A stretch of 64,000 bases of DNA from Musa acuminata AAA Group (taxonomy: Eukaryota > Streptophyta > Magnoliopsida > Zingiberales > Musaceae). A program made the position numbers and the translations under genes. The stretch is from positions 3,897,001 through 3,961,000 of the forward strand of contig NC_088357.1 of the NCBI RefSeq assembly GCF_036884655.1, in the 5' to 3' direction. The notes under the pieces are model-generated. The model searched no databases. It saw only the letters and a list, made by a program, of their open reading frames with translations, and had not been told where the DNA came from. Below, in pieces: positions 1 through 64,000 of the stretch (its first letter is position 1; each line of letters starts with the position of its first letter).

Positions 1-599
1 AATTTCCGCGAAGGACTAAGAGAGAGAGAGAGGGGAAGCGCACCAGATCGTAATTGGTGACGTGGATGCACGTCAGGCGTTGGAACGGTGTGGCGCGAGA
101 AGCCCTCTCTCCCACCACGTTTCGTGCTGTGAATGGTCACGGCGGCCTTGCCACTAGACCTGCCGGGTGGTAAGGTGCACCGCGTCTCTCCCGGGCTATT
201 AAATTGCACCGGCACGTTGGTGATGGTCTACGGTGCCTGAATGCTACCATATCAACTGTCTCAGTAACTTGAGATTATTGTGCTACGTGCTTCTTTTTCT
301 TTCCACAGGATATGTATGAGTCACTTGGCATTATAAACAACGCTTCTTTATCTTTAGGCAGGATCAGATGCTGGAGCGGATTGCAATCATACAGTGATCC
401 ATAGGTTTTTTTTTTTTCTCTTTTAATAAGAATATAGGGAGAAAGTCGAGTGATGGTGGATGCGAATGTGACGTAGAATACTAAGTATGATCGGACGGTT
501 AAGATCGTGAGTTTTGCACCACTCTAAATCTGGACCGTAGGACATCGAACGGCTGTGATTGATGGATCCATAAGTTGGAGACGGCTCGACTTGGGGCCA

Positions 600-705
600 C
601 CGGATTAGGGTTTTGGGTTATAAGGCGTCGACGGCGATAAGGCGACTCGGTCGTCTTCTCTTTTGGAGTTTCGGTGGTAGATCGGATTCAGCCTCTTCCT
701 CCACC

Positions 706-708
<3 letters not shown>
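600..708 (+). promoter_or_regulatory. Core promoter and leader of the eL43 gene with telo-box
   Basis: A TAGGGTTTT element at 606-614 is the reverse form of the plant telo-box (AAACCCTA), a motif enriched near transcription starts of ribosomal-protein genes. It lies about 95 bases before the start codon at 706-708, whose context (CCACCATGG) is strong. No clear TATA box is visible. The transcription start is inferred to be near 610-640. A GA microsatellite at about 20-33 lies further upstream. Confidence 0.55.
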
Positions 709-2599
<1,891 letters not shown>

Positions 2600-2942
2600 A
2601 AATGCTGTCCGAGTATTATGTCGGTTTAGTGATGTCGAGCAACCGTTGACATCTTTTCCTTGACTTGCGTAATTAGTGATTTGACTTTTTTGTTTTTCAT
2701 GGTAAGAGCAATTCAAGATTGTCTGACCGGTTATAATGGTTAATGGATTTAATGATTTAATACTATTGTTTGGGTTTTAATCTTTTAATATTGTAAAATC
2801 AAACTTTTTTTGACATGGGAAGATATTGTCAAGGCTGTCTTTTATTTATTTATTTATTTTAAAATGCATTGATTAGTTTTATATATAATATAGATGTTGC
2901 AAATTAGATTGGAAGCCATTAGACGTGGGCTAGAACATATTT

Positions 2943-4507
2943 CTAATTCAACTTGTTATCACCCGCGATTCTTGAGGTCGATTTCCCGCACGTTGATCTT
3001 TTGAATCGTAACCGTCGGTTCTTGAGGTCGAACTCCCACAGGTGCTCCTGCTGCAGGATGTTACCGATGACGGAGACGCCCGGCCACGGCGTTGCCACGA
3101 TCCCCAGGCACTTCACCCCGTCCGCCGTGTTGATCACGTAGGTCTTTGCAGGCGGCTTCAGCGACGCCGATTCGGCCAGGTGAACCACCATCCGCGGCAG
3201 ATTCTTGGCCGCGTTCGTCGGCGCGGTCGTCCAGTTGTAGCAGTACTCGAACGGGTCCATTTTCACCCTGGGGATCCCGGCCAGCCGCCGGTTCAGCGCC
3301 GACGCCACCGCCAGGTACGCCGGCTGCGCCAGCACGGTCAAGCTCGTCCCGGAGTCGAGGATGGTGCCGCCGCCCGCGCTGAGGTCCCACACGTCCTTGG
3401 GGATGGCCAGCATCTCCCCGTCCACGGAGATGCCATCGACGCCGACCGCGTAGAAAGGCTCCAGACCGAGGACGAGAGAGGTCTCGGAGGGAAGCGGCGG
3501 GGAGAGGACGGCCGGCCTGTGGCCGAAGACGAGGAAGTCGGAGGCGTTGCGGGGGCTGAGGTGGTCCACCAGGCAGTAGGAGAAGCGGCCGCCGAAGCGC
3601 GCGGTGGCTATCGTCGCGAATGAGATGTTGCTGTTGCCGAGGCCGAGGACGCCGTCCGACGCCTGGAAGCTGGATCCGGTGGAGTCGGACGAGCAGCCCA
3701 CCACCAGGTGCCGCAGCTTCGTGTGTTTCCCGTTGGATAGGACGACGGTGGCCGACTCGTTGGCGAAGACGCCTTGGGCCTTCGATCCGTCGCCGTACCT
3801 GCCACGGACAGCATCGCATGAAGCCAAAACCACACCGCACCTTTGGCCTTCTTCTGAAGGACCAATTGATTCGATTCACGTGAACGCGAGAGTGGCTTTA
3901 GGGGAATTATAACAAACAGAAGATGGGATATGATGCGACGTTACCTGTAGTCGAAAGAACATGGCATCGTCGGCGAGGGGCACTCGATCAACGAGAAGGG
4001 CAGCGAAGTCTTGCACATCTCCGAGGAGCACGGGATGGGCTGGAAAGACGACGACACCTCAGGGTGGAAAACCCGGGTCCCGTTGCCGTCGCCGTTGCAC
4101 AGGCGGCACCCCGGCAAACGCAGCCGGCACTTGACCCACGTGAGGTCGCTCCCCGTGTCGGCCACGAGCACGAAGTGCTGCGCCGGCTTGCCTAAGAAGA
4201 ACTGCACGAAGAACTGCGCATTACCCGTGTACACGCCCGAGTTGAGAGGCATCATGAAGGACTGCGCAGGCGGCGAGACTTCGCTCGCCCTCCGACCGTG
4301 GAGGCGCCGCCCGAGCCTGTCGTGGATGATCGCTTGCCGGAGCTGGTCGTCACGGAAGAGCTCCTGCATGCGTTCGAGCTGAGTCGAGCCGGCGGATGCC
4401 GGGCGGCGGAAGAGCTTGAGGCGAATTGAAGTCGAACGCTTTCCCAAAGCCAAGGCAAGGAATGCATGCGAGCAGACGAGCAGTAAGAGGAAGACCCGAG
4501 GAGACAT
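2943..4507 (-). CDS. Nepenthesin-type (A1) aspartic protease, NANA-like, two exons
   Basis: This is a pepsin-fold endopeptidase entering the secretory route. Exon 1 is 4507-3945 and exon 2 is 3798-2943, joined within an Arg codon, giving 472 residues. Residues 1-22 form a signal peptide with a leucine-rich core. A pro-region follows, then the first catalytic motif VADTGSDLTW (Asp117), a Cys-rich nepenthesin insert (residues about 126-175), the flap YGDGS (189-193), and the second catalytic motif ILDSGTSLT (Asp336). Both aspartates and most family cysteines are present, so it should be active. The closest relatives I recall are plant NANA-like aspartic proteases. The coding sequence is strongly GC-rich in exon 2. 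The only intron is 146 bases. Confidence 0.93.
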
Positions 4508-4533
4508 TGCAGTCGAAACGCAGCTACAGAAGC

Positions 4534-4607
4534 GCTCTCTCTCTCTCTCTCTCTCTACGATTCGTGTCTACTTGGCTTTCCTAAAACATCATTTGCTCTC
4601 TATATAT
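4534..4607 (-). promoter_or_regulatory. TATA box and CT/GA-rich leader of the aspartic protease gene
   Basis: Read on the minus strand, a TATATA element at 4607-4601 lies about 95 bases upstream of the start codon. The inferred transcript start near 4570 would put a GA microsatellite (4534-4556) inside the short 5'UTR. Such GA/CT leaders are common in plant core promoters. The transcript start is inferred. Confidence 0.5.
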
Positions 4608-4619
4608 GAAGCTTCTCGT

Positions 4620-5776
4620 TAAAGCAAATGCCGCATTTTTCTCTACCAACCTTCTTCGTGCTCCGAAGTTGGACATCGATGTGCTATTCTTGGAAGAACC
4701 AACAGTGAGTCGTTACATTTGACAGTCTTGGAGGGATATGGTGATGAGCAGAACAACGCTGGCTATGATGTTGCACAGAATTCCAACACAGCCTCGGAGC
4801 TGCACGATGGGAAATGGACGACTGGAGTCGCGGGTCAGGCAATAGGCACAAGCGGTTTGGCCTCTTGGGGTCGGCTGGCATGCAGAATGGAAATAGAACG
4901 TACGTAACAGGGAGAAGACTTTATGATGGTTAATGGGACCTCTTTATGATGCACTTATCTCATCCGATTCTATCTATTTAATCATATTTATTTAGCTTAA
5001 GCCCGACAAGGAGTCGAAACGTTAGTTTTATCTCGAAATTGGCTTTCTCTAGGAAAAGCCTGCCCCCTTAATTTAATATGAATAGTTTATTCATTTATAT
5101 TTCAAATATAATTTCATCCTATGCAAATAATATTACAACTATTTCAATAATTTATTCACATTCAGAAGGTGAAAAAATCGATATCTCTAAATTTGAGTAA
5201 GAACAAGATTTGATCAATGGAACCCCTCCACTCGTATCGAAAAGGAAGCTTATAAAACAATTCTTAGATAAAACTCCGTAAATACAACGACGACGAGGAC
5301 GAGACCAACTATGCTACACTTGAAAGAGACCACATGCTATAATAAAAGAGAAAAGGATAAAAAAGTATGGGCAAAAAACAGCTACATAAATGTAAAAGAT
5401 CATGGCTTCCATAAAATAACTAGTAAATAATCATCAATTACAAACTTCAATAGCTACAAACCGGCACACGCATTCACTTGCTATATACAAACAGTAGCTG
5501 TAGCTCACAGCTAGCTTATTACACATCTCCTCATCCATATAATAACTAGCAAGCGACCCAAAACTACAAACATCAATAGCTTCAAACCGACACACTCCTC
5601 CAGACTAGCTAGGGGTTCTGGCTTCACTTGCTAAATACAAGCAGTTGCTCTAGCTCACAGCTAGTTTTATTAGACATCTTATATTTCTAAGCATGGTAGC
5701 TAAGATACCCAACAACCTTCTTTTTTTTTTACTTTCAGACCTCACCAAATACGTGATCTTATCTGCATTAGGCAAT
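4620..5776. other. Intergenic region and PHO2 3' flank with a degenerate duplication
   Basis: No coding sequence was recognised. The left part is upstream flank of the aspartic protease gene. The right part lies downstream of the PHO2-like stop codon and probably includes its 3'UTR. A degenerate direct duplication is visible: the segment at about 5445-5530 (ACAAACTTCAATAGCTACAA onward, ending in an ACACATCT-like sequence) recurs at about 5563-5680 with an extra insertion of about 25 bases in the second copy. Confidence 0.6.
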
Positions 5777-8700
5777 TTAATTCAGGACGTCCAGAAACTG
5801 GGTGCAATCGATCCCTCTTTCTGTAAAGGCTGACACAAGCTTTGGGAGAAGTTTAGCAAGCATGATCTTAAACCCAGTAGAACAACTGTTGTGACATTTG
5901 TCGGCTGCTTCTCTGCATGCATCAGCATGCCCAACCTGAGCGCCATCCAAATATGCCTTACAAGCACTGAGAATATGATGTGACCTATGAGTAAAATGCT
6001 CCTCAACAAGTGCCTCAAAGTGCTGCAATTTCAATAAACCAGCAAGTAAGCTAAGTTGCAGGACCATCCGGAAACTAATAGCATAAATTACATAACGAAA
6101 AGAAGGTAATTTATTTCCAAAGTTACGTTGGCTTTTAGTCATCTTACCTTCGGTGGTCTACGTAAGATGTATAGCATCGACTTGCACGACTGTAGAAAAG
6201 CATTCTCATTGTACGTGATCGAGTTCTTCTCAGCCTCGACTCTTCCAATCTGTTCATCATATCCCGCCTCATTAAAATACGGCTTCTCATTAAGAACAAG
6301 GGCCTGAAGTGATAGCAACACTTGAAGAATTGTGGAGTTTTCTGGATCCCATACTTCGCTGCCACTTCCCATCCATGTCTTTAGTAGGCTGAGACAAACC
6401 TTCCCTGACTCGTACAAGTTTGGGTTTAGTCGAAGCCCCCCAGAGATGTAGTGAACAACCTACATAATAAATGTTTCTCCCATTAAAAAAAGCCTACCCT
6501 CAAAGCTCCAAACCACTAGAGTATGCAATATATTTTGGAAGAAATAAGTGAATCTAAATTTGCCAAACACTCAAAGCATATTAAGGACTGACATCTTTTG
6601 GAGCCTAATTATGTGGTGCAAGAAGACTCCTGACTCAAGAAAGAAGCACCTCGCATGATAATTTTTGAAGGATAATCAGTTTCAAACATCAAGATGTGCT
6701 TACAATAACTAATACCTAAATGCTCAAAATACTAATTTTGATTTATAAACCAAAAGAATAGTGTTTTGCTACTTGCAAAATATAATGACACCACTAAAGC
6801 AATCAGCATATAGATCCTTGTAAGATCCAGACCACCAAAACAATAATGAGACATGTTTTGAAGAAAAGAAATTTTGTGAAGTTGTCAAGTATTCAGAGCT
6901 AATAAGGCACCAAGACTTTTTGGAGCTTAGTTGCAAGATGCAAGGCAATGCATGAATAGTTTAAGAGAGCAGTTAGAATGACATCTAAGATAAAATACTT
7001 TTCGAATGAAAGTTAAGTAAACAAGGTTATCTGCAGCTTTGTCGGAACGTGCAATGTGTGATGCATACCTTGTTGAGAAAGCAATTATCTTGACCATGGA
7101 GATAAAGTGATCTTAAAGATGACAGTGAAACAAAGTGAAAATCAAACTGTACTTAAGTTTCCTAGAGTTCATTTCATCAAAGATCTAGATTTTCGTTGAA
7201 AAAATGTCATTGCCAACTTGACGTTGATTGTAGGTCAGATACTCTTTATAATATAATTAATCACATATACCTGATAGTAACAAATTAAGAGCTAACAAAA
7301 AGTTAATGCAACATTATGGGAGAGACATCCATTAGGGAACGCATGGGCCTAAAGATGCACCTCACTCAAAACTGTGAGTAGCAACTAAGATAAAACCCAA
7401 AGTCCAGTAAGCCTTCCCACTAGGAACACGTGAGGTGATAATTTAATAATATTAATTTATCCTTCATCGAATAAATGCTATTACTGAAGATAGAGATACC
7501 TAAGAAACATAGGCAAAGACATGCTGTCATGCAATAGAAATAATTGGCTGGCATTAGACTTGCAAAATTTTCATCTAATCTCTAACCATTTTGTTTAATA
7601 TTCAGAATAGGAAATCATCACTCAGTAGAACTATCACAGGTAATGAAGTTTAAGGTATGATAAACTAGAAAATAAATAAAATGTATATATGCATTAACAT
7701 ATGATGCAACCACACTCCATTTCTCAATTTTTGGAGTACTGAAGAATGAAACATATCCATTAGCACTAGCCAACGTGACCACAGAACCAATAAGAGTGAG
7801 AGAATCAACATATACTTGTACACTTGTTATCAGAACATGTAATCTAATATCATATTATCTCCTTTTGTGTTAATAGGTTTCAAAAGAGGTTTCTAAAGAG
7901 AGAACTCCCAACCTAGCACATTAGATATATCATCATCCAAGTGAGACTCTTCTAGCCAGGGTTGCCATGGATGGTGGCCATCAAACAGACCATGTTTAAA
8001 CCCAAATCGTTTGTTTATTTGCACTCTCTTTCTCACGTTCTTTTCCCTCCACCATGGCTTCTGCTATGGAACCATTATGTTAATAATCTATCATAACAGT
8101 GTCATTTAATCTCTTGAAGCATTGCTCTGGATCACTACTCCAGAAATTTGATTGAGACAACTAATAGGATTTCCACTAATTCTTGTTATCAAAGACTTTC
8201 ATCATTTTTCGTCTGATGTTTATGCTACGTTGAGGGCGAATGTCATTATCTGATTGGACGGTGTTAGTTCAAATAAAAAAATTGGACAATGGTGGGGCCC
8301 ATAGAGAAAAATAAATAACAAGGACCTCTAGGAGGTAATTGTGAAACTTAAGCTCCAAGAAGATATTAAAGATGAGAGGAGCTCGGCACTAGAGCAATTA
8401 ATAGATGTTGAAGGACAACCTGCAATAGGGTTGTTCAGGTGGTATGGATTCTGTGCAGGCGAAGAAAGAGGCCTCTTTCAGGAAATAGGTATGAATGTCA
8501 CTCTACCAACTGCTTCCGTAAAATTTAGGTGCAATCCAAATGAACAACCATAAAATCTTTAGTGTCATCATGATTCTAAGAACACCTACATCCTATTACA
8601 AAATTTATTTTATCCTGAACTTCCAGTATAAAATATTGACTTTGGTTTTCTTTCAAGTTCTTTCCCTATATATTATGATTATCTACCAAGAGTGTGATTG

Positions 8701-11700
8701 AAAATAACTAATTCGTACAGGCACATACTCAAAAACTAAACCATGCTACATAATATTTACTAATCTTTATAAAGAAAAGTCTTTTCTTGTAAATGTTCAC
8801 CATGTATTCAGGAGAAACCAATAATTGGAAAAAGAATACTTACAGGGGGTTCATGAGGATAGTCAAAGGGAAGAAAGATATCAAAGAAGAATAGACCATC
8901 ATGGTAGGGAGTTCCAGGTGCTCCTATCATTGATGCCCTCAGTAGATCCATTCTCTCCTCATAGACTCTGACATAGATTGTGTCTGGAAAGTGCAAGGAA
9001 TACATGCCACTATTAGCACAACAGAAGCAAAATGAATATAATTCTCAGCATGCAATTTAAAACCAAATTTGATCATCAGGTTTTATGACTGCTGTAAATA
9101 GAGCTCAACAGAATTTGACAAAAACTTATGTCTATTTGTTTTCCTTGGTTGTACAACTAGCACATGTTATAAAAGCTACATCGTACTTTTTCCTATTACA
9201 TACTAGTGTGGAACACACAAATTTTTATACACAAAAGAGGAGCACTGCAGGAGAAAGCAAGGACAGTTTTATTTGAAAAAAATATAACAAACTGGTGTCT
9301 TGTGAGAATACTGCAGTGACCATAGTTATTATCTCCTGAATCTTGACTAACCAAGTCCATCCAAGTATGCAAAAAAGTGTAATAAAATGAAAAAAATGAA
9401 GATGAATGGACAAAGTTAAATCATGCATCAGGATGGAAGAGCTCAGAATAAAGAATAAACCTGGAAGATCATTTTTTAAGAAGCTCCATTCTTGTTGTAC
9501 TCTCTTAAACCAACCCTTTTTTACCTGAGGATACTGAGAAAGTAAGATAAACCATAAAAAAATGGTACTCATGACGGATAATTAAATTCAAAGCACAAAC
9601 TTGTTTGCTCACATGGGACAACATCAATTCATTGCCAATGCCATTCACAAAATGATGGTCTGTATGATCATTTACAATATCAAATTGCTTGAACTTTCTA
9701 GGTTCATCACTGCCAGGTGAAAATGTCATCCCACCACTTTGTTTCGTCTCCTCAATCTGCTGCTTCAAATTTTCAGGCTGTAAATCAGTTGGTTCCGATA
9801 TATATTCTTCCATCTTCAAATTCCTATACTGAGAAAACTCCTGGAAAAATAGCCAATATGAGTTTGAGTTTGTGGTAGTTAAGATTGCATGTTTTATGAT
9901 GTACATAAACACACAAGAGAACAGGACGTAACTGGATCAGGCAAAGAAGTTGAACCACGAGAACAGAAAAGGCTTGTGGCAACATGTGTAAGGAACCCAA
10001 AAGCTGCCCCAGGAAACAAAGCAGAAGCGGCCTTCCAGACATCTTTCATGCAAAATCCACCAGAATCATCCGTAGATTTCTAGAATACACATTTTAACAT
10101 TTAAATTGTTCCTTTCTGATCAGTATTCTGGCATGAAATAACAAAACAGAAACAAAATAAACAACCACATTTGTGGAAAAGAGCAGGCCTGAACCTTTTG
10201 CCTCATATTCCATGATTGTTTCTCCTGATCAGTTAAGTCTTTGTCAACATTTGGAGGAAAAGACTCCATGGTAGCCGATGGTGTCAAGGCAGGATGAAGA
10301 AGCCTGTCCGGTCCAACTATTTCAAAAGGCATAACCTGATACCAATATTTGATATATTATCTCTTTAATTGGAACAACAAGATAAACAGAATGAAACAAG
10401 GAAACAGAAAAGCAAAGTTAACGTATTGCTCTGTACAACAAGGACAACAACAAAAAACTGCAAGGCCCCCATTACTTGGGAAATGTATTACTTTGTAATT
10501 GCATTTAACTAGCAACAAAAAGACCTGGACATAGAGCATAACCAACACTATATCATTAAATGATGACTTTAAAATGACAAAAAAATAAAAATATATAGAC
10601 CTAATAGGTAATGGGTACTGCAAGATATCATATCTGGAATCAATACAAACATTGGTCTCACAGAAACTAGTTGTGCTCTTGCACATGCATCTTACTTGTA
10701 ACCTAGTATCTATGTTTCACAATCCTGTAAATCATGGATACAATAACCAGAATCTCACCATAATACAAAGCTGCAAGCACATAACACCTCTATGTAATAG
10801 ATTAAGTTCAGGCCAAAAAACCTGAATTCTTACTAGCTTAATCAATGTTAATTACTTAATTCCAAGTAAAACTCCCATTTAAACTGGAGGTAAAATGACA
10901 CCGATCCAGAAACTTCCATATTGTTGGGACCTTATGCTAACTATACTAATCCATCTGACAAAAACCTGTAGGATAAACTTTAATGGGTAAATTTTGAAAT
11001 TACAACAGGTAAAAATTTATAAAAAAAATTTCCTAATAGTATTTCCTGGCAATGCATGCAAAAAAAAATGATGTCACTACAGATAGAAAAATGTATATCT
11101 AGCCACAACAGTCATACCTTGGATATCACACCATTGGCCCATTTAACTTCAATACCTTCATCCTTATAACCAATAACATTCCCAATGCATGATAGGTAAC
11201 CCTGTAGATCCTCATGATTGCATTCATCAATAGGCTTCTTGAGAGAACCAATTCCACAAAATAATCCATCTACTGCAACAGGCAAATTATGTCTTTCTTT
11301 CCAACTAATATTTTGCACATCAAGAATATTTTCTCCCACCTTCTGAACACAAGGAATTTGCCTAAGCACGGCATCACCAATGCAATAGGTGAAATCTGGA
11401 TGCTCAATCAGTTCATAAGCACTCACTGTCTCTTCAGTAAATTCAGTAAAATCACCACTAAAATCAACATTCTTGTTAAGCTCAGGAAGCATCCATTTCA
11501 CCTTCACAATCTGTTCGTGTGAATCCACATTTTTCACAATTCCCAGCCCTTGTGGTTGTGGAACATGTACTTCTTCTGTTGTTACTTTCTCTAGCACAAA
11601 CTGTCCTGGCCAAAAATCATGATCACCAATGTTGCTCACTGGAGACAAGGATTGAGTACACACACCAACTGACCTTTCACCATTTTGCCACAGAACATCA

Positions 11701-12587
11701 ACCTTGCTCCTGGTCTTTGCAATCACATACATCTGTAGAGTTTCCATATCCAATTCTTTCTGCATGTTTGTAAAGCACTTTGGAGAACTCAGAGTTCCTG
11801 AATTTTCTGCAGTCACATTATGGTAATCTACTGGAAGTGTACACCGATCACCAAGTTGCCAATTAGCATGTGAAAAACATGACAACAAAGTAAGGTTCTT
11901 TGGATCTTGGAAATGAGGTGGAGTTGATGAATGGATGCTCTGACCCACAACTGAAGCAACCCAACTAACATACACTAATCCTACCTCCACATGGCAGATA
12001 ATACCTTCATCTTGACTTGCCTTGAGTGAGCCGCAAAACCATGTTTTGGACTGGGAAATAGTCGGAAGATTAATTTTCACCCGCTGGCCTGGATGGAGAG
12101 GAAATGATGCATCTTCAAAGCTTGGATATAGCAGAGTTAGGTCTTTTGAGTCTCTGATCAATATTTCAAACTTAGCCCCATTATTAAATAGAATGGTAAC
12201 TGCATCAAATGTTTTTTCAATCCTTCCAAGCCATGGCCCATAAACTACAAAGTCTCCAGAGGCAAAGGATCTCAACCTAAGAAGTTTCTTGCTGTTTACA
12301 TCTTTTACGAGTCCACCAGAGGTTGTTTCCAAGTCTACAATCAGATCAACATCCACCACCCTTCCCAACTGTCCTGAAGGATCTGTAATGGAGCAGACGA
12401 AGTCGCCGAGAGCAAAGTGTCTCTCAAATGCAAGGAAGTCATCAATTTTTCCTATGCTCTCATCCAGACCTGACAAGATACTTTGAGCATGCCCGCCAAA
12501 TAAAGATTCATTGCAGTCTTGATTCTCACTATCACTAAATTCAGAGTAGGAATCACTATCTGAATCAACAAACAGTGCATCCATCAT
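5777..12587 (-). CDS. PHO2: PHO2-like E2 ubiquitin-conjugating enzyme (UBC24 type)
   Basis: This is a large E2/E3-hybrid-type enzyme that in Arabidopsis and rice degrades phosphate transporters and PHO1 at endomembranes, limiting phosphate uptake and loading. Coding exons are 12587-11118, 10335-10195, 10079 to about 9915 (or 9933; two donors keep frame), 9840-9601, 9524-9461, 8983-8844, 6459-6148 and 6022-5777, giving 919 or 925 residues against about 907 in Arabidopsis. The acidic N-terminus (SDSDSDSYSEFSDSEN) and the following domain match plant PHO2. The UBC fold spans TIYVRVYEERMDLLRA, GAPGTPYHDGLFFFD, YPHEPP, HYISGGLRLNPNLY and ESGKVCLSLLKTW, with the catalytic Cys in KVCLSLL. LNEKPYFNEAGYD and the C-terminal extension follow. 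All introns are GT-AG and frames join without stops. Confidence 0.95.
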
Positions 12588-13147
12588 CTAATTACCTGTT
12601 AAAAGTCAATATGATCCATTTAAGTATGATATCAAATGCAGCTGTTTACATAGAAAGCCAAATTTAAAATTAGATAACGGCTCACCTTATCATCAAGATA
12701 GGAAAGATATTACCCTAACAAGAAACTCTCCCATCTACACCCAAGACATCATTTGTTGAATAAGACAACCATGCACAAAAATGGGACTGTTGCAATATAT
12801 AGGATATTAAAATACAAATTGAACATGTAACAAAATAACACTTTGAAAACTATCATGCTACAAATCAAGATATTCACAGGGAAAAGAGAAAGAAGGGAGA
12901 GTCTACTTACCTCCAAGTTAATTTATCTATTCTATAGTCAACCCTGACGACTGATGGAAACAGATTGCTTCCTGACTGAACAAACATTGCAACTGCCAGA
13001 TGTAACCCCTGATGTGCTGAAATCCGCTGACATACTATCCAGAAAACAGCAACTGGTTCAATGTTATCACGGTATTATAAGTGCAATTACTTGATGCCAA
13101 ACAAGAATTATCTAGATACAGATGCAGGATCTACCTGATTCTATCAC

Positions 13148-13578
13148 TGCCAAAAGGAGATTTGCCCAGCTGAGCTGAGTTTACTAAATGGAGCTGATAT
13201 TGACTATAAAATGCCAAAGGAGATTTGCCCAGCAGCTGAAGAAAGCCAGTAAATGCCAAAGGAGATTTGCCCAGCAGGTGAAGAAAACTACTAAATGCCA
13301 AAGGAGATTTGCCCAGAAGAGTGGAAAACTGCTAGATGCCAAAGGAGATTTGCCCAGCAGAGTGAAGCAAACTGCTAGATGCCAAAGGAGATTTGCCCAG
13401 CAGAGTGAAGCAAACTGCTAGATGCCAAAGGAGATTTGCCCAGCAGAGTGAAGCAAACTACTAAATGCCAAAGGAGATTTGCCCAAGATGGAAAATCTTA
13501 ACCCCAATAGACATTTTCCCAAGAGAGAAAAAGTTAACTCAAAGCATATTAAGTACTTGCCAAATGAGATTTGCCCAG
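13148..13578 (-). promoter_or_regulatory. Array of nine miR399-complementary sites in the PHO2 leader
   Basis: On the plus strand the motif TGCCAAAGGAGATTTGCCCA, which is essentially the miR399 sequence, recurs; the minus-strand transcript therefore carries its complement. Sites are 13148-13169 (one extra A), 13212-13232, 13254-13274, 13296-13316, 13337-13357, 13380-13400, 13423-13443, 13466-13486 (last base differs) and 13558-13578 (one mismatch, G to T at position 8). Six are identical. Spacing is 41-43 bases across sites 2-8, so the array grew by tandem duplication of a unit of about 43 bases. Decayed copies lie at 13502-13522 and 13740-13760. miR399 cleavage of PHO2 mRNA at 5'UTR sites is established in Arabidopsis and rice. 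Confidence 0.93.
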
Positions 13579-14916
13579 AAAGTGAAGAAATTCTAAAAAT
13601 GTATCCCCCTACTAAGGAGGATTTGACAACCAGCACAAATAATCTCCCATACAGTGACCAGTAGATGATATTCTTGGACTGTCAATAGATGCGAGACTAA
13701 GAATTAACTTCAAGACAAGTCACTTTAATTGTCACAAACTGCCAGAGGAGATTTTCCAATTATAGAAAAGCCATTGCGCATCATGATCAAATATGCCAAT
13801 ACCAGCCTGCAAAGGACCATGACAGACAAAAACTTCAATTAGAATACATCTCTGCTGCTTGTAATGTCTTTCCTTCAAATAGAAGTTCATCAACAGCAGT
13901 TCAAGGTGCAATAACTAAATCAACAATATGAAAAGAAAAAAAATCATAATTACACTTTTCAGAAAGGTAAGTGATATATGCAGCAAAGCCCTAAAACCTA
14001 TTCTACTAAAAAATGCATTTTTTTCTCAAAGAGAAGGAAGATGCCTTCTTTCCAGAAAAAAGAAACATATAAAAAGCAGGAATAACAGTCTAAGAAGAGA
14101 GAGAAGAGAGAGAGAGAAGAGAGAGAGAGGTCAAAAGCCTCCAAAGCTATATCCGACCATGAAAACTTGAGCATGAACGGGAGAGGTGGGAATCGACTAT
14201 TAATAACAAAAGAAAAAACTCCTTAGATACTATATAGGCGGATGATAATGAGATTTATGGTCAATAAATTAGAGATTTTCTGCTCAAATTCGTGGACCAG
14301 TTGATAAAATTATAAAAGTACCACAAACTTTAAAGATAATTAAAGACAACAAACTAAAACTCATCATTTTTTCCCCCAAAATAAAAACCTATCTACACCT
14401 CTATAGATCTATTACAAAATATATTATGGAAAACATGAGCATCTCTATTATTACAAGTTAACTTTTTGTTGGCAGTCAGAAAATTTACCAAGAAAGTTAA
14501 CAAACCCTACCCACAATCCTGCATAACTTTCGATGATACTTTTTACCGCAAAAGATTTAGTGAGTAAATTCCTTTTTTCCCAAGTCTAGGCACTCAAATA
14601 AAACACCTATATGTAGAACAACAGATTCCATGTGTACAGAAAACTCAAAGCCAAAATTAACACCACGTTCGAATTATTCATCCACAGAATCCACAGCAAA
14701 GACGAAATCTTCCTCACAAGTGTATGCATTCGCAACACACAACTCGAAAAAACGTTCCATTTAACACTAAAAACACAACAAAAGCACAGACATGAAACCC
14801 TAAGCCGCCAACAAATCAGAAACACGGAAGCAGAGAGAAATACCACGGTCCGTATGCCCGACCCACGGATCGAAGAAGAGGAGGCAGTGAGAGAGAACGA
14901 AAAGAAGAAAGGTCTT

Positions 14917-14982
14917 TCAGCGCAGAGGCCTGGTCCCTCCCCGAACCCCGCCCAACGCGCCATCTGCGAAGCTTCCAACCAT
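14917..14982 (-). other. Candidate upstream ORF (21 codons) in PHO2 leader exon 1
   Basis: An ATG at 14982-14980 in the predicted first leader exon opens a 21-residue frame beginning MVGSFADGALGG and ending in TGA at 14919-14917, before the first donor. If the transcript starts upstream of it, scanning ribosomes would meet it first. There is no evidence that it is translated or conserved; it is recorded because PHO2 regulation is leader-based. Confidence 0.3.
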
Positions 14983-15249
14983 GGCGCAGCGACGAGAACG
15001 GGACACAACCCCAAATCAGGCCTGTGGATCTCCTATTTTCCCTTCTGCCTCCTCTTCTCGCCCGAAATTCCCCCGCTTTGCTCTGTCTCGATCGTCGTCG
15101 ATATGCTTCGGGAATCCTACAAGCGGAAAATAAGCTTCTTTTCTCTCGACCTCTTTATGGCGTATGGAATTATTTTATCTGCAAAGATTTGAGTGCGGTT
15201 CGTGTTTTTGGGGCGGAAAGGGGATTACAACGCGGCTATTAATTATTCA

Positions 15250-18170
15250 CATTAGTATATAATCACGATTCTTAATTAAAAGTTTTAACATGTAATATAT
15301 ATTAAAAATATCAAATACCTAAAATATATTTAATATTCTTGGCTTAATGGAAGTTTTATTTTTTGCTCCGACATTTAATTCAGTCAAATATATATATATA
15401 TATAGGTTGAAACTTATTAAGGATATTTTTTTGCTAAACTCAAAAATTGCGGTTATAAATGCAAACATAATTTTAGAAATATGTTTGCTAATCTAATATA
15501 ATGAACAAACGGAAAGATTTGTCTGCTCGTGGCAATTAAGTCAACTGCGCACTCGTGTTGGCTTCTTTAACAAGCGGCAGACCGGCCCGCCGGGAGTTGA
15601 CTTCATTCCTTCACCGCTCCGCTTTTGACCGGTGATGCAACTTGCTTGGGTGCAGGTAGGCACACGTGCCAATTCCAATCTGTTGTCCCATTGACTCTAC
15701 CATAATTAGAATTATACAAATATTTTTCACTCCAATAAGGTGAATAATAATACAAATATTTTCTTGTTCTTCGTAGAGACAAAAGAAAAAAAAGGGAGGT
15801 GAAACGTCAGATAATCAATTCACCAACGTTCGTAGGATTTGCTTTAAATACGTTTTGATCCAATCTGATAAAATAAGTAACTCATTAACTGATTAATTCA
15901 AATGTTTAAGTCTCTTAAGCTCATCCTAATATGGTCCCTATTCGAGAGTTCTATAATAATTCTTTCCACTTTAAGTACAGAATGTTAGATTTGTTTTGAA
16001 CCGATTAACTTTAACGAACCTAAATCAGCCAAAGTAATATTAGTACACCTACTCAAACTTGGATTGTCCCCTCATGAGTAGTGTGAGACTAAACTTAGGT
16101 TATCACAAAAGAATGTGACATTCCTCAGTGCTGCCCGTGATATGTTGTGGGCTGTTCAGCTGTGAAATAAAACGAGCAAAAAAAGAAAAGCAAAGCAAAG
16201 ACAAAAACATGCGCTTTGCAACTTTACGATCTGTACTCAACTCACCTCGAACGAGAACCGCTGGTTTGTATCAGAAAAAGGGAAAGGAAGAGGAAACTAA
16301 TGGTGGCTGAGAGAGGGCGTCGTGTTAACTTGACAGGTATCACCTGTTTGGTGGCTCTTGGTATTAGTTAATAAATATTACAAAAGAATAATAAGATCAT
16401 TTTTGAGAAATGGAGCATTGATAGAATAGTAGCTTTATCTATCATGACAACAGATGGGTGGCATAGTTAGAGAAAAAGCTTGAGATCATTCCTCATGGAT
16501 ACCCACTGGAGCACTGTGTTGATTTATTGGAGAGAGAGAGAGAGAGAGAGAGGGTTATGATGCTTCACTATTATTAAAGAAATGCTGATGTTCCACTTTC
16601 TTCAACTTTGTAGTAATGACAGCACCCAGTAAGGCTCTGAGAGAGTGGTAGCTCTCTTGCCAGCCCAAAGGTTTAATGGTCTCTGACTCATCTCCATGCC
16701 AAGATTAGTATAGAAAACAGAACAGTCTGCTTAGGGTTGTTATGAGCCACAAGGAAAGCTATGATTTAGCATCAGTCTCTTCTCCCCACTATCTCTAGTT
16801 GTGTTTTCTTCTCACTGCAACAGTCACAGAAAGAAGTTGATCCTTTTCTATCAAGTGAAGTTGCATCTACATAGAACGATAGGGTTGGATAAGAGCATAA
16901 AGATTTGGTGGGTTGATCTCTTGACTAGGGCTGTAGCATTATGAAGACTGTAGGCAACAGGTGATGGATGTGATGGGAAGGACTGTGGAAGAAGAGACTG
17001 TATTAGCATGAAACACAAAATGCTTACAGAATCATATGCTTATCTAATGAGGATAAGAGCCGGAAACAGGGACCAGTGATCATGAAACCTGCGTCCTTGG
17101 TGCCCTTTGGCATCATGACTCCAACCACAACTAGTAATAGTTTTTGGCATTTAACTTTTGGAGGTGGAGGGGATTGTAGCACATGGCCTCCATGGATTCA
17201 GCACTTTTCCACTGTCACTGGTGTGATGGGGATAGGGAAGTAAAAGAAAGAAGATGATGAAGATAGACACTAATTTGTGGAGTGGAAGGCTTAAGGCACC
17301 CACAGAAAATAATATAAAAGAAGAGAAGTTTATTGCTTTGTCAATGATAAGGCTCTTCATTGGGGCCATGAAAACTTGTGAGGTATTCCCATGCAAATGC
17401 TTTCTGGGACCGCCTTGCTTGGACTTGGAGAATGTGAAGGTTAATAATGGAGAAGCATAATGGCAGTGGAGATCCCACCATTGCAGGGGTGGATGCATAC
17501 TAAAACTAACGGCAATTGGAGGCATTTTCTTGACCATGGAAGGGAGCTTCCATCTCCATCTCGGGGCCATTTAAGGAGCACCAAGCTTTGTGACCTCCAA
17601 AGGTTGTGCAGGAATCAAAGGTGGTCAAGAGCCAAAAAGCCAGCAACATTGATGCCAGTAGTGCTGAAAGCAAAGTAGGTGGCAAAGAACAAGAGGCAAA
17701 TCTTGTTAGACAGTGACCAACATGAATTGGATGGTGACCAAGCAGGAAGAATGTGGTCTTCAGTTGGACAACTAACTGGAAGAGACTTTAGAAACTTTTC
17801 AAGGGGCTCCAACAAAAGCCATAAATAAACCCAAAATTGATTTCGAAATCCAATTTATATCAAAGAACCACAGAATGAATACATTTCATCATGTTTTGAT
17901 TACACTTTTAACTGCAGCAAAATGGTAGTTTAGGATTCACGAGTCTTGTTGATTTCAAATACCTGACTGCCTCTCTGAATCATCTTATGAAAAATAGTCT
18001 AATTTTTTATGCACTACATTCCGAGCTCGAGTTCGAAAAAAAATACACTTGCAGCAGATTCCAGATGCTCGCATGTCCTTATGGCCACTATATTATTGTT
18101 GCAGTTTCTAATGGTGAGTGGACTGAGATCTCAGAGATATAAAGTTGGTCTGATCCACAACAATAAGGAT
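15250..18170. other. Intergenic region without a recognised gene
   Basis: 15250-16100 is AT-rich flank. A GA microsatellite lies at about 16532-16551. 16100-17850 is less AT-rich and has two modest open frames (minus 17151-17570, plus 17460-17678) that match no family I know and overlap each other; it could hold a non-coding transcript. From 17850 to the bL21m stop codon the sequence is probably that gene's 3' flank. No microRNA hairpin or tRNA was recognised. Confidence 0.45.
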
Positions 18171-18178
18171 ATTGGTTC

Positions 18179-21100
18179 TTAGGCAACAGCTGCGACGTTT
18201 TCTGACTTGTCTATTCCTTGAATATCAGTGATTCTCAGCTTAGTCAGTTCCTGGAATAATGATGGAAAACAATTAGAACTCATTGCTGCAGACAGCTTAA
18301 GAAAAACTTCATTTCTCTGATTAATGACTTACCTGGCGATGACCCTTGGTTCGACGGTAATTTTTTCTTCTTTTTTTCTTAAATATGATAACTGTTGCAT
18401 CTAAAGTCTGAATTAGGAAAAATAATGCGTCAGCAAGGAACAAATTAAACCGTGCATTTATGGTATAAACAACAAATTGAAGTATAAGGTCCAGACAACC
18501 AGGGTAACAATGAAATATGAAGTTGTATTGGTTTGTAGGCAAAGTATAATATCATCTTAACAGGCACTTTTGGCTTGGAGGCAAAAGAAGGCCAAAAGAA
18601 GAGAAATGTGATGGTAGCTGAGGATCAGCAGGATGCTGCATGTTTCACATAAATGAATCATATGACATAAGAGCAAAGAAAATATCAATATTAGTTGCAA
18701 TGACTCTCCTCCATGAAAAAAATATCCATCTAAAGAAACTAAAAAAAAAGAAAAAGGAGGTAATTGAGTTGTTTCTTACATGTTCTTCAACAACAGCATG
18801 TACAGCTGCATCAGGTACTATTGGCCTGCCAACGACTGTTTCGGTTCTTGATCCCAACATTAAAACCCTGTTCAAAATTAACTGCAGCGAGACCAGCCAA
18901 AGTGAATAAAACCATTCACATGCACTCACAGGTTCAACTTTGCAATACAAATGTACTCAGAATTTGAAATAAAAAGGCAAGACTTGAACATTGGCAACCA
19001 TTCTATTACTGGACTATCTTTTAAAATGGATCGGAAGGTCTTCACTATCACCAAAAAATACATATCAGCAAGGTAGACATGGAGGCTTCTTTAAGGTATA
19101 ACTTCTATTCAGATTCTTATCCAATGCAAAGAAATTAGCTTCCTCATAAATAATAGGAACAAAAGGTACACAAAGACATCCATAATCTTAATGTCTATTT
19201 TAATGTCTCATATAGAAAAAGAATATATATGTGTCTTTTTCTAGGTTGGCTTACAAGAACAACCAAGATATAAAATTAGAAGGAAATATAATTTGTACTA
19301 GTCATGGTTTAAGTACCAAAGAAAAGAAGAAAACTACCACTATTTGTCATAATCATGGAAAATATATCTGCTCCACCAATTGGCCCAGGCCTGTCCACGC
19401 ACTTAAACCATTAATATAAAGGCCAAAGTACATATACAATAAAGCGACAGCCACAATTTCACTGTTAACCCACTAAGTAATAGCTGAAAAGAACCAATCA
19501 ATCAAACCACTCTTGAGTTGACTTTCCCAAGAGCATGTGATTTGCTCAACTTGTAAATTCCCTATCAACAAAATATCTTATTAAGAAGATACCTTAAATT
19601 TGGAAGCGTGGATAGTATCATAGTACAGTGAATTATAAGGAAGCTAACTCATAACTTAACCACAAAAGAATTACTAAATCATCACTCTTTAGCTCTTGAT
19701 TTTCCATGACTCAAGTAAATGTGCCATACCTCATCTATCATAAAAAAGGCTTGAGAATAGGTCAGTTCCTGTCTTGATCAATTGGGCCAGAGCTATATAG
19801 TGACATTTCAAGGCTGGGTTAGCTGAGGTTAAATAATTAATCTAATCTGACATTTCTGTCAATGATTTGTTCCCCAAAAAAAAATTCAGAGGCATCCTAT
19901 CTGATTGCTTGTAAATAGAGTGGGGCAGTCTCAAGTCGGTTGAAGGTTACACTATAGAGCAAATTCAAAATCCAAATCACCGGAGTTGATTTATGTCCTC
20001 CACATAAAATTCATGATGATTGAAGTCCAATTGCCCATCCACTAAATCAACTAAGAATGAACAATCTAAATAATGGCATATCATTCATTTAACAACTTAA
20101 CGATTGGATAAATAGGGATGGAATCTCATCACTTTCTATAAAGGGTAACTTCAGGGAGTGTGGACAATATTGATCGAAGTTGCACATCCAATGAAGCCAT
20201 GCAACAACCAAAATCAAGAACATTTTCTTCCTTTGCATATCCTTTCCACTGGGTTTTGCTTTTCATAATGTAGATACAGTTTATTTTAACTTTTCTGAAT
20301 TTTAGGATGGCAATCACTCAGAACATGTCAGTTAAAAATTTCTAAGTCCACATAGATCATTTCAGAAAAAAATAGCCTAGATTATCACCTCCACTTTCTT
20401 AAGAAACTTAGGATGATGGCTTCTTCATAAGTCTTTGCAAGTGGATAGAAAATGAATAAACATGTGATCAAACTTCCATTGCCAACGTAACTGACCTTGC
20501 ATGACATGAAATTCCCATGTCCATCCAAACAAAAAGAACAGAAATCTTTGAGATAAATTTATCATTTACATTCTTCCACAAATTTAATAAAGCTGATCAT
20601 AATATTTCAACTACCAAAACACCAACCAGTTGTTCTCATAAAGTAATTTATCACGTCCCCAATAAGGCATGGGATCATTCATCAACTAGTTACTCCAATT
20701 CCGTCCCCTTCCTAATCCTTCCTACTCTTATCTATCACCACAATAGTAATATAATAACTAGAAACATCATCAAACTCCATAGATTTGGTTTTTCTTGTTT
20801 ACGCAAGCCACAGACCAGCTTACAAGCTCTTGAAACCTGAATACCTACAGGCATCAAGATCCAAGATCATCCTTGAACACTTCTACTGCTCTCTCATTAA
20901 TGACCAAGAACTTCATCAAACAAAACAACAAAGCAAAAACCACTAGTAACTTGTAAGGTATATTGGCCAACATGAATATAATAAAAGTCAACAACTAACA
21001 CAATGAATAGCTAACCAGACAACTTAATCAGTTTATCAAAATTAGAATAAGTTGGGGAATCACCAGCTAGAGGTACCAGCATGCTCCTCCAAAATTAAGT

Positions 21101-22416
21101 GTCAGCATGGTTACAGCTGAATAAAATTTCTCAACTTAATCATGTGCAAAGTTCACTTCGAGGGGGGAAGAACTTATATGATCAAAAGTCAGTCACTTCT
21201 TAAATAAACATCAGTTTCAGATGCAACATATTTATCAATATGGGCTGAATTTTTCTACTTGTTTATGAAGTAAAAACCCATTGCTGGAGGAGGAAAAACA
21301 CAATGACTTCGGCTTCTGAATAACTAGCATTTTGATAATTATGAATAATGGTTGGTTATCACTCTACTAGTTACTGTAAAAATTCCTATCTATCAAGTAC
21401 TTATTGCATGTGACAATTTCCTGAGTTTGAAGCATACTACAACAACAAGCAAAAAGCAAAAGAAGAAATGATTTTGAACGATTTCAAAATCATAAAGCTA
21501 AAGACATAAACATAAACAAAGGAAGTAGACCATATATCATTTGGATTTTGCAATTTCTGTTTCTCCTAGAATCATGACACTACTCATCTGTTCATAATTG
21601 TTCTCTGTGTTATGCAACTGAATACCTTCCTATTAAAACATCTAAAAGATCCAACGTAAAAATTTATTCCATGAAAGATAAAATAGGCAACCAAAGGAGA
21701 AGTTGATACCATGAGAAGTAGAAACAGACATATACAAGCATACACTTGTATTTTCAAATACACTTACCTTATCATTAACCTCACAGTATTTCAGTCTTTC
21801 CGTAAAAATGGAATCCCCATTGCTGACTTTAAACTGATGGGAACCAATCTATAACATTACGAAGAACAGAAAAAGAGAGCTTTTAGGATGGAATGCGAAT
21901 CAAGAAGAAAAGCAACAGAGAAAAGGGAATATATCCAGCAATCTGAACCTGAACAACGGCGAAAAAAGGCTCATATGACTTGAACGGATTCTCCGACGAA
22001 TCCAGCGGCCCGATCACCTTATACCCAATCTCAGCAGCCTCTTCTACCTTCTCTTCGTCCGATTTCCCCCTCTGAACGACACATTTCGAAGCCCGAACAT
22101 CTCCATTCTCTCCATCGCTGCTCACTCCTCCTTCCTTGTTTTCCTCCTCCTCTTCTTCGCTTTCATCGTCCTCATCTTCCTCCTCGTCCGAAGGATTCGT
22201 CGGCCGAGAAGAACAACGGCGAACACCGCCGAAACGAATCGAAATACTGCATCGAAATGCCCTGCGACAGATGTCAAGATCCGAGGAAGTTCGTTGCGGG
22301 ATCGCGAAACCGAGAGATCGAAGGCTCAGGGTTTGCGGGTTCTCCAGAGGAGAGGCGGAGAAGAGACGGGCGCGTAGATGACGAGTGAGAGCGCCGAGGC
22401 ATCGCCGGCTCGCCAT
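18179..22416 (-). CDS. NFD1: Mitochondrial 50S ribosomal protein bL21m (NFD1-like), five exons
   Basis: This is a component of the large subunit of the mitochondrial ribosome; the Arabidopsis homologue is NUCLEAR FUSION DEFECTIVE 1. Exons are 22416-21949, 21848-21768, 18881-18780, 18407-18333 and 18250-18179, giving 265 residues with every junction in phase 0. Residues 1 to about 60 are Arg/Ser-rich and resemble a mitochondrial presequence. An acidic spacer rich in Glu/Asp follows at about 76-95. The L21 domain runs from FFAVVQIGSHQFKVSNGDSI through RVLMLGSRTETVVGRP to the basic signature KKKRRKNYRRTKGHRQ and the end ITDIQGIDKSENVAAVA. Intron 2 is long, about 2.9 kb (21767-18882). The first exon is GC-rich. 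Confidence 0.95.
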
Positions 22417-22574
22417 AGTCGACCTCCCTTCACGCTCTGAGGTTCATTTAGGGCTCTTGGGGCCGCGGCGCGGTCTGAACCGGTCAAGGTTTATTCGAGA
22501 CAGGTTGATCCAGTTTTCTCGGACCAAAACTTAACCCGACCAGACTCACGTCAGCACTAACTATATATATTACC

Positions 22575-24335
22575 CTTTGTAATTAACGAAATAATTATAA
22601 ATTATCCTCTATAATTAATTATAATTAGTATTATGATCTTTATATTTTTAAAAATAATATTCGGATCCCTTCGCTTCTAAAAGTGAAATATTTAATCTCA
22701 ATTCTTTTCATGTTAATTTTATCGACAGAAAAAATTATACGTATGTATTATCAAGTAACGAATAAAAAGGATAAAAAGATATTTTTATTATCTTTTAAAT
22801 TATTAATTTAATATAAACTTCTCGCTCACTGCGTAGAGGCTTAAACAAAAAACTACTCCTCCGGCTACGCTGCAGACAACAAAGGCGGCGCCGGTGGTGC
22901 ACAAGGCTAGTGGAGTTCCAGAGGAGATCCAAGCGCCGCCTTCAACCGTGACCAATTTCCTACTCCCCTTCTCTTTCCAACTTGCTTGCCCGAACGTAGC
23001 GGAGCTCTACCAATATGATTATTGGTCTGCCCCCAGCAGGTGGCGGAAGACATGGCCTTCCTCGTCGACCTCGCTAACATCATTGGCAACGCCACCACCA
23101 TGGTGGCCGCTCTGCAGCGCTACGACGTCGACATCCGCTCTGGGCCTCGTTGTAGACCGAGAGGGATGGGTACTGGCCAGATGCCACCTCGGCGTCACCA
23201 AGCGGAGAGATCGTCCGGAAGGAGCTCCCTCGGCTGGGGAAACCATTAGACACAACGGTTTGCAAGGAGGGCAGATGCCAGTTTGGAGAGGTTCAGTCAA
23301 CGGTCGAAGTTGCGCTGATTGACGGGACGTAGATCTAATTTAGAGCTCCATCGGATTCTTTACACATAGTAGATCATAAGCACTAATACCTAAAACGTTA
23401 TCTTGTCTCAGTCCATCGTCACAGGTCACTGTCTCCTCGATCTCGGTCACGAGATGCTTGACCTCATCTTCTTGTAGAGGACAATATCAAGTGTTCGACT
23501 CCTATCGCTTAGTGTAACCGATTCTCATATGTTTGTTCGTCCACAGGCGTGAGTGGAGATAACTTCATGGCCCGAGACCTGACCTTCGCCAACACCGTCG
23601 GGCTGGAGAAGCACCAAGTTGTGGCCTTCCGCTCTGACAGCGACCTCTCCATGCTCGAGTCGGTGGAGTTCCTCGACCACCAGGACGCCCTCTACACCCA
23701 CTCCCTCCGCTAGTTCTACAAGTCCTACTGCATCTCCGGCAACGTCGACTTCATCTTCGACAACTCCACCACCGTCTTCCATGATTGCCTCATCTTCATC
23801 ATCCCCTCCCCTGCTAGCTCAACCCCGAGCACAACGAGTCCAACACCATCACCGCGCACGGCCGCACTGATCTCGCCCAATCCATCGGCTTCATGTTCGA
23901 CCACTGCACCATCAATGGGAGCAACAAGTACCTCGCACTCTGCCGCTCGAAGTTCGCAGTCCATTGCACGTACCTCGGTAGACCACGGAAGGAGTATCGT
24001 GAGGCCAGAGGGCTGGTTTGGTGACTTCGCGCTGCAAACGTTGTTCTTTTTCTAGGCGAGCAAGTTGGAAAGATTATGGGAGGAGAAGTTTATAAGAAAT
24101 TATATAAATTTAATAATTTAAAAAATAGTAAAATTATTTTTTTTATCTTTTTGCACGTGATAATATATGCGATTCTTTTTGCCGACAAAATTAACGATAT
24201 GAGAAGAATTAAGGTTAAATGTTTTATTTTTGTAAGTGCAGATATCTTAATGTTACCTTTTAAAATATAGGGATCACGATACTAATCATAATTAACTATA
24301 TTGGGTAATATGTAATTACTCCATAATTAGCTGCC
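22575..24335. mobile_element. Pack-MULE-like element 1, inverted-repeat arms around a pectinesterase fragment
   Basis: The left arm (about 22575-22830) and right arm (about 24073-24335) are imperfect reverse complements over about 250 bases. On the left TTAATTATAATTAGTATTAT (near 22615) pairs with TTAATTATGATTAGTATCGT read on the minus strand near 24295. Inner arms share AAATTATTAA and ATAAACTTCTC (left 22815-22827). The interior is GC-rich and gene-derived. Long terminal inverted repeats around captured gene fragments are the hallmark of Mutator-like Pack-MULEs. No transposase is present and a 9-base target duplication was not identified, so the outer limits are approximate. Confidence 0.7.
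22870..24053 (+). pseudogene. Captured pectinesterase (PMEI-PME) pseudogene
   Basis: Fragments of a plant pectin methylesterase are readable in order but cannot be translated as one protein. About 22895-23300 holds remnants of the N-terminal inhibitor-like half (for example AFLVDLANIIGNATTMVAAL). An intron with a CAG acceptor ends at 23546. The catalytic half follows as [35 protein letters not shown] and NVDFIFDNSTTVFHDC. Defects include an in-frame TAG at 23711-23713 (family Gln of LRQFY), a family Gly changed to Asp in DFIFDN, frameshifts after 23800, and a deletion joining YLGRPRKEY to VRPEGWFGDFALQTLFF. The retained intron indicates capture of genomic DNA, not of a cDNA. It lies between inverted-repeat arms. 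Confidence 0.88.
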
Positions 24336-24378
24336 TTTAATATCTTGATTCCTATACTTTAAAAAGTTACATTGACAT

Positions 24379-24580
24379 CCCTCTAGTTACGAAAATGAAA
24401 TAATCAGATCTATTTACCCAAACAACGTCAGTTTTTATCGACATAAACATGAAAATAAAGGATTAAAAAGTAATTTAATCCCTCTAGTTATGAAAATGAA
24501 ACAATCAGATACATTTACCCAAACAACGTCAGTTTTTATCGACATAAACATGAAAATAAAGGATTAAAAAGTAATTTAAA
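24379..24580 (+). repeat. 101-base tandem duplication inside an inverted-repeat arm
   Basis: 24379-24479 and 24480-24580 are near-identical direct copies, each starting CCCTCTAGTTA and ending in GGATTAAAAAGTAATTTAA. They differ at only a few positions (ACGAAAATG against ATGAAAATG, ATAATCAGATCT against ACAATCAGATAC), so the duplication is recent relative to the arms. Confidence 0.95.
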
Positions 24581-24855
24581 GTTCGGTGGTGGAGTCATCG
24601 ATGGCGGACAATGATATCGCTAGCATCAGTGGTGGCGAACAACATCATCGTTGGCATCGATGGCGGACCCCTCCCCCTCCCCCCTCGTCCCTGGCGTCAA
24701 GCGGTCGCCACCCTCCGCCTCCTCGACCATTTCCTCGTGGCTACCCCCTCTACTTCCCCCTTTGTCTTTCCTTTCTTCTCCACCCTCACCCCCGACATCG
24801 AGCATGTCTGCCTTCTTTCCTGATATCAGTCAATTCATAGCTTCGACCTAAGAAG

Positions 24856-25437
24856 ATGAAGAAAGTGTCATCTCTCTTGGAGCTCGGCTTCGCTAATGAC
24901 ATACATAGGACCTTATTCTGCCCCATCGATCATGAGACGATACCACCATCTTCCACTCAGCGTCACACCAAGATATCTATAATCAGTGTCAGGAACATGG
25001 GAATGGCCATTACATGGACGAGCTGGCATTAGTGGATGCCAAACTCGATAAGCTACAAGGGGGAGATGCTAAGTAGCACACCGTGGCCTTTCTCCTGCAC
25101 ACTCGGATCCAGGCATCTCCAAATTATGCGATGACGATGGACTCGGATATCTGCATCATCACGACCAGTGCTCGACATATCTTGGGGGAGACGCGATTGA
25201 ACCTGCTGCAGTGCAATTTGACTTTGTTTAAGGCGATCGTGTCATCATTGGCGAGGTACTCACCGGAGAACGCTGCTGTTGATGGTGTTAAATCCAATAG
25301 ATGTGTTGATGTATATCGCTTGGGAGCTATCGAGGTTTCTGCCCAATAGGGTGATAGGGTCGGGGACCAACCTCGACTCCTCGCATTTTCGGTTCTTGCT
25401 CATCGATCACTTGGAAGTCAACGCTCAAGATGTCCAG
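24856..25437 (+). pseudogene. Captured first exon of L-lactate dehydrogenase
   Basis: From ATG at 24856 the frame reads MKKVSSLLELGF, the typical start of plant LDH, followed by QRHTKISIISVRNMGMAI (family TKVSVIGAGNVGMAIAQT, the NAD-binding glycine motif, here with key glycines lost), ALVDAKLDKLQGEML in shifted frame, LNLLQCNLTLFKAIV, NPIDVLMYIAWELSRFLPNR, and VIGSGTNLDSS with FRFLLIDHLEVNAQDVQ up to a GT at 25438. In-frame stops, frameshifts and lost catalytic-fold residues make it non-functional. The copy ends exactly at the expected exon 1 donor and sequence after it may be intron or arm. It sits between inverted-repeat arms. Confidence 0.88.
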
Positions 25438-26292
25438 GTAGGCAAAGAACTCATCTAAGCAGTGGTTGGTGGAGAACTCGAGCATGACACATAAGGAATG
25501 CCAAGGTCGGACGCGCTTGACGTAGGGACGAGGATGGAGAAGGAGAAGGGGAGGTAAAGAGGGGAGGTGGAGGGGGCAAGGATAAGGAAGTGGTCAAGGA
25601 GACAAAGGGCGACAACTACTGACACTAGAAGGCATCGCCATCAACACCATCCACCATCGAACTTAAAATTATTTTTTTATCATTTATTTTTATATTTTTG
25701 ATTATAAAAAGGATAAATAAATCTACTCATTTCACTTTAGTAACTACATGAAGGTCAATATAACTTCACGTGATGAATCTTTTTATCATAATGTGCGTAG
25801 CATGTGCATCAATCGAATCCTACCATTAACTGTACGAATGCATAGCTTCCACTTGCAATCCAAATTGGTTGTGATCCGTAGTCTATATCATAAGCATCTG
25901 AGGGCTACATCAAGTTTGGATCAGGACTACTGTAATTATATTTTATTTTTTTGCCTTATCAACACCAAAAAAACGATTTTTTCCCCCTTTTTATATACTT
26001 AATGGTGCGTATAAAAATACATAAAATAAATAAGAACACAACAAATTTCATGAAGGTACATCACTCATTATTTTTTTTTCTCTAGGAAAATTAATTTTTT
26101 TTCTTTTACAATCTCAAACCTTTCTTTGTAGGATAAAGTCTTTAAGCAATCCTATAAATCTGCAATCAAATTTACAATTGTTTATTTCCTTTAAAATCTA
26201 CCATTAAACATATCATTATCTCCTCTTGTTTGAATTTTTTTCTTCTTTAGGTTCGTAGAATAGTAGTAAATAATAATGTTTGATAGAAAAGC

Positions 26293-26302
26293 TTATAAAA
26301 TA
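26293..26302 (+). promoter_or_regulatory. Possible TATA box of the ATL gene
   Basis: TTATAAAATA lies about 105 bases before the ATG at 26403, at a plausible distance for a plant core promoter. Upstream sequence (25770-26290) is AT-rich with no recognised gene. Confidence 0.4.
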
Positions 26303-26402
26303 TTTCTGAACCTTGATTTTATGTTGAAATAGAACGCCACTTGCCCATAAAATGCTCCCATGGCAGCATCAGGTTAGAGTTGAATCTTCCCTTTAGCTCG
26401 CC

Positions 26403-27662
26403 ATGCCTTCCGAGACCTGCGCTGCTTCCTTCACCTACTTCTTCTTCTTCTCGTTCGCCATCTCGGCCGCCCAGCAAACCGATGCCGTCTACTGGTCGCC
26501 GCCCAACGTGGCTGTGTCCTTCCGCCCGAGCGTCGCCCTCGTGATCGGGATCTTCGCCCTTATGTTCTTCCTCACCTTCCTCCTCATATACGGCAAGGTC
26601 TGCCACTCCGCCGCCGCCGCTCACGCCACCGACCTCCTCGTCGCAGACGCCGCAGGCCATGGAAGGTTTATACTGCCCCAGGACCGCTTCTCCGGCATCG
26701 ACAGGACCGTCATCGAGTCCCTACCCTTCTTCCGCTTCTCGTCGCTGCGCGGCGTCCGCGACGGCCTCGAGTGCGCCGTCTGCTTGTCCAAGTTCGATGA
26801 CGCCGAGGTCCTCCGGCTGCTGCCCAAGTGTAAGCACGCGTTCCACGTCCGCTGCGTTGACCGCTGGCTCGAGGCGCACTCCAGCTGCCCCGTATGCCGG
26901 TGCATGGTCAACGCCGACGACGACGGCCTCTTCAAGTACTCCACCAGCTCTCGCTTCCTGTTCGCCTCCGACCGGCTCGAGGCCAGCGGCCGTGACCTCG
27001 AGTTGTTCGTGGAGCGAGAGCCCAACGACGCCCGCAATCTCCGCGGCTCATCAGGATTCAGCATCAGTAGTAGCTTCCGGAATACCGACAAGTGGCGGGA
27101 GTTGCCAACGCTCGAAGAAGGCGCCAGTGGCGGCCGAATCCTGCACAAGTTCAAGCACAAGATCATCGTCTCCGATGTCGTGTTCAAGAGCCGGTGGAGC
27201 GACGTGAACTCGTCCGACTTGATATCCTTGGACCTGGAAATGCTATCCGGTAAAGACGTGGTCTGGAATGTGGAGTCAACGAGATCAAGCGCATCAGAGG
27301 GAAAAGCTTCACCTGATGACAAACTACTCAGGATTAAGGAAGAGATGGAGAAGAAGAGACTGCTCGAGATCAAAGCCAGCCAGATCAACAAGAACAACTC
27401 GATGTCTGTTCCAAGCATTTCATCGAGCGGCACCAACACGAGAGCTCTTATTTCCTCAGGCAACAGATCGATGTCGGATATCACAAACGTATCAAGGTTT
27501 ATGCAGCTCAAAGATCCCGGCAACAGCGCAACCCATGGAGATGAAGACGAGAAGGCGAGGAAACTCTGGCTGCCGATCGCGAGGAGGACCGTGCAATGGT
27601 TCGCGGGAAGGGAGAGGAGGTCACAGATGCAGTGCAGCAGAAGAGAGTCCCCAGGTGTTTGA
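26403..27662 (+). CDS. ATL-family RING-H2 E3 ubiquitin ligase, intronless
   Basis: This is a membrane-anchored ubiquitin ligase with a single 419-codon exon, as is usual for ATL genes. Residues 1-22 form a signal-like hydrophobic start, and a transmembrane helix spans about 41-63 (SVALVIGIFALMFFLTFLLI). The GLD-type motif RDGLECAVCL leads into a complete RING-H2: Cys124, Cys127, Cys143, His145, His148, Cys151, Cys162, Cys165, including the conserved Trp of DRWLEAHSSCPVCR. The long Ser-rich C-terminal tail with HKFKHKIIVSDVVFKSRW resembles the ATL42/ATL43-type long members I recall. All eight metal ligands are present, so activity is expected. The gene is strongly GC-rich in its first half. 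Its substrate is unknown. Confidence 0.93.
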   Translation: MPSETCAASFTYFFFFSFAISAAQQTDAVYWSPPNVAVSFRPSVALVIGIFALMFFLTFLLIYGKVCHSAAAAHATDLLVADAAGHGRFILPQDRFSGIDRTVIESLPFFRFSSLRGVRDGLECAVCLSKFDDAEVLRLLPKCKHAFHVRCVDRWLEAHSSCPVCRCMVNADDDGLFKYSTSSRFLFASDRLEASGRDLELFVEREPNDARNLRGSSGFSISSSFRNTDKWRELPTLEEGASGGRILHKFKHKIIVSDVVFKSRWSDVNSSDLISLDLEMLSGKDVVWNVESTRSSASEGKASPDDKLLRIKEEMEKKRLLEIKASQINKNNSMSVPSISSSGTNTRALISSGNRSMSDITNVSRFMQLKDPGNSATHGDEDEKARKLWLPIARRTVQWFAGRERRSQMQCSRRESPGV

Positions 27663-29019
27663 TTCGGGACTCGTCATATTCCTTGCCATGTCGCTGAATC
27701 TTAGCATCAAAGACAAGCGGTGTTCGGCTGCATTCTCTCTGCTTTTAATTGGAGGAAGCCACAAACAAAAGCTCTGCTCGTGTCAGTATACGACTCTTCG
27801 ATCTGTTCATCTCAGAACATAAACAAACCTTGAAGTAATGAAATCAAAATATAAATATATAGCTTCTGAGAACGATCAAATCCTTTTAGAAGAACTGCAT
27901 GGTATAGAGTTCCGGATTAGGGATCAAATTAGGCTTGGAGAGGCTTGAGAAAGATCAAAGTCAGGTACAGGACGATGATATCATGGTTTAGACATATCAA
28001 GCACCAGCCGAAGTCAAGCATGCCATGGTTTAGACATGTGAAGCACCAAAGGCATGCATCTGCAGCTGGGATTTCATTGCCTCCTCTGTTCGATGATGTT
28101 GACAGATGGGGTGATGGTTGTGTTGGCGTGATGGTTTGGCATACGAAGTGTTGTCTGCTACAGCAGATGATCCAACTCAATCTGCTCTTCGTGACGCAGC
28201 CACAGAACTCTTCCGAACCCTCTTCTTCGTCTTCCTCTTCTTAATTGCCCACTAGCATAAGAGTAGATACCACTGAAATCTCGAGGGTGTGTTGATGGAG
28301 CTCGATAATCTATAAAGTCGACTCGAGATTTCACATTTGGATCAGGATCCAAGGCAAAATAGCTCCTCGTTGTCATATGAAGGATCCATTCATTGTTGTT
28401 AAGGCGTTCATCGGTACGTGGGAAGGACAGGGAGATGCTATATTATTTTACTTGTCATGTCGCAACGACGGGTCGTCTTCCCACTTGATAGAATCCACGG
28501 CATGATATAAGACTAATGGAACTCTAAGCTTGATGGAAGGAGGTGGGATCACACGGAATGGCGAGCTCGGATTGGTGGAATTCATTGGAGTGTTGGTAGC
28601 AAAAATCCACACGGGGGTCGTTGTTTGGGACGATGAGCTCTCCTTGCCTGTAGGAGACGACCAATGGAGTTTAATTCCGACCTCGTTGACTTTGCGAAGG
28701 ATGGGTTTGTTTACCACAGAAGGTTAATGAATGGTGCCAACTATCACTGGATATCGATGCACTTAGCAATCTTTATGGTCGACTCCTTTGTGTGCTATCC
28801 AGTTTCAGGAGTTTACATGACTGACGTCTCCCAAGAGAAACCTTACAGATTTCAAGTCGGAGGTTCTATTTTTCTGTCGACGTACTCAAGTTCTAGTAAT
28901 TTCATGTATATACACATGTATACGTAGAATATGTGGGACCCTATCATCTCATCTACAAATGACGTGACACTACACGTCATTTGTGATGCTTTCTTCATCC
29001 CCAGGGAGGTAAAAAGAAT
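27663..29019. other. Intergenic region between ATL and aquaporin genes
   Basis: 27663-27900 is probably the 3'UTR and flank of the ATL gene. At about 27983-28047 a short direct repeat of ATGGTTTAGACAT and AAGCACCA appears twice. Open frames at 28158-28927 overlap on both strands and match no family I know. The segment ends with a bZIP-like inverted repeat and a duplicated piece of aquaporin coding sequence, listed separately. Confidence 0.5.
28955..28984. repeat. Perfect inverted repeat with two TGACGTG cores
   Basis: ACAAATGACGTG at 28955-28966 is followed after six bases by its exact reverse complement at 28973-28984. Each arm carries a TGACGTG core, the class of site bound by plant bZIP factors. 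It lies 36 bases past the aquaporin stop codon, so in the transcript it could also fold as a 12-bp stem. Confidence 0.8.
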
Positions 29020-29063
29020 CTAACAGAGTGGCTTGGTGATGCTTTCTTCATCACCAGGGAGGT
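28985..29063 (+). repeat. Short duplication of the aquaporin 3' coding end
   Basis: GATGCTTTCTTCATCNCCAG and the following GGAGGT occur at about 28985-29009 (downstream of the stop codon) and again at about 29038-29063 (inside the last codons). The downstream copy has one substitution in the core and then diverges. It is a local duplication of about 25 bases. Confidence 0.75.
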
Positions 29064-29941
29064 CGTCACGAGGCCGCATGAGATAGAGGTGGTCGTAGAC
29101 GAACCCCGCGAGGCCACTCCCCACGAAGGGCCCCGCCCAGTACACCCAGTGATTGGTCCAGTCCCAGGTGGCCAGGGCGGGCCCGAAGGACCTCGCCGGG
29201 TTCATGGAAGCCCCCGAGAAGGGCCCGCCGGCGAGCGTGTTGGCCCCCACGATGAGACCAATGAGCAGCGGCGCCAGCACCGACACGATGCCCTTCTTGG
29301 GGTCTACGATGATGGCGTAGATGGAGAAGACCATGGAGAAGGTGAGGACGACCTCCATGATCGCACCTTGAAGGGGCCTTATGCCCGCACCAAGCGCGTG
29401 AACAGGGACGGCCTGCTCCACCGCCAAGGGTAGGAGTTAGTTCCGAGATATGAGCAGGTAGCAGACGAAGGCGGCAAGCAGACTCACCTGCCCTCCAGCG
29501 ATGTACTGGAGGAGGAAGCAGGCCATGGAGGAGCCCAGCAGCTGGACGATCACGTAGAGGACGCAGCGGAAGATGGTGACGTAACCGCCGGCGGCAAACC
29601 CGATCGTGACGGCGGGGTTCAAGTGCCCCGCCGAGACGTCGAGGCCGACGGCTACCATCACCGCCACCAGCATCGCCTGAGCCACAGCCACCGCCGTCAG
29701 TCCCATGATCGAGTCCTGCCCTCCTGCCATCTTCCCTGCAACAACCACCACCGATGCCACCCCTCAAATACCAAACCCAGCAACAGGTTGAGAAAAGGAA
29801 ACGAGTCATGTTACCGGCGGTCATGGACGCAGCGACGCCGACGAAGACGAAAAGGAAGGTGAGGAGCAGCTCGGTGAGGACGGACCGAGCGAACTCCGGG
29901 TCGGTCATCTCCTTTCTGCTTCCCAGCTTTATCCTCGCCAT
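29020..29941 (-). CDS. Tonoplast intrinsic aquaporin, TIP4-like, three exons
   Basis: This is a vacuolar-membrane channel for water and possibly small neutral solutes. Exons are 29941-29815, 29735-29488 and 29412-29020, giving 255 residues. The six-helix MIP fold is complete. The two NPA motifs are HLNPAVT (NPA 82-84) and SMNPARSFG (NPA 196-198). [21 protein letters not shown] and [21 protein letters not shown] match TIP4 proteins. The helix-2 selectivity position, usually His in TIPs (VAHA), is Gln here (VAQA), and the loop-E position after NPA is Arg. Intron positions in loops fit the TIP pattern. The acceptor of exon 3 could lie three bases earlier (one extra Gln). A TATATAAA-like element at 29983-29990 lies just upstream. 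Confidence 0.95.
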
Positions 29942-30561
29942 CTCCGGGGTATGGTACCAATGTTTGGTCCTCTGTTGGTGGATATATAAAGAGCGAGGAA
30001 GAGCTAATTACGTGGCCTGGCTTTTTACTGTGTGAATAGCTCTGTCAGATAAGGTTGAGCAACTTTGGCCAGATATTTATTTGTTGAGATGAGCAATAAG
30101 GCAGTCGACGTCATCTAGATATTTCTAAGCACCGTAAATTTGGATCAGATATGATTTCCATCAATGTGACCCGAATCCAATACAAAGAGAAAGATTTCCA
30201 TCGGATTGAGTGCACCCGAATCACAAATAAAAATCTAATCTAACGATTACCTACATATTAAAAAAAATTGAAGTTTGAAATTTTTTCGTATAATATTATA
30301 ATTAGAAAATTCAGATAATATCACTGGTCACGTAAAATAATTATTTTATCTCTATTGTCGTCGGAATCACCGTCGTCTCCGTCACCGTCGCTGTACCCTA
30401 GCTGGACCTTTGGGGGGATAGTACGGGTAGGGGGGCGGCCGACGGGGTCAGCCGAAACTCGTGGAGGCTGCCAACAGCAATGCTTTCGGTGGTCCAATGT
30501 GCTTTTCCTCATGCGAAAAGAATGGAACGTAATGCCTTATGTGGTCCGCAGTGTCAATCTC

Positions 30562-30592
<31 letters not shown>

Positions 30593-30997
30593 TAACTTAA
30601 ATAATTATTTTTGTCGGAAACATCTTTATCATTGTTGGTGTGTTCTTTTTGAATCTATGGACATCATAGAGTGGATCCACGAATCTATCCTAAAGACGTA
30701 AGTAATAAAAAAAGTAGAACAGGAAATCAATATAGGACAACCCTTTTATGAAGGCATAAACAATTAGGGAAGAGAACGAGGACAACTAGTGGAAATAGCT
30801 CTCTTGTATGTCGAGAGTGAGAATCGATGGGGCAACCCATACGTGAAAATATAAGCGGCCAGAAGATGGTGGTGGGTGGTGTGACTAACTGGTGAAGGAT
30901 GATATAAGTGTAAGATGATCATTTTGAAAAAAAAACAAAAAAAAAGTATTATATAAATTTTTTTCAAAGTTGGGACGCTCAAATTTGTTCTCGGAAT

Positions 30998-31051
<54 letters not shown>

Positions 31052-33640
31052 TCTCCATAAGTTGCTATAAATAAATTATAGTTGAAACTTAAATTTATAT
31101 CAATATATTTTAATAAAGAAACATGAGGTTAAAAACATTAAAAGGTATGTCAGTTGTTGAGCTATATTTTTCTGATTGATTTTTGTGACATATATAGAGG
31201 ATCTTAGTATTGCGTGATACATGTGTGCTATATTGATGTGTGACACGGATGGAGGAGCAACTTACCCAAAATAATATCCACTAATTCGTTTTTAAATATC
31301 ACACTTATTTATCAAGAATTTACTTTGGCAAGCTTTTTTCTCTCTATATCTCAATTTTACTTCTCCTATTCATTATTTTCTCCTCGAGAAAAGAAAAAAA
31401 ATAATCACCAAGAAACCTCGTAAAAAAAATAAAGAATATAAAAAGATTGAATCCAAGTATATCGATTTGATTTAACCATACATATAAGTACGAAAGATTA
31501 AGTTCATTAACAACAACAACAACAACAACAACAATATCATAAAAATTAATTATTTAACACTGATTATATGAATCATTTATCAAAAATGAAATCGGTTAAG
31601 ATGTCTTTCTCGCTTGATGGTTACAATACATAAATTTTCCAACTAAAATTAAAATTTTTAATTTAACCAAAACTATTAAATCGATTATTCATAAATTTTA
31701 ATTGAATGTCCCAACGTGGATCAAATTGGAAGGTTGGATAAAGTTGTGGAAACATGAGGAATCCTTCCACAGCATTCATTGTACTACCTCAATCGGACCA
31801 TCCTTTAATGCCCGATGCCGACATATCGTACTATTCCTCGAAGCCACATAGCTACCTGAATGAATGTCCCACGCAATAAATCACTCTTCGATGCCACTCA
31901 ACTCTCACATCGCGTTATGTTTTTAGATGGTACATTCGGTAAGTTCTTTTTTGAGTTTTCCATTTGTGTATATGGAGATATACATATGTTTTTAGAGAAA
32001 AAAGGAATAGCTTTTTTTTCGACATTGATATTAGCTATGTGGTACGATTTGACTTTTCAATTCAACGTGTTTATGAAAGAAAAAGAAATAATATCATGGA
32101 TTTTGATTTTCGAATCATTAGGTAGTCACACGAGAAAGAAAGAAAAATGAATAATATTGAAGCATGAAAATGTTTAACGAGATATCGACATTCAAATTAA
32201 AATTAACATACAAGGAAATATATATTATAAAATTACTATTAAATCAATATCAAAATAATAATTTTTTAATCATCTTGATTTAAATAATCTATGCTAATGA
32301 TTAGGTCATCACTTCATACCATAAAAAAAATCTACCCACACAATAAAGAGAATTTAAAGTCTCTTTCTTAGGTCTTTCTTTTGTCCAACCGATAAGGTCA
32401 CTCTACCAATTCTCTTAAGGAAAGGTTGGATGGAATAAAATCCAAAGGGAACGCCGTCAACCATCCTTGTCAACATTAAAGTAAGATTGGGATGCTCGTT
32501 CCATTGGTGGCCCAATCTACTTTGTAGAGGTTGGTCGGAACTTTCATCGACTTCTCCATGATAAGTGCTCGTGTCTCGTTGTAACCCATACAATCATCAT
32601 TTTATCATCATAAAATGTTGGAAGAGGAGAAAAGCCTTCCTATTACAATGAAATTGTTTCGCGTAGCAAAAGGTCAACATAATACAACAACAGAGATTAG
32701 TCAACAAAAAAAAAAAAGGTGTAGAACGATAGGTTCTAATAAGCATCAATTTAATTTGCTCAATTGTTGTAAGGATTTAAAAGGTAATTGTGCTTTATTT
32801 TTAGATATGTATTCTTAGATCAGATAGGCTGATTAACAAGAGATCTACAAACTTTGCCCTCTAAAAGATCTTCAATATTTTTATTGGATTACCACAAATT
32901 AGTCTCGAAATGTATATTAATCTTAACAATTTTTCCACACTTGCAAGGTGATTTAACTTGAAGTGTGAACGCAACTCTAAAATTTCTGATTAAATACTAA
33001 AAAAGAGGGATAAATGTAGAATTCAAATTTGTTAGTGCAAATTATGATTGTTTAAGCTGGAAGAGGGGTTCGAATCCAACTAGGGTTCTTTCTAAGTCAT
33101 ATCATCACTTACAAAGTGCTTAACCCGTGAAATGAAGTTTTTGACGATTAAGATAGTCTTGAGTTCAGACTAATCGAATATGCAATCCGTAGAATAAATG
33201 AATCGACATAGTTATCAAATAAATTCATAGTCGATTAATTATAGTGAAGAGAATTGTTCAGTGAATCAAGAACATACTAAAGGGTCATTTTTAATAAGTG
33301 ACTTTGAATATCATTATATTTGAGATTATCATGGGGAACATGCTATGTATTCATGCTTAATCAAACTAATGGCATCGTGTCCAATACGTTCCTTGACTGG
33401 CTCAATCTAGACTAGAGATACGTTGACACGATCATGTGTGATCATCGATGGGCTCAAGTGATCGAAGCATCTGTCATGTATCGTCACATTGTACTGACAT
33501 GCTACCCAAACAATTTATCGTCGACCAGCCACGTGCGATTGATGTGGCCTCGGGTGATCGACGCGTCCACTATATGTTACCATAAGATGATAAGGTATTT
33601 GTCATGTCATCATAATATACTTTTGTTTATATTATCATAA
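29942..33640. other. AT-rich intergenic region with microsatellites
   Basis: The first 300 bases are upstream flank of the aquaporin gene. 30340-30530 is a GC-richer patch with overlapping frames and no recognised protein. (TA)n tracts lie at about 30559-30587 and 31001-31047, and (AAC)n at 31510-31533. The rest, to 33640, is AT-rich sequence with short open frames unlike any family I know. Decayed transposon sequence is likely but was not identified. Confidence 0.5.
31001..31047. repeat. (TA)n microsatellite
   Basis: An uninterrupted TA dinucleotide run of about 46 bases. Confidence 0.98.
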
Positions 33641-33746
33641 TGTACTTATCATTGATACCATCATCCATGGAACGAACGATCCCTTATGGATGGGTGAAGC
33701 TATCTTTCTCTGTCCGCGCTCTTAATTTCTTCGTCTCAGTCCGTGG

Positions 33747-33779
<33 letters not shown>

Positions 33780-34219
33780 AGTCATGGACGAGGAGGATAA
33801 GGGTTGGAGAGGCAACTTCATGGTCTTATCACCTTGGATGCTTTGGAGAAGCAACCAAGAAACAAGTAGTCATAATTTATGTGGCTATATTGGGTTGGCC
33901 AATGGAAGCTTGTTGGGCTACGATCTCAGGAGTGCTCGTCTCACTTTGGCAACCTTCCATATATCCTTCACCTCACTTTGGTCCAAGCTAGAGAGGGACA
34001 TCATCGCTGTTGAAAAGGAGGTTAAAATGACCATTGCATCTTTTTGTTTCCTTGTCCAAATCAAAAGACAACGTTGTCGTAAAGAGGTGAAAAAAGTCGT
34101 CGCACTTTTTTTTTTCCGTGTCAATTTAAAACACATCGTTGTTGCATTGACCCAAAATATCATTTGTCGAAGCACAATGATTCCTCGCTACATAGTAAAT
34201 TATAATCTTCGTTTTTTAA

Positions 34220-35075
34220 TATGATTATCGGGTAATCTAAAGGATTCTTATTATTTTTTCATATTAATAATAAATAAATTTATTAGTCGTTTAAATGATA
34301 AATCTCTATTATTTGTTGATGATATTTTCTTGATTGATGAAAACTTAGGTTGAATTAATTATACGCTTGAACTATAAAGATAAAGTCTTAGAAACTAAAT
34401 GTCTTAGATTTAGTGGGACTAAGACTGAATATATAAAATATAATTTAGTTATTCTAATAATAGATTTAAAAAATATAGTTAAATTAGATGGATAAAAAAT
34501 CTCATCTTGAATTAATTATTCAAAAATATAGAGGGATTGATGAAGCTATTATTCATAGAGTAAAAAAATAAAATAATTAAAATAATATTAGAAGTCTTAT
34601 ATAATTATCGGATACTTTTGAGATTAATTAAAAAATTTATAAGTTAGTTGTGAGACTAACAATACTTTATAGATCTGAGTGTTGAATAACTAAGAAAAAA
34701 CATATACAAAGAGCTTTTGCTATCGAGATGAGAAATATTAAGATAGATATATGAAGTTAATAAAAAAAAATATATTAATTCGTGAACAACTAAGTATCAA
34801 TTCCATGAAGAATAATACGAAAGAAAATCGTTAAAATGATGTGGACATATGTTGATGAGACATTCGAATATGATAGTCAAAAGAGATAAAATAATTTATT
34901 GATATCAATTACACAATGAGAGATAGAAGAAGATAAAAATAATAATAATAATAAAATATAAAATTTTTAAATATTCTGAACTTAACTAAACATATAACTT
35001 TTTGCATATCTCAATGGTAATAAAAGATCTATGTAGTCGATTCTAAATAATTGACACTTACGACTTTATTGTTGT
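34220..35075 (+). mobile_element. Decayed RTE-type LINE 3' end, copy 1
   Basis: Frames broken by many stops still show the order of a plant RTE-clade reverse transcriptase C-terminal part. LFVDDIFLIDE near 34309-34341 corresponds to the LFADDIVLIDE motif with its catalytic Asp pair. KTEY, a TLYRSEC-like block (TTTATAGATCTGAGTG at 34665) and a final TYNFLHISM-like block follow. It is 5'-truncated, as LINEs commonly are, and ends in an AT-rich tail. It cannot encode protein. Confidence 0.65.
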
Positions 35076-36237
35076 TGCATTTGGTATCAATTTGATAAAA
35101 ATAAATATTTTATAAGATAATCATTTGATCAATCATATTTTATAAATATAAATATTAGATGTATCAAGTTGTTATAAAATAATTTAAAATTAAATATTTT
35201 TATTCGTAAATAATGGTTGATGATAAGTGAAAATATAAATTATTAATAATAATAAAAAAATTAAAGAACATAACATATTTATAAACTTTAATAACAAAAA
35301 ATGAAAAAGCAAAAGAAAGAAGTTAGGAAGGAGGAGGATAAGGGATGGGGGTTGGAGAGGCACTCCACGGTATAATCACCTCGGATGCTTGGAGAAGCTT
35401 GTTATGATCTCAGGTGTGACCTCAAATCGCATATCTCCGGCCATCATTCGATCCTTTTCCTCACTCGGTTTGATTGAGCGTGACAAATCGCTGTTGGAAT
35501 GAGGAGGAAGGATAAGAGATCATTGCATCTTTTTGTTTCCTTGTCCAAATTAAAGATAACGTTGTGTGGATGGAGGTGAAAACATCATTGCACCACCTTT
35601 TTGTTTCCGTGACCATTTCAAACACATCGTTGTTGCATTGTTATAGGTGGCATTGGAATATTACTTCATAGCCCCAAATTCCACATTATAGTATATTATA
35701 ATCTTGGTTTTATATATCATCGGGTGCTAAAGTTCGTTCTATACAAGAAATTTAGTATAAAAATAATAATAATAAAAAAGAATGAGGCGGAATGATTATG
35801 AAAATTACTTATAACTTAAAATTTTAATTTCACGTGTTGCGATATTAAAAAATATCATAACTATTCGTCACAATTGAAATAGAGTTTTATCTTCTTTTCG
35901 ATGTCTATGTAAACTCATATATGCCGAAGACTAAGGGACTATAAAATTTTAGTATAATATTATTTATTAAATTTATAATTTTTATAATATTATTTATTAT
36001 ATTCTAGAGAGCTATCTATATATCATAGTGGGAAGATTATCTATATTAAAAACAGTTTCTTGGAAACATCTTGTCTAATTTTATTTTGTTTGAGTAAAAT
36101 CTATGTCTCTACTACACCAACCAATTCCATAAAAATAATTTTTTTATACAATGATTATTTGGCCAATCATATTTTATAAAGCTGAATATTAGAAGATCAA
36201 AAAGAATTATTGAGATGCATGTGAAAAGATGTAAAGA

Positions 36238-36241
<4 letters not shown>

Positions 36242-36273
<32 letters not shown>
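36242..36273. repeat. (TA)n microsatellite
   Basis: TA dinucleotide run inside the AT-rich block of the composite array. Confidence 0.95.
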
Positions 36274-36276
<3 letters not shown>

Positions 36277-36769
36277 CATTCGTGAATAATTAATTGAGAG
36301 AAGAGATAACAAATATTATTCTAGAAATCATTAATAATACTTTTAAAAATTATTCATGTAGTCAAACCAATAAATTGAGACATTAGAACTTTATATAGAT
36401 TTTAGTTTGATTGCACCAAAGTCTCAATATATATGAAAAATATTTGCCTACAATCAATCGTAACAGCCCAATCACTAAATATGTCGTATAAATCGAAATC
36501 CAAATACAAAATATCGATTTATATGACATATGGTCATCGCCGTTGAAAAGGAGGTTAAAATGATCATTGCATCCTTTTTATTTCCTTGTCCAAATCAAAA
36601 GACAACGTTGTCGTAAAGAGGTGAAAAAAGTCGTCGCACTTTTTTGTTTCCGTGTCTATTTAAAACACATCGTTGTTGCATTGACCCAAAATACCATTTG
36701 TCGTACCTCAAAGATTCCTTGCTACATAGTAAATTATAATATCTTTTTCTATATGATTATTGGGTAACC

Positions 36770-37645
36770 TAAAAGATTCATACTAAGTTGTTATTTTTTC
36801 ACACTAATAATGAATAAATTTATTAGTCAGTTAAATGATAAATCTCTATAGTATATATTATTTACCGATCATATTATCTCGGAAGCTCAAGTTGAATTAA
36901 GTATAAGCTTGAGCTATGAAGATAGTTTCTATCTTAGATTAAGTAATAATAAGACTGAATATATATAAAATATAATTTTATATAATCTAAAAATTTTTAA
37001 AAATATAATTAAATTAGATAGATAAATAATCCTTTTAAGTTAAAGTTTTAGACATTTTGGATCAATCATTCAACAAGATGAGATTGATGAAGCTATTATT
37101 CATAGAGTGAAAAATATGATGGTTAAAATGACAAGGGATGTCAGAAGTCTTGTATGATTATTAGATACCTTTGAGATTAAAAAAAAAAATTATAAGTCAA
37201 TTGTAAGACCAACAATGCTTTATAAATTTAAGTGTTAAATAACTGAGAAAAAAACATACACAAAAAGCTCGTGCTACAAATATGAGAACGTTGAGATAGA
37301 TATATGAAATTAATAGAAAAGATAGAAAAATATATATTTATTTGTGATCAATTAAGTATTATTTCGATAAAGAATAATATGAGAAAAAAATTGTTTAAGA
37401 TAGTATAAACATGTGCTGAGGAGACCTTCCGATGTAACGGTTAGAAGAAAAAATATGATAGTCAAAAGAGATAAAATAATTGATGTAAGTTATACTATGA
37501 GAGGTAAAGGAAAATCTAAAAAGATTTTAATAGAAACTATAAATAAAAATTCAAATATTATAAACTTCACTAAATATATGACTTTTTACATAACTCAATA
37601 ACGACATGTAATTAATTCTAAATAATTAAAACTTACGGTTTTGTT
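36770..37645 (+). mobile_element. Decayed RTE-type LINE 3' end, copy 2
   Basis: This segment parallels the copy at 34.2-35.1 kb in order and sequence: AATGATAAATCTCTAT, then AGACTGAATATAT, GATTGATGAAGCTATTATTC, AAAAAACATACACAAA, and the terminal CTAAATATATGACTTTTTACAT block. The catalytic DDI region is more degraded (TATTTACCGATCATATT). Stops in all frames. It lies in unit 3 of the composite array. Confidence 0.6.
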
Positions 37646-38030
37646 ATTTTTATATTTAGGGTTAATTTGATTTTTAAAAAATAAATTTTTTATAAGATAA
37701 TCATTCGATCAATCATATTTTATGAATCTAAATCTTAGATGCATGAAGTTATTAGAAAATAATATAAAATTAAATATTTTTTATTAACGAGAGGAAATAG
37801 AAACCATTAATAATAATTTAAAATTTTAAAGAACATAACATATTTATAAACTTTAATAGCAAAGAAGGAAACATCGAAAGCATCCCCTCATGGGTGGAGC
37901 TATCATTCTTTGTCTTATACTCTTAATTTTTTTGTCTCAATTTATTATGCAAGAGAAAAGTCATGAACGAGGAGGATAAGGGATGAGGGTTGGAGGGGCA
38001 CTCTACCATCTATTCATCTTGCATGTGAAA

Positions 38031-38215
38031 GCCATGAAAGATAAAATAATTAATTTTAGTTATACGAAAAAAAAGACTTAACAAAAACTATAAATAAAAA
38101 TTTAAATATTTGAACCCAACTAAACATATGATTCTTTGTATATCTCAATGACGATAAAAGATCTATATAATCGATTCTAAATAATTAGGATGTACGGTTT
38201 TGTTGTTATCATATT
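38031..38215 (+). mobile_element. LINE 3' tail fragment, copy 3
   Basis: Only the last approximately 185 bases are present: AAAGATAAAATAATTAATTT through ACTAAACATATGATTCTTTG and AAAAGATCTATATAATCGAT, matching the ends of the two longer copies. Confidence 0.55.
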
Positions 38216-38919
38216 TATACTAATTTGATAAAAAAAATTTATAAGATAATATTCGATCAATCATATTTTATGAATCTAAATATTAGACATATGAAGTTGA
38301 TAGAAAATAATATAAAATTAAATATTTTCATTCATGAATAATAGTTTGATGATGAGAGGAAATAGAAATAATTAATAATAATTTAAAAATTTTAAAGAAC
38401 ATAATATATTTATAAGCTTTAATAATAAAGAAGAAAATATCAAAAAAAGAAATGATGAAGGAGAAGGATAAGGGATGGGGATCGGAGAGGCACTCCACGG
38501 TTTAAGCACCTCGGATGCTCGGAGAAGCTACCGATAAGCACTTGTAATTTGTGTGGCTATTGGATTGGCCATGGAAGCTTGTTATGATCTCAGGTGCAAC
38601 CTCAAATCAAATCGCACATCTCTTGCTATCGTTCGATCCTTTTCCTCACTCGGTTTGATCGAGCGTGACAAATCAATCGCTGTTGGAATGAGGAGGAAGG
38701 ATAAGAGATCATTGCATCTTTTTGTTTCCTTGTCCAAATTAAAGATAACGTTGTGTGGATCGAGGTGAAAACATCATTGGACCTTTTTGTTTCCGTGACC
38801 ATTTCAAACACTTCGTTGTTGCATTGTTATAGGTGGCCATTGGAATATTTCTTCATAGCCCCAAATTCCGCATTATAGTATATTATAGTTATGAAAATGT
38901 CATAACTAGTCGACACAAT

Positions 38920-39016
38920 TGACATAAAAGCACTAATCAAGACGATGCACTCATCTTAAAGCATAATCGACATAAAGCACTAATCAAGATGATGCGCTCT
39001 TCTTAAAGCACTGATA
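38920..39016 (+). repeat. Tandem duplication of about 47 bases
   Basis: GACATAAAAGCACTAATCAA with the following block ending CTTAAAGCA occurs twice in a row (about 38921-38962 and 38968-39010), with a few substitutions. Confidence 0.85.
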
Positions 39017-39019
39017 AGT

Positions 39020-39660
39020 TGTAATTGCATGATGCTACGTTGAGGTCATCAGCCATGGAGACGAAGAAGACGGGGAACTCACGCGACCTTTTCTTGACTT
39101 CGGTGCGCGTCAATGGGGTCAGCAGAGGGAACACTCGTACGACACCCTCTCTCCACGGCGGCCTCCCAACGCACCCACGCGCGCGTCGCCCTCTCCCCCC
39201 GTCGCACACTCTGCAGAGACCGGGCTTCGCGTGCGTGCGTGAGTCGCCACTCACCCGTGTCTCCTCCTCCGCCACCGCCTGCACGCGCCCCGCCCCTTTC
39301 GCCTTCTTCGTCGGGCCCGCGGAGAAGCACGGGCTTCGACCGTCGTTTGACGTACGTGCTCACCCACTCGAGTGCCCCGCCACCAGAACACAAAGCCTCG
39401 CCTTCTTCGCCCCCCTTCGTGGCTACTCCCCTTCACGTACACCCCGCATTGGGAACAGCAACACAGAGGAAATCCCCTCGAACGGGGAACATGTTTCCCG
39501 GAAACGGTGGCTGGATTTCCACATGGATGAATCAACCTCCATTACCGGACCTTAATATATATAGCTTCTCAGCCGATGTTGCGGTCCCATTCCCTTTCTT
39601 CTTCCTCTCGCTCAGTACAGGGAGAGATTAGCTGTCGTCCACCATGTCTTCCTAAAAGCC
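39020..39660. other. GC-rich segment upstream of the small gene; no protein recognised
   Basis: 39050-39540 is abruptly GC-rich with overlapping long frames on both strands, none resembling a known protein; long frames are expected by chance at this composition. TTAATATATATAGC at 39553-39566 is a plausible TATA box for the gene starting at 39749. The GC-rich block may be a promoter-proximal island or the relic of another exon. Confidence 0.4.
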
Positions 39661-39748
39661 CGCCTTGAAACGTATCATTAATTACTTTCCTACTAGCTTT
39701 TACTCTCTATCTCTATTTCTCCTCTCTTCTGCTAGCACTCCTGTGACC

Positions 39749-40087
39749 ATGGAACCATCGGCACCTACATATGCCTTCCTCGACCTCTCAGGCTGCGCCT
39801 TCACCTCCTTCCCACCGGAAACAGGGCACCACCTTCAGAATCTCGACGGAGTCGAGCCACTCGCACAAGAAGGATCACCTAATCCACTAAAAGGCTCCAC
39901 GATCGTTGATGACGACACCATCGCCGATCTCCTTAACGTGGAGGCCGTGAGGAAGAAGATTGAGGTGTTGGCTGCGATGGTGGGCATGGGAGAGTCCGAC
40001 GAGCCGGCGGCGGTGTTGGGTGAGGTCGTGAAGGTTCTCAGGGAGCTGCAGAGGGAAGCAGAGCTTGTTGCGAGTCTAGCGCTGTAA
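39749..40087 (+). CDS. Small protein of unknown function (112 aa)
   Basis: A single-exon frame starts at an ATG in strong context (GACCATGGA) and ends at TAA 40085-40087, about 190 bases downstream of a TATA-like element. The N-terminal half (EPSAPTYAFLDLSGCAFTSF) is proline- and glycine-rich. The C-terminal half is a predicted helix rich in Glu, Val and Leu (LLNVEAVRKKIEVLAAMVGM, then AAVLGEVVKVLRELQREAEL). No signal peptide follows from the ATG start. I do not recognise the family. The coding-like amino-acid composition and promoter context support a real gene, but it could be spurious. MED22 follows in the same orientation 286 bases later. Confidence 0.5.
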   Translation: MEPSAPTYAFLDLSGCAFTSFPPETGHHLQNLDGVEPLAQEGSPNPLKGSTIVDDDTIADLLNVEAVRKKIEVLAAMVGMGESDEPAAVLGEVVKVLRELQREAELVASLAL

Positions 40088-40373
40088 AGGACATGAAATG
40101 GAGATGCAATTTGCGATCGAAAACTTCTCGCTATGGTTTCTCGATCTGTGTCAGAATATATTATGAATTGCACTGAAATCGTACGAATGTTTTATATGTG
40201 ATTTATAGAGGCATTAATGACCCTCAATTGTCGTGCTTATCATATTTATGTCAATAGTTATTGGGCTAATAAGCCTTACATAGGAGCGACAATTAATTGG
40301 GCCATGATGGGCCGTCATAGTGATATAGCTTTGCGTGGGGCGACGGTTCGCAAGTAGCCTTCCCCCCAAAAGG

Positions 40374-40979
40374 ATGAACAAAGCCGCGGGAGGAGGCGGC
40401 GGAGGAGGCGGCCCGACGGCGGCGGCTGCGGCCGCGGCGGCGCAGAAGCAGAAAACCCTGCTGCAGAGGGCCGACACCGACGTGACCAATATCGTCGACA
40501 ACTTTAATCAGCTCGTCAACCTCGCTAGGGTTTCTATCTTTCGTTCCGTAATCCTCCCCCTGTTGTCGATCTGTCGCTCACCCTTCGGCCTCTTGATTTT
40601 AGGTCAACGACCCGCCGGTTCGCAACTCGCAGGAAGCGTTCCAGATGGAGATCCGGGCCGCAAGGATGGTCGGAAACCCTTCTTCTCTGCTCCTTCCCGT
40701 TCGATTTCTTGTTTTCATCGTGTTAGATTTCGATGGCAGGTTCAAGCGGCGGAGTCGTTGAGGAATCTGGTGTCGGAGCTGAAGCAGACGGCGATCTTTT
40801 CGGGGTTCGGCTCGCTGAACGAGAACGTGGACCGGCGGATCGCCGAATTCAACCGGCTGGAGGAGGGTTCGGAGCGGCTTCTTGAGAGGGTCGGGGAGCA
40901 GGCCGCGGCCAGCCTCAAGGAGCTGGAGGCGCACTACTACTCGTCGGTCCTGAGGACGAGCCCAAGCGAAGGCCCATGA
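40374..40979 (+). CDS. MED22: Mediator complex head subunit MED22, three exons
   Basis: This is a subunit of the Mediator head module that bridges transcription factors and RNA polymerase II in the nucleus. Exons are 40374-40529, 40603-40668 and 40740-40979, with phase-0 junctions, giving 153 residues, close to the length I recall for plant MED22. It starts MNKAAGG with Gly and Ala tracts, then [60 protein letters not shown], and [17 protein letters not shown] near the end. Helical content and motif order match the family throughout. Both introns are very short (73 and 71 bases). The stop codon and downstream sequence are tandemly duplicated. Confidence 0.95.
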
Positions 40980-41144
40980 GGTCCAAAGCAACACCTTTAT
41001 CTCCCTGCCTTTGTTTTCTTCACTTGGTTTTGGATTTTGCTTGAATGCTTGATGTGCCTCATGAGGTCCAAAGCAACTCCTTTATCTCCCTGCCTTTGTC
41101 GTCTTCACTTGGTTTTGGATTTTGCTTGAATGCTTGATGTGGCT
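40975..41144 (+). repeat. 85-base tandem duplication covering the MED22 stop codon and 3'UTR start
   Basis: Two copies with period 85 begin CATGAGGTCCAAAGCAAC at 40975 and 41060. They share TTTATCTCCCTGCCTTTG and TTGGATTTTGCTTGAATGCT and differ at only a few positions. The first copy includes the functional TGA at 40977-40979. Confidence 0.97.
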
Positions 41145-41149
41145 CAGTT

Positions 41150-42120
41150 TGGCATATGAACAAAATGCTGCGATCAGTTCCAGTTTATATACTGTTTCTT
41201 GTGACTGTGAATTGAAGGTATAGTTTGTTCGTATAGAGCTGAATTATTTGTTGAAAAAGCAGGGGAACATATTTCTGATTCATATCTTGTTTCATTTCTG
41301 AAAATTCAGAAGAAATGCTATGGAAAGTTTATCTTCCTTTTGTCCATTTGTTACATGATTCTTTCATTTAGTTTCAGACTATGTGATAGACATTCATATG
41401 TAGCACAATATGATAAAGTTGGCACATTTTGTAGATTTACAGATCATTTTTCTATTTCATGGCTGCAGAGTGAAAACTGCACAAGAAGTTTGTAGTGAAT
41501 TGTAAGTTGGGATCAGAGCCTAAAGCAATAATATGTTTCATGCAAGACAACAATTTGGTGGAAGGTCGAATTCGTTGCATGCTTGCCATATCCATTGGAT
41601 GACCAACTTAAACAAATCATTATGCTGTCCTTTATATTCTGATCGATGTTTGCTTTCTCTCATGATCCGATATAATAGTTTGGTCGGATAATCCGAGTCT
41701 CCAGTTCAGAAAGTTCAGAGACTAAGTCATGGAAAGGCCTGATAGTTTCTCATTGTTCTTAGATCATCACAGCGATTCGGAGGACTGCCTCCATATAGAT
41801 AGGCAGCTTATCGGATGTTCTCAGATGGTTGGTTCAGTAAAATCACCGAGATGATGTGAATTGGGATATGCAAAACAGCACTAGTCAGTAGGTACAGACA
41901 TTTAATTATATGGCTAAAAGATGATGGAAAATATGTAAGTTGAGGTAGGTTGTTTGTTCTTTAAATCACAGAAACAACATGAATTGCTGTCAATTGTTTG
42001 TTCTTTATGTTGATGATACATCTGTTTTGGAGGAGGGCATGTGTGCCACTTGAAATACCTCATATGATTGATTTCCAAATCACCTAGTTAACTTAGCACA
42101 TCATGCGAGCAAGTTGAGAC
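41150..42120. other. MED22 3' flank, no gene seen
   Basis: AT-moderate sequence without open frames of note. It probably contains the MED22 polyadenylation region and then intergenic DNA. Confidence 0.5.
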
Positions 42121-42412
42121 GAGTTTCTCATGTATTAAGATCGTATTTCCACATATCTGCTTGTTCAATGTTGCTTTTGAGTAGGTTTATCAACATTGAG
42201 ACGGTGTTTTGTTACTCCTGGTGATACGAGTTTCTCGTGTATTAAGATTGTGTTACCACATATCTTCTTGTTCGATGTTGCTTCTGAGTAGGTTTATCAA
42301 CATTGAGATGGTGTTCTGTTACTCCCGCGATACGAGTTTCTCGTGTATTAAGATCGTATTACCACATATCTTCTTGTTCGATGTTGCTTCTGAGTAGATT
42401 TATCAACATTCC
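42121..42412 (+). repeat. Tandem repeat of about 107 bases, 2.7 copies
   Basis: Units start with GAGTTTCTC(A/G)TGTATTAAG at 42121, 42228 and 42334 (periods 107 and 106). Each carries CCACATATCT, GATGTTGCTT or a near variant, and GTTTATCAACATT. The last unit breaks off at about 42412. The second and third units are closest to each other, suggesting stepwise duplication. Confidence 0.95.
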
Positions 42413-42419
42413 GATCTCT

Positions 42420-44700
42420 ACATGTGTTGCCGAAACTTGCTTTTAGAGATTTTGAATGAAATTTCTTAAGTTTGCGACCATTTAGCTTTACAAGAGTGTC
42501 CTTTTTATGGGCTTTCCTGTGTTTTCGGGTGTTCATATATTCTCTTTTCTTCATACTAGGAATTACTTTTTCCATTTCTCTACTAGTGGAAGCTTGATAT
42601 TCCATTATAAGGTAGAGAGTTTCACTGTACATGCTCAAGCTTCTACAAACTTTGGGTGCCTATCAGACTGTTGCATTACACCTTTTTCCCTTTCTTTTGG
42701 TTTGACCCAACATACCTGAGGCTCTTTTATAGATGTCTCCAATACTAATTGACATTTAGCAAAGTCAACCATTACTCGAATAGGGGGAGTCGGTCGAAAC
42801 ATTTGGGCATCACTATTAACATCATCATGCTAAACCATATGATCCACTTGTCTGATGTGTCATGATGATATTGCTTTTAATCTCTCGTGTGCAACGCACT
42901 AAATGTTAATTATGAGGGAAGGGAGAAGATTATTTTTTGATCAAGCTTCCTTATTGGAGTGGGGTCCATATCCCAATCTAGTTCACCTTTTAAGATGATG
43001 GATAAAGCGTAGACAAACGTGCATCGAGAGGTTGTACTATCAACATCAAAGATTAACGATGTTCCACAACAAAGTAACCAGGGTTAGCTCTTGGTCTATA
43101 TGGTCAGTATCCATCTGATACATGTCGACTATGTGGGCTGATTGACTAAACCAAACGAAATGATAAGGTATAGAAGAAAAAATAGAACGATTACCGGAAC
43201 AACATATATGCTCATGATATGGAGCAAAACCCTAAGTGACGATATAATAGATAATAAAAGGATTCAGAATACATGAACAATAGACATAAATTTCCTGCAT
43301 GAAAACGATAAAAGAATAATGTTGGGAAGAAAGAAACAGAAATCAAAAGATCAACAAGTAAGTAATATACGAGAAAATCAATACAAAATTAATATGGTTC
43401 GACATTCTTCCAAGAAAACTAAAATTTTCATCATACTCATCGAGTTAATCAGCTCAAACACAAATTTCCCTTGCGCTCTTTCATATATACCTTGAAAATT
43501 TTTTCTCATCGTTTCTCTAAATAATCACGAGAAAAAAAACTCATGCATTATTTATAGTAATAAATCTTAATTCACTGAGATTTTTTCTTGCTTGAATGCG
43601 AAATCTTCGTCTTCAAAATAAACTGAATTATATTATGGGAAATGTTCTACCTTTGAGTGCTGTTTGAACTATTGATTTACATAATTAAAAGTAACCATTT
43701 AGATTTACGACGAAACCTAGAAATCGATCACTCATCCAATTTGAATATCTTTATGAGATATAGGTAGAAAATAATTAATCAATACTAGCAAATGATCAAA
43801 TTCAATAGTTCTTCATAGAAAATTATCGACTCTAGAGATAGTAATATGAAAAAGATAAATTTTATTTGAAATATGTATATAATCAGAAATAGCATCCCTT
43901 GTTTCAAAGAAAGGAGGACGAATTATTCACATTTAATTTGATGGTGCTAAGCATTGATAATTAAGATCCCATGAGAGAAAAAAAAAGTCTCCTACTTAAT
44001 ATGTGAAAATATCGATGTAATATACTAAATAGTTACTTAGTCTTTTATTCTAAATACACTTCAAGATCGTATAAAAGCTATATAGGATGGCGGACGTCAA
44101 ACTCTTTTCACAAAATAGTATCTAAGAAAAAACTCCTAAAGGTCTCCAGAATAATCCAATCTATAGTATCTAAGAAAAGACTCCTTTTTGCGTGTGTTCT
44201 TCTCGGCGTGAAGGAGAGAGAGAGAGTGAGAGAGAGAGAGAGAGAGTATTGATAAGACGACGAGAGCGAATGAAACGCTGATCACGTAAGTGATCGAGGT
44301 TAAAGATATCCGTTAACCGGAGGTCTATCCTACCAATGACACGACTCAAACAAGACGAACTGTGCGTGCATTATCCGCACACCACCTAAAACCCTACAAG
44401 TGTATCACGAGGCTCTTCTGTTCGTAAATTGACCTCTCACTTACTGGCCTCACTCGATAAGGTAACTTAAAAGAACGAGCAAATGATTGACTGCACCTTT
44501 GTCTGCCGCTTAACCGAGTCAGAGAAAGCTTCCTCCACTTCACAGACATCGTGCCTACTTACGGCACTCAACGTTGCATCTGTGCTCTCCACAACATCAC
44601 TCGTTCTGTGAGACTAATACATTCATATTTGTGGTGCAAATAAGCCATTTTTGTTGGAAATATTTTCGGTAAGCCGAACAAGACAACTTTGATAGGAAGG
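42420..44700. other. Intergenic region with a possible Copia-type LTR remnant
   Basis: No gene was recognised. 43340-43620 contains AAAATTAATATGGTTCGACA, which resembles the conserved AC(A/G)TGGTTCGGC-like block of plant Copia LTRs, but borders are not visible. A GA microsatellite lies at about 44214-44246. 44400-44640 is less AT-rich and has no coding frame I can identify. Confidence 0.35.
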
Positions 44701-44735
44701 AATACGAACAAGTCAAAAAAAAGTCTTGCAAGCAT

Positions 44736-45564
44736 TTACAGTGAGAGTTTAAGCTCCAAATCTAGTTCTTCTACGGCCTCATTTGGATCATACTTGTGGA
44801 TGATCGAATGCTTCTTTTGCGTCGAGTAGTCCTGTACGATAAATAAATCTTTCGTCAGAAAAGATTTTAGAATATAATGAATGAGATACTAAAAGAAATC
44901 AAGACAACCTTAATGGACTGCTCGAGCAATTGTTCGATCAGAGGTAACGTCACGAGAGGTACATTCGATCGTGATCTCCTGTCGGATGAGACTAAGAGTA
45001 AAATCACTGAAAAAAATATATAATCAAAATAGATCACATACCGGATTGTATCAAACCAATGTTCATCGCAATCGATAATATTTCTTTTTCCATCGTCGTC
45101 GTATTCCTCCTACAACCGTGATAATAAAAATTACTAGTGCAATCATCTATAAATGATTATAAACAAAACACCATCCAAAGATAAAAACATACATACGATG
45201 AATCTATAAATTGTTCTTATTTTTTATTTACTAAATCTAACTCTTTTTCTTAATTTATTCCGAAAACACATAGATTGTTACTCCGAATCTTCAAAGAAGA
45301 TATAATAGTTTAACGAGAGACCGATAGAGGTGAATAGAGATACTTGAAGAAAAGTACAAAAGACTACATCGAGATTACCATGCAGAGATTATTGTGGATC
45401 GAAACATGTTGGTTCAGTTGACCTTGCAATCTGATCTTCTCCAGTTGAGCCACCCCAAGTCCTCTTTGGGGTCGCTTTGCCTTCTCCGAGTTGCTCCTTC
45501 TGCCCCTCTTGGAGGAGCCACACCTTCCACTTCCCAATCCCAAACTTAAGGACTTGCTCTCCAT
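44736..45564 (-). CDS. SPEAR/SPOROCYTELESS-like EAR-motif repressor, four exons
   Basis: This is a probable nuclear adaptor that recruits TOPLESS-type corepressors to TCP or other factors. I assembled it from splice sites: exons 45564-45379, 45109-45042, 44978-44909 and 44831-44736, giving 139 residues in one open frame. The N-terminus has SLSLGLGSG (EAR-like) and the family signature SEKAKRPQRGLGVAQLEKIR preceded by the basic SSKRGRRSN. The C-terminus is LDLELKLSL, a canonical LxLxL EAR motif. The middle (EEYDDDGKRNIIDCDEHWFD) is unlike family members I remember. All junctions are GT-AG and frame-consistent, which argues against chance. The start ATG could be preceded by in-frame codons. ATAAATA (minus) near 45709-45715 may act as TATA box. 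Confidence 0.75.
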
Positions 45565-45719
45565 CCCCTCCCCCCCCACTCTTCAAACCTAAACCACAGC
45601 ACGCCTCTATCGACAAGAAGAGAAGACAGGAGGAGGAAGAAGAATAGCAAAGAGTCCAAGAGTGAAAAAGATGCGTCGCCAACACGCATTTAAAGAGTCG
45701 AAAGCTCATATTTATGTGG

Positions 45720-48700
45720 ATTCGGGGCGATCTTATTTGCTTTGCCGTGCATTACTTGTGTGTCCCGCGACTATTTTATTCTCGTTCCATAGTCTCTTGA
45801 TCACCTACCAATAGTCGTATCCAAACCCAATCACCGAAAATATATCCTACACTCATAGATATGTCAAAAGGTTATTATCTCACCCAAATTATAAACTTAG
45901 ATTCTCTCCAACAGAAAATATAGATTTACCAAATGATGTGTCTAATAAAAGGTGCAATGGATCTCCTTCCTATATTTACGTAGATACCCACTAAAATACT
46001 GTAACACATATATAACATCTTGTCATATTAAGTAATTTTCGGTATAAATCATTCTCTGAGAATGCATATAATAAATTTTAAATTAGAGGATATCTTGCCA
46101 CCATCTCTCTTTCCCTTAAAAACGTGTGATCAATAGATATTTCTCGTTTAACCAATGAAAACTTGGATTAAATTAGTATTAAAAGAAGACATGGAATGTT
46201 GTAGTAATAATTGCTATCGAAAGGTATACTTTAGTGTTCGTCGTTGGCATCCTTAAATCCGTATATGGATTTGGTTTCTTGTAGACAAATCTAATTAATG
46301 CACGTGCGATGATGTCCGTTAGATACGGACGTTTGATAAGATAAACTTTTACGACAAAAGGAAAATCTTATGGAAGATTAGATTTCCTCGTATCGGATCT
46401 AAGATGTTGCATGAATGAAAAGCGAATGTTTTGATTTAGATTTTACAGGAAAGTTTCGATGATTTTGTGTTCATGAGCAATTCACTAATTTTAGTAAATG
46501 TGTTTGAAAGGAGCTTCCTTCAATGATGAGTAGGATTAGTATGATAAGATGCAATAACAATTTAGGAGGATCCATAACTATCTATACGATAATAACGATA
46601 AATAATTAGGTGATAGAAGAGATGAAAAAAATTATACACAATCTTTTAATTATTTATATATGATGTGTTAAGTACAATTCTCTTAATGACAGCAAAAGTA
46701 AGAAAGAAGGAGAGATAAAAGTTTATATATAATTAATTTTGATAAATTATTATTTATCGAGCACACGAGCATAAAGATTCTCGATAAATTATCTATTTTG
46801 GAAGAGTCCTAAAAATAAAACCTCTAATAATTTCTCATAGAGATTCGTACCGATCATGATTTATCAAAATTTTTAAGTATTATTTTTTCATCCAATACTA
46901 CATAGCGTATTTAACTCAATTTCGAGACATATTAAAAGTATATAATAGATACGAATGGGCATTACATTAAGGTTGGGTCCAACATCATGATGGATGATAT
47001 AGACCATGTTATTGTGTGTGTAGCACTTTCCTCTAAGATGTCACACTTGGGTGACATCTAATACTAAATAACATACTAAATTATTGCTAATACTAAATGC
47101 TTATATTGTATTCTATACAACCTATCTATGCCTATGGAACATGTGAGGAGGATTTTCTAAATTTATAGGTAATTTTTTAATCATTAATACTTTTCAAGAT
47201 AATTGGATCTCTGATATACCACTTGTATACAAATCTTTCTTCCTCACATCAACTTTGCCATGAGATTCTCCACATAATAAATCAAAAAGTTAGATTCTCA
47301 ATTTGCTAAATTCGATTCTATAATCGTACCATCACAGTGGGTTACCATAATAAAGTATAGGGTATTCATTGGGTCTTTCTATAGTCTATTACTATGAGGA
47401 GATGATCATCACTTGCTTGTATTATACATTCATACAACACCGAGAGGATGACCATTACATGTGGAAGCATAAAATGCCGAGCTAATTGAGACTAGAATTA
47501 CATGTCATGGTTCCTTTGCGATTCAAATTATTATCAAGAACGCAAGCTAATTTAGTTGATAAAAACTTGAATTATTTGATAGTAAGATTTAAGAATCAAA
47601 TCTTATCCTCATAACTTGTTATTTATAAAATATAATGTGTATTATATGAATTTAATTTACGTTATCGATATTCATATAATGTGTGTTATATGAATTTAAT
47701 TTTTATTTTCCATAGGAAAACAGATACAAAGTGGTCTATTGAAATAGAGCAACATGCATTATTGTATGTTCTATATGACACGAGGTGATGAGTGGCTAAT
47801 TTTAAAGAGGATCAAATCTCGGTGCTTTGGAAAGACGAGACATTGAGCACCGAATGAAGATTATGCCCACATGATGCCGATCGAATCGGATGATCCACAA
47901 GCATTCCTCGTCTCAAAGAATACCTAATTCCTTCAAATCAATCAATCATTATACCTAAATTACTTAGTTATTCCATAACATTCACCTAATAATCACTCGT
48001 AAGATAAAATATATTATTGTACAAATCATCGGTCCGAGTTTACGTATGGGCATTTTGTATGCATTTAGGATCTTAAGATAAACGTTGGGTCAATATATAA
48101 GTATCTTGAGATCTTCCTAGTCCTAAATAATTTCATGTGTGATGTGATGTCGATTCAAAGATGTGGACCGTTCAAAGGAGTCCAAAACACACACGCAATA
48201 TGGGAGTGGATTCCTCCACACGAAGACAAGCGTCGACAAACATATCAAAATGCGAACGTGGATGGCATGCTCCATTATGTAGACCCAATTTGATAGCTCA
48301 TTAATATCGATCGCGATTGAATTCCAAGTCGTTGACGACCCATCAATTAATGTCAATCATCAATTAACTACATACTTGGCTAGAACTAAGTTTAGGGGGG
48401 GGGCGTGATTGCTTGTGATGGATGTGATTGCGTGCATCACGACGTACGACGATGTCTCCATCCATCTCGGTGCGTTGCATGCATGCCTACGTTTTAGGTC
48501 GAAGCAATGGAAGATGCGGTGACGTTGGAGAAATTAAGATCATCATAATATATTATATTGTATGCGATGCAAACGACTACAAAGATATTATAATGTTCGA
48601 TGGTAATAGAAAGAGTCGCGAGAAGGACATTTTGATGATCTCATGACATGTGTACATGAGACTCAAATCTCAAAGACTCGATTACATAATAATGCACCGA

Positions 48701-48860
48701 CATTTATATGTATATTTATAGTCCGAGCAAACAGATTAGTACGGTATGTTAGGTATATTGTAAACAGCTCTACCACTGTACAGCATCGAGGAATGACTTT
48801 CTTCGAGGTTGTATAATTTATATGCTTCGACATCACGTTGTTGTTTATGTTAGGGGTTTG
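45720..48860. other. AT-rich intergenic region, nothing recognised
   Basis: Short overlapping frames only. Two ATAATGTGTATTATATGAAT-like blocks at about 47630 and 47677 form a short direct repeat. 48100-48650 contains two small open frames on opposite strands, unlike known proteins. Confidence 0.5.

Positions 48861-48863
<3 letters not shown>

Positions 48864-48925
<62 letters not shown>
48864..48925. repeat. (TA)n microsatellite at the LTR border
   Basis: A nearly pure TA run of about 60 bases ending exactly where the TG-starting LTR-like sequence begins. Confidence 0.97.
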
Positions 48926-48928
<3 letters not shown>

Positions 48929-49493
48929 AGGACACATTTTGGTATCGCTCACGTGGACCTAGACAAGCAGTCACGACGATGCAAACGTGGAACTTCAAGT
49001 CCGATGTGGTGCGTAGCACACATGTGGCGGGCAACTGCTCGTCACCCCCTCTGTACGAACGACATCATCATGGTATAATCGTTCCAAAAAGTTAAAGGCG
49101 GTGCCAATCCAAGCAGGTCGGTCGGCGCTCACATAGAAGCTTAAGTCGACCGTAATTAATTAACCATGTACAATCAACTCATCCATGCAGGTATAAAAGC
49201 TAACCCTCCTTGATCAAGAGGGGTTCGAACACTCAACTCCCCCTAACTCCACTCAACAATGACTTAAACTTCAGAGGTGTCGAGTCGAGAAATCCCCTTC
49301 CGGACCTCAACCTTTGTGCAGGAATCGACAATGAAGCAACAGCAACCTGCCGAGGGAGAACCGCACTCGGGAGACGACACTTGGACCCAACCCGACCCAA
49401 CGTTGATGTGACCCGAGCATTCGCGTGGGCAACTTTGCGTATCTGGGATTGGATCGAGCCATGCTGACACTTCGACCACGGCGTAAAGATTCA
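48925..49493 (+). mobile_element. Probable solo LTR (Gypsy-like)
   Basis: The segment starts TGATAGGACACATTTTGG and ends AAAGATTCA, fitting TG...CA termini, and is about 569 bases. It contains TATAAAAG at 49192-49199 and downstream TGACTTAAACTTCAGAGG, GAGAAATCCCCTTCCGGACC and TCAACCTTTGTGCAGG. These match the order of the R/U5 region I recall for many plant Gypsy LTRs (CTGACTTAAGC..., CCTCGACCTTTGTGCAGG). No internal region, primer-binding site or partner LTR is in the window. It lies beside an AT microsatellite, and TA repeats also follow at about 49505-49516. No clear target duplication. Confidence 0.6.
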
Positions 49494-49499
49494 CCAAAA

Positions 49500-50340
49500 A
49501 AAAAATATATATATATAGAGGGAGATGCTCTTTTAATTATTTTTCCATCAGTGTTTTCTCTTTCCTTATAGTCCTAAAAATGCCTATTGGGTATTCGAAA
49601 ACAATCCCCTATTTTTTGTATTGGATTCGTCTATAAGGTTACGATCCATTCTATTACCAAGTTCTCTTATTATTCGTAGGAAACAAAATGGAGAGAAAAT
49701 AACTATTTTTTTAAGAGTGGAGTGAGCATCTCGATTGGCTTTATTGTTTCACTTCGATGCTAGAAGTGTTTTTTTGTGCTTTGATAATCTAATAATACAT
49801 ATTTTTAATTTATTGAATAAAAAGATTAATCGATCTAGTTGTATTGTATAGAATTATAATATTTTGTGAAGATAATAAAAATACTATAATCATATTAAAA
49901 ATATTATGATCGACATAGAAGTCAATTTTTTTTATATGTTCTTTTTTTCTAAATAATTAATACTTATTTAAAATCCTACCAAGGGCGATAATTAGTTTGT
50001 ATTATAAAATGAATGATTGTTCCTAAAAAAAGAAGTATTTTTATATAAATATCTCTGTTAATCTAAAAATACTTTATAAAACAATAAAATTAGACCGTTT
50101 TAGGAATATAGGATTTCAAAATGAGGGCTTTAATTCATCCAAAATAAAGAAAAACTTGATTCGGCCCATTATGGCCCATTTAGGCCCAAATAGATTCTAT
50201 TATTGACGTCCAGCCCATTAAAGCCCAAAAACTTGTATTGTTACCTGCTATGTTCCTCACTCCACAGAGCCAGCAAAGTAGGGAAGAGAAGAATCCGCGC
50301 CGTGTGCGTCGAGCCCGAAGAAAGAGTTTGGGAAAGCGGG
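49500..50340. other. AT-rich flank upstream of the methyltransferase-like gene
   Basis: No gene was recognised. 50160-50230 contains several GGCCCA/GCCCATTA motifs (site II-like), often seen close to the start of housekeeping plant genes, about 120-190 bases before the next start codon. Confidence 0.45.
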
Positions 50341-50349
50341 AGAGGGGGA

Positions 50350-53011
50350 ATGCAAGAGAGCGTGCTGTCGTCTCGGCGGTCCCCTCCGGACCCCGAGGAG
50401 GTCGAGGAGAACGGCGACGAGTCGAAGACGAGGAAGAACACCACCCCCTTCGCCACCAGGGTCTCCAAGCACGCGAGTGCCGCCCTCTCCGGCCAGTGCG
50501 CCGCCGTCTTGATCTTCCTCCTCATCCTCCTCGCTACCGCCGCCTCCTTTCTCATCTCGCGCCCCGTCGTCTGCGTCTCGCCGTACGATTCCCTTGCCCG
50601 CACCGCACTCTTCGGGGCCACCCTGGACGGCCTCGCCTCCGATTTCGGATCCCTCGGCGTGCCCTGGTGTAAGCCCTCTCGTTCTTTTTCGCACGCAGTT
50701 GTTCTTTGGGACTTCGGAGGCTTTGGTTTCTTGATGGTCGCTTCTGATATAAACAAATCTGATAAGATCTTTGACTGCTCGGAGTCCGAAGAGTGGTTAG
50801 GGTTTTCCAAGATCTTGGAGAGTTACTTGCCTTTGTGAAGGTTTCTTGGTTCTTTAATTGTATGGGATCGCGGCGATCTGCTTTTCTTGCAAGATTGGTG
50901 TTACTCTATCTTGATTCTGAATGGATGTAGCTGGTTACGAGTAATCTCGTCCGCGATTTCAGTCTTTAGATCTAGTTTCTCGGTAGAATTGAAAGGACTA
51001 CATTACATGTGATGTGATGGTCGATGGCATTGTCTTTTAATTCTTGTTTGTTGGCAAAAGGCAGATCGAAACAAGGGAAAGCAGTAGAGTGGACTCGGAA
51101 GGACTTGCTCAAAGGCTTGGAAGAGTTCGTGCCGATCTACGAGACTCGTCCAATCAAGAACAACATGTACGGCATGGGGTTCGACCACAGCTTCGGTCTG
51201 TGGTTCATGGCGCGATGGCTTAAGCCAGATTTGATGATAGAAAGTGGCGCCTTTAAGGGCCACTCTACGTGGGTCCTGCGGCAGGCCATGCCGGAGACGC
51301 GGATAATATCGCTGTCGCCCCGGCACCCGGAGAAGTACTTGAAGAAGGGGCCAGCCTACGTCGATGGGAACTGCACCTACTTTGCTGGGAAGGATTTTGT
51401 GGATTTTGGCAGCGTTGATTGGGCGAGCGTGATGAAGAAACATGGGATTTCTGATCTTAGTAGGGTTCTCGTATTCTTTGATGATCACCAGAATGAACTG
51501 AAAAGGTAAGAGAATCTCCCTATACTTCTCGATTAACTTTGAAGGGCTCATCCATCTCTGGATATATTCATGAACACTACTCTTTCTATATGTTTACTTT
51601 CTTTTATGGTGCTTTTAACATTTCTGTTTATTTTAGGAATTTATACCTTCTTTATTGTCATTTACTGTAGTCTTTCCGGTAATCTTCATCAACATGAAAT
51701 ATTGATGATTTAGAAGAGTATGAGATACATCGACAAACTTCTATTCTTTGACAGCTGATATTAAAGATCTAATTGATGCTCTCGTTATTGCTTGGACAGA
51801 TTGAAACAGGCTTTAAAAGCTGGCTTCCTGCATCTTATATTTGAGGATAACTATGACACTGGAACCGGAGACCATTACTCACTAAGACAGATATGTGATC
51901 AGGACTACATTAGAGGTGAGAGTGCTCACATCCCTGATCCTGTGATTCCTGTTTATGTGCTTTTTTGCATGCTGCTATACATGTATTTTTTTTATGATCA
52001 ATGTTACCTAGATTCTTGCTCCCTGTGATGCATCCAACTCATCGTCAGCTTGGATAAGTATCTATCTTGTTATGAACTTATCCAAGTTATTAGCTAAGTA
52101 TCTACCTGTCATTATTTTTTTTCTGCTTTAGGACAGAACCATACTCTTTCTTTAAGTTTTAATTGTTCTTTTTTTTCCCTTGATTCTTTTTGTAGAAGAA
52201 CCAAGTGTTGCGTTATTTAGTGCCTTAGATTATTGTCTTCTCATCTTTAGTTTTAACTAGGTCGATGAAACAACATTTCAAAAGTAATTTTCCATTCTCT
52301 GTGATTATATATTGATCTTCAGAATCATGAAACTTGACACTGGAAACTCAAGTAGATTTTGTACATCTTAGTGATATGTGTATCTAACTTGCCATGCGTC
52401 CATATTCTCTACCGTCAATCTGCACTGTAAGATCGACATGTGGGATGGTTTGCACTCAAGTTTCAACTGTTAACTCTGTTTTGTCTTTAATTTCTGGATA
52501 CTGAAAGCATTCTCCTTCTTGTATTTGTATTTTGATAAGAGTAGCTCAGAAAAGTTTCAACTTTTGCAAATATTCCGCTTTGTTTGATGTAGGAGGTGGA
52601 CATAGCTGTTTCAGAGACAGTGACGAAGCACGAATAAGGATGAAAAGGAAGAAGTTCTGGGAGAAGGCTGTGGACAGAGATGAACTATGCGGCGGTGGTG
52701 AAGAATGGTGGGGTGTTCGGGGTTATATGAGAGATGATTTTAACCATAGCAACAAGGCAATCTCCTATGACGAACATTTTCAAAACAGCAGGTTTGTGGA
52801 ATCGGCCTTGGATGTGTACTGGGAGCTCCCACCAGTTGCTGGTCCCTCGCTCACTCACCAAACCAGATATGACCCTGCCCGCGCTTCTGATCCAATAATC
52901 GAAGATGGAAGGTTTGGCTTATTCCAAAGGCTCGGCCTGGCAAGACTTGGAACTTCAGTGTTCAATGGATATACCCAAATGGTATACGTTCAAATATCTG
53001 CCTCGTCTTAG
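50350..53011 (+). CDS. Membrane-anchored methyltransferase-fold protein, function unknown, four exons
   Basis: Exons are 50350-50668, 51061-51505, 51800-51915 and 52593-53011, giving 432 residues in a continuous frame. An acidic/basic cytosolic N-terminus is followed by one transmembrane helix at about 50-69 (CAAVLIFLLILLATAASFLI), suggesting a type II membrane protein. The body contains YGMGFDHSFGLWFMARWLKP, MIESGAFKGHSTWVLRQAMP, IISLSPRHPEKYLKKGPAYV and VLVFFDDHQNELKR, then IFEDNYDTGTGDHYSLRQIC. This order (glycine-containing loop, acidic strand end, DDH) resembles SAM-dependent methyltransferase or cephalosporin-hydroxylase-like folds. It is a conserved plant protein, as far as I recall without a proven activity. 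Splice sites are all GT-AG. Confidence 0.85.
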
Positions 53012-53019
53012 ATCGTATG

Positions 53020-55130
53020 TGCAAAATGTCAGGTGTCGTTTCAATGTGCTGCACTTGGGACTTTTAACCTGTTTTCTCTATTGTGACTTGGTTTGCAGTT
53101 GTCGCTTGTAAAACTTTACAATGTGTAAATACCTTTGCTCGTTGTGTTTGATGCATTTGCACTGGAGTGTGCCGGTTGGAGTATATAGAATTGAGCTCGG
53201 GAAGGTAATTGTTGCTCCTTTGGTTAGGTTGCTTTTTTTTTTTTTGTATGTGGGAAATAGTAGAACAAATATAGGATCCACCTTCTCATCCAAGTCTGAC
53301 GAAGAATCTTACCATTCACACGATTTAATCCTACTTAAACCGGCTCTCTCTCAGGAGAGGCAAATTAGGTGAGAGGTGTGTAAACACCAGCAGAGCTTCT
53401 GAAAAGACTTGACAAAACATTTAGTGTCCAGTGTTTCTCCATCTAAACTTGAGGCTACTAAATTAAAATCTGCGGTTTATGAAAAACATCCCTCTGTTTA
53501 GGTGTGTAAGGATTTTTTTTTTTTCATGGAGATTTTTATTTACAATCCTTTCTTGACTATCTATAACCCCATTTATAAAATTTTTAATATTTATAAATTA
53601 TCCATTTACAAATAGAGGCAGATACTTCGTTTTTTTCTTCTCCTCTCCTTCCTCATCACATCTTTTCTTCCTAAAAAAGATGATGTTCAACGAGCCACAT
53701 CAACAAGAAGCGAGATGAAATAAAGAGATGTGAGAAAGTAAAAAACAAAAAAAAAACAAAGTATAAAATCGATAATACTAGAGTTATAAATAATAAAATA
53801 ATATTTTTTTTAAAAAAAAGGTTATTAATAGGAAGGGTTCATGAATAGTAAATAGTGAGTTACAAATAATAAGTATCTTTTTCATTTGGTGCCCTTTACT
53901 TTTTATAATACTTCTAATATCTTTCATCGTCTAGTTTCTTTCACCTTACCGAGCCCTCTTCATGCATTGTCCTTCGTCTCGATTGTATCGTTTCCATGAG
54001 AGGATATTACAAGGGTTGTGAGGAAGTAAGCTAAAGGGAAGGAGGTGATCACGACAGGACTTCCCCTCCTTTTACCCTCACATGGTCTACCATGCTAGAT
54101 GTTACCCGTATGAATTCACTTGTCGATTCGCCCCCTTGAGTGCTACGACCATCGTCTTGCATGTGGATTCGCCCCCTTGAGTGCTACGACCATCGTCTTG
54201 CATGTGGTAGTCACCAATGGTCTAAGTGCTGGCATTATAGATCTTCTTTGACTAGAAATCCACGAAGTTCATTCGGGCACAATACGATGCCACTCGGTAC
54301 CCAACCTATGCTACATGTCACTCGTTGATTACTCTTTCATTGTCCAATATAGTCCCATCCAAATCGTCCAATTCGTCACCAACCTCATGGACCCATATTA
54401 CCTCTCTTCGCTATGGTTGCACCGCCAAGTTCGCCTCCGTCATCCTTCTCATGCAAGCAATGCCTGACGAGGAGGGAGAGGAAGCCCCATTGTGACCACC
54501 TCGTTGCCCTCAACCCTCATGACCTCATTCCATGAAAATGGTGGAACTGAGGGCCAGACAAAGATAGCGAGGGAAAGACGATGCATTGAGGAGGGCTTGA
54601 CGATTGATGTGACAAAAGATGAGAGGGCCTCACGATTGGATGAAGGGTGGGCAGATGATCACGGATATTATTTATATTAAAAAAAATAGGACCACCAAAT
54701 AAAAAAAAGTGAAAAATAAAAGTACATAAAAAGGACTTTTTCAGGAAATAACCCAATTAAAATTAAAATTGCAAGAAGTTTGAGCTTTCATCGGATCAAC
54801 CAGATACACAGAGACCATAGAGCTGGAAATTTGCATACGAGGCTTTTCAATATGATTCGGACGCCACCGACGACACATAAAACAGAGAGCTCAATCCATA
54901 GACGTTTAAAGAAAAATGACAAGCACACATCTAAAACTTCGATGACAGACGACAGACCAACAATATCTACCAACAGCAGGGCTCTCAGATAATATCAAGT
55001 CAACTACAAGTGAAACTACACTATGACAAACCACAATAAAAGCGAGAGAACGATAATAACATGTAGCTTTCATGTTCTCTTCCAGGCCACTAGCAGCCAT
55101 TTGGTCTGCATGCACCCAACCGAAAGAGGC
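53020..55130. other. Intergenic region with decayed repeats
   Basis: 53020-53400 is probably 3' flank of the preceding gene. 53500-53880 is AT-rich and resembles a non-autonomous repeat. 53940-54680 is a GC-richer block with fragments of open frames broken by stops on the plus strand; I do not recognise the source. A duplication with period about 41 (GATTCGCCCCCTTGAGTGCT) lies at 54125 and 54166. 54780-55130 approaches the 3' end of the Aux/IAA gene. Confidence 0.45.
54125..54208 (+). repeat. 41-base tandem duplication
   Basis: GATTCGCCCCCTTGAGTGCT and the following ACGACCATCGTCTTGCATGT occur twice in direct tandem, starting at 54125 and 54166, without visible mismatch. Confidence 0.95.
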
Positions 55131-55141
55131 TGAAACGGCTG

Positions 55142-57996
55142 CTAATTCCGGCTCTTGGACTTCTCCATGGCCCTTGGGGCTGCAACAATATTACACACAC
55201 CATCAAACACAACTGGTGTAACAAGGATTTGTGTAAGTATCATGTAAGGCGAGGACAACAGACTCGATGTTAACGGTAGGTCTACTAGCCTACATCGGTC
55301 ATTTGCTTAAAGACATCCCTTTATGTCAAAAAAGAAAACTATAGTGATCATATATTTGGAAGCCTTTAAAAGAAACTCAGTGCCGATCAGGAAATTGTGA
55401 CAATAGAGAGAAAAAGATAGCACTAAGAGTGGATTCATCAACAATTTGTTTACGAAGAACTTAATAGCAGGAAAATTTGCAAGACAATAAAATGGTATCC
55501 ACACATACCAATTCCAATTGCATCTGAACCCTTCATAATCCTCAGCCTCCTACAAGAATCAGTAAACATTCTGCGATGGCAAACACATACAATCAGTAGT
55601 CAAATAAGAAAAAAAGGTCTCCATTAATGATCATTGGTAGAAACTGAACTAGAACAGCCTGATAAATAGCGGAAGAAGGAAGAGGTGAGTCAACGCGACA
55701 TGATCCAAACCATATATTGGATCTGTCATATAATGAATCTGTCGTATGAAAGCATAACGCTTACTTCCACTTTGCCATCGTTGGTTTCACAAGTTGAACT
55801 ATTGCAACTGTAAGATCCTATGAGGGCTAATGTTTTGGTCCGCGGATGTTAACTTTCTAAGACACTATCGCCGAGAAAGAAATTGAAAAGGAGGACATAA
55901 TCACATTTGAGGTAATTGTCCTTTATGACAACTAGATTAGTTTATAAGTCTGCTTAGCATTTTACTTACTCCCAGGGAACATCGCCGACAAGCATCCAAT
56001 CACCATCTTTGTCCTCATAGGTAAGAACATACTCAGATCCTTGAAGAAGATCCATGACTCTACCCTCGGTCAGTATCTCTCTGCCAGTCATTCCATATGA
56101 ACCACACTGACCTGAAAACCACAAATACAAAAAATATGAAAAATCTTTTGGTCATGTATAGTGATTTAAGAACAAAAAATAAAGCACACGGTTGAATCAC
56201 TCGATACAAGTCTTTTTATTAGTTTCTAACATCACAAAGAAGCTAGGGATAAAATGTTAAATGCTGTCAATATCACTAAAGCTAAAGAATCCTATTCTGA
56301 TACATAGCAAGCAATGGGAGGCTTTTTTTCCCAAGAAAAGCACAAAGATGAAAAAGTGAAGTCTGTGTGCATCATAAACCAAAAGATCTTACCGATGGTA
56401 AAGCAAGTAAACATCTTCTCAAGAGCCAGCGAGAGCTCCTTATAGTTGGAGTACGTTTTGAGGTCGACTTTTCTAAGGTATGGAGCTCCATCCATGCTGA
56501 CCTTGATATAGAGGCATTCCAACCCCTGTTTCCCTTTGGCATCCTCCTTGTTCTTGGATGGGTTTGCAGCCATTGTATTCTTTCTGTAACTCCGGATAGG
56601 TGGCCAACCAACAACTTGTGCCCTGTGACACATATTATGCTTAGACAATCCCGAAGAAAGTGGGAGACCAGGACATTGATCAAAGCATGAAGCTCATCAG
56701 ACAAGACAATGGCAAGCAACGGTTACACAACGCCGAAAAATGGGGCGGCATGAGTTATCAATGCCTAGAGTTCGCCGGGAAATAGCACAGCTATATAAGA
56801 ATTTTTTTTTTCAAAGGTAAAACGGGAAACAAAGTCTTCATCTAGCAGAAGAAACAAGAGGAAAAAAAATTCTACGATAATTAGTAAGCATGAAATTTCT
56901 TGGGAAAAAAGAAGATCAAAGCATACAATGCGCCAGATTTTGATCCACTAAAATACAGTGGAACAACAAATAACCAATACTGAAGGAGTCGAGGTACTAT
57001 GTTACATAAGAAATAAGCCTGAGCACTTTCTAACCAAACTCCATGGCAGAGCACTCGGACGTATGACTATATGAGTGGCAACACACTTCTTGTACATCAA
57101 AACAGAACATAATGGACAGTGGAAATAGATGTAATGAATTAAAGGACATATTGTGTGATATAACTTCACAGTTGAAGCTGTTCTATCTCGATTTAAGCAC
57201 CATAAAACATTGCAATAGTTCCAACTTATTTGGATAGTTCTAAACCAAGACCACCGAAATTGCTAGTCTAAGGCTCAGCAAGAGATGTTTTTTATGTTGT
57301 CAATTCTGCGTCGGAAGCATTAAGGATTGGGTACTTGTGAATGCATCCGAGTCATGCATTTATGTTCTACACCAGCATTCACATACCCAAATTGACAAGC
57401 AAAGCTGCAACATGTAAAAAGATAGCAGTAGTCGAGAGCAAGCTTTTATTTACTGGATCAAAACAATTAGGAACAACTAATCTTAGTTGAATAGATAAAG
57501 ATTCTAACTTTGGCTTATCAAACTTCACCAGCAACATCTCGGCCACAAATGCCCCAAAAATGAACAAGAAGAACTGCAAGACATGCGCATTTGGTTCACC
57601 ATGATCTACCAAGGCAGCTACCAAGAAGCGAAAACAGGCTTACTTGGGCGAAGGCGCCACCTTTGCCGCTCCACCATCATCCTTCCCCACGCTGGGCGGC
57701 CCCAAAAGCTTCCCATTGGCCTTCTCCCCGCCCTTCCCCCGTTCTTCCTCAGACCCCTTCACCCCGGGAAGCCCCCACGCGTCGGGCCCGTCGATGGCGT
57801 CCGAGAACCCCCTCTTGGCGCCGGAGACGAAGTTCTTGGGAAGCCCCAGCGTCAGCCCGGCGCCCCCTCCATCGAATCTCTCGGGCGACTTCGAGCCCGG
57901 GAGCCCAAGCCGGAGCTCCGTGTCCTTGAGGTTGCCCGAGAGCTCGCCGGGGCTCTCCGGCAGGCCAAGGTAGTCGTGCTCCAACGGCGGTGTCAT
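55142..57996 (-). CDS. Aux/IAA transcriptional repressor, five exons
   Basis: This is a nuclear auxin-response repressor that binds ARF factors and is degraded through TIR1/AFB on auxin. Exons are 57996-57644, 56622-56393, 56111-55970, 55570-55509 and 55179-55142, giving 274 residues. Domain I is [10 protein letters not shown] (25-34), with a second LTLGLPK at about 48-54. Domain II holds the degron [13 protein letters not shown] starting near 121. Domains III/IV (PB1) comprise [20 protein letters not shown] and [20 protein letters not shown] with [22 protein letters not shown] pair in GAKRGF plus the downstream basic residues give nuclear localisation. The start [14 protein letters not shown] and the 5-exon structure resemble the IAA8/9/27-type group. 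The degron is intact, so normal auxin-triggered turnover is expected. Confidence 0.96.
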
Positions 57997-59688
57997 CGAA
58001 CGAAGATGGAAGAAGAAGTGCCAGCGGCGGGCGTGCGAGCAGCAGGCAAAGATTCCTCCTCCTCCTTGTATAGCTAGCGCTCAAGAAAAGTGCTTGTTTT
58101 TGCTGAGTAGACTTAGTTAAGCTCGACGCAATCATGAGAGGGAAACAATGGGCGAGGCCAAAAACGACGAAGAAACGAGAAGTATAATGACAAGCGAATT
58201 GAGGAGGCGATATTTGCGTGGTTTTTAATGGTTGGGTGTTGGAAGACTTTACGCGTCGGGACCGCAAACCTACCGACAGGGGATTGAAAGTTCCCGACAG
58301 GATTGCTGCCAGCAAAAACTCCACGTCTCTTTCCTCATCTCTCACCGTAAACCTCACTGTTCCTGTATTCTCTCTTATCTGGGGAACCTCTCGTGCTCCA
58401 GCAGCAGCGCCTCGATATATGTGCCGACTGTGACTTCTCTTCTCGCCACCAAACCATTACCAGCAGCCGAGTGTCATGTTGGGCTCAATAATGACACCTT
58501 CCTAACTACAATGCCAAGAAAAGGAGAAGTTAATACGCAGAGGGGGAGGGGTGGGGATGGCGACACCACCTGCGGGTGGCCACCCCACGCCTGCATCATC
58601 CGTCATTATTGTGTTTTCGAAGCATCGAACGGCTCGCCGTCCGCGGAAAGCCCCTGCTGCGTGCGCTTGATCTCGCCACGTCACCCTTTTCCTTCACGCC
58701 TCGGAGGACGACATCCCGGCACGAGACAGCGGGCTTTCCAGTCGAGTGCTGCCGAGTAAGCCACGGAAGGTCGGTTGTCGAGAGACGATAGGAGCATTCT
58801 GGCCGTCGCTGTTTGGGGGGACAGGGGGAAGCGGCTTGGTGGGGTTCATGTTCGGACGGTACTCGGATCCCGCCGGCGACAGCAATGCTTCGAGGGTCAA
58901 TTGACTGCGTACGGTTGACCGGAATTTGACCGCCTGGAATCCAAGAAAGGAATTTTGTTTTATTTCCCCCTCGCTCTTTTAATAACAAAAATATGTATCT
59001 AATATACACAATAATATTATTGGATTTGACTTGGCTACAGTCTTGACGCATTGGATTCAATAGGCAATCTAGTGGAGGGATGAAGAGGCCAACTGGTGGC
59101 GGCAGCGGAGACTGATGAATGCGTGTACCGGGACCTAATAAAGAGAGGAGAGGAAGACCCCACCAAAATGTCACCATGTAGATGGAGTGTTCCATTCGTA
59201 TCCTGCACAAACGGACAGTGGCGAGAGGGATTCAGTGGATCGATCATGTGAGAGTCTCGGGACGTCGCGCTAGCTGTGTTGGGTGGGGGAGCCACACCCA
59301 CCCTTCCCTTCGCTGTTGGAGTCGGCGTTGACAGTGCTACCATACTTACGCACTGGCAGATCAATCACGAGCACAACCTGGATCTGTCTTTACATGCAGA
59401 GATCGATGTGCGTTCACCTGAGTTCGATCACTGTTTCTTTCTTTGTTCGTTTGCTGTTGGTATGGCTCCTTCTTCTAAAGATGTTGTTTTCGATGTAAGC
59501 ACCATAAACAAAAACCAAAAAAAAAAAGATAGAATATTTTTCGCAGTAATGCCCACATGAGGATGTGAGAAGGAGAGAGACGAGTTTTAGTGAACGGTGT
59601 GGATGGATGGGTTGGCTATGATCAACGAATCGGCATAGAAGCGGACAGATTTTATTGGGATCCAGTGATTGCATGGCCAAGTACGTAG

Positions 59689-59728
59689 GTGGGGGAGGGA
59701 GGGAGGGAGGGAGGGAAGGAGGGTGGGT
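59689..59728 (+). repeat. (GGGA)n tract, possible G-quadruplex
   Basis: Seven or more runs of three or more G separated by single A bases (GTGGGGGAGGGAGGGAGGGA onward, continuing GGGAGGGAAGGAGGGTGGGT). The plus strand satisfies the usual four-run quadruplex pattern several times over. Confidence 0.9.
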
Positions 59729-61717
59729 GATCACCGGCGTCGGGTGGGGCATCGGAGGATCTTGGCCGTACATTACCATGGATCTGCTTGCTGTTGCCTC
59801 GAGGCTGTTCTTGTCATTTTGCCTGCCAAGCTTGTCATACCATACCGTGGTCCTAATCACAACCCACCACCAAAATAATCTCCGTCACCACTGCCAACGA
59901 TAATTAAGATTTTTGAGTCAATTATCTCTTAATTGATTCTGAGACAAGTGTATATTGACTAAGCAGCAGAGTCAATATGCCCATTACTTCCGAGGATAAT
60001 GGAGTGGTCGGAAAACAATGCTTTGTTGGTACGACGTGCCATCATACTCCACCCGAGGCTTAAACCATGCATCAGGTGATGTGACCTCGACACCCAACAC
60101 AACCTTCATCATCATCGTCGTCGTCGTCGTCGTCTTCGCCTGGGATACCAGTAACTAAGGGAGATGCAGACTGTCATTATTCCAAGGTCTCAAACATCGT
60201 CATCATCATCTATAGAGCACGGGGGATCTCTACCACCTTTCGAGAGAGTTAAACTGCCATACTTTATATGCTCCCAAATCATTCATGTTAATGGTTGTCT
60301 AATCAATCGAGCCGCATAGTCAAAAGTAATTGGCATGTCGAACGTGTTAGATGCATCCTATAAATTTGTTATAATCTAATCAAAATTTAGTAGGACTGTC
60401 AATGCTAATCGAACTGCTAAATAAAACTTCAGTTCAGAAAACAACACGGCAGAGGCAGCAATGCACCTCAAAACCTTTTGAAGTGGCACTTCACGTACTT
60501 ATTGGTACTTAACGAGACCGTAACGCATGATGAAATTACGGCAGAAAGTACACCAATTACAGCAAAAGAGTACATCGCCACTGCTTGATAGAGCGAGTGT
60601 GTTCAACCAGAAACGTACGAGGCAGAACCACCGAGGTGGAGACACCAACCACTGCACATGGATCCCTGTACGAAGGATGCAGCTGCAGGCGTTCATGAGG
60701 CTCTCTGCAGTGGCAACACCGTCAAGTAGAGAATCAAGAACAAGAACACAGAGAACGTTTATGAAACCTTCCAATGTTTGAAAGCTAAGATCTTGAAGGT
60801 TTTGCTGTATGATTCGGCTCGATTCGGAGCTCAGGTCTGTGCTCCTTGATGCCACTCGTTGTCAGAACAAGCACCAGTGGCGGAAACAGTGGGGAAACCG
60901 ATGGCTTCACCTTACCGAGGAGTCCACATCCTTGGCCTGTTTCGGTCAACACCTGAGAGAAAGCTAGTCATCTTTTACAGGCTGCAGATTGTGGAGAGAC
61001 GGGCTTCGGCTCTGCATCTGCTCTACTCTACTACTTCCAGTAATTTGACATTTTCCTTGCCTCAGCTTGTTCCTGCAAAGGTCTCTACCTCACTCCCCCA
61101 GCAGGGACAAAACCAGCTAATCCTCTCTCTCTCTCTTTCTCTGCGCCGCTCTGAAACAACAACGATAAAGTCATGAAAGATTCTATCGAGACGAGCAAAA
61201 AAGGAGTTCCCAGAAAGAAGGTGTATCGGAACTGATGCATGGCAAATCCTTGTTGCTGCAAGAACTATGATGTGACAAGATACCTCCATTTTTCGTCTCG
61301 TTCCGTTCCTTCATCTACACTCACTGGTAGCAGGTCGCTACTGTATTAGTATACGGATTTGATTACTTTGAAGTTGACTTTGATTTCTGATCGATATACT
61401 CTGTTCTCTTGTTCTTCCTGGCCTGCCTGCCTGCCTGCCTTTGACTTTGCTCTCCGATCGATTTGTCTTCGTTTCTTTGCTCTGATTTCTTTTGGCAGGT
61501 CTACTTCAAGTGTCATTTCTTGTGGCAACACTCACTGAAAAGTCCACGTCCGACCATTGTCACTGAATCAGCCACATTTTTAGATGGTGTCATGACTGAT
61601 GAGGTTACCATTGTCTGTTGGATGGATTTTGAAGAGAAGCAACAGAAATTTCTTCTTGTATCCTAAATTTGTAATGCTAAATCATTTGCCAATTAAAATT
61701 ATAGTCGCTTTACATCA

Positions 61718-61718
<1 letters not shown>

Positions 61719-61765
<47 letters not shown>
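61719..61765. repeat. (TA)n microsatellite
   Basis: TA dinucleotide run of about 46 bases. Confidence 0.97.
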
Positions 61766-61768
<3 letters not shown>

Positions 61769-62235
61769 TCTCCGCCTGATAAGCTCACGTCGAACGCAAC
61801 GCTAACAACGGGATCCATGCGCAGCGGTGAGCACGCGGCTGTCGGCCCACGGGCTGCCTTAGTGAGGCCGGAGACAAGCGAGTTGGGTCTTGGAATCCAT
61901 AGGCTTCCTGATCATGCGCGGCGCGATCCATGGCCTCCGGCGGCAGATTCTTCTGTAAGTTAACAGGCGACTTAAAGGTTCTCTGACGCTCTGAGAAGGG
62001 CAAGGCGTCGGCGTGCTGGGAACAAAAAGGAGCGGCAGCAGCTTCTTGAGGGCAACTCGAAAAAAAGACACCGAACCCATCCCCAGAGAGAGAGGGGAAA
62101 ACGACATTGCAGATTGATGCGTTACATTTAACTCGCCCCAAATCATCCATGCTTGGATCAGTAACCTGATCCTTTAAGGTTCCAGGTCTCTGCTTCCACT
62201 GTGCCACCGCCGCCGCCGCTGCTTGTGAGGAAAAG

Positions 62236-64000
62236 ATGGATTCTTGCAAGATTATTCTCCTCCTCCGAGCTCTGCTCGTGCTTATATCTACCGGCACGAG
62301 AAGGTCGAACGGTGAAATACCAGAGAGCAAAGCGAGAAAGGTAAAGATCATCAGTGCCTATGAGATGGCACCTCTTCTGCAGTCTCACTGGCTTCGTCCA
62401 GGATCCACAGCTCCCTTACTTGGATGTTTCAGGCAAGTAAATGATGCCTGCGTTCATGTATTTTTGGATGCTTTGATTCAGTAGGAGAATACCTATTCAC
62501 TGTCTCGTAAATTCTGTCCCCCATGTTCTGCAGATTGATCCATCTGTTGACATCCATTTTGTTGCTTTTCAAGGTAGAAGATTCCGGTTTGGAAGTATTG
62601 GAAAGGAAAAGGTGATAGTCGTAATGACTGGACTCTGCATGGTATGAGTTTGCAGATTACATCAACTTTCTGCACTCATTTACTGGTTTTTCTTGCAAAG
62701 TAAAATTATTTTAACTAAGCTGCAGAAAACAACTCTGTAGATCAAAACGCACAAAACTGATCAGCTGACAGGGTCACACTTCTCTAAAAAAATATCTCTC
62801 TGGTTATTCTAACATATGTTACTAGCTAATTGGCAGTCTCATCCCCTTCCTTATATACATGAGATACAAGAAAGGAATCAAAACCCTGAGAACATGTCAG
62901 ATATCTTCAATGTAGTTTCTTATTATCCAAGGAGTGAGAACTGTCTTTCATAGGATCCACACTAATATCTCCAAGTCTAACTCAACATGAATTATATTTA
63001 CTTTATCCTTAGCAGCAATCCGTAAGCCATCCATGACAATAGTCATCTCACAGTAGGGAACACTCCCCTTCTCCGCAAACCAGTTATTATTTTGGCTTTT
63101 ATTCTTGGTGCAGCTGAATGCTGGTCTCAGTACTCAGTTGCTGCTGAACCTATTCAAAGGATAAGCAAATACATGTGTTTCTAAATTATTCTTAATGATC
63201 TCAATTTTGTTTGCAGTAAGTGCTGCATAATATTTTAGAGATTTATTATTTATTATTTTAGTTGTGTCCATTATTTCTTTAATCATGTCAGTTACTTTTT
63301 CTTGATTTATTTGACGATATTGGCAATGATCATACATCAACGTTATATTAGCATTATGATCATTATTATAACCTAGCAATCATAGATTCTTGGATCTGTC
63401 GCTTGTTTTGACATACAAAAAAGAAAAAAAAACTTCTCTTCTCACTTTTAAGATTCTTTTATTTTCCATATAGAATATTTTTTATTCTTCTGGGTTTTTT
63501 TTTTTTCTGATGATGCTGTGGTATCGGTAAAAGAGGAATCTGTCTTATCCTTGGAAGAGAATGAATTTAATCACACACTTACGTGAAGGTTTAGAATCAT
63601 TTCTTAGGATACTGTAAAATATGATTTTGGGTGAATTCTAAAATTAATTCTTTTTATTTTGTTAGTTGAATCAGATTTAATTTTATTGTTGAGGTTTTAC
63701 TAAGCAGAATATGCCTTCTTGATGCATTACAATCAGCTATTCTTGGTAAACTAGCATTATTTTTGAGTGCTAATGTTTTAGAAGAACATTTCCTGGAACA
63801 GCTTTATGGTGATGGACCGAATGATGAGTTAGGACTGGAATCCAACGGAGACTATACCAGGAAATTTGGTTACTTGGATTTCTGAGAATACAGCAATGTT
63901 ACTGAAACTGGAGTTGCCTATGGAAGTCTCCTCAACAGAGTCTGGTACCAACCAGAGGAGATCTTTCCTGTCCATGGAGTCCCGGAAGTCAGACATGTCT
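62236..64000 (+). pseudogene. Decayed bark-storage-protein / nucleoside-phosphorylase-like gene, runs off the window
   Basis: Exon-like pieces match plant proteins of the PNP/UDP phosphorylase superfamily (bark storage protein-like, vacuolar or secreted). Exon 1, 62236-62436: signal peptide MDSCKIILLLRALLVLIST then YEMAPLLQSHWLRP. Exon 2, 62534-62641: FQGRRFRFGSIGKEKVIVVM and TGLCM. Exon 3 remnant, 63114 to about 63161: LNAGLSTQLLLNLF. The expected core (VKGVVHYGIAGNA, GDVTIPQYWAHT) is missing. From about 63800: YGDGPNDELGLESNGDYTRK, then an in-frame TGA at 63882-63884, then LLNRVWYQPEEIFPVHG to the window end. The missing core exon and stop indicate a pseudogene, though the first two exons are intact. 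A functional relative probably exists elsewhere. Confidence 0.78.

Follow-up and report, generated by a model that had tools for sequence, protein, structure and literature searches.

A tandem array of miR399-complementary sites in the predicted PHO2 leader of Musa acuminata

We find nine sites complementary to miR399 at positions 13148-13578 of the window, the 64,000-nucleotide stretch of Musa acuminata DNA analysed here. All nine lie on the minus strand, in the sense orientation of a gene that, to judge by its predicted domains, is PHO2/UBC24, a UBE2O-type E2 enzyme, with the array in its predicted leader. That this gene is PHO2 and is targeted by miR399 appears almost certain to us. We also consider it probable, with clearly less assurance, that the array is a tandemly amplified, miR399-responsive PHO2 leader in which the added sites reduce the amount of miR399 needed. 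We place this second statement lower because its dose effect and the alternative that the extra copies are passive exclude each other.

Results

The sites and their repeat unit

Six of the sites are identical 21-mers, each complementary at 21 of 21 positions to UGCCAAAGGAGAUUUGCCCAG: S4 (13423-13443), S5 (13380-13400), S6 (13337-13357), S7 (13296-13316), S8 (13254-13274) and S9 (13212-13232). The sole deviation of S3 (13466-13486) is a G:U pair at miR399 position 21, and S2 (13558-13578) has a single mismatch, at miR399 position 8; S10 (13148-13169) is 22 nt long, one target base bulging out across from the miR399 seed. The same exon holds a weak tenth site on the minus strand, S1 (13740-13760), with four mismatches to the core isoform. 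A search of the window with the 18-nt core at up to three mismatches returned 10 matches, all on the minus strand, against 0.06 expected by chance.

The core of the array is made of six head-to-tail units of 41-43 nt (S3-S8), and the start-to-start distances are 42, 42, 41, 43, 43 and 43. TRF places the minus-strand tandem array, with its period of 41-43 nt, at 13209-13485 and describes it as 6.5 copies of 43 nt with 93% matches. The segments 13326-13399 and 13369-13442, which differ by a shift of 43 nt, are identical over 74 nt, so that one duplication is recent relative to the others.

We compared the sites with the spacers between them. Across units S3-S8, variation affects 1 of 21 columns in the sites and 11 of 22 in the spacers (P = 0.0015 by Fisher's test and 0.001 by column shuffle), and between adjacent units 1 of 105 site columns has changed versus 16 of 109 spacer columns (P = 0.00017), P values that serve as guides, as the units share ancestry and the adjacent-unit comparisons are partly dependent. 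With substitutions only, the contrast is weaker (1 of 21 versus 8 of 22 columns; P = 0.02, likewise a guide). Near-invariant sites amid drifting spacers fit selection on the sites. An earlier note on this DNA, made from the letters alone, had described nine sites, six of them identical and mostly spaced by 41-43 bases, and had proposed that a unit of about 43 bases was amplified; both descriptions agree with these results, in which the site is the conserved part of the unit, and S1 is an addition to them.

Weaker resemblances were also seen. Two candidate decayed sites in the exon, near 13522 (14/21, P = 0.05) and 13630 (13/21, P = 0.23), are within chance, as is a 15/21 match on the minus strand shortly beyond the predicted donor, at 13095-13115 (about 0.3 expected per 9.9 kb). 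The last of these is also present in the two other haplotypes described below, and all three may be relic sites. The predicted accessibility of S3-S9 was not raised: the fraction unpaired was 0.43 versus 0.47 in spacer-shuffled controls, and 29 of 30 shuffles were at or above the observed openness, which makes the sites slightly less open than the controls.

The PHO2 gene and its leader exon

The assignment to PHO2/UBC24 follows from UBE2O-type E2 domains together with miR399 sites upstream of them. On the minus strand, the first coding exon (11113-12587; 491 codons) encodes UBE2O-type SH3-B domains (PF23046, 1.9e-33; PF23043, 7.3e-15), and its best PDB matches are UBE2O-type chains. A probable middle coding region at 9505-9936 is an open frame with no Pfam match, in which 60 residues show 50% identity to a PHO2 paralogue by tblastn. 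The exon at 6140-6459 carries an E2 (UBC) fold (PF00179, 3.5e-8), with (E3-independent) E2 enzymes as its best PDB matches, and a GKVCLSLL stretch that we take to hold the active-site cysteine of the E2. The probable last coding exon, 5777-6157, is an open frame with no Pfam match of its own, placed by its position and in part by what we presume to be the PHO2 C-terminus.

The array lies in a predicted untranslated exon at 13135-13806 on the minus strand, defined by splice signals only: a sense acceptor, TTTGCAG, ending at 13807 and a donor, CAG/GTAGAT, at 13135. These limits differ by one base from the 13135-13805 that had been claimed. The next acceptor, TTTTAACAG, stands before 12595, just ahead of the ATG exon. 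A stronger alternative donor, GAG/GTAAGT, is found at 12911, which makes the predicted downstream end of the exon provisional. Several miR399 sites in the sense orientation therefore precede the ATG within this exon predicted from splice signals. In wheat, barley and bean, the available portions of the published accounts likewise put the PHO2 miR399 sites in exon 2, ahead of the ATG. Six upstream ATGs occur in 13806-13487 and none in the core array, an absence that is unremarkable because the array is repetitive. No PHR1-binding P1BS motif was found in 12501-16500.

Matching miR399 in the same genome

We searched the assembly (1,527,734,421 bases in 1060 contigs) for the exact 18-nt core and recovered at least 31 copies, seven in each of three PHO2 arrays (on contigs C9, C20 and C31, the last being that of the window) and 10 elsewhere. 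Of the 31 reported copies, 21 thus fall in PHO2 arrays and the other 10 in MIR399 precursors, and a reversed control pattern gave 0. The 10 copies outside the arrays occupy seven loci with 10 Rfam MIR399 precursors, all of which score above the curated cut-off. A whole-genome family search, in which 45 of 64,514 first-look candidates were scored, placed at least 17 MIR399 loci over the Rfam cut-off.

For 12 of the 17 we could read the mature form, as we could at one locus below the cut-off, and at two more it was visible; C20:48629727 and the two C21 loci are left out of this reading. The mature form UGCCAAAGGAGAUUUGCCCAG, the perfect partner of S4-S9, is encoded at seven precursor loci over the Rfam cut-off, which comprise two allele trios and one locus on a small contig. 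Five further precursors above the cut-off encode isoforms with one or two mismatches, none before position 13: UUUGCCCUG, with one mismatch, at C6:43202917 (the form is also visible at C17:42252800 and C28:38310854); AAUUGCCCUG, with two, at C10:32785137, C9:48148036 and C31:47884908; and AAUUGCCCAG, with one, at C10:32786363. The locus below the cut-off, C31:3523041, has a poorly matching mature form. Given the UBE2O-type E2 downstream of the sites and the perfectly matching miR399 in the same genome, the proposal of the earlier note that this is a PHO2 leader with miR399 complementarity holds.

MIR399 precursors also occur as pairs on opposite strands, separated by about 1.2 kb, at loci L011-L013 and at C10/C21 near 32.79/35.36 Mb. 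Four other strings, three at the plus-strand precursors of L011-L013 and one at the minus-strand precursor of L011, were left uncounted; we read them as complements of the star arms of neighbouring precursors.

Haplotypes and paralogues

Homologous contigs recur in steps of 11 (C9/C20/C31, C6/C17/C28, C1/C12/C23 and C8/C19/C30), a pattern that implies three haplotypes, each with 11 chromosomes and about 509 Mb, and that would fit a triploid banana. Around PHO2, C9 and C20 (loci L009 and L010) do not differ at any of 9,901 nt, and both share 99.63% identity with the C31 copy in the window (18 mismatches and 4 gap openings). The identity of C9 and C20 may reflect a shared recent origin or an effect of assembly. 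All ten sites recur at identical spacing in three of three haplotypes, which represent only two distinct sequences. The earlier note had suggested that copy number could vary as in a minisatellite. No such difference appeared among these three haplotypes, but their low divergence, at which only about one substitution is expected in the exon, makes this a weak test. Within 12581-14200, the sole difference between haplotypes is a 13-bp indel at 14096-14108 in a GA repeat; alignment rows at 12580 and 14200 were left out as edge effects of unequal segments. The repeat itself is a GA/CT microsatellite at 14092-14129, upstream of the array exon, and is 13 bp longer in the window haplotype than in the other two.

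A PHO2 paralogue with about 54% identity and in-frame stops sits close to the beginning of the chromosomes that carry PHO2 (in C31 at about 236396-238187 in contig coordinates, within locus L038, C31:234500-244400). This broken gene has one degenerate miR399 site (18/21) in each of the three haplotypes; in L038 the site comes soon after a possible acceptor, and it is the same site in C9 and C20. Because its coding frame is broken, the paralogue is uninformative on the ancestral number of sites. In roughly 8 kb upstream of two more distant UBE2O-like genes (41-44% identity; one haplotype of each), no site matched at 15/21 or more.

Comparison with published PHO2 leaders

The Musa leader resembles known PHO2/UBC24 leaders in the type of gene, in the untranslated exon upstream of the ATG and in the clustering of its miR399 sites. 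Published counts, taken from the available sections of each paper, are five in Arabidopsis (PMC4678812), rice (PMC9009289), wheat (in each of three copies; PMC4945926), bean (PMC3645745, which also cites poplar with five) and Medicago (in each of three copies; PMC10319397), five or six in barley (PMC3878733, PMC4919326) and four in N. benthamiana (PMC6296076). Against these four to six sites in eight species, the nine to ten in Musa exceed what is usual in the literature so far as these sections report it, in line with the earlier note. The Musa leader also differs in having six identical, perfectly paired sites in a regular tandem repeat of 41-43 nt, whereas the positions given in the accessible part of PMC3645745 put the bean sites unevenly, 91, 170, 54 and 54 nt apart.

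In other plants, miR399 represses PHO2 through leader sites, cutting at some of them (PMC3878733 and PMC6296076, from the portions at hand). The same portions report cleavage at two of five sites in barley (PMC3878733) and at two of four in N. benthamiana, with four of five cited for Arabidopsis (PMC6296076). For one barley site with a perfect match, that part of PMC3878733 reports no cleavage product, so perfect pairing is no guarantee of use.

Among open-licence titles and the opening lines of abstracts, searches for higher site counts, tandem repeats or banana PHO2 turned up no such array. The available text of banana microRNA studies (including PMC4391839) gives no PHO2 site count; some of these name other predicted miR399 targets and not PHO2, and one, as far as its available text goes, confined its target search to coding sequences. 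The available parts of PMC4053937 and PMC3598684 give no PHO2 site count either. A paper on Brachypodium tandem-repeat lncRNAs and miR399 (PMC5595811) possibly deals with tandem miR399 sites in noncoding RNA. The view of the Musa array as a known type of regulatory leader in enlarged form, one that we did not find described in these sources, is well supported.

Discussion

Amplification of the leader sites and its possible effect on dose

To our knowledge, the reason why PHO2 carries several miR399 sites is not settled. In the explanation that we favour, one 43-nt unit, consisting of a 21-nt site and about 22 nt of spacer, has been tandemly amplified to give ten sites, eight strong and two weaker. 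Each strong site would add a chance of cutting per transcript, and less miR399 would then be needed to silence PHO2.

We modelled this dose effect in two ways. Where sites are independent and catalytic, the half-point falls as 1/n (0.2 for five sites, 0.11 for nine) at a Hill slope of 1, and where RISC is consumed, going from five to nine sites moves the half-point from 0.160 to 0.156 and the slope from 1.80 to 1.87; both models are minimal and their parameters arbitrary. The earlier note had expected silencing to become steeper or more sensitive. Greater sensitivity is borne out in the simple model and would be the safer expectation of the two; a steeper response would be the weaker one, as the slope rises slightly, and does so under RISC consumption only.

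With roughly twice the usual number of sites, most of them identical and at even spacing, this natural leader offers a ready-made test of whether site number governs the dose response, and through the number of PHO2 sites one might influence the phosphate efficiency of a crop. The array further suggests that a microRNA target site can multiply by tandem repetition and itself remain intact.

Alternative explanations

The most serious competitor accepts the same PHO2 leader and takes the extra copies to be passive products of slippage, with one or two sites cut and their number having no regulatory effect. The exact 74-nt identity at a 43-nt shift, the mark of a recent duplication, speaks in its favour, as do the partial use of sites reported for barley (two of five) and N. 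benthamiana (two of four) in the text available and the small shift of the half-point in the titration model (0.160 to 0.156 from five to nine sites). Passive copies should decay alike, however, and the sites stay identical while the spacers of the same units diverge; we regard this explanation as possible but rather unlikely. A further proposal would make the array a self-reinforcing silencer, in which cleavage leads to dsRNA and to 21-nt siRNAs that strike other units; if true, it would turn a graded miR399 signal into a switch-like shut-off of PHO2. Because the antisense of the array is a repeated miR399-like sequence, siRNAs from one unit can target several others, and the 257 core 21-mers indeed match a mean of 4.9 places in the exon at up to three mismatches, themselves included, versus 1.45 for 395 others. 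The positions of S3-S10 fall within about 2 nt of a single 21-nt register, S10 (5' end at 13169) at register 0; S1 deviates by 3 nt and S2 by 10 nt. Cleavage at separate sites would thus feed one phase, but the shared register is largely a consequence of the single repeat length, which counts against the proposal. The published record, as far as the available parts of these papers go, includes PHO2-associated small RNAs in barley under phosphate deficiency (PMC3878733), a rise of PHO2 siRNAs in Arabidopsis ski2 mutants (PMC4678812, PMC8860578) and a need for RDR6 in silencing by exogenous miR399 (PMC8516643). In the same partial view, the PHO2 siRNAs of Arabidopsis are of low abundance, map 5' of the sites and are described as RDR6-independent (PMC4678812), which argues against a self-reinforcing silencer, and we judge it improbable.

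The remaining alternatives question what the array is. An IPS1-type target mimic is recognised by a central bulge, placed between positions 10 and 11 of miR399 in the duplex. Like such a mimic or a sponge that sequesters miR399, the Musa array is miR399-complementary RNA and would put many high-affinity sites on one molecule; yet 0 of 10 sites are bulged between positions 10 and 11, S2-S9 are fully paired at the cleavage centre, and the array precedes a coding gene. With the central bulge absent from all ten sites we rejected the target mimic, and sequestration of miR399 by the array seems very unlikely. An even slighter chance attaches to the reading of the plus strand as a cluster of MIR399 genes. 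That strand does share the mature sequence of MIR399 precursors (Rfam RF00445), carrying TGCCAAAGGAGATTTGCCCAG six times, and an annotation of this kind has a precedent: in the available section of PMC4919326, a miRBase entry from barley is a PHO2 site in reverse complement. Yet the window contains no Rfam MIR399 match, the array gave none at a permissive threshold, and it remained unmatched in the whole-genome family search (45 of 64,514 candidates scored). Seven plus-strand folds, each of 156 nt, lie between -21.9 and -27.4 kcal/mol and pair 48-57% of the mature bases; seven of eight folds at real MIR399 loci have -53.5 to -72.6 kcal/mol, and the eighth locus, L015 (-35.3 kcal/mol), whose fold is too short for the star arm, still passes Rfam. 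Lacking both a hairpin with mature and star arms and an Rfam match, the plus strand was rejected as a MIR399 precursor. Equally remote in our view is the idea that the copy number is an artefact of assembly. Exact repeats can be mis-assembled, and the identity of C9 and C20 over 9,901 nt is possibly itself such an artefact; but the array is only about 280 nt long, most of its units can be told apart by their spacers, and all three copies agree.

Other genes in the window

PHO2 is adjoined by an aspartic-protease-like gene (TAXi_N, TAXi_C) at 2944-4567 on the minus strand. The frame at 29069-30007, also on the minus strand, had no Pfam match over its whole length; its start resembles what we take to be a tonoplast aquaporin, and it is possibly an exon followed by a change of frame. 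On the plus strand, the window holds a gene for a RING-H2 finger protein at 26397-27659 and one for Mediator subunit 22 (Med22) at 40329-40976.
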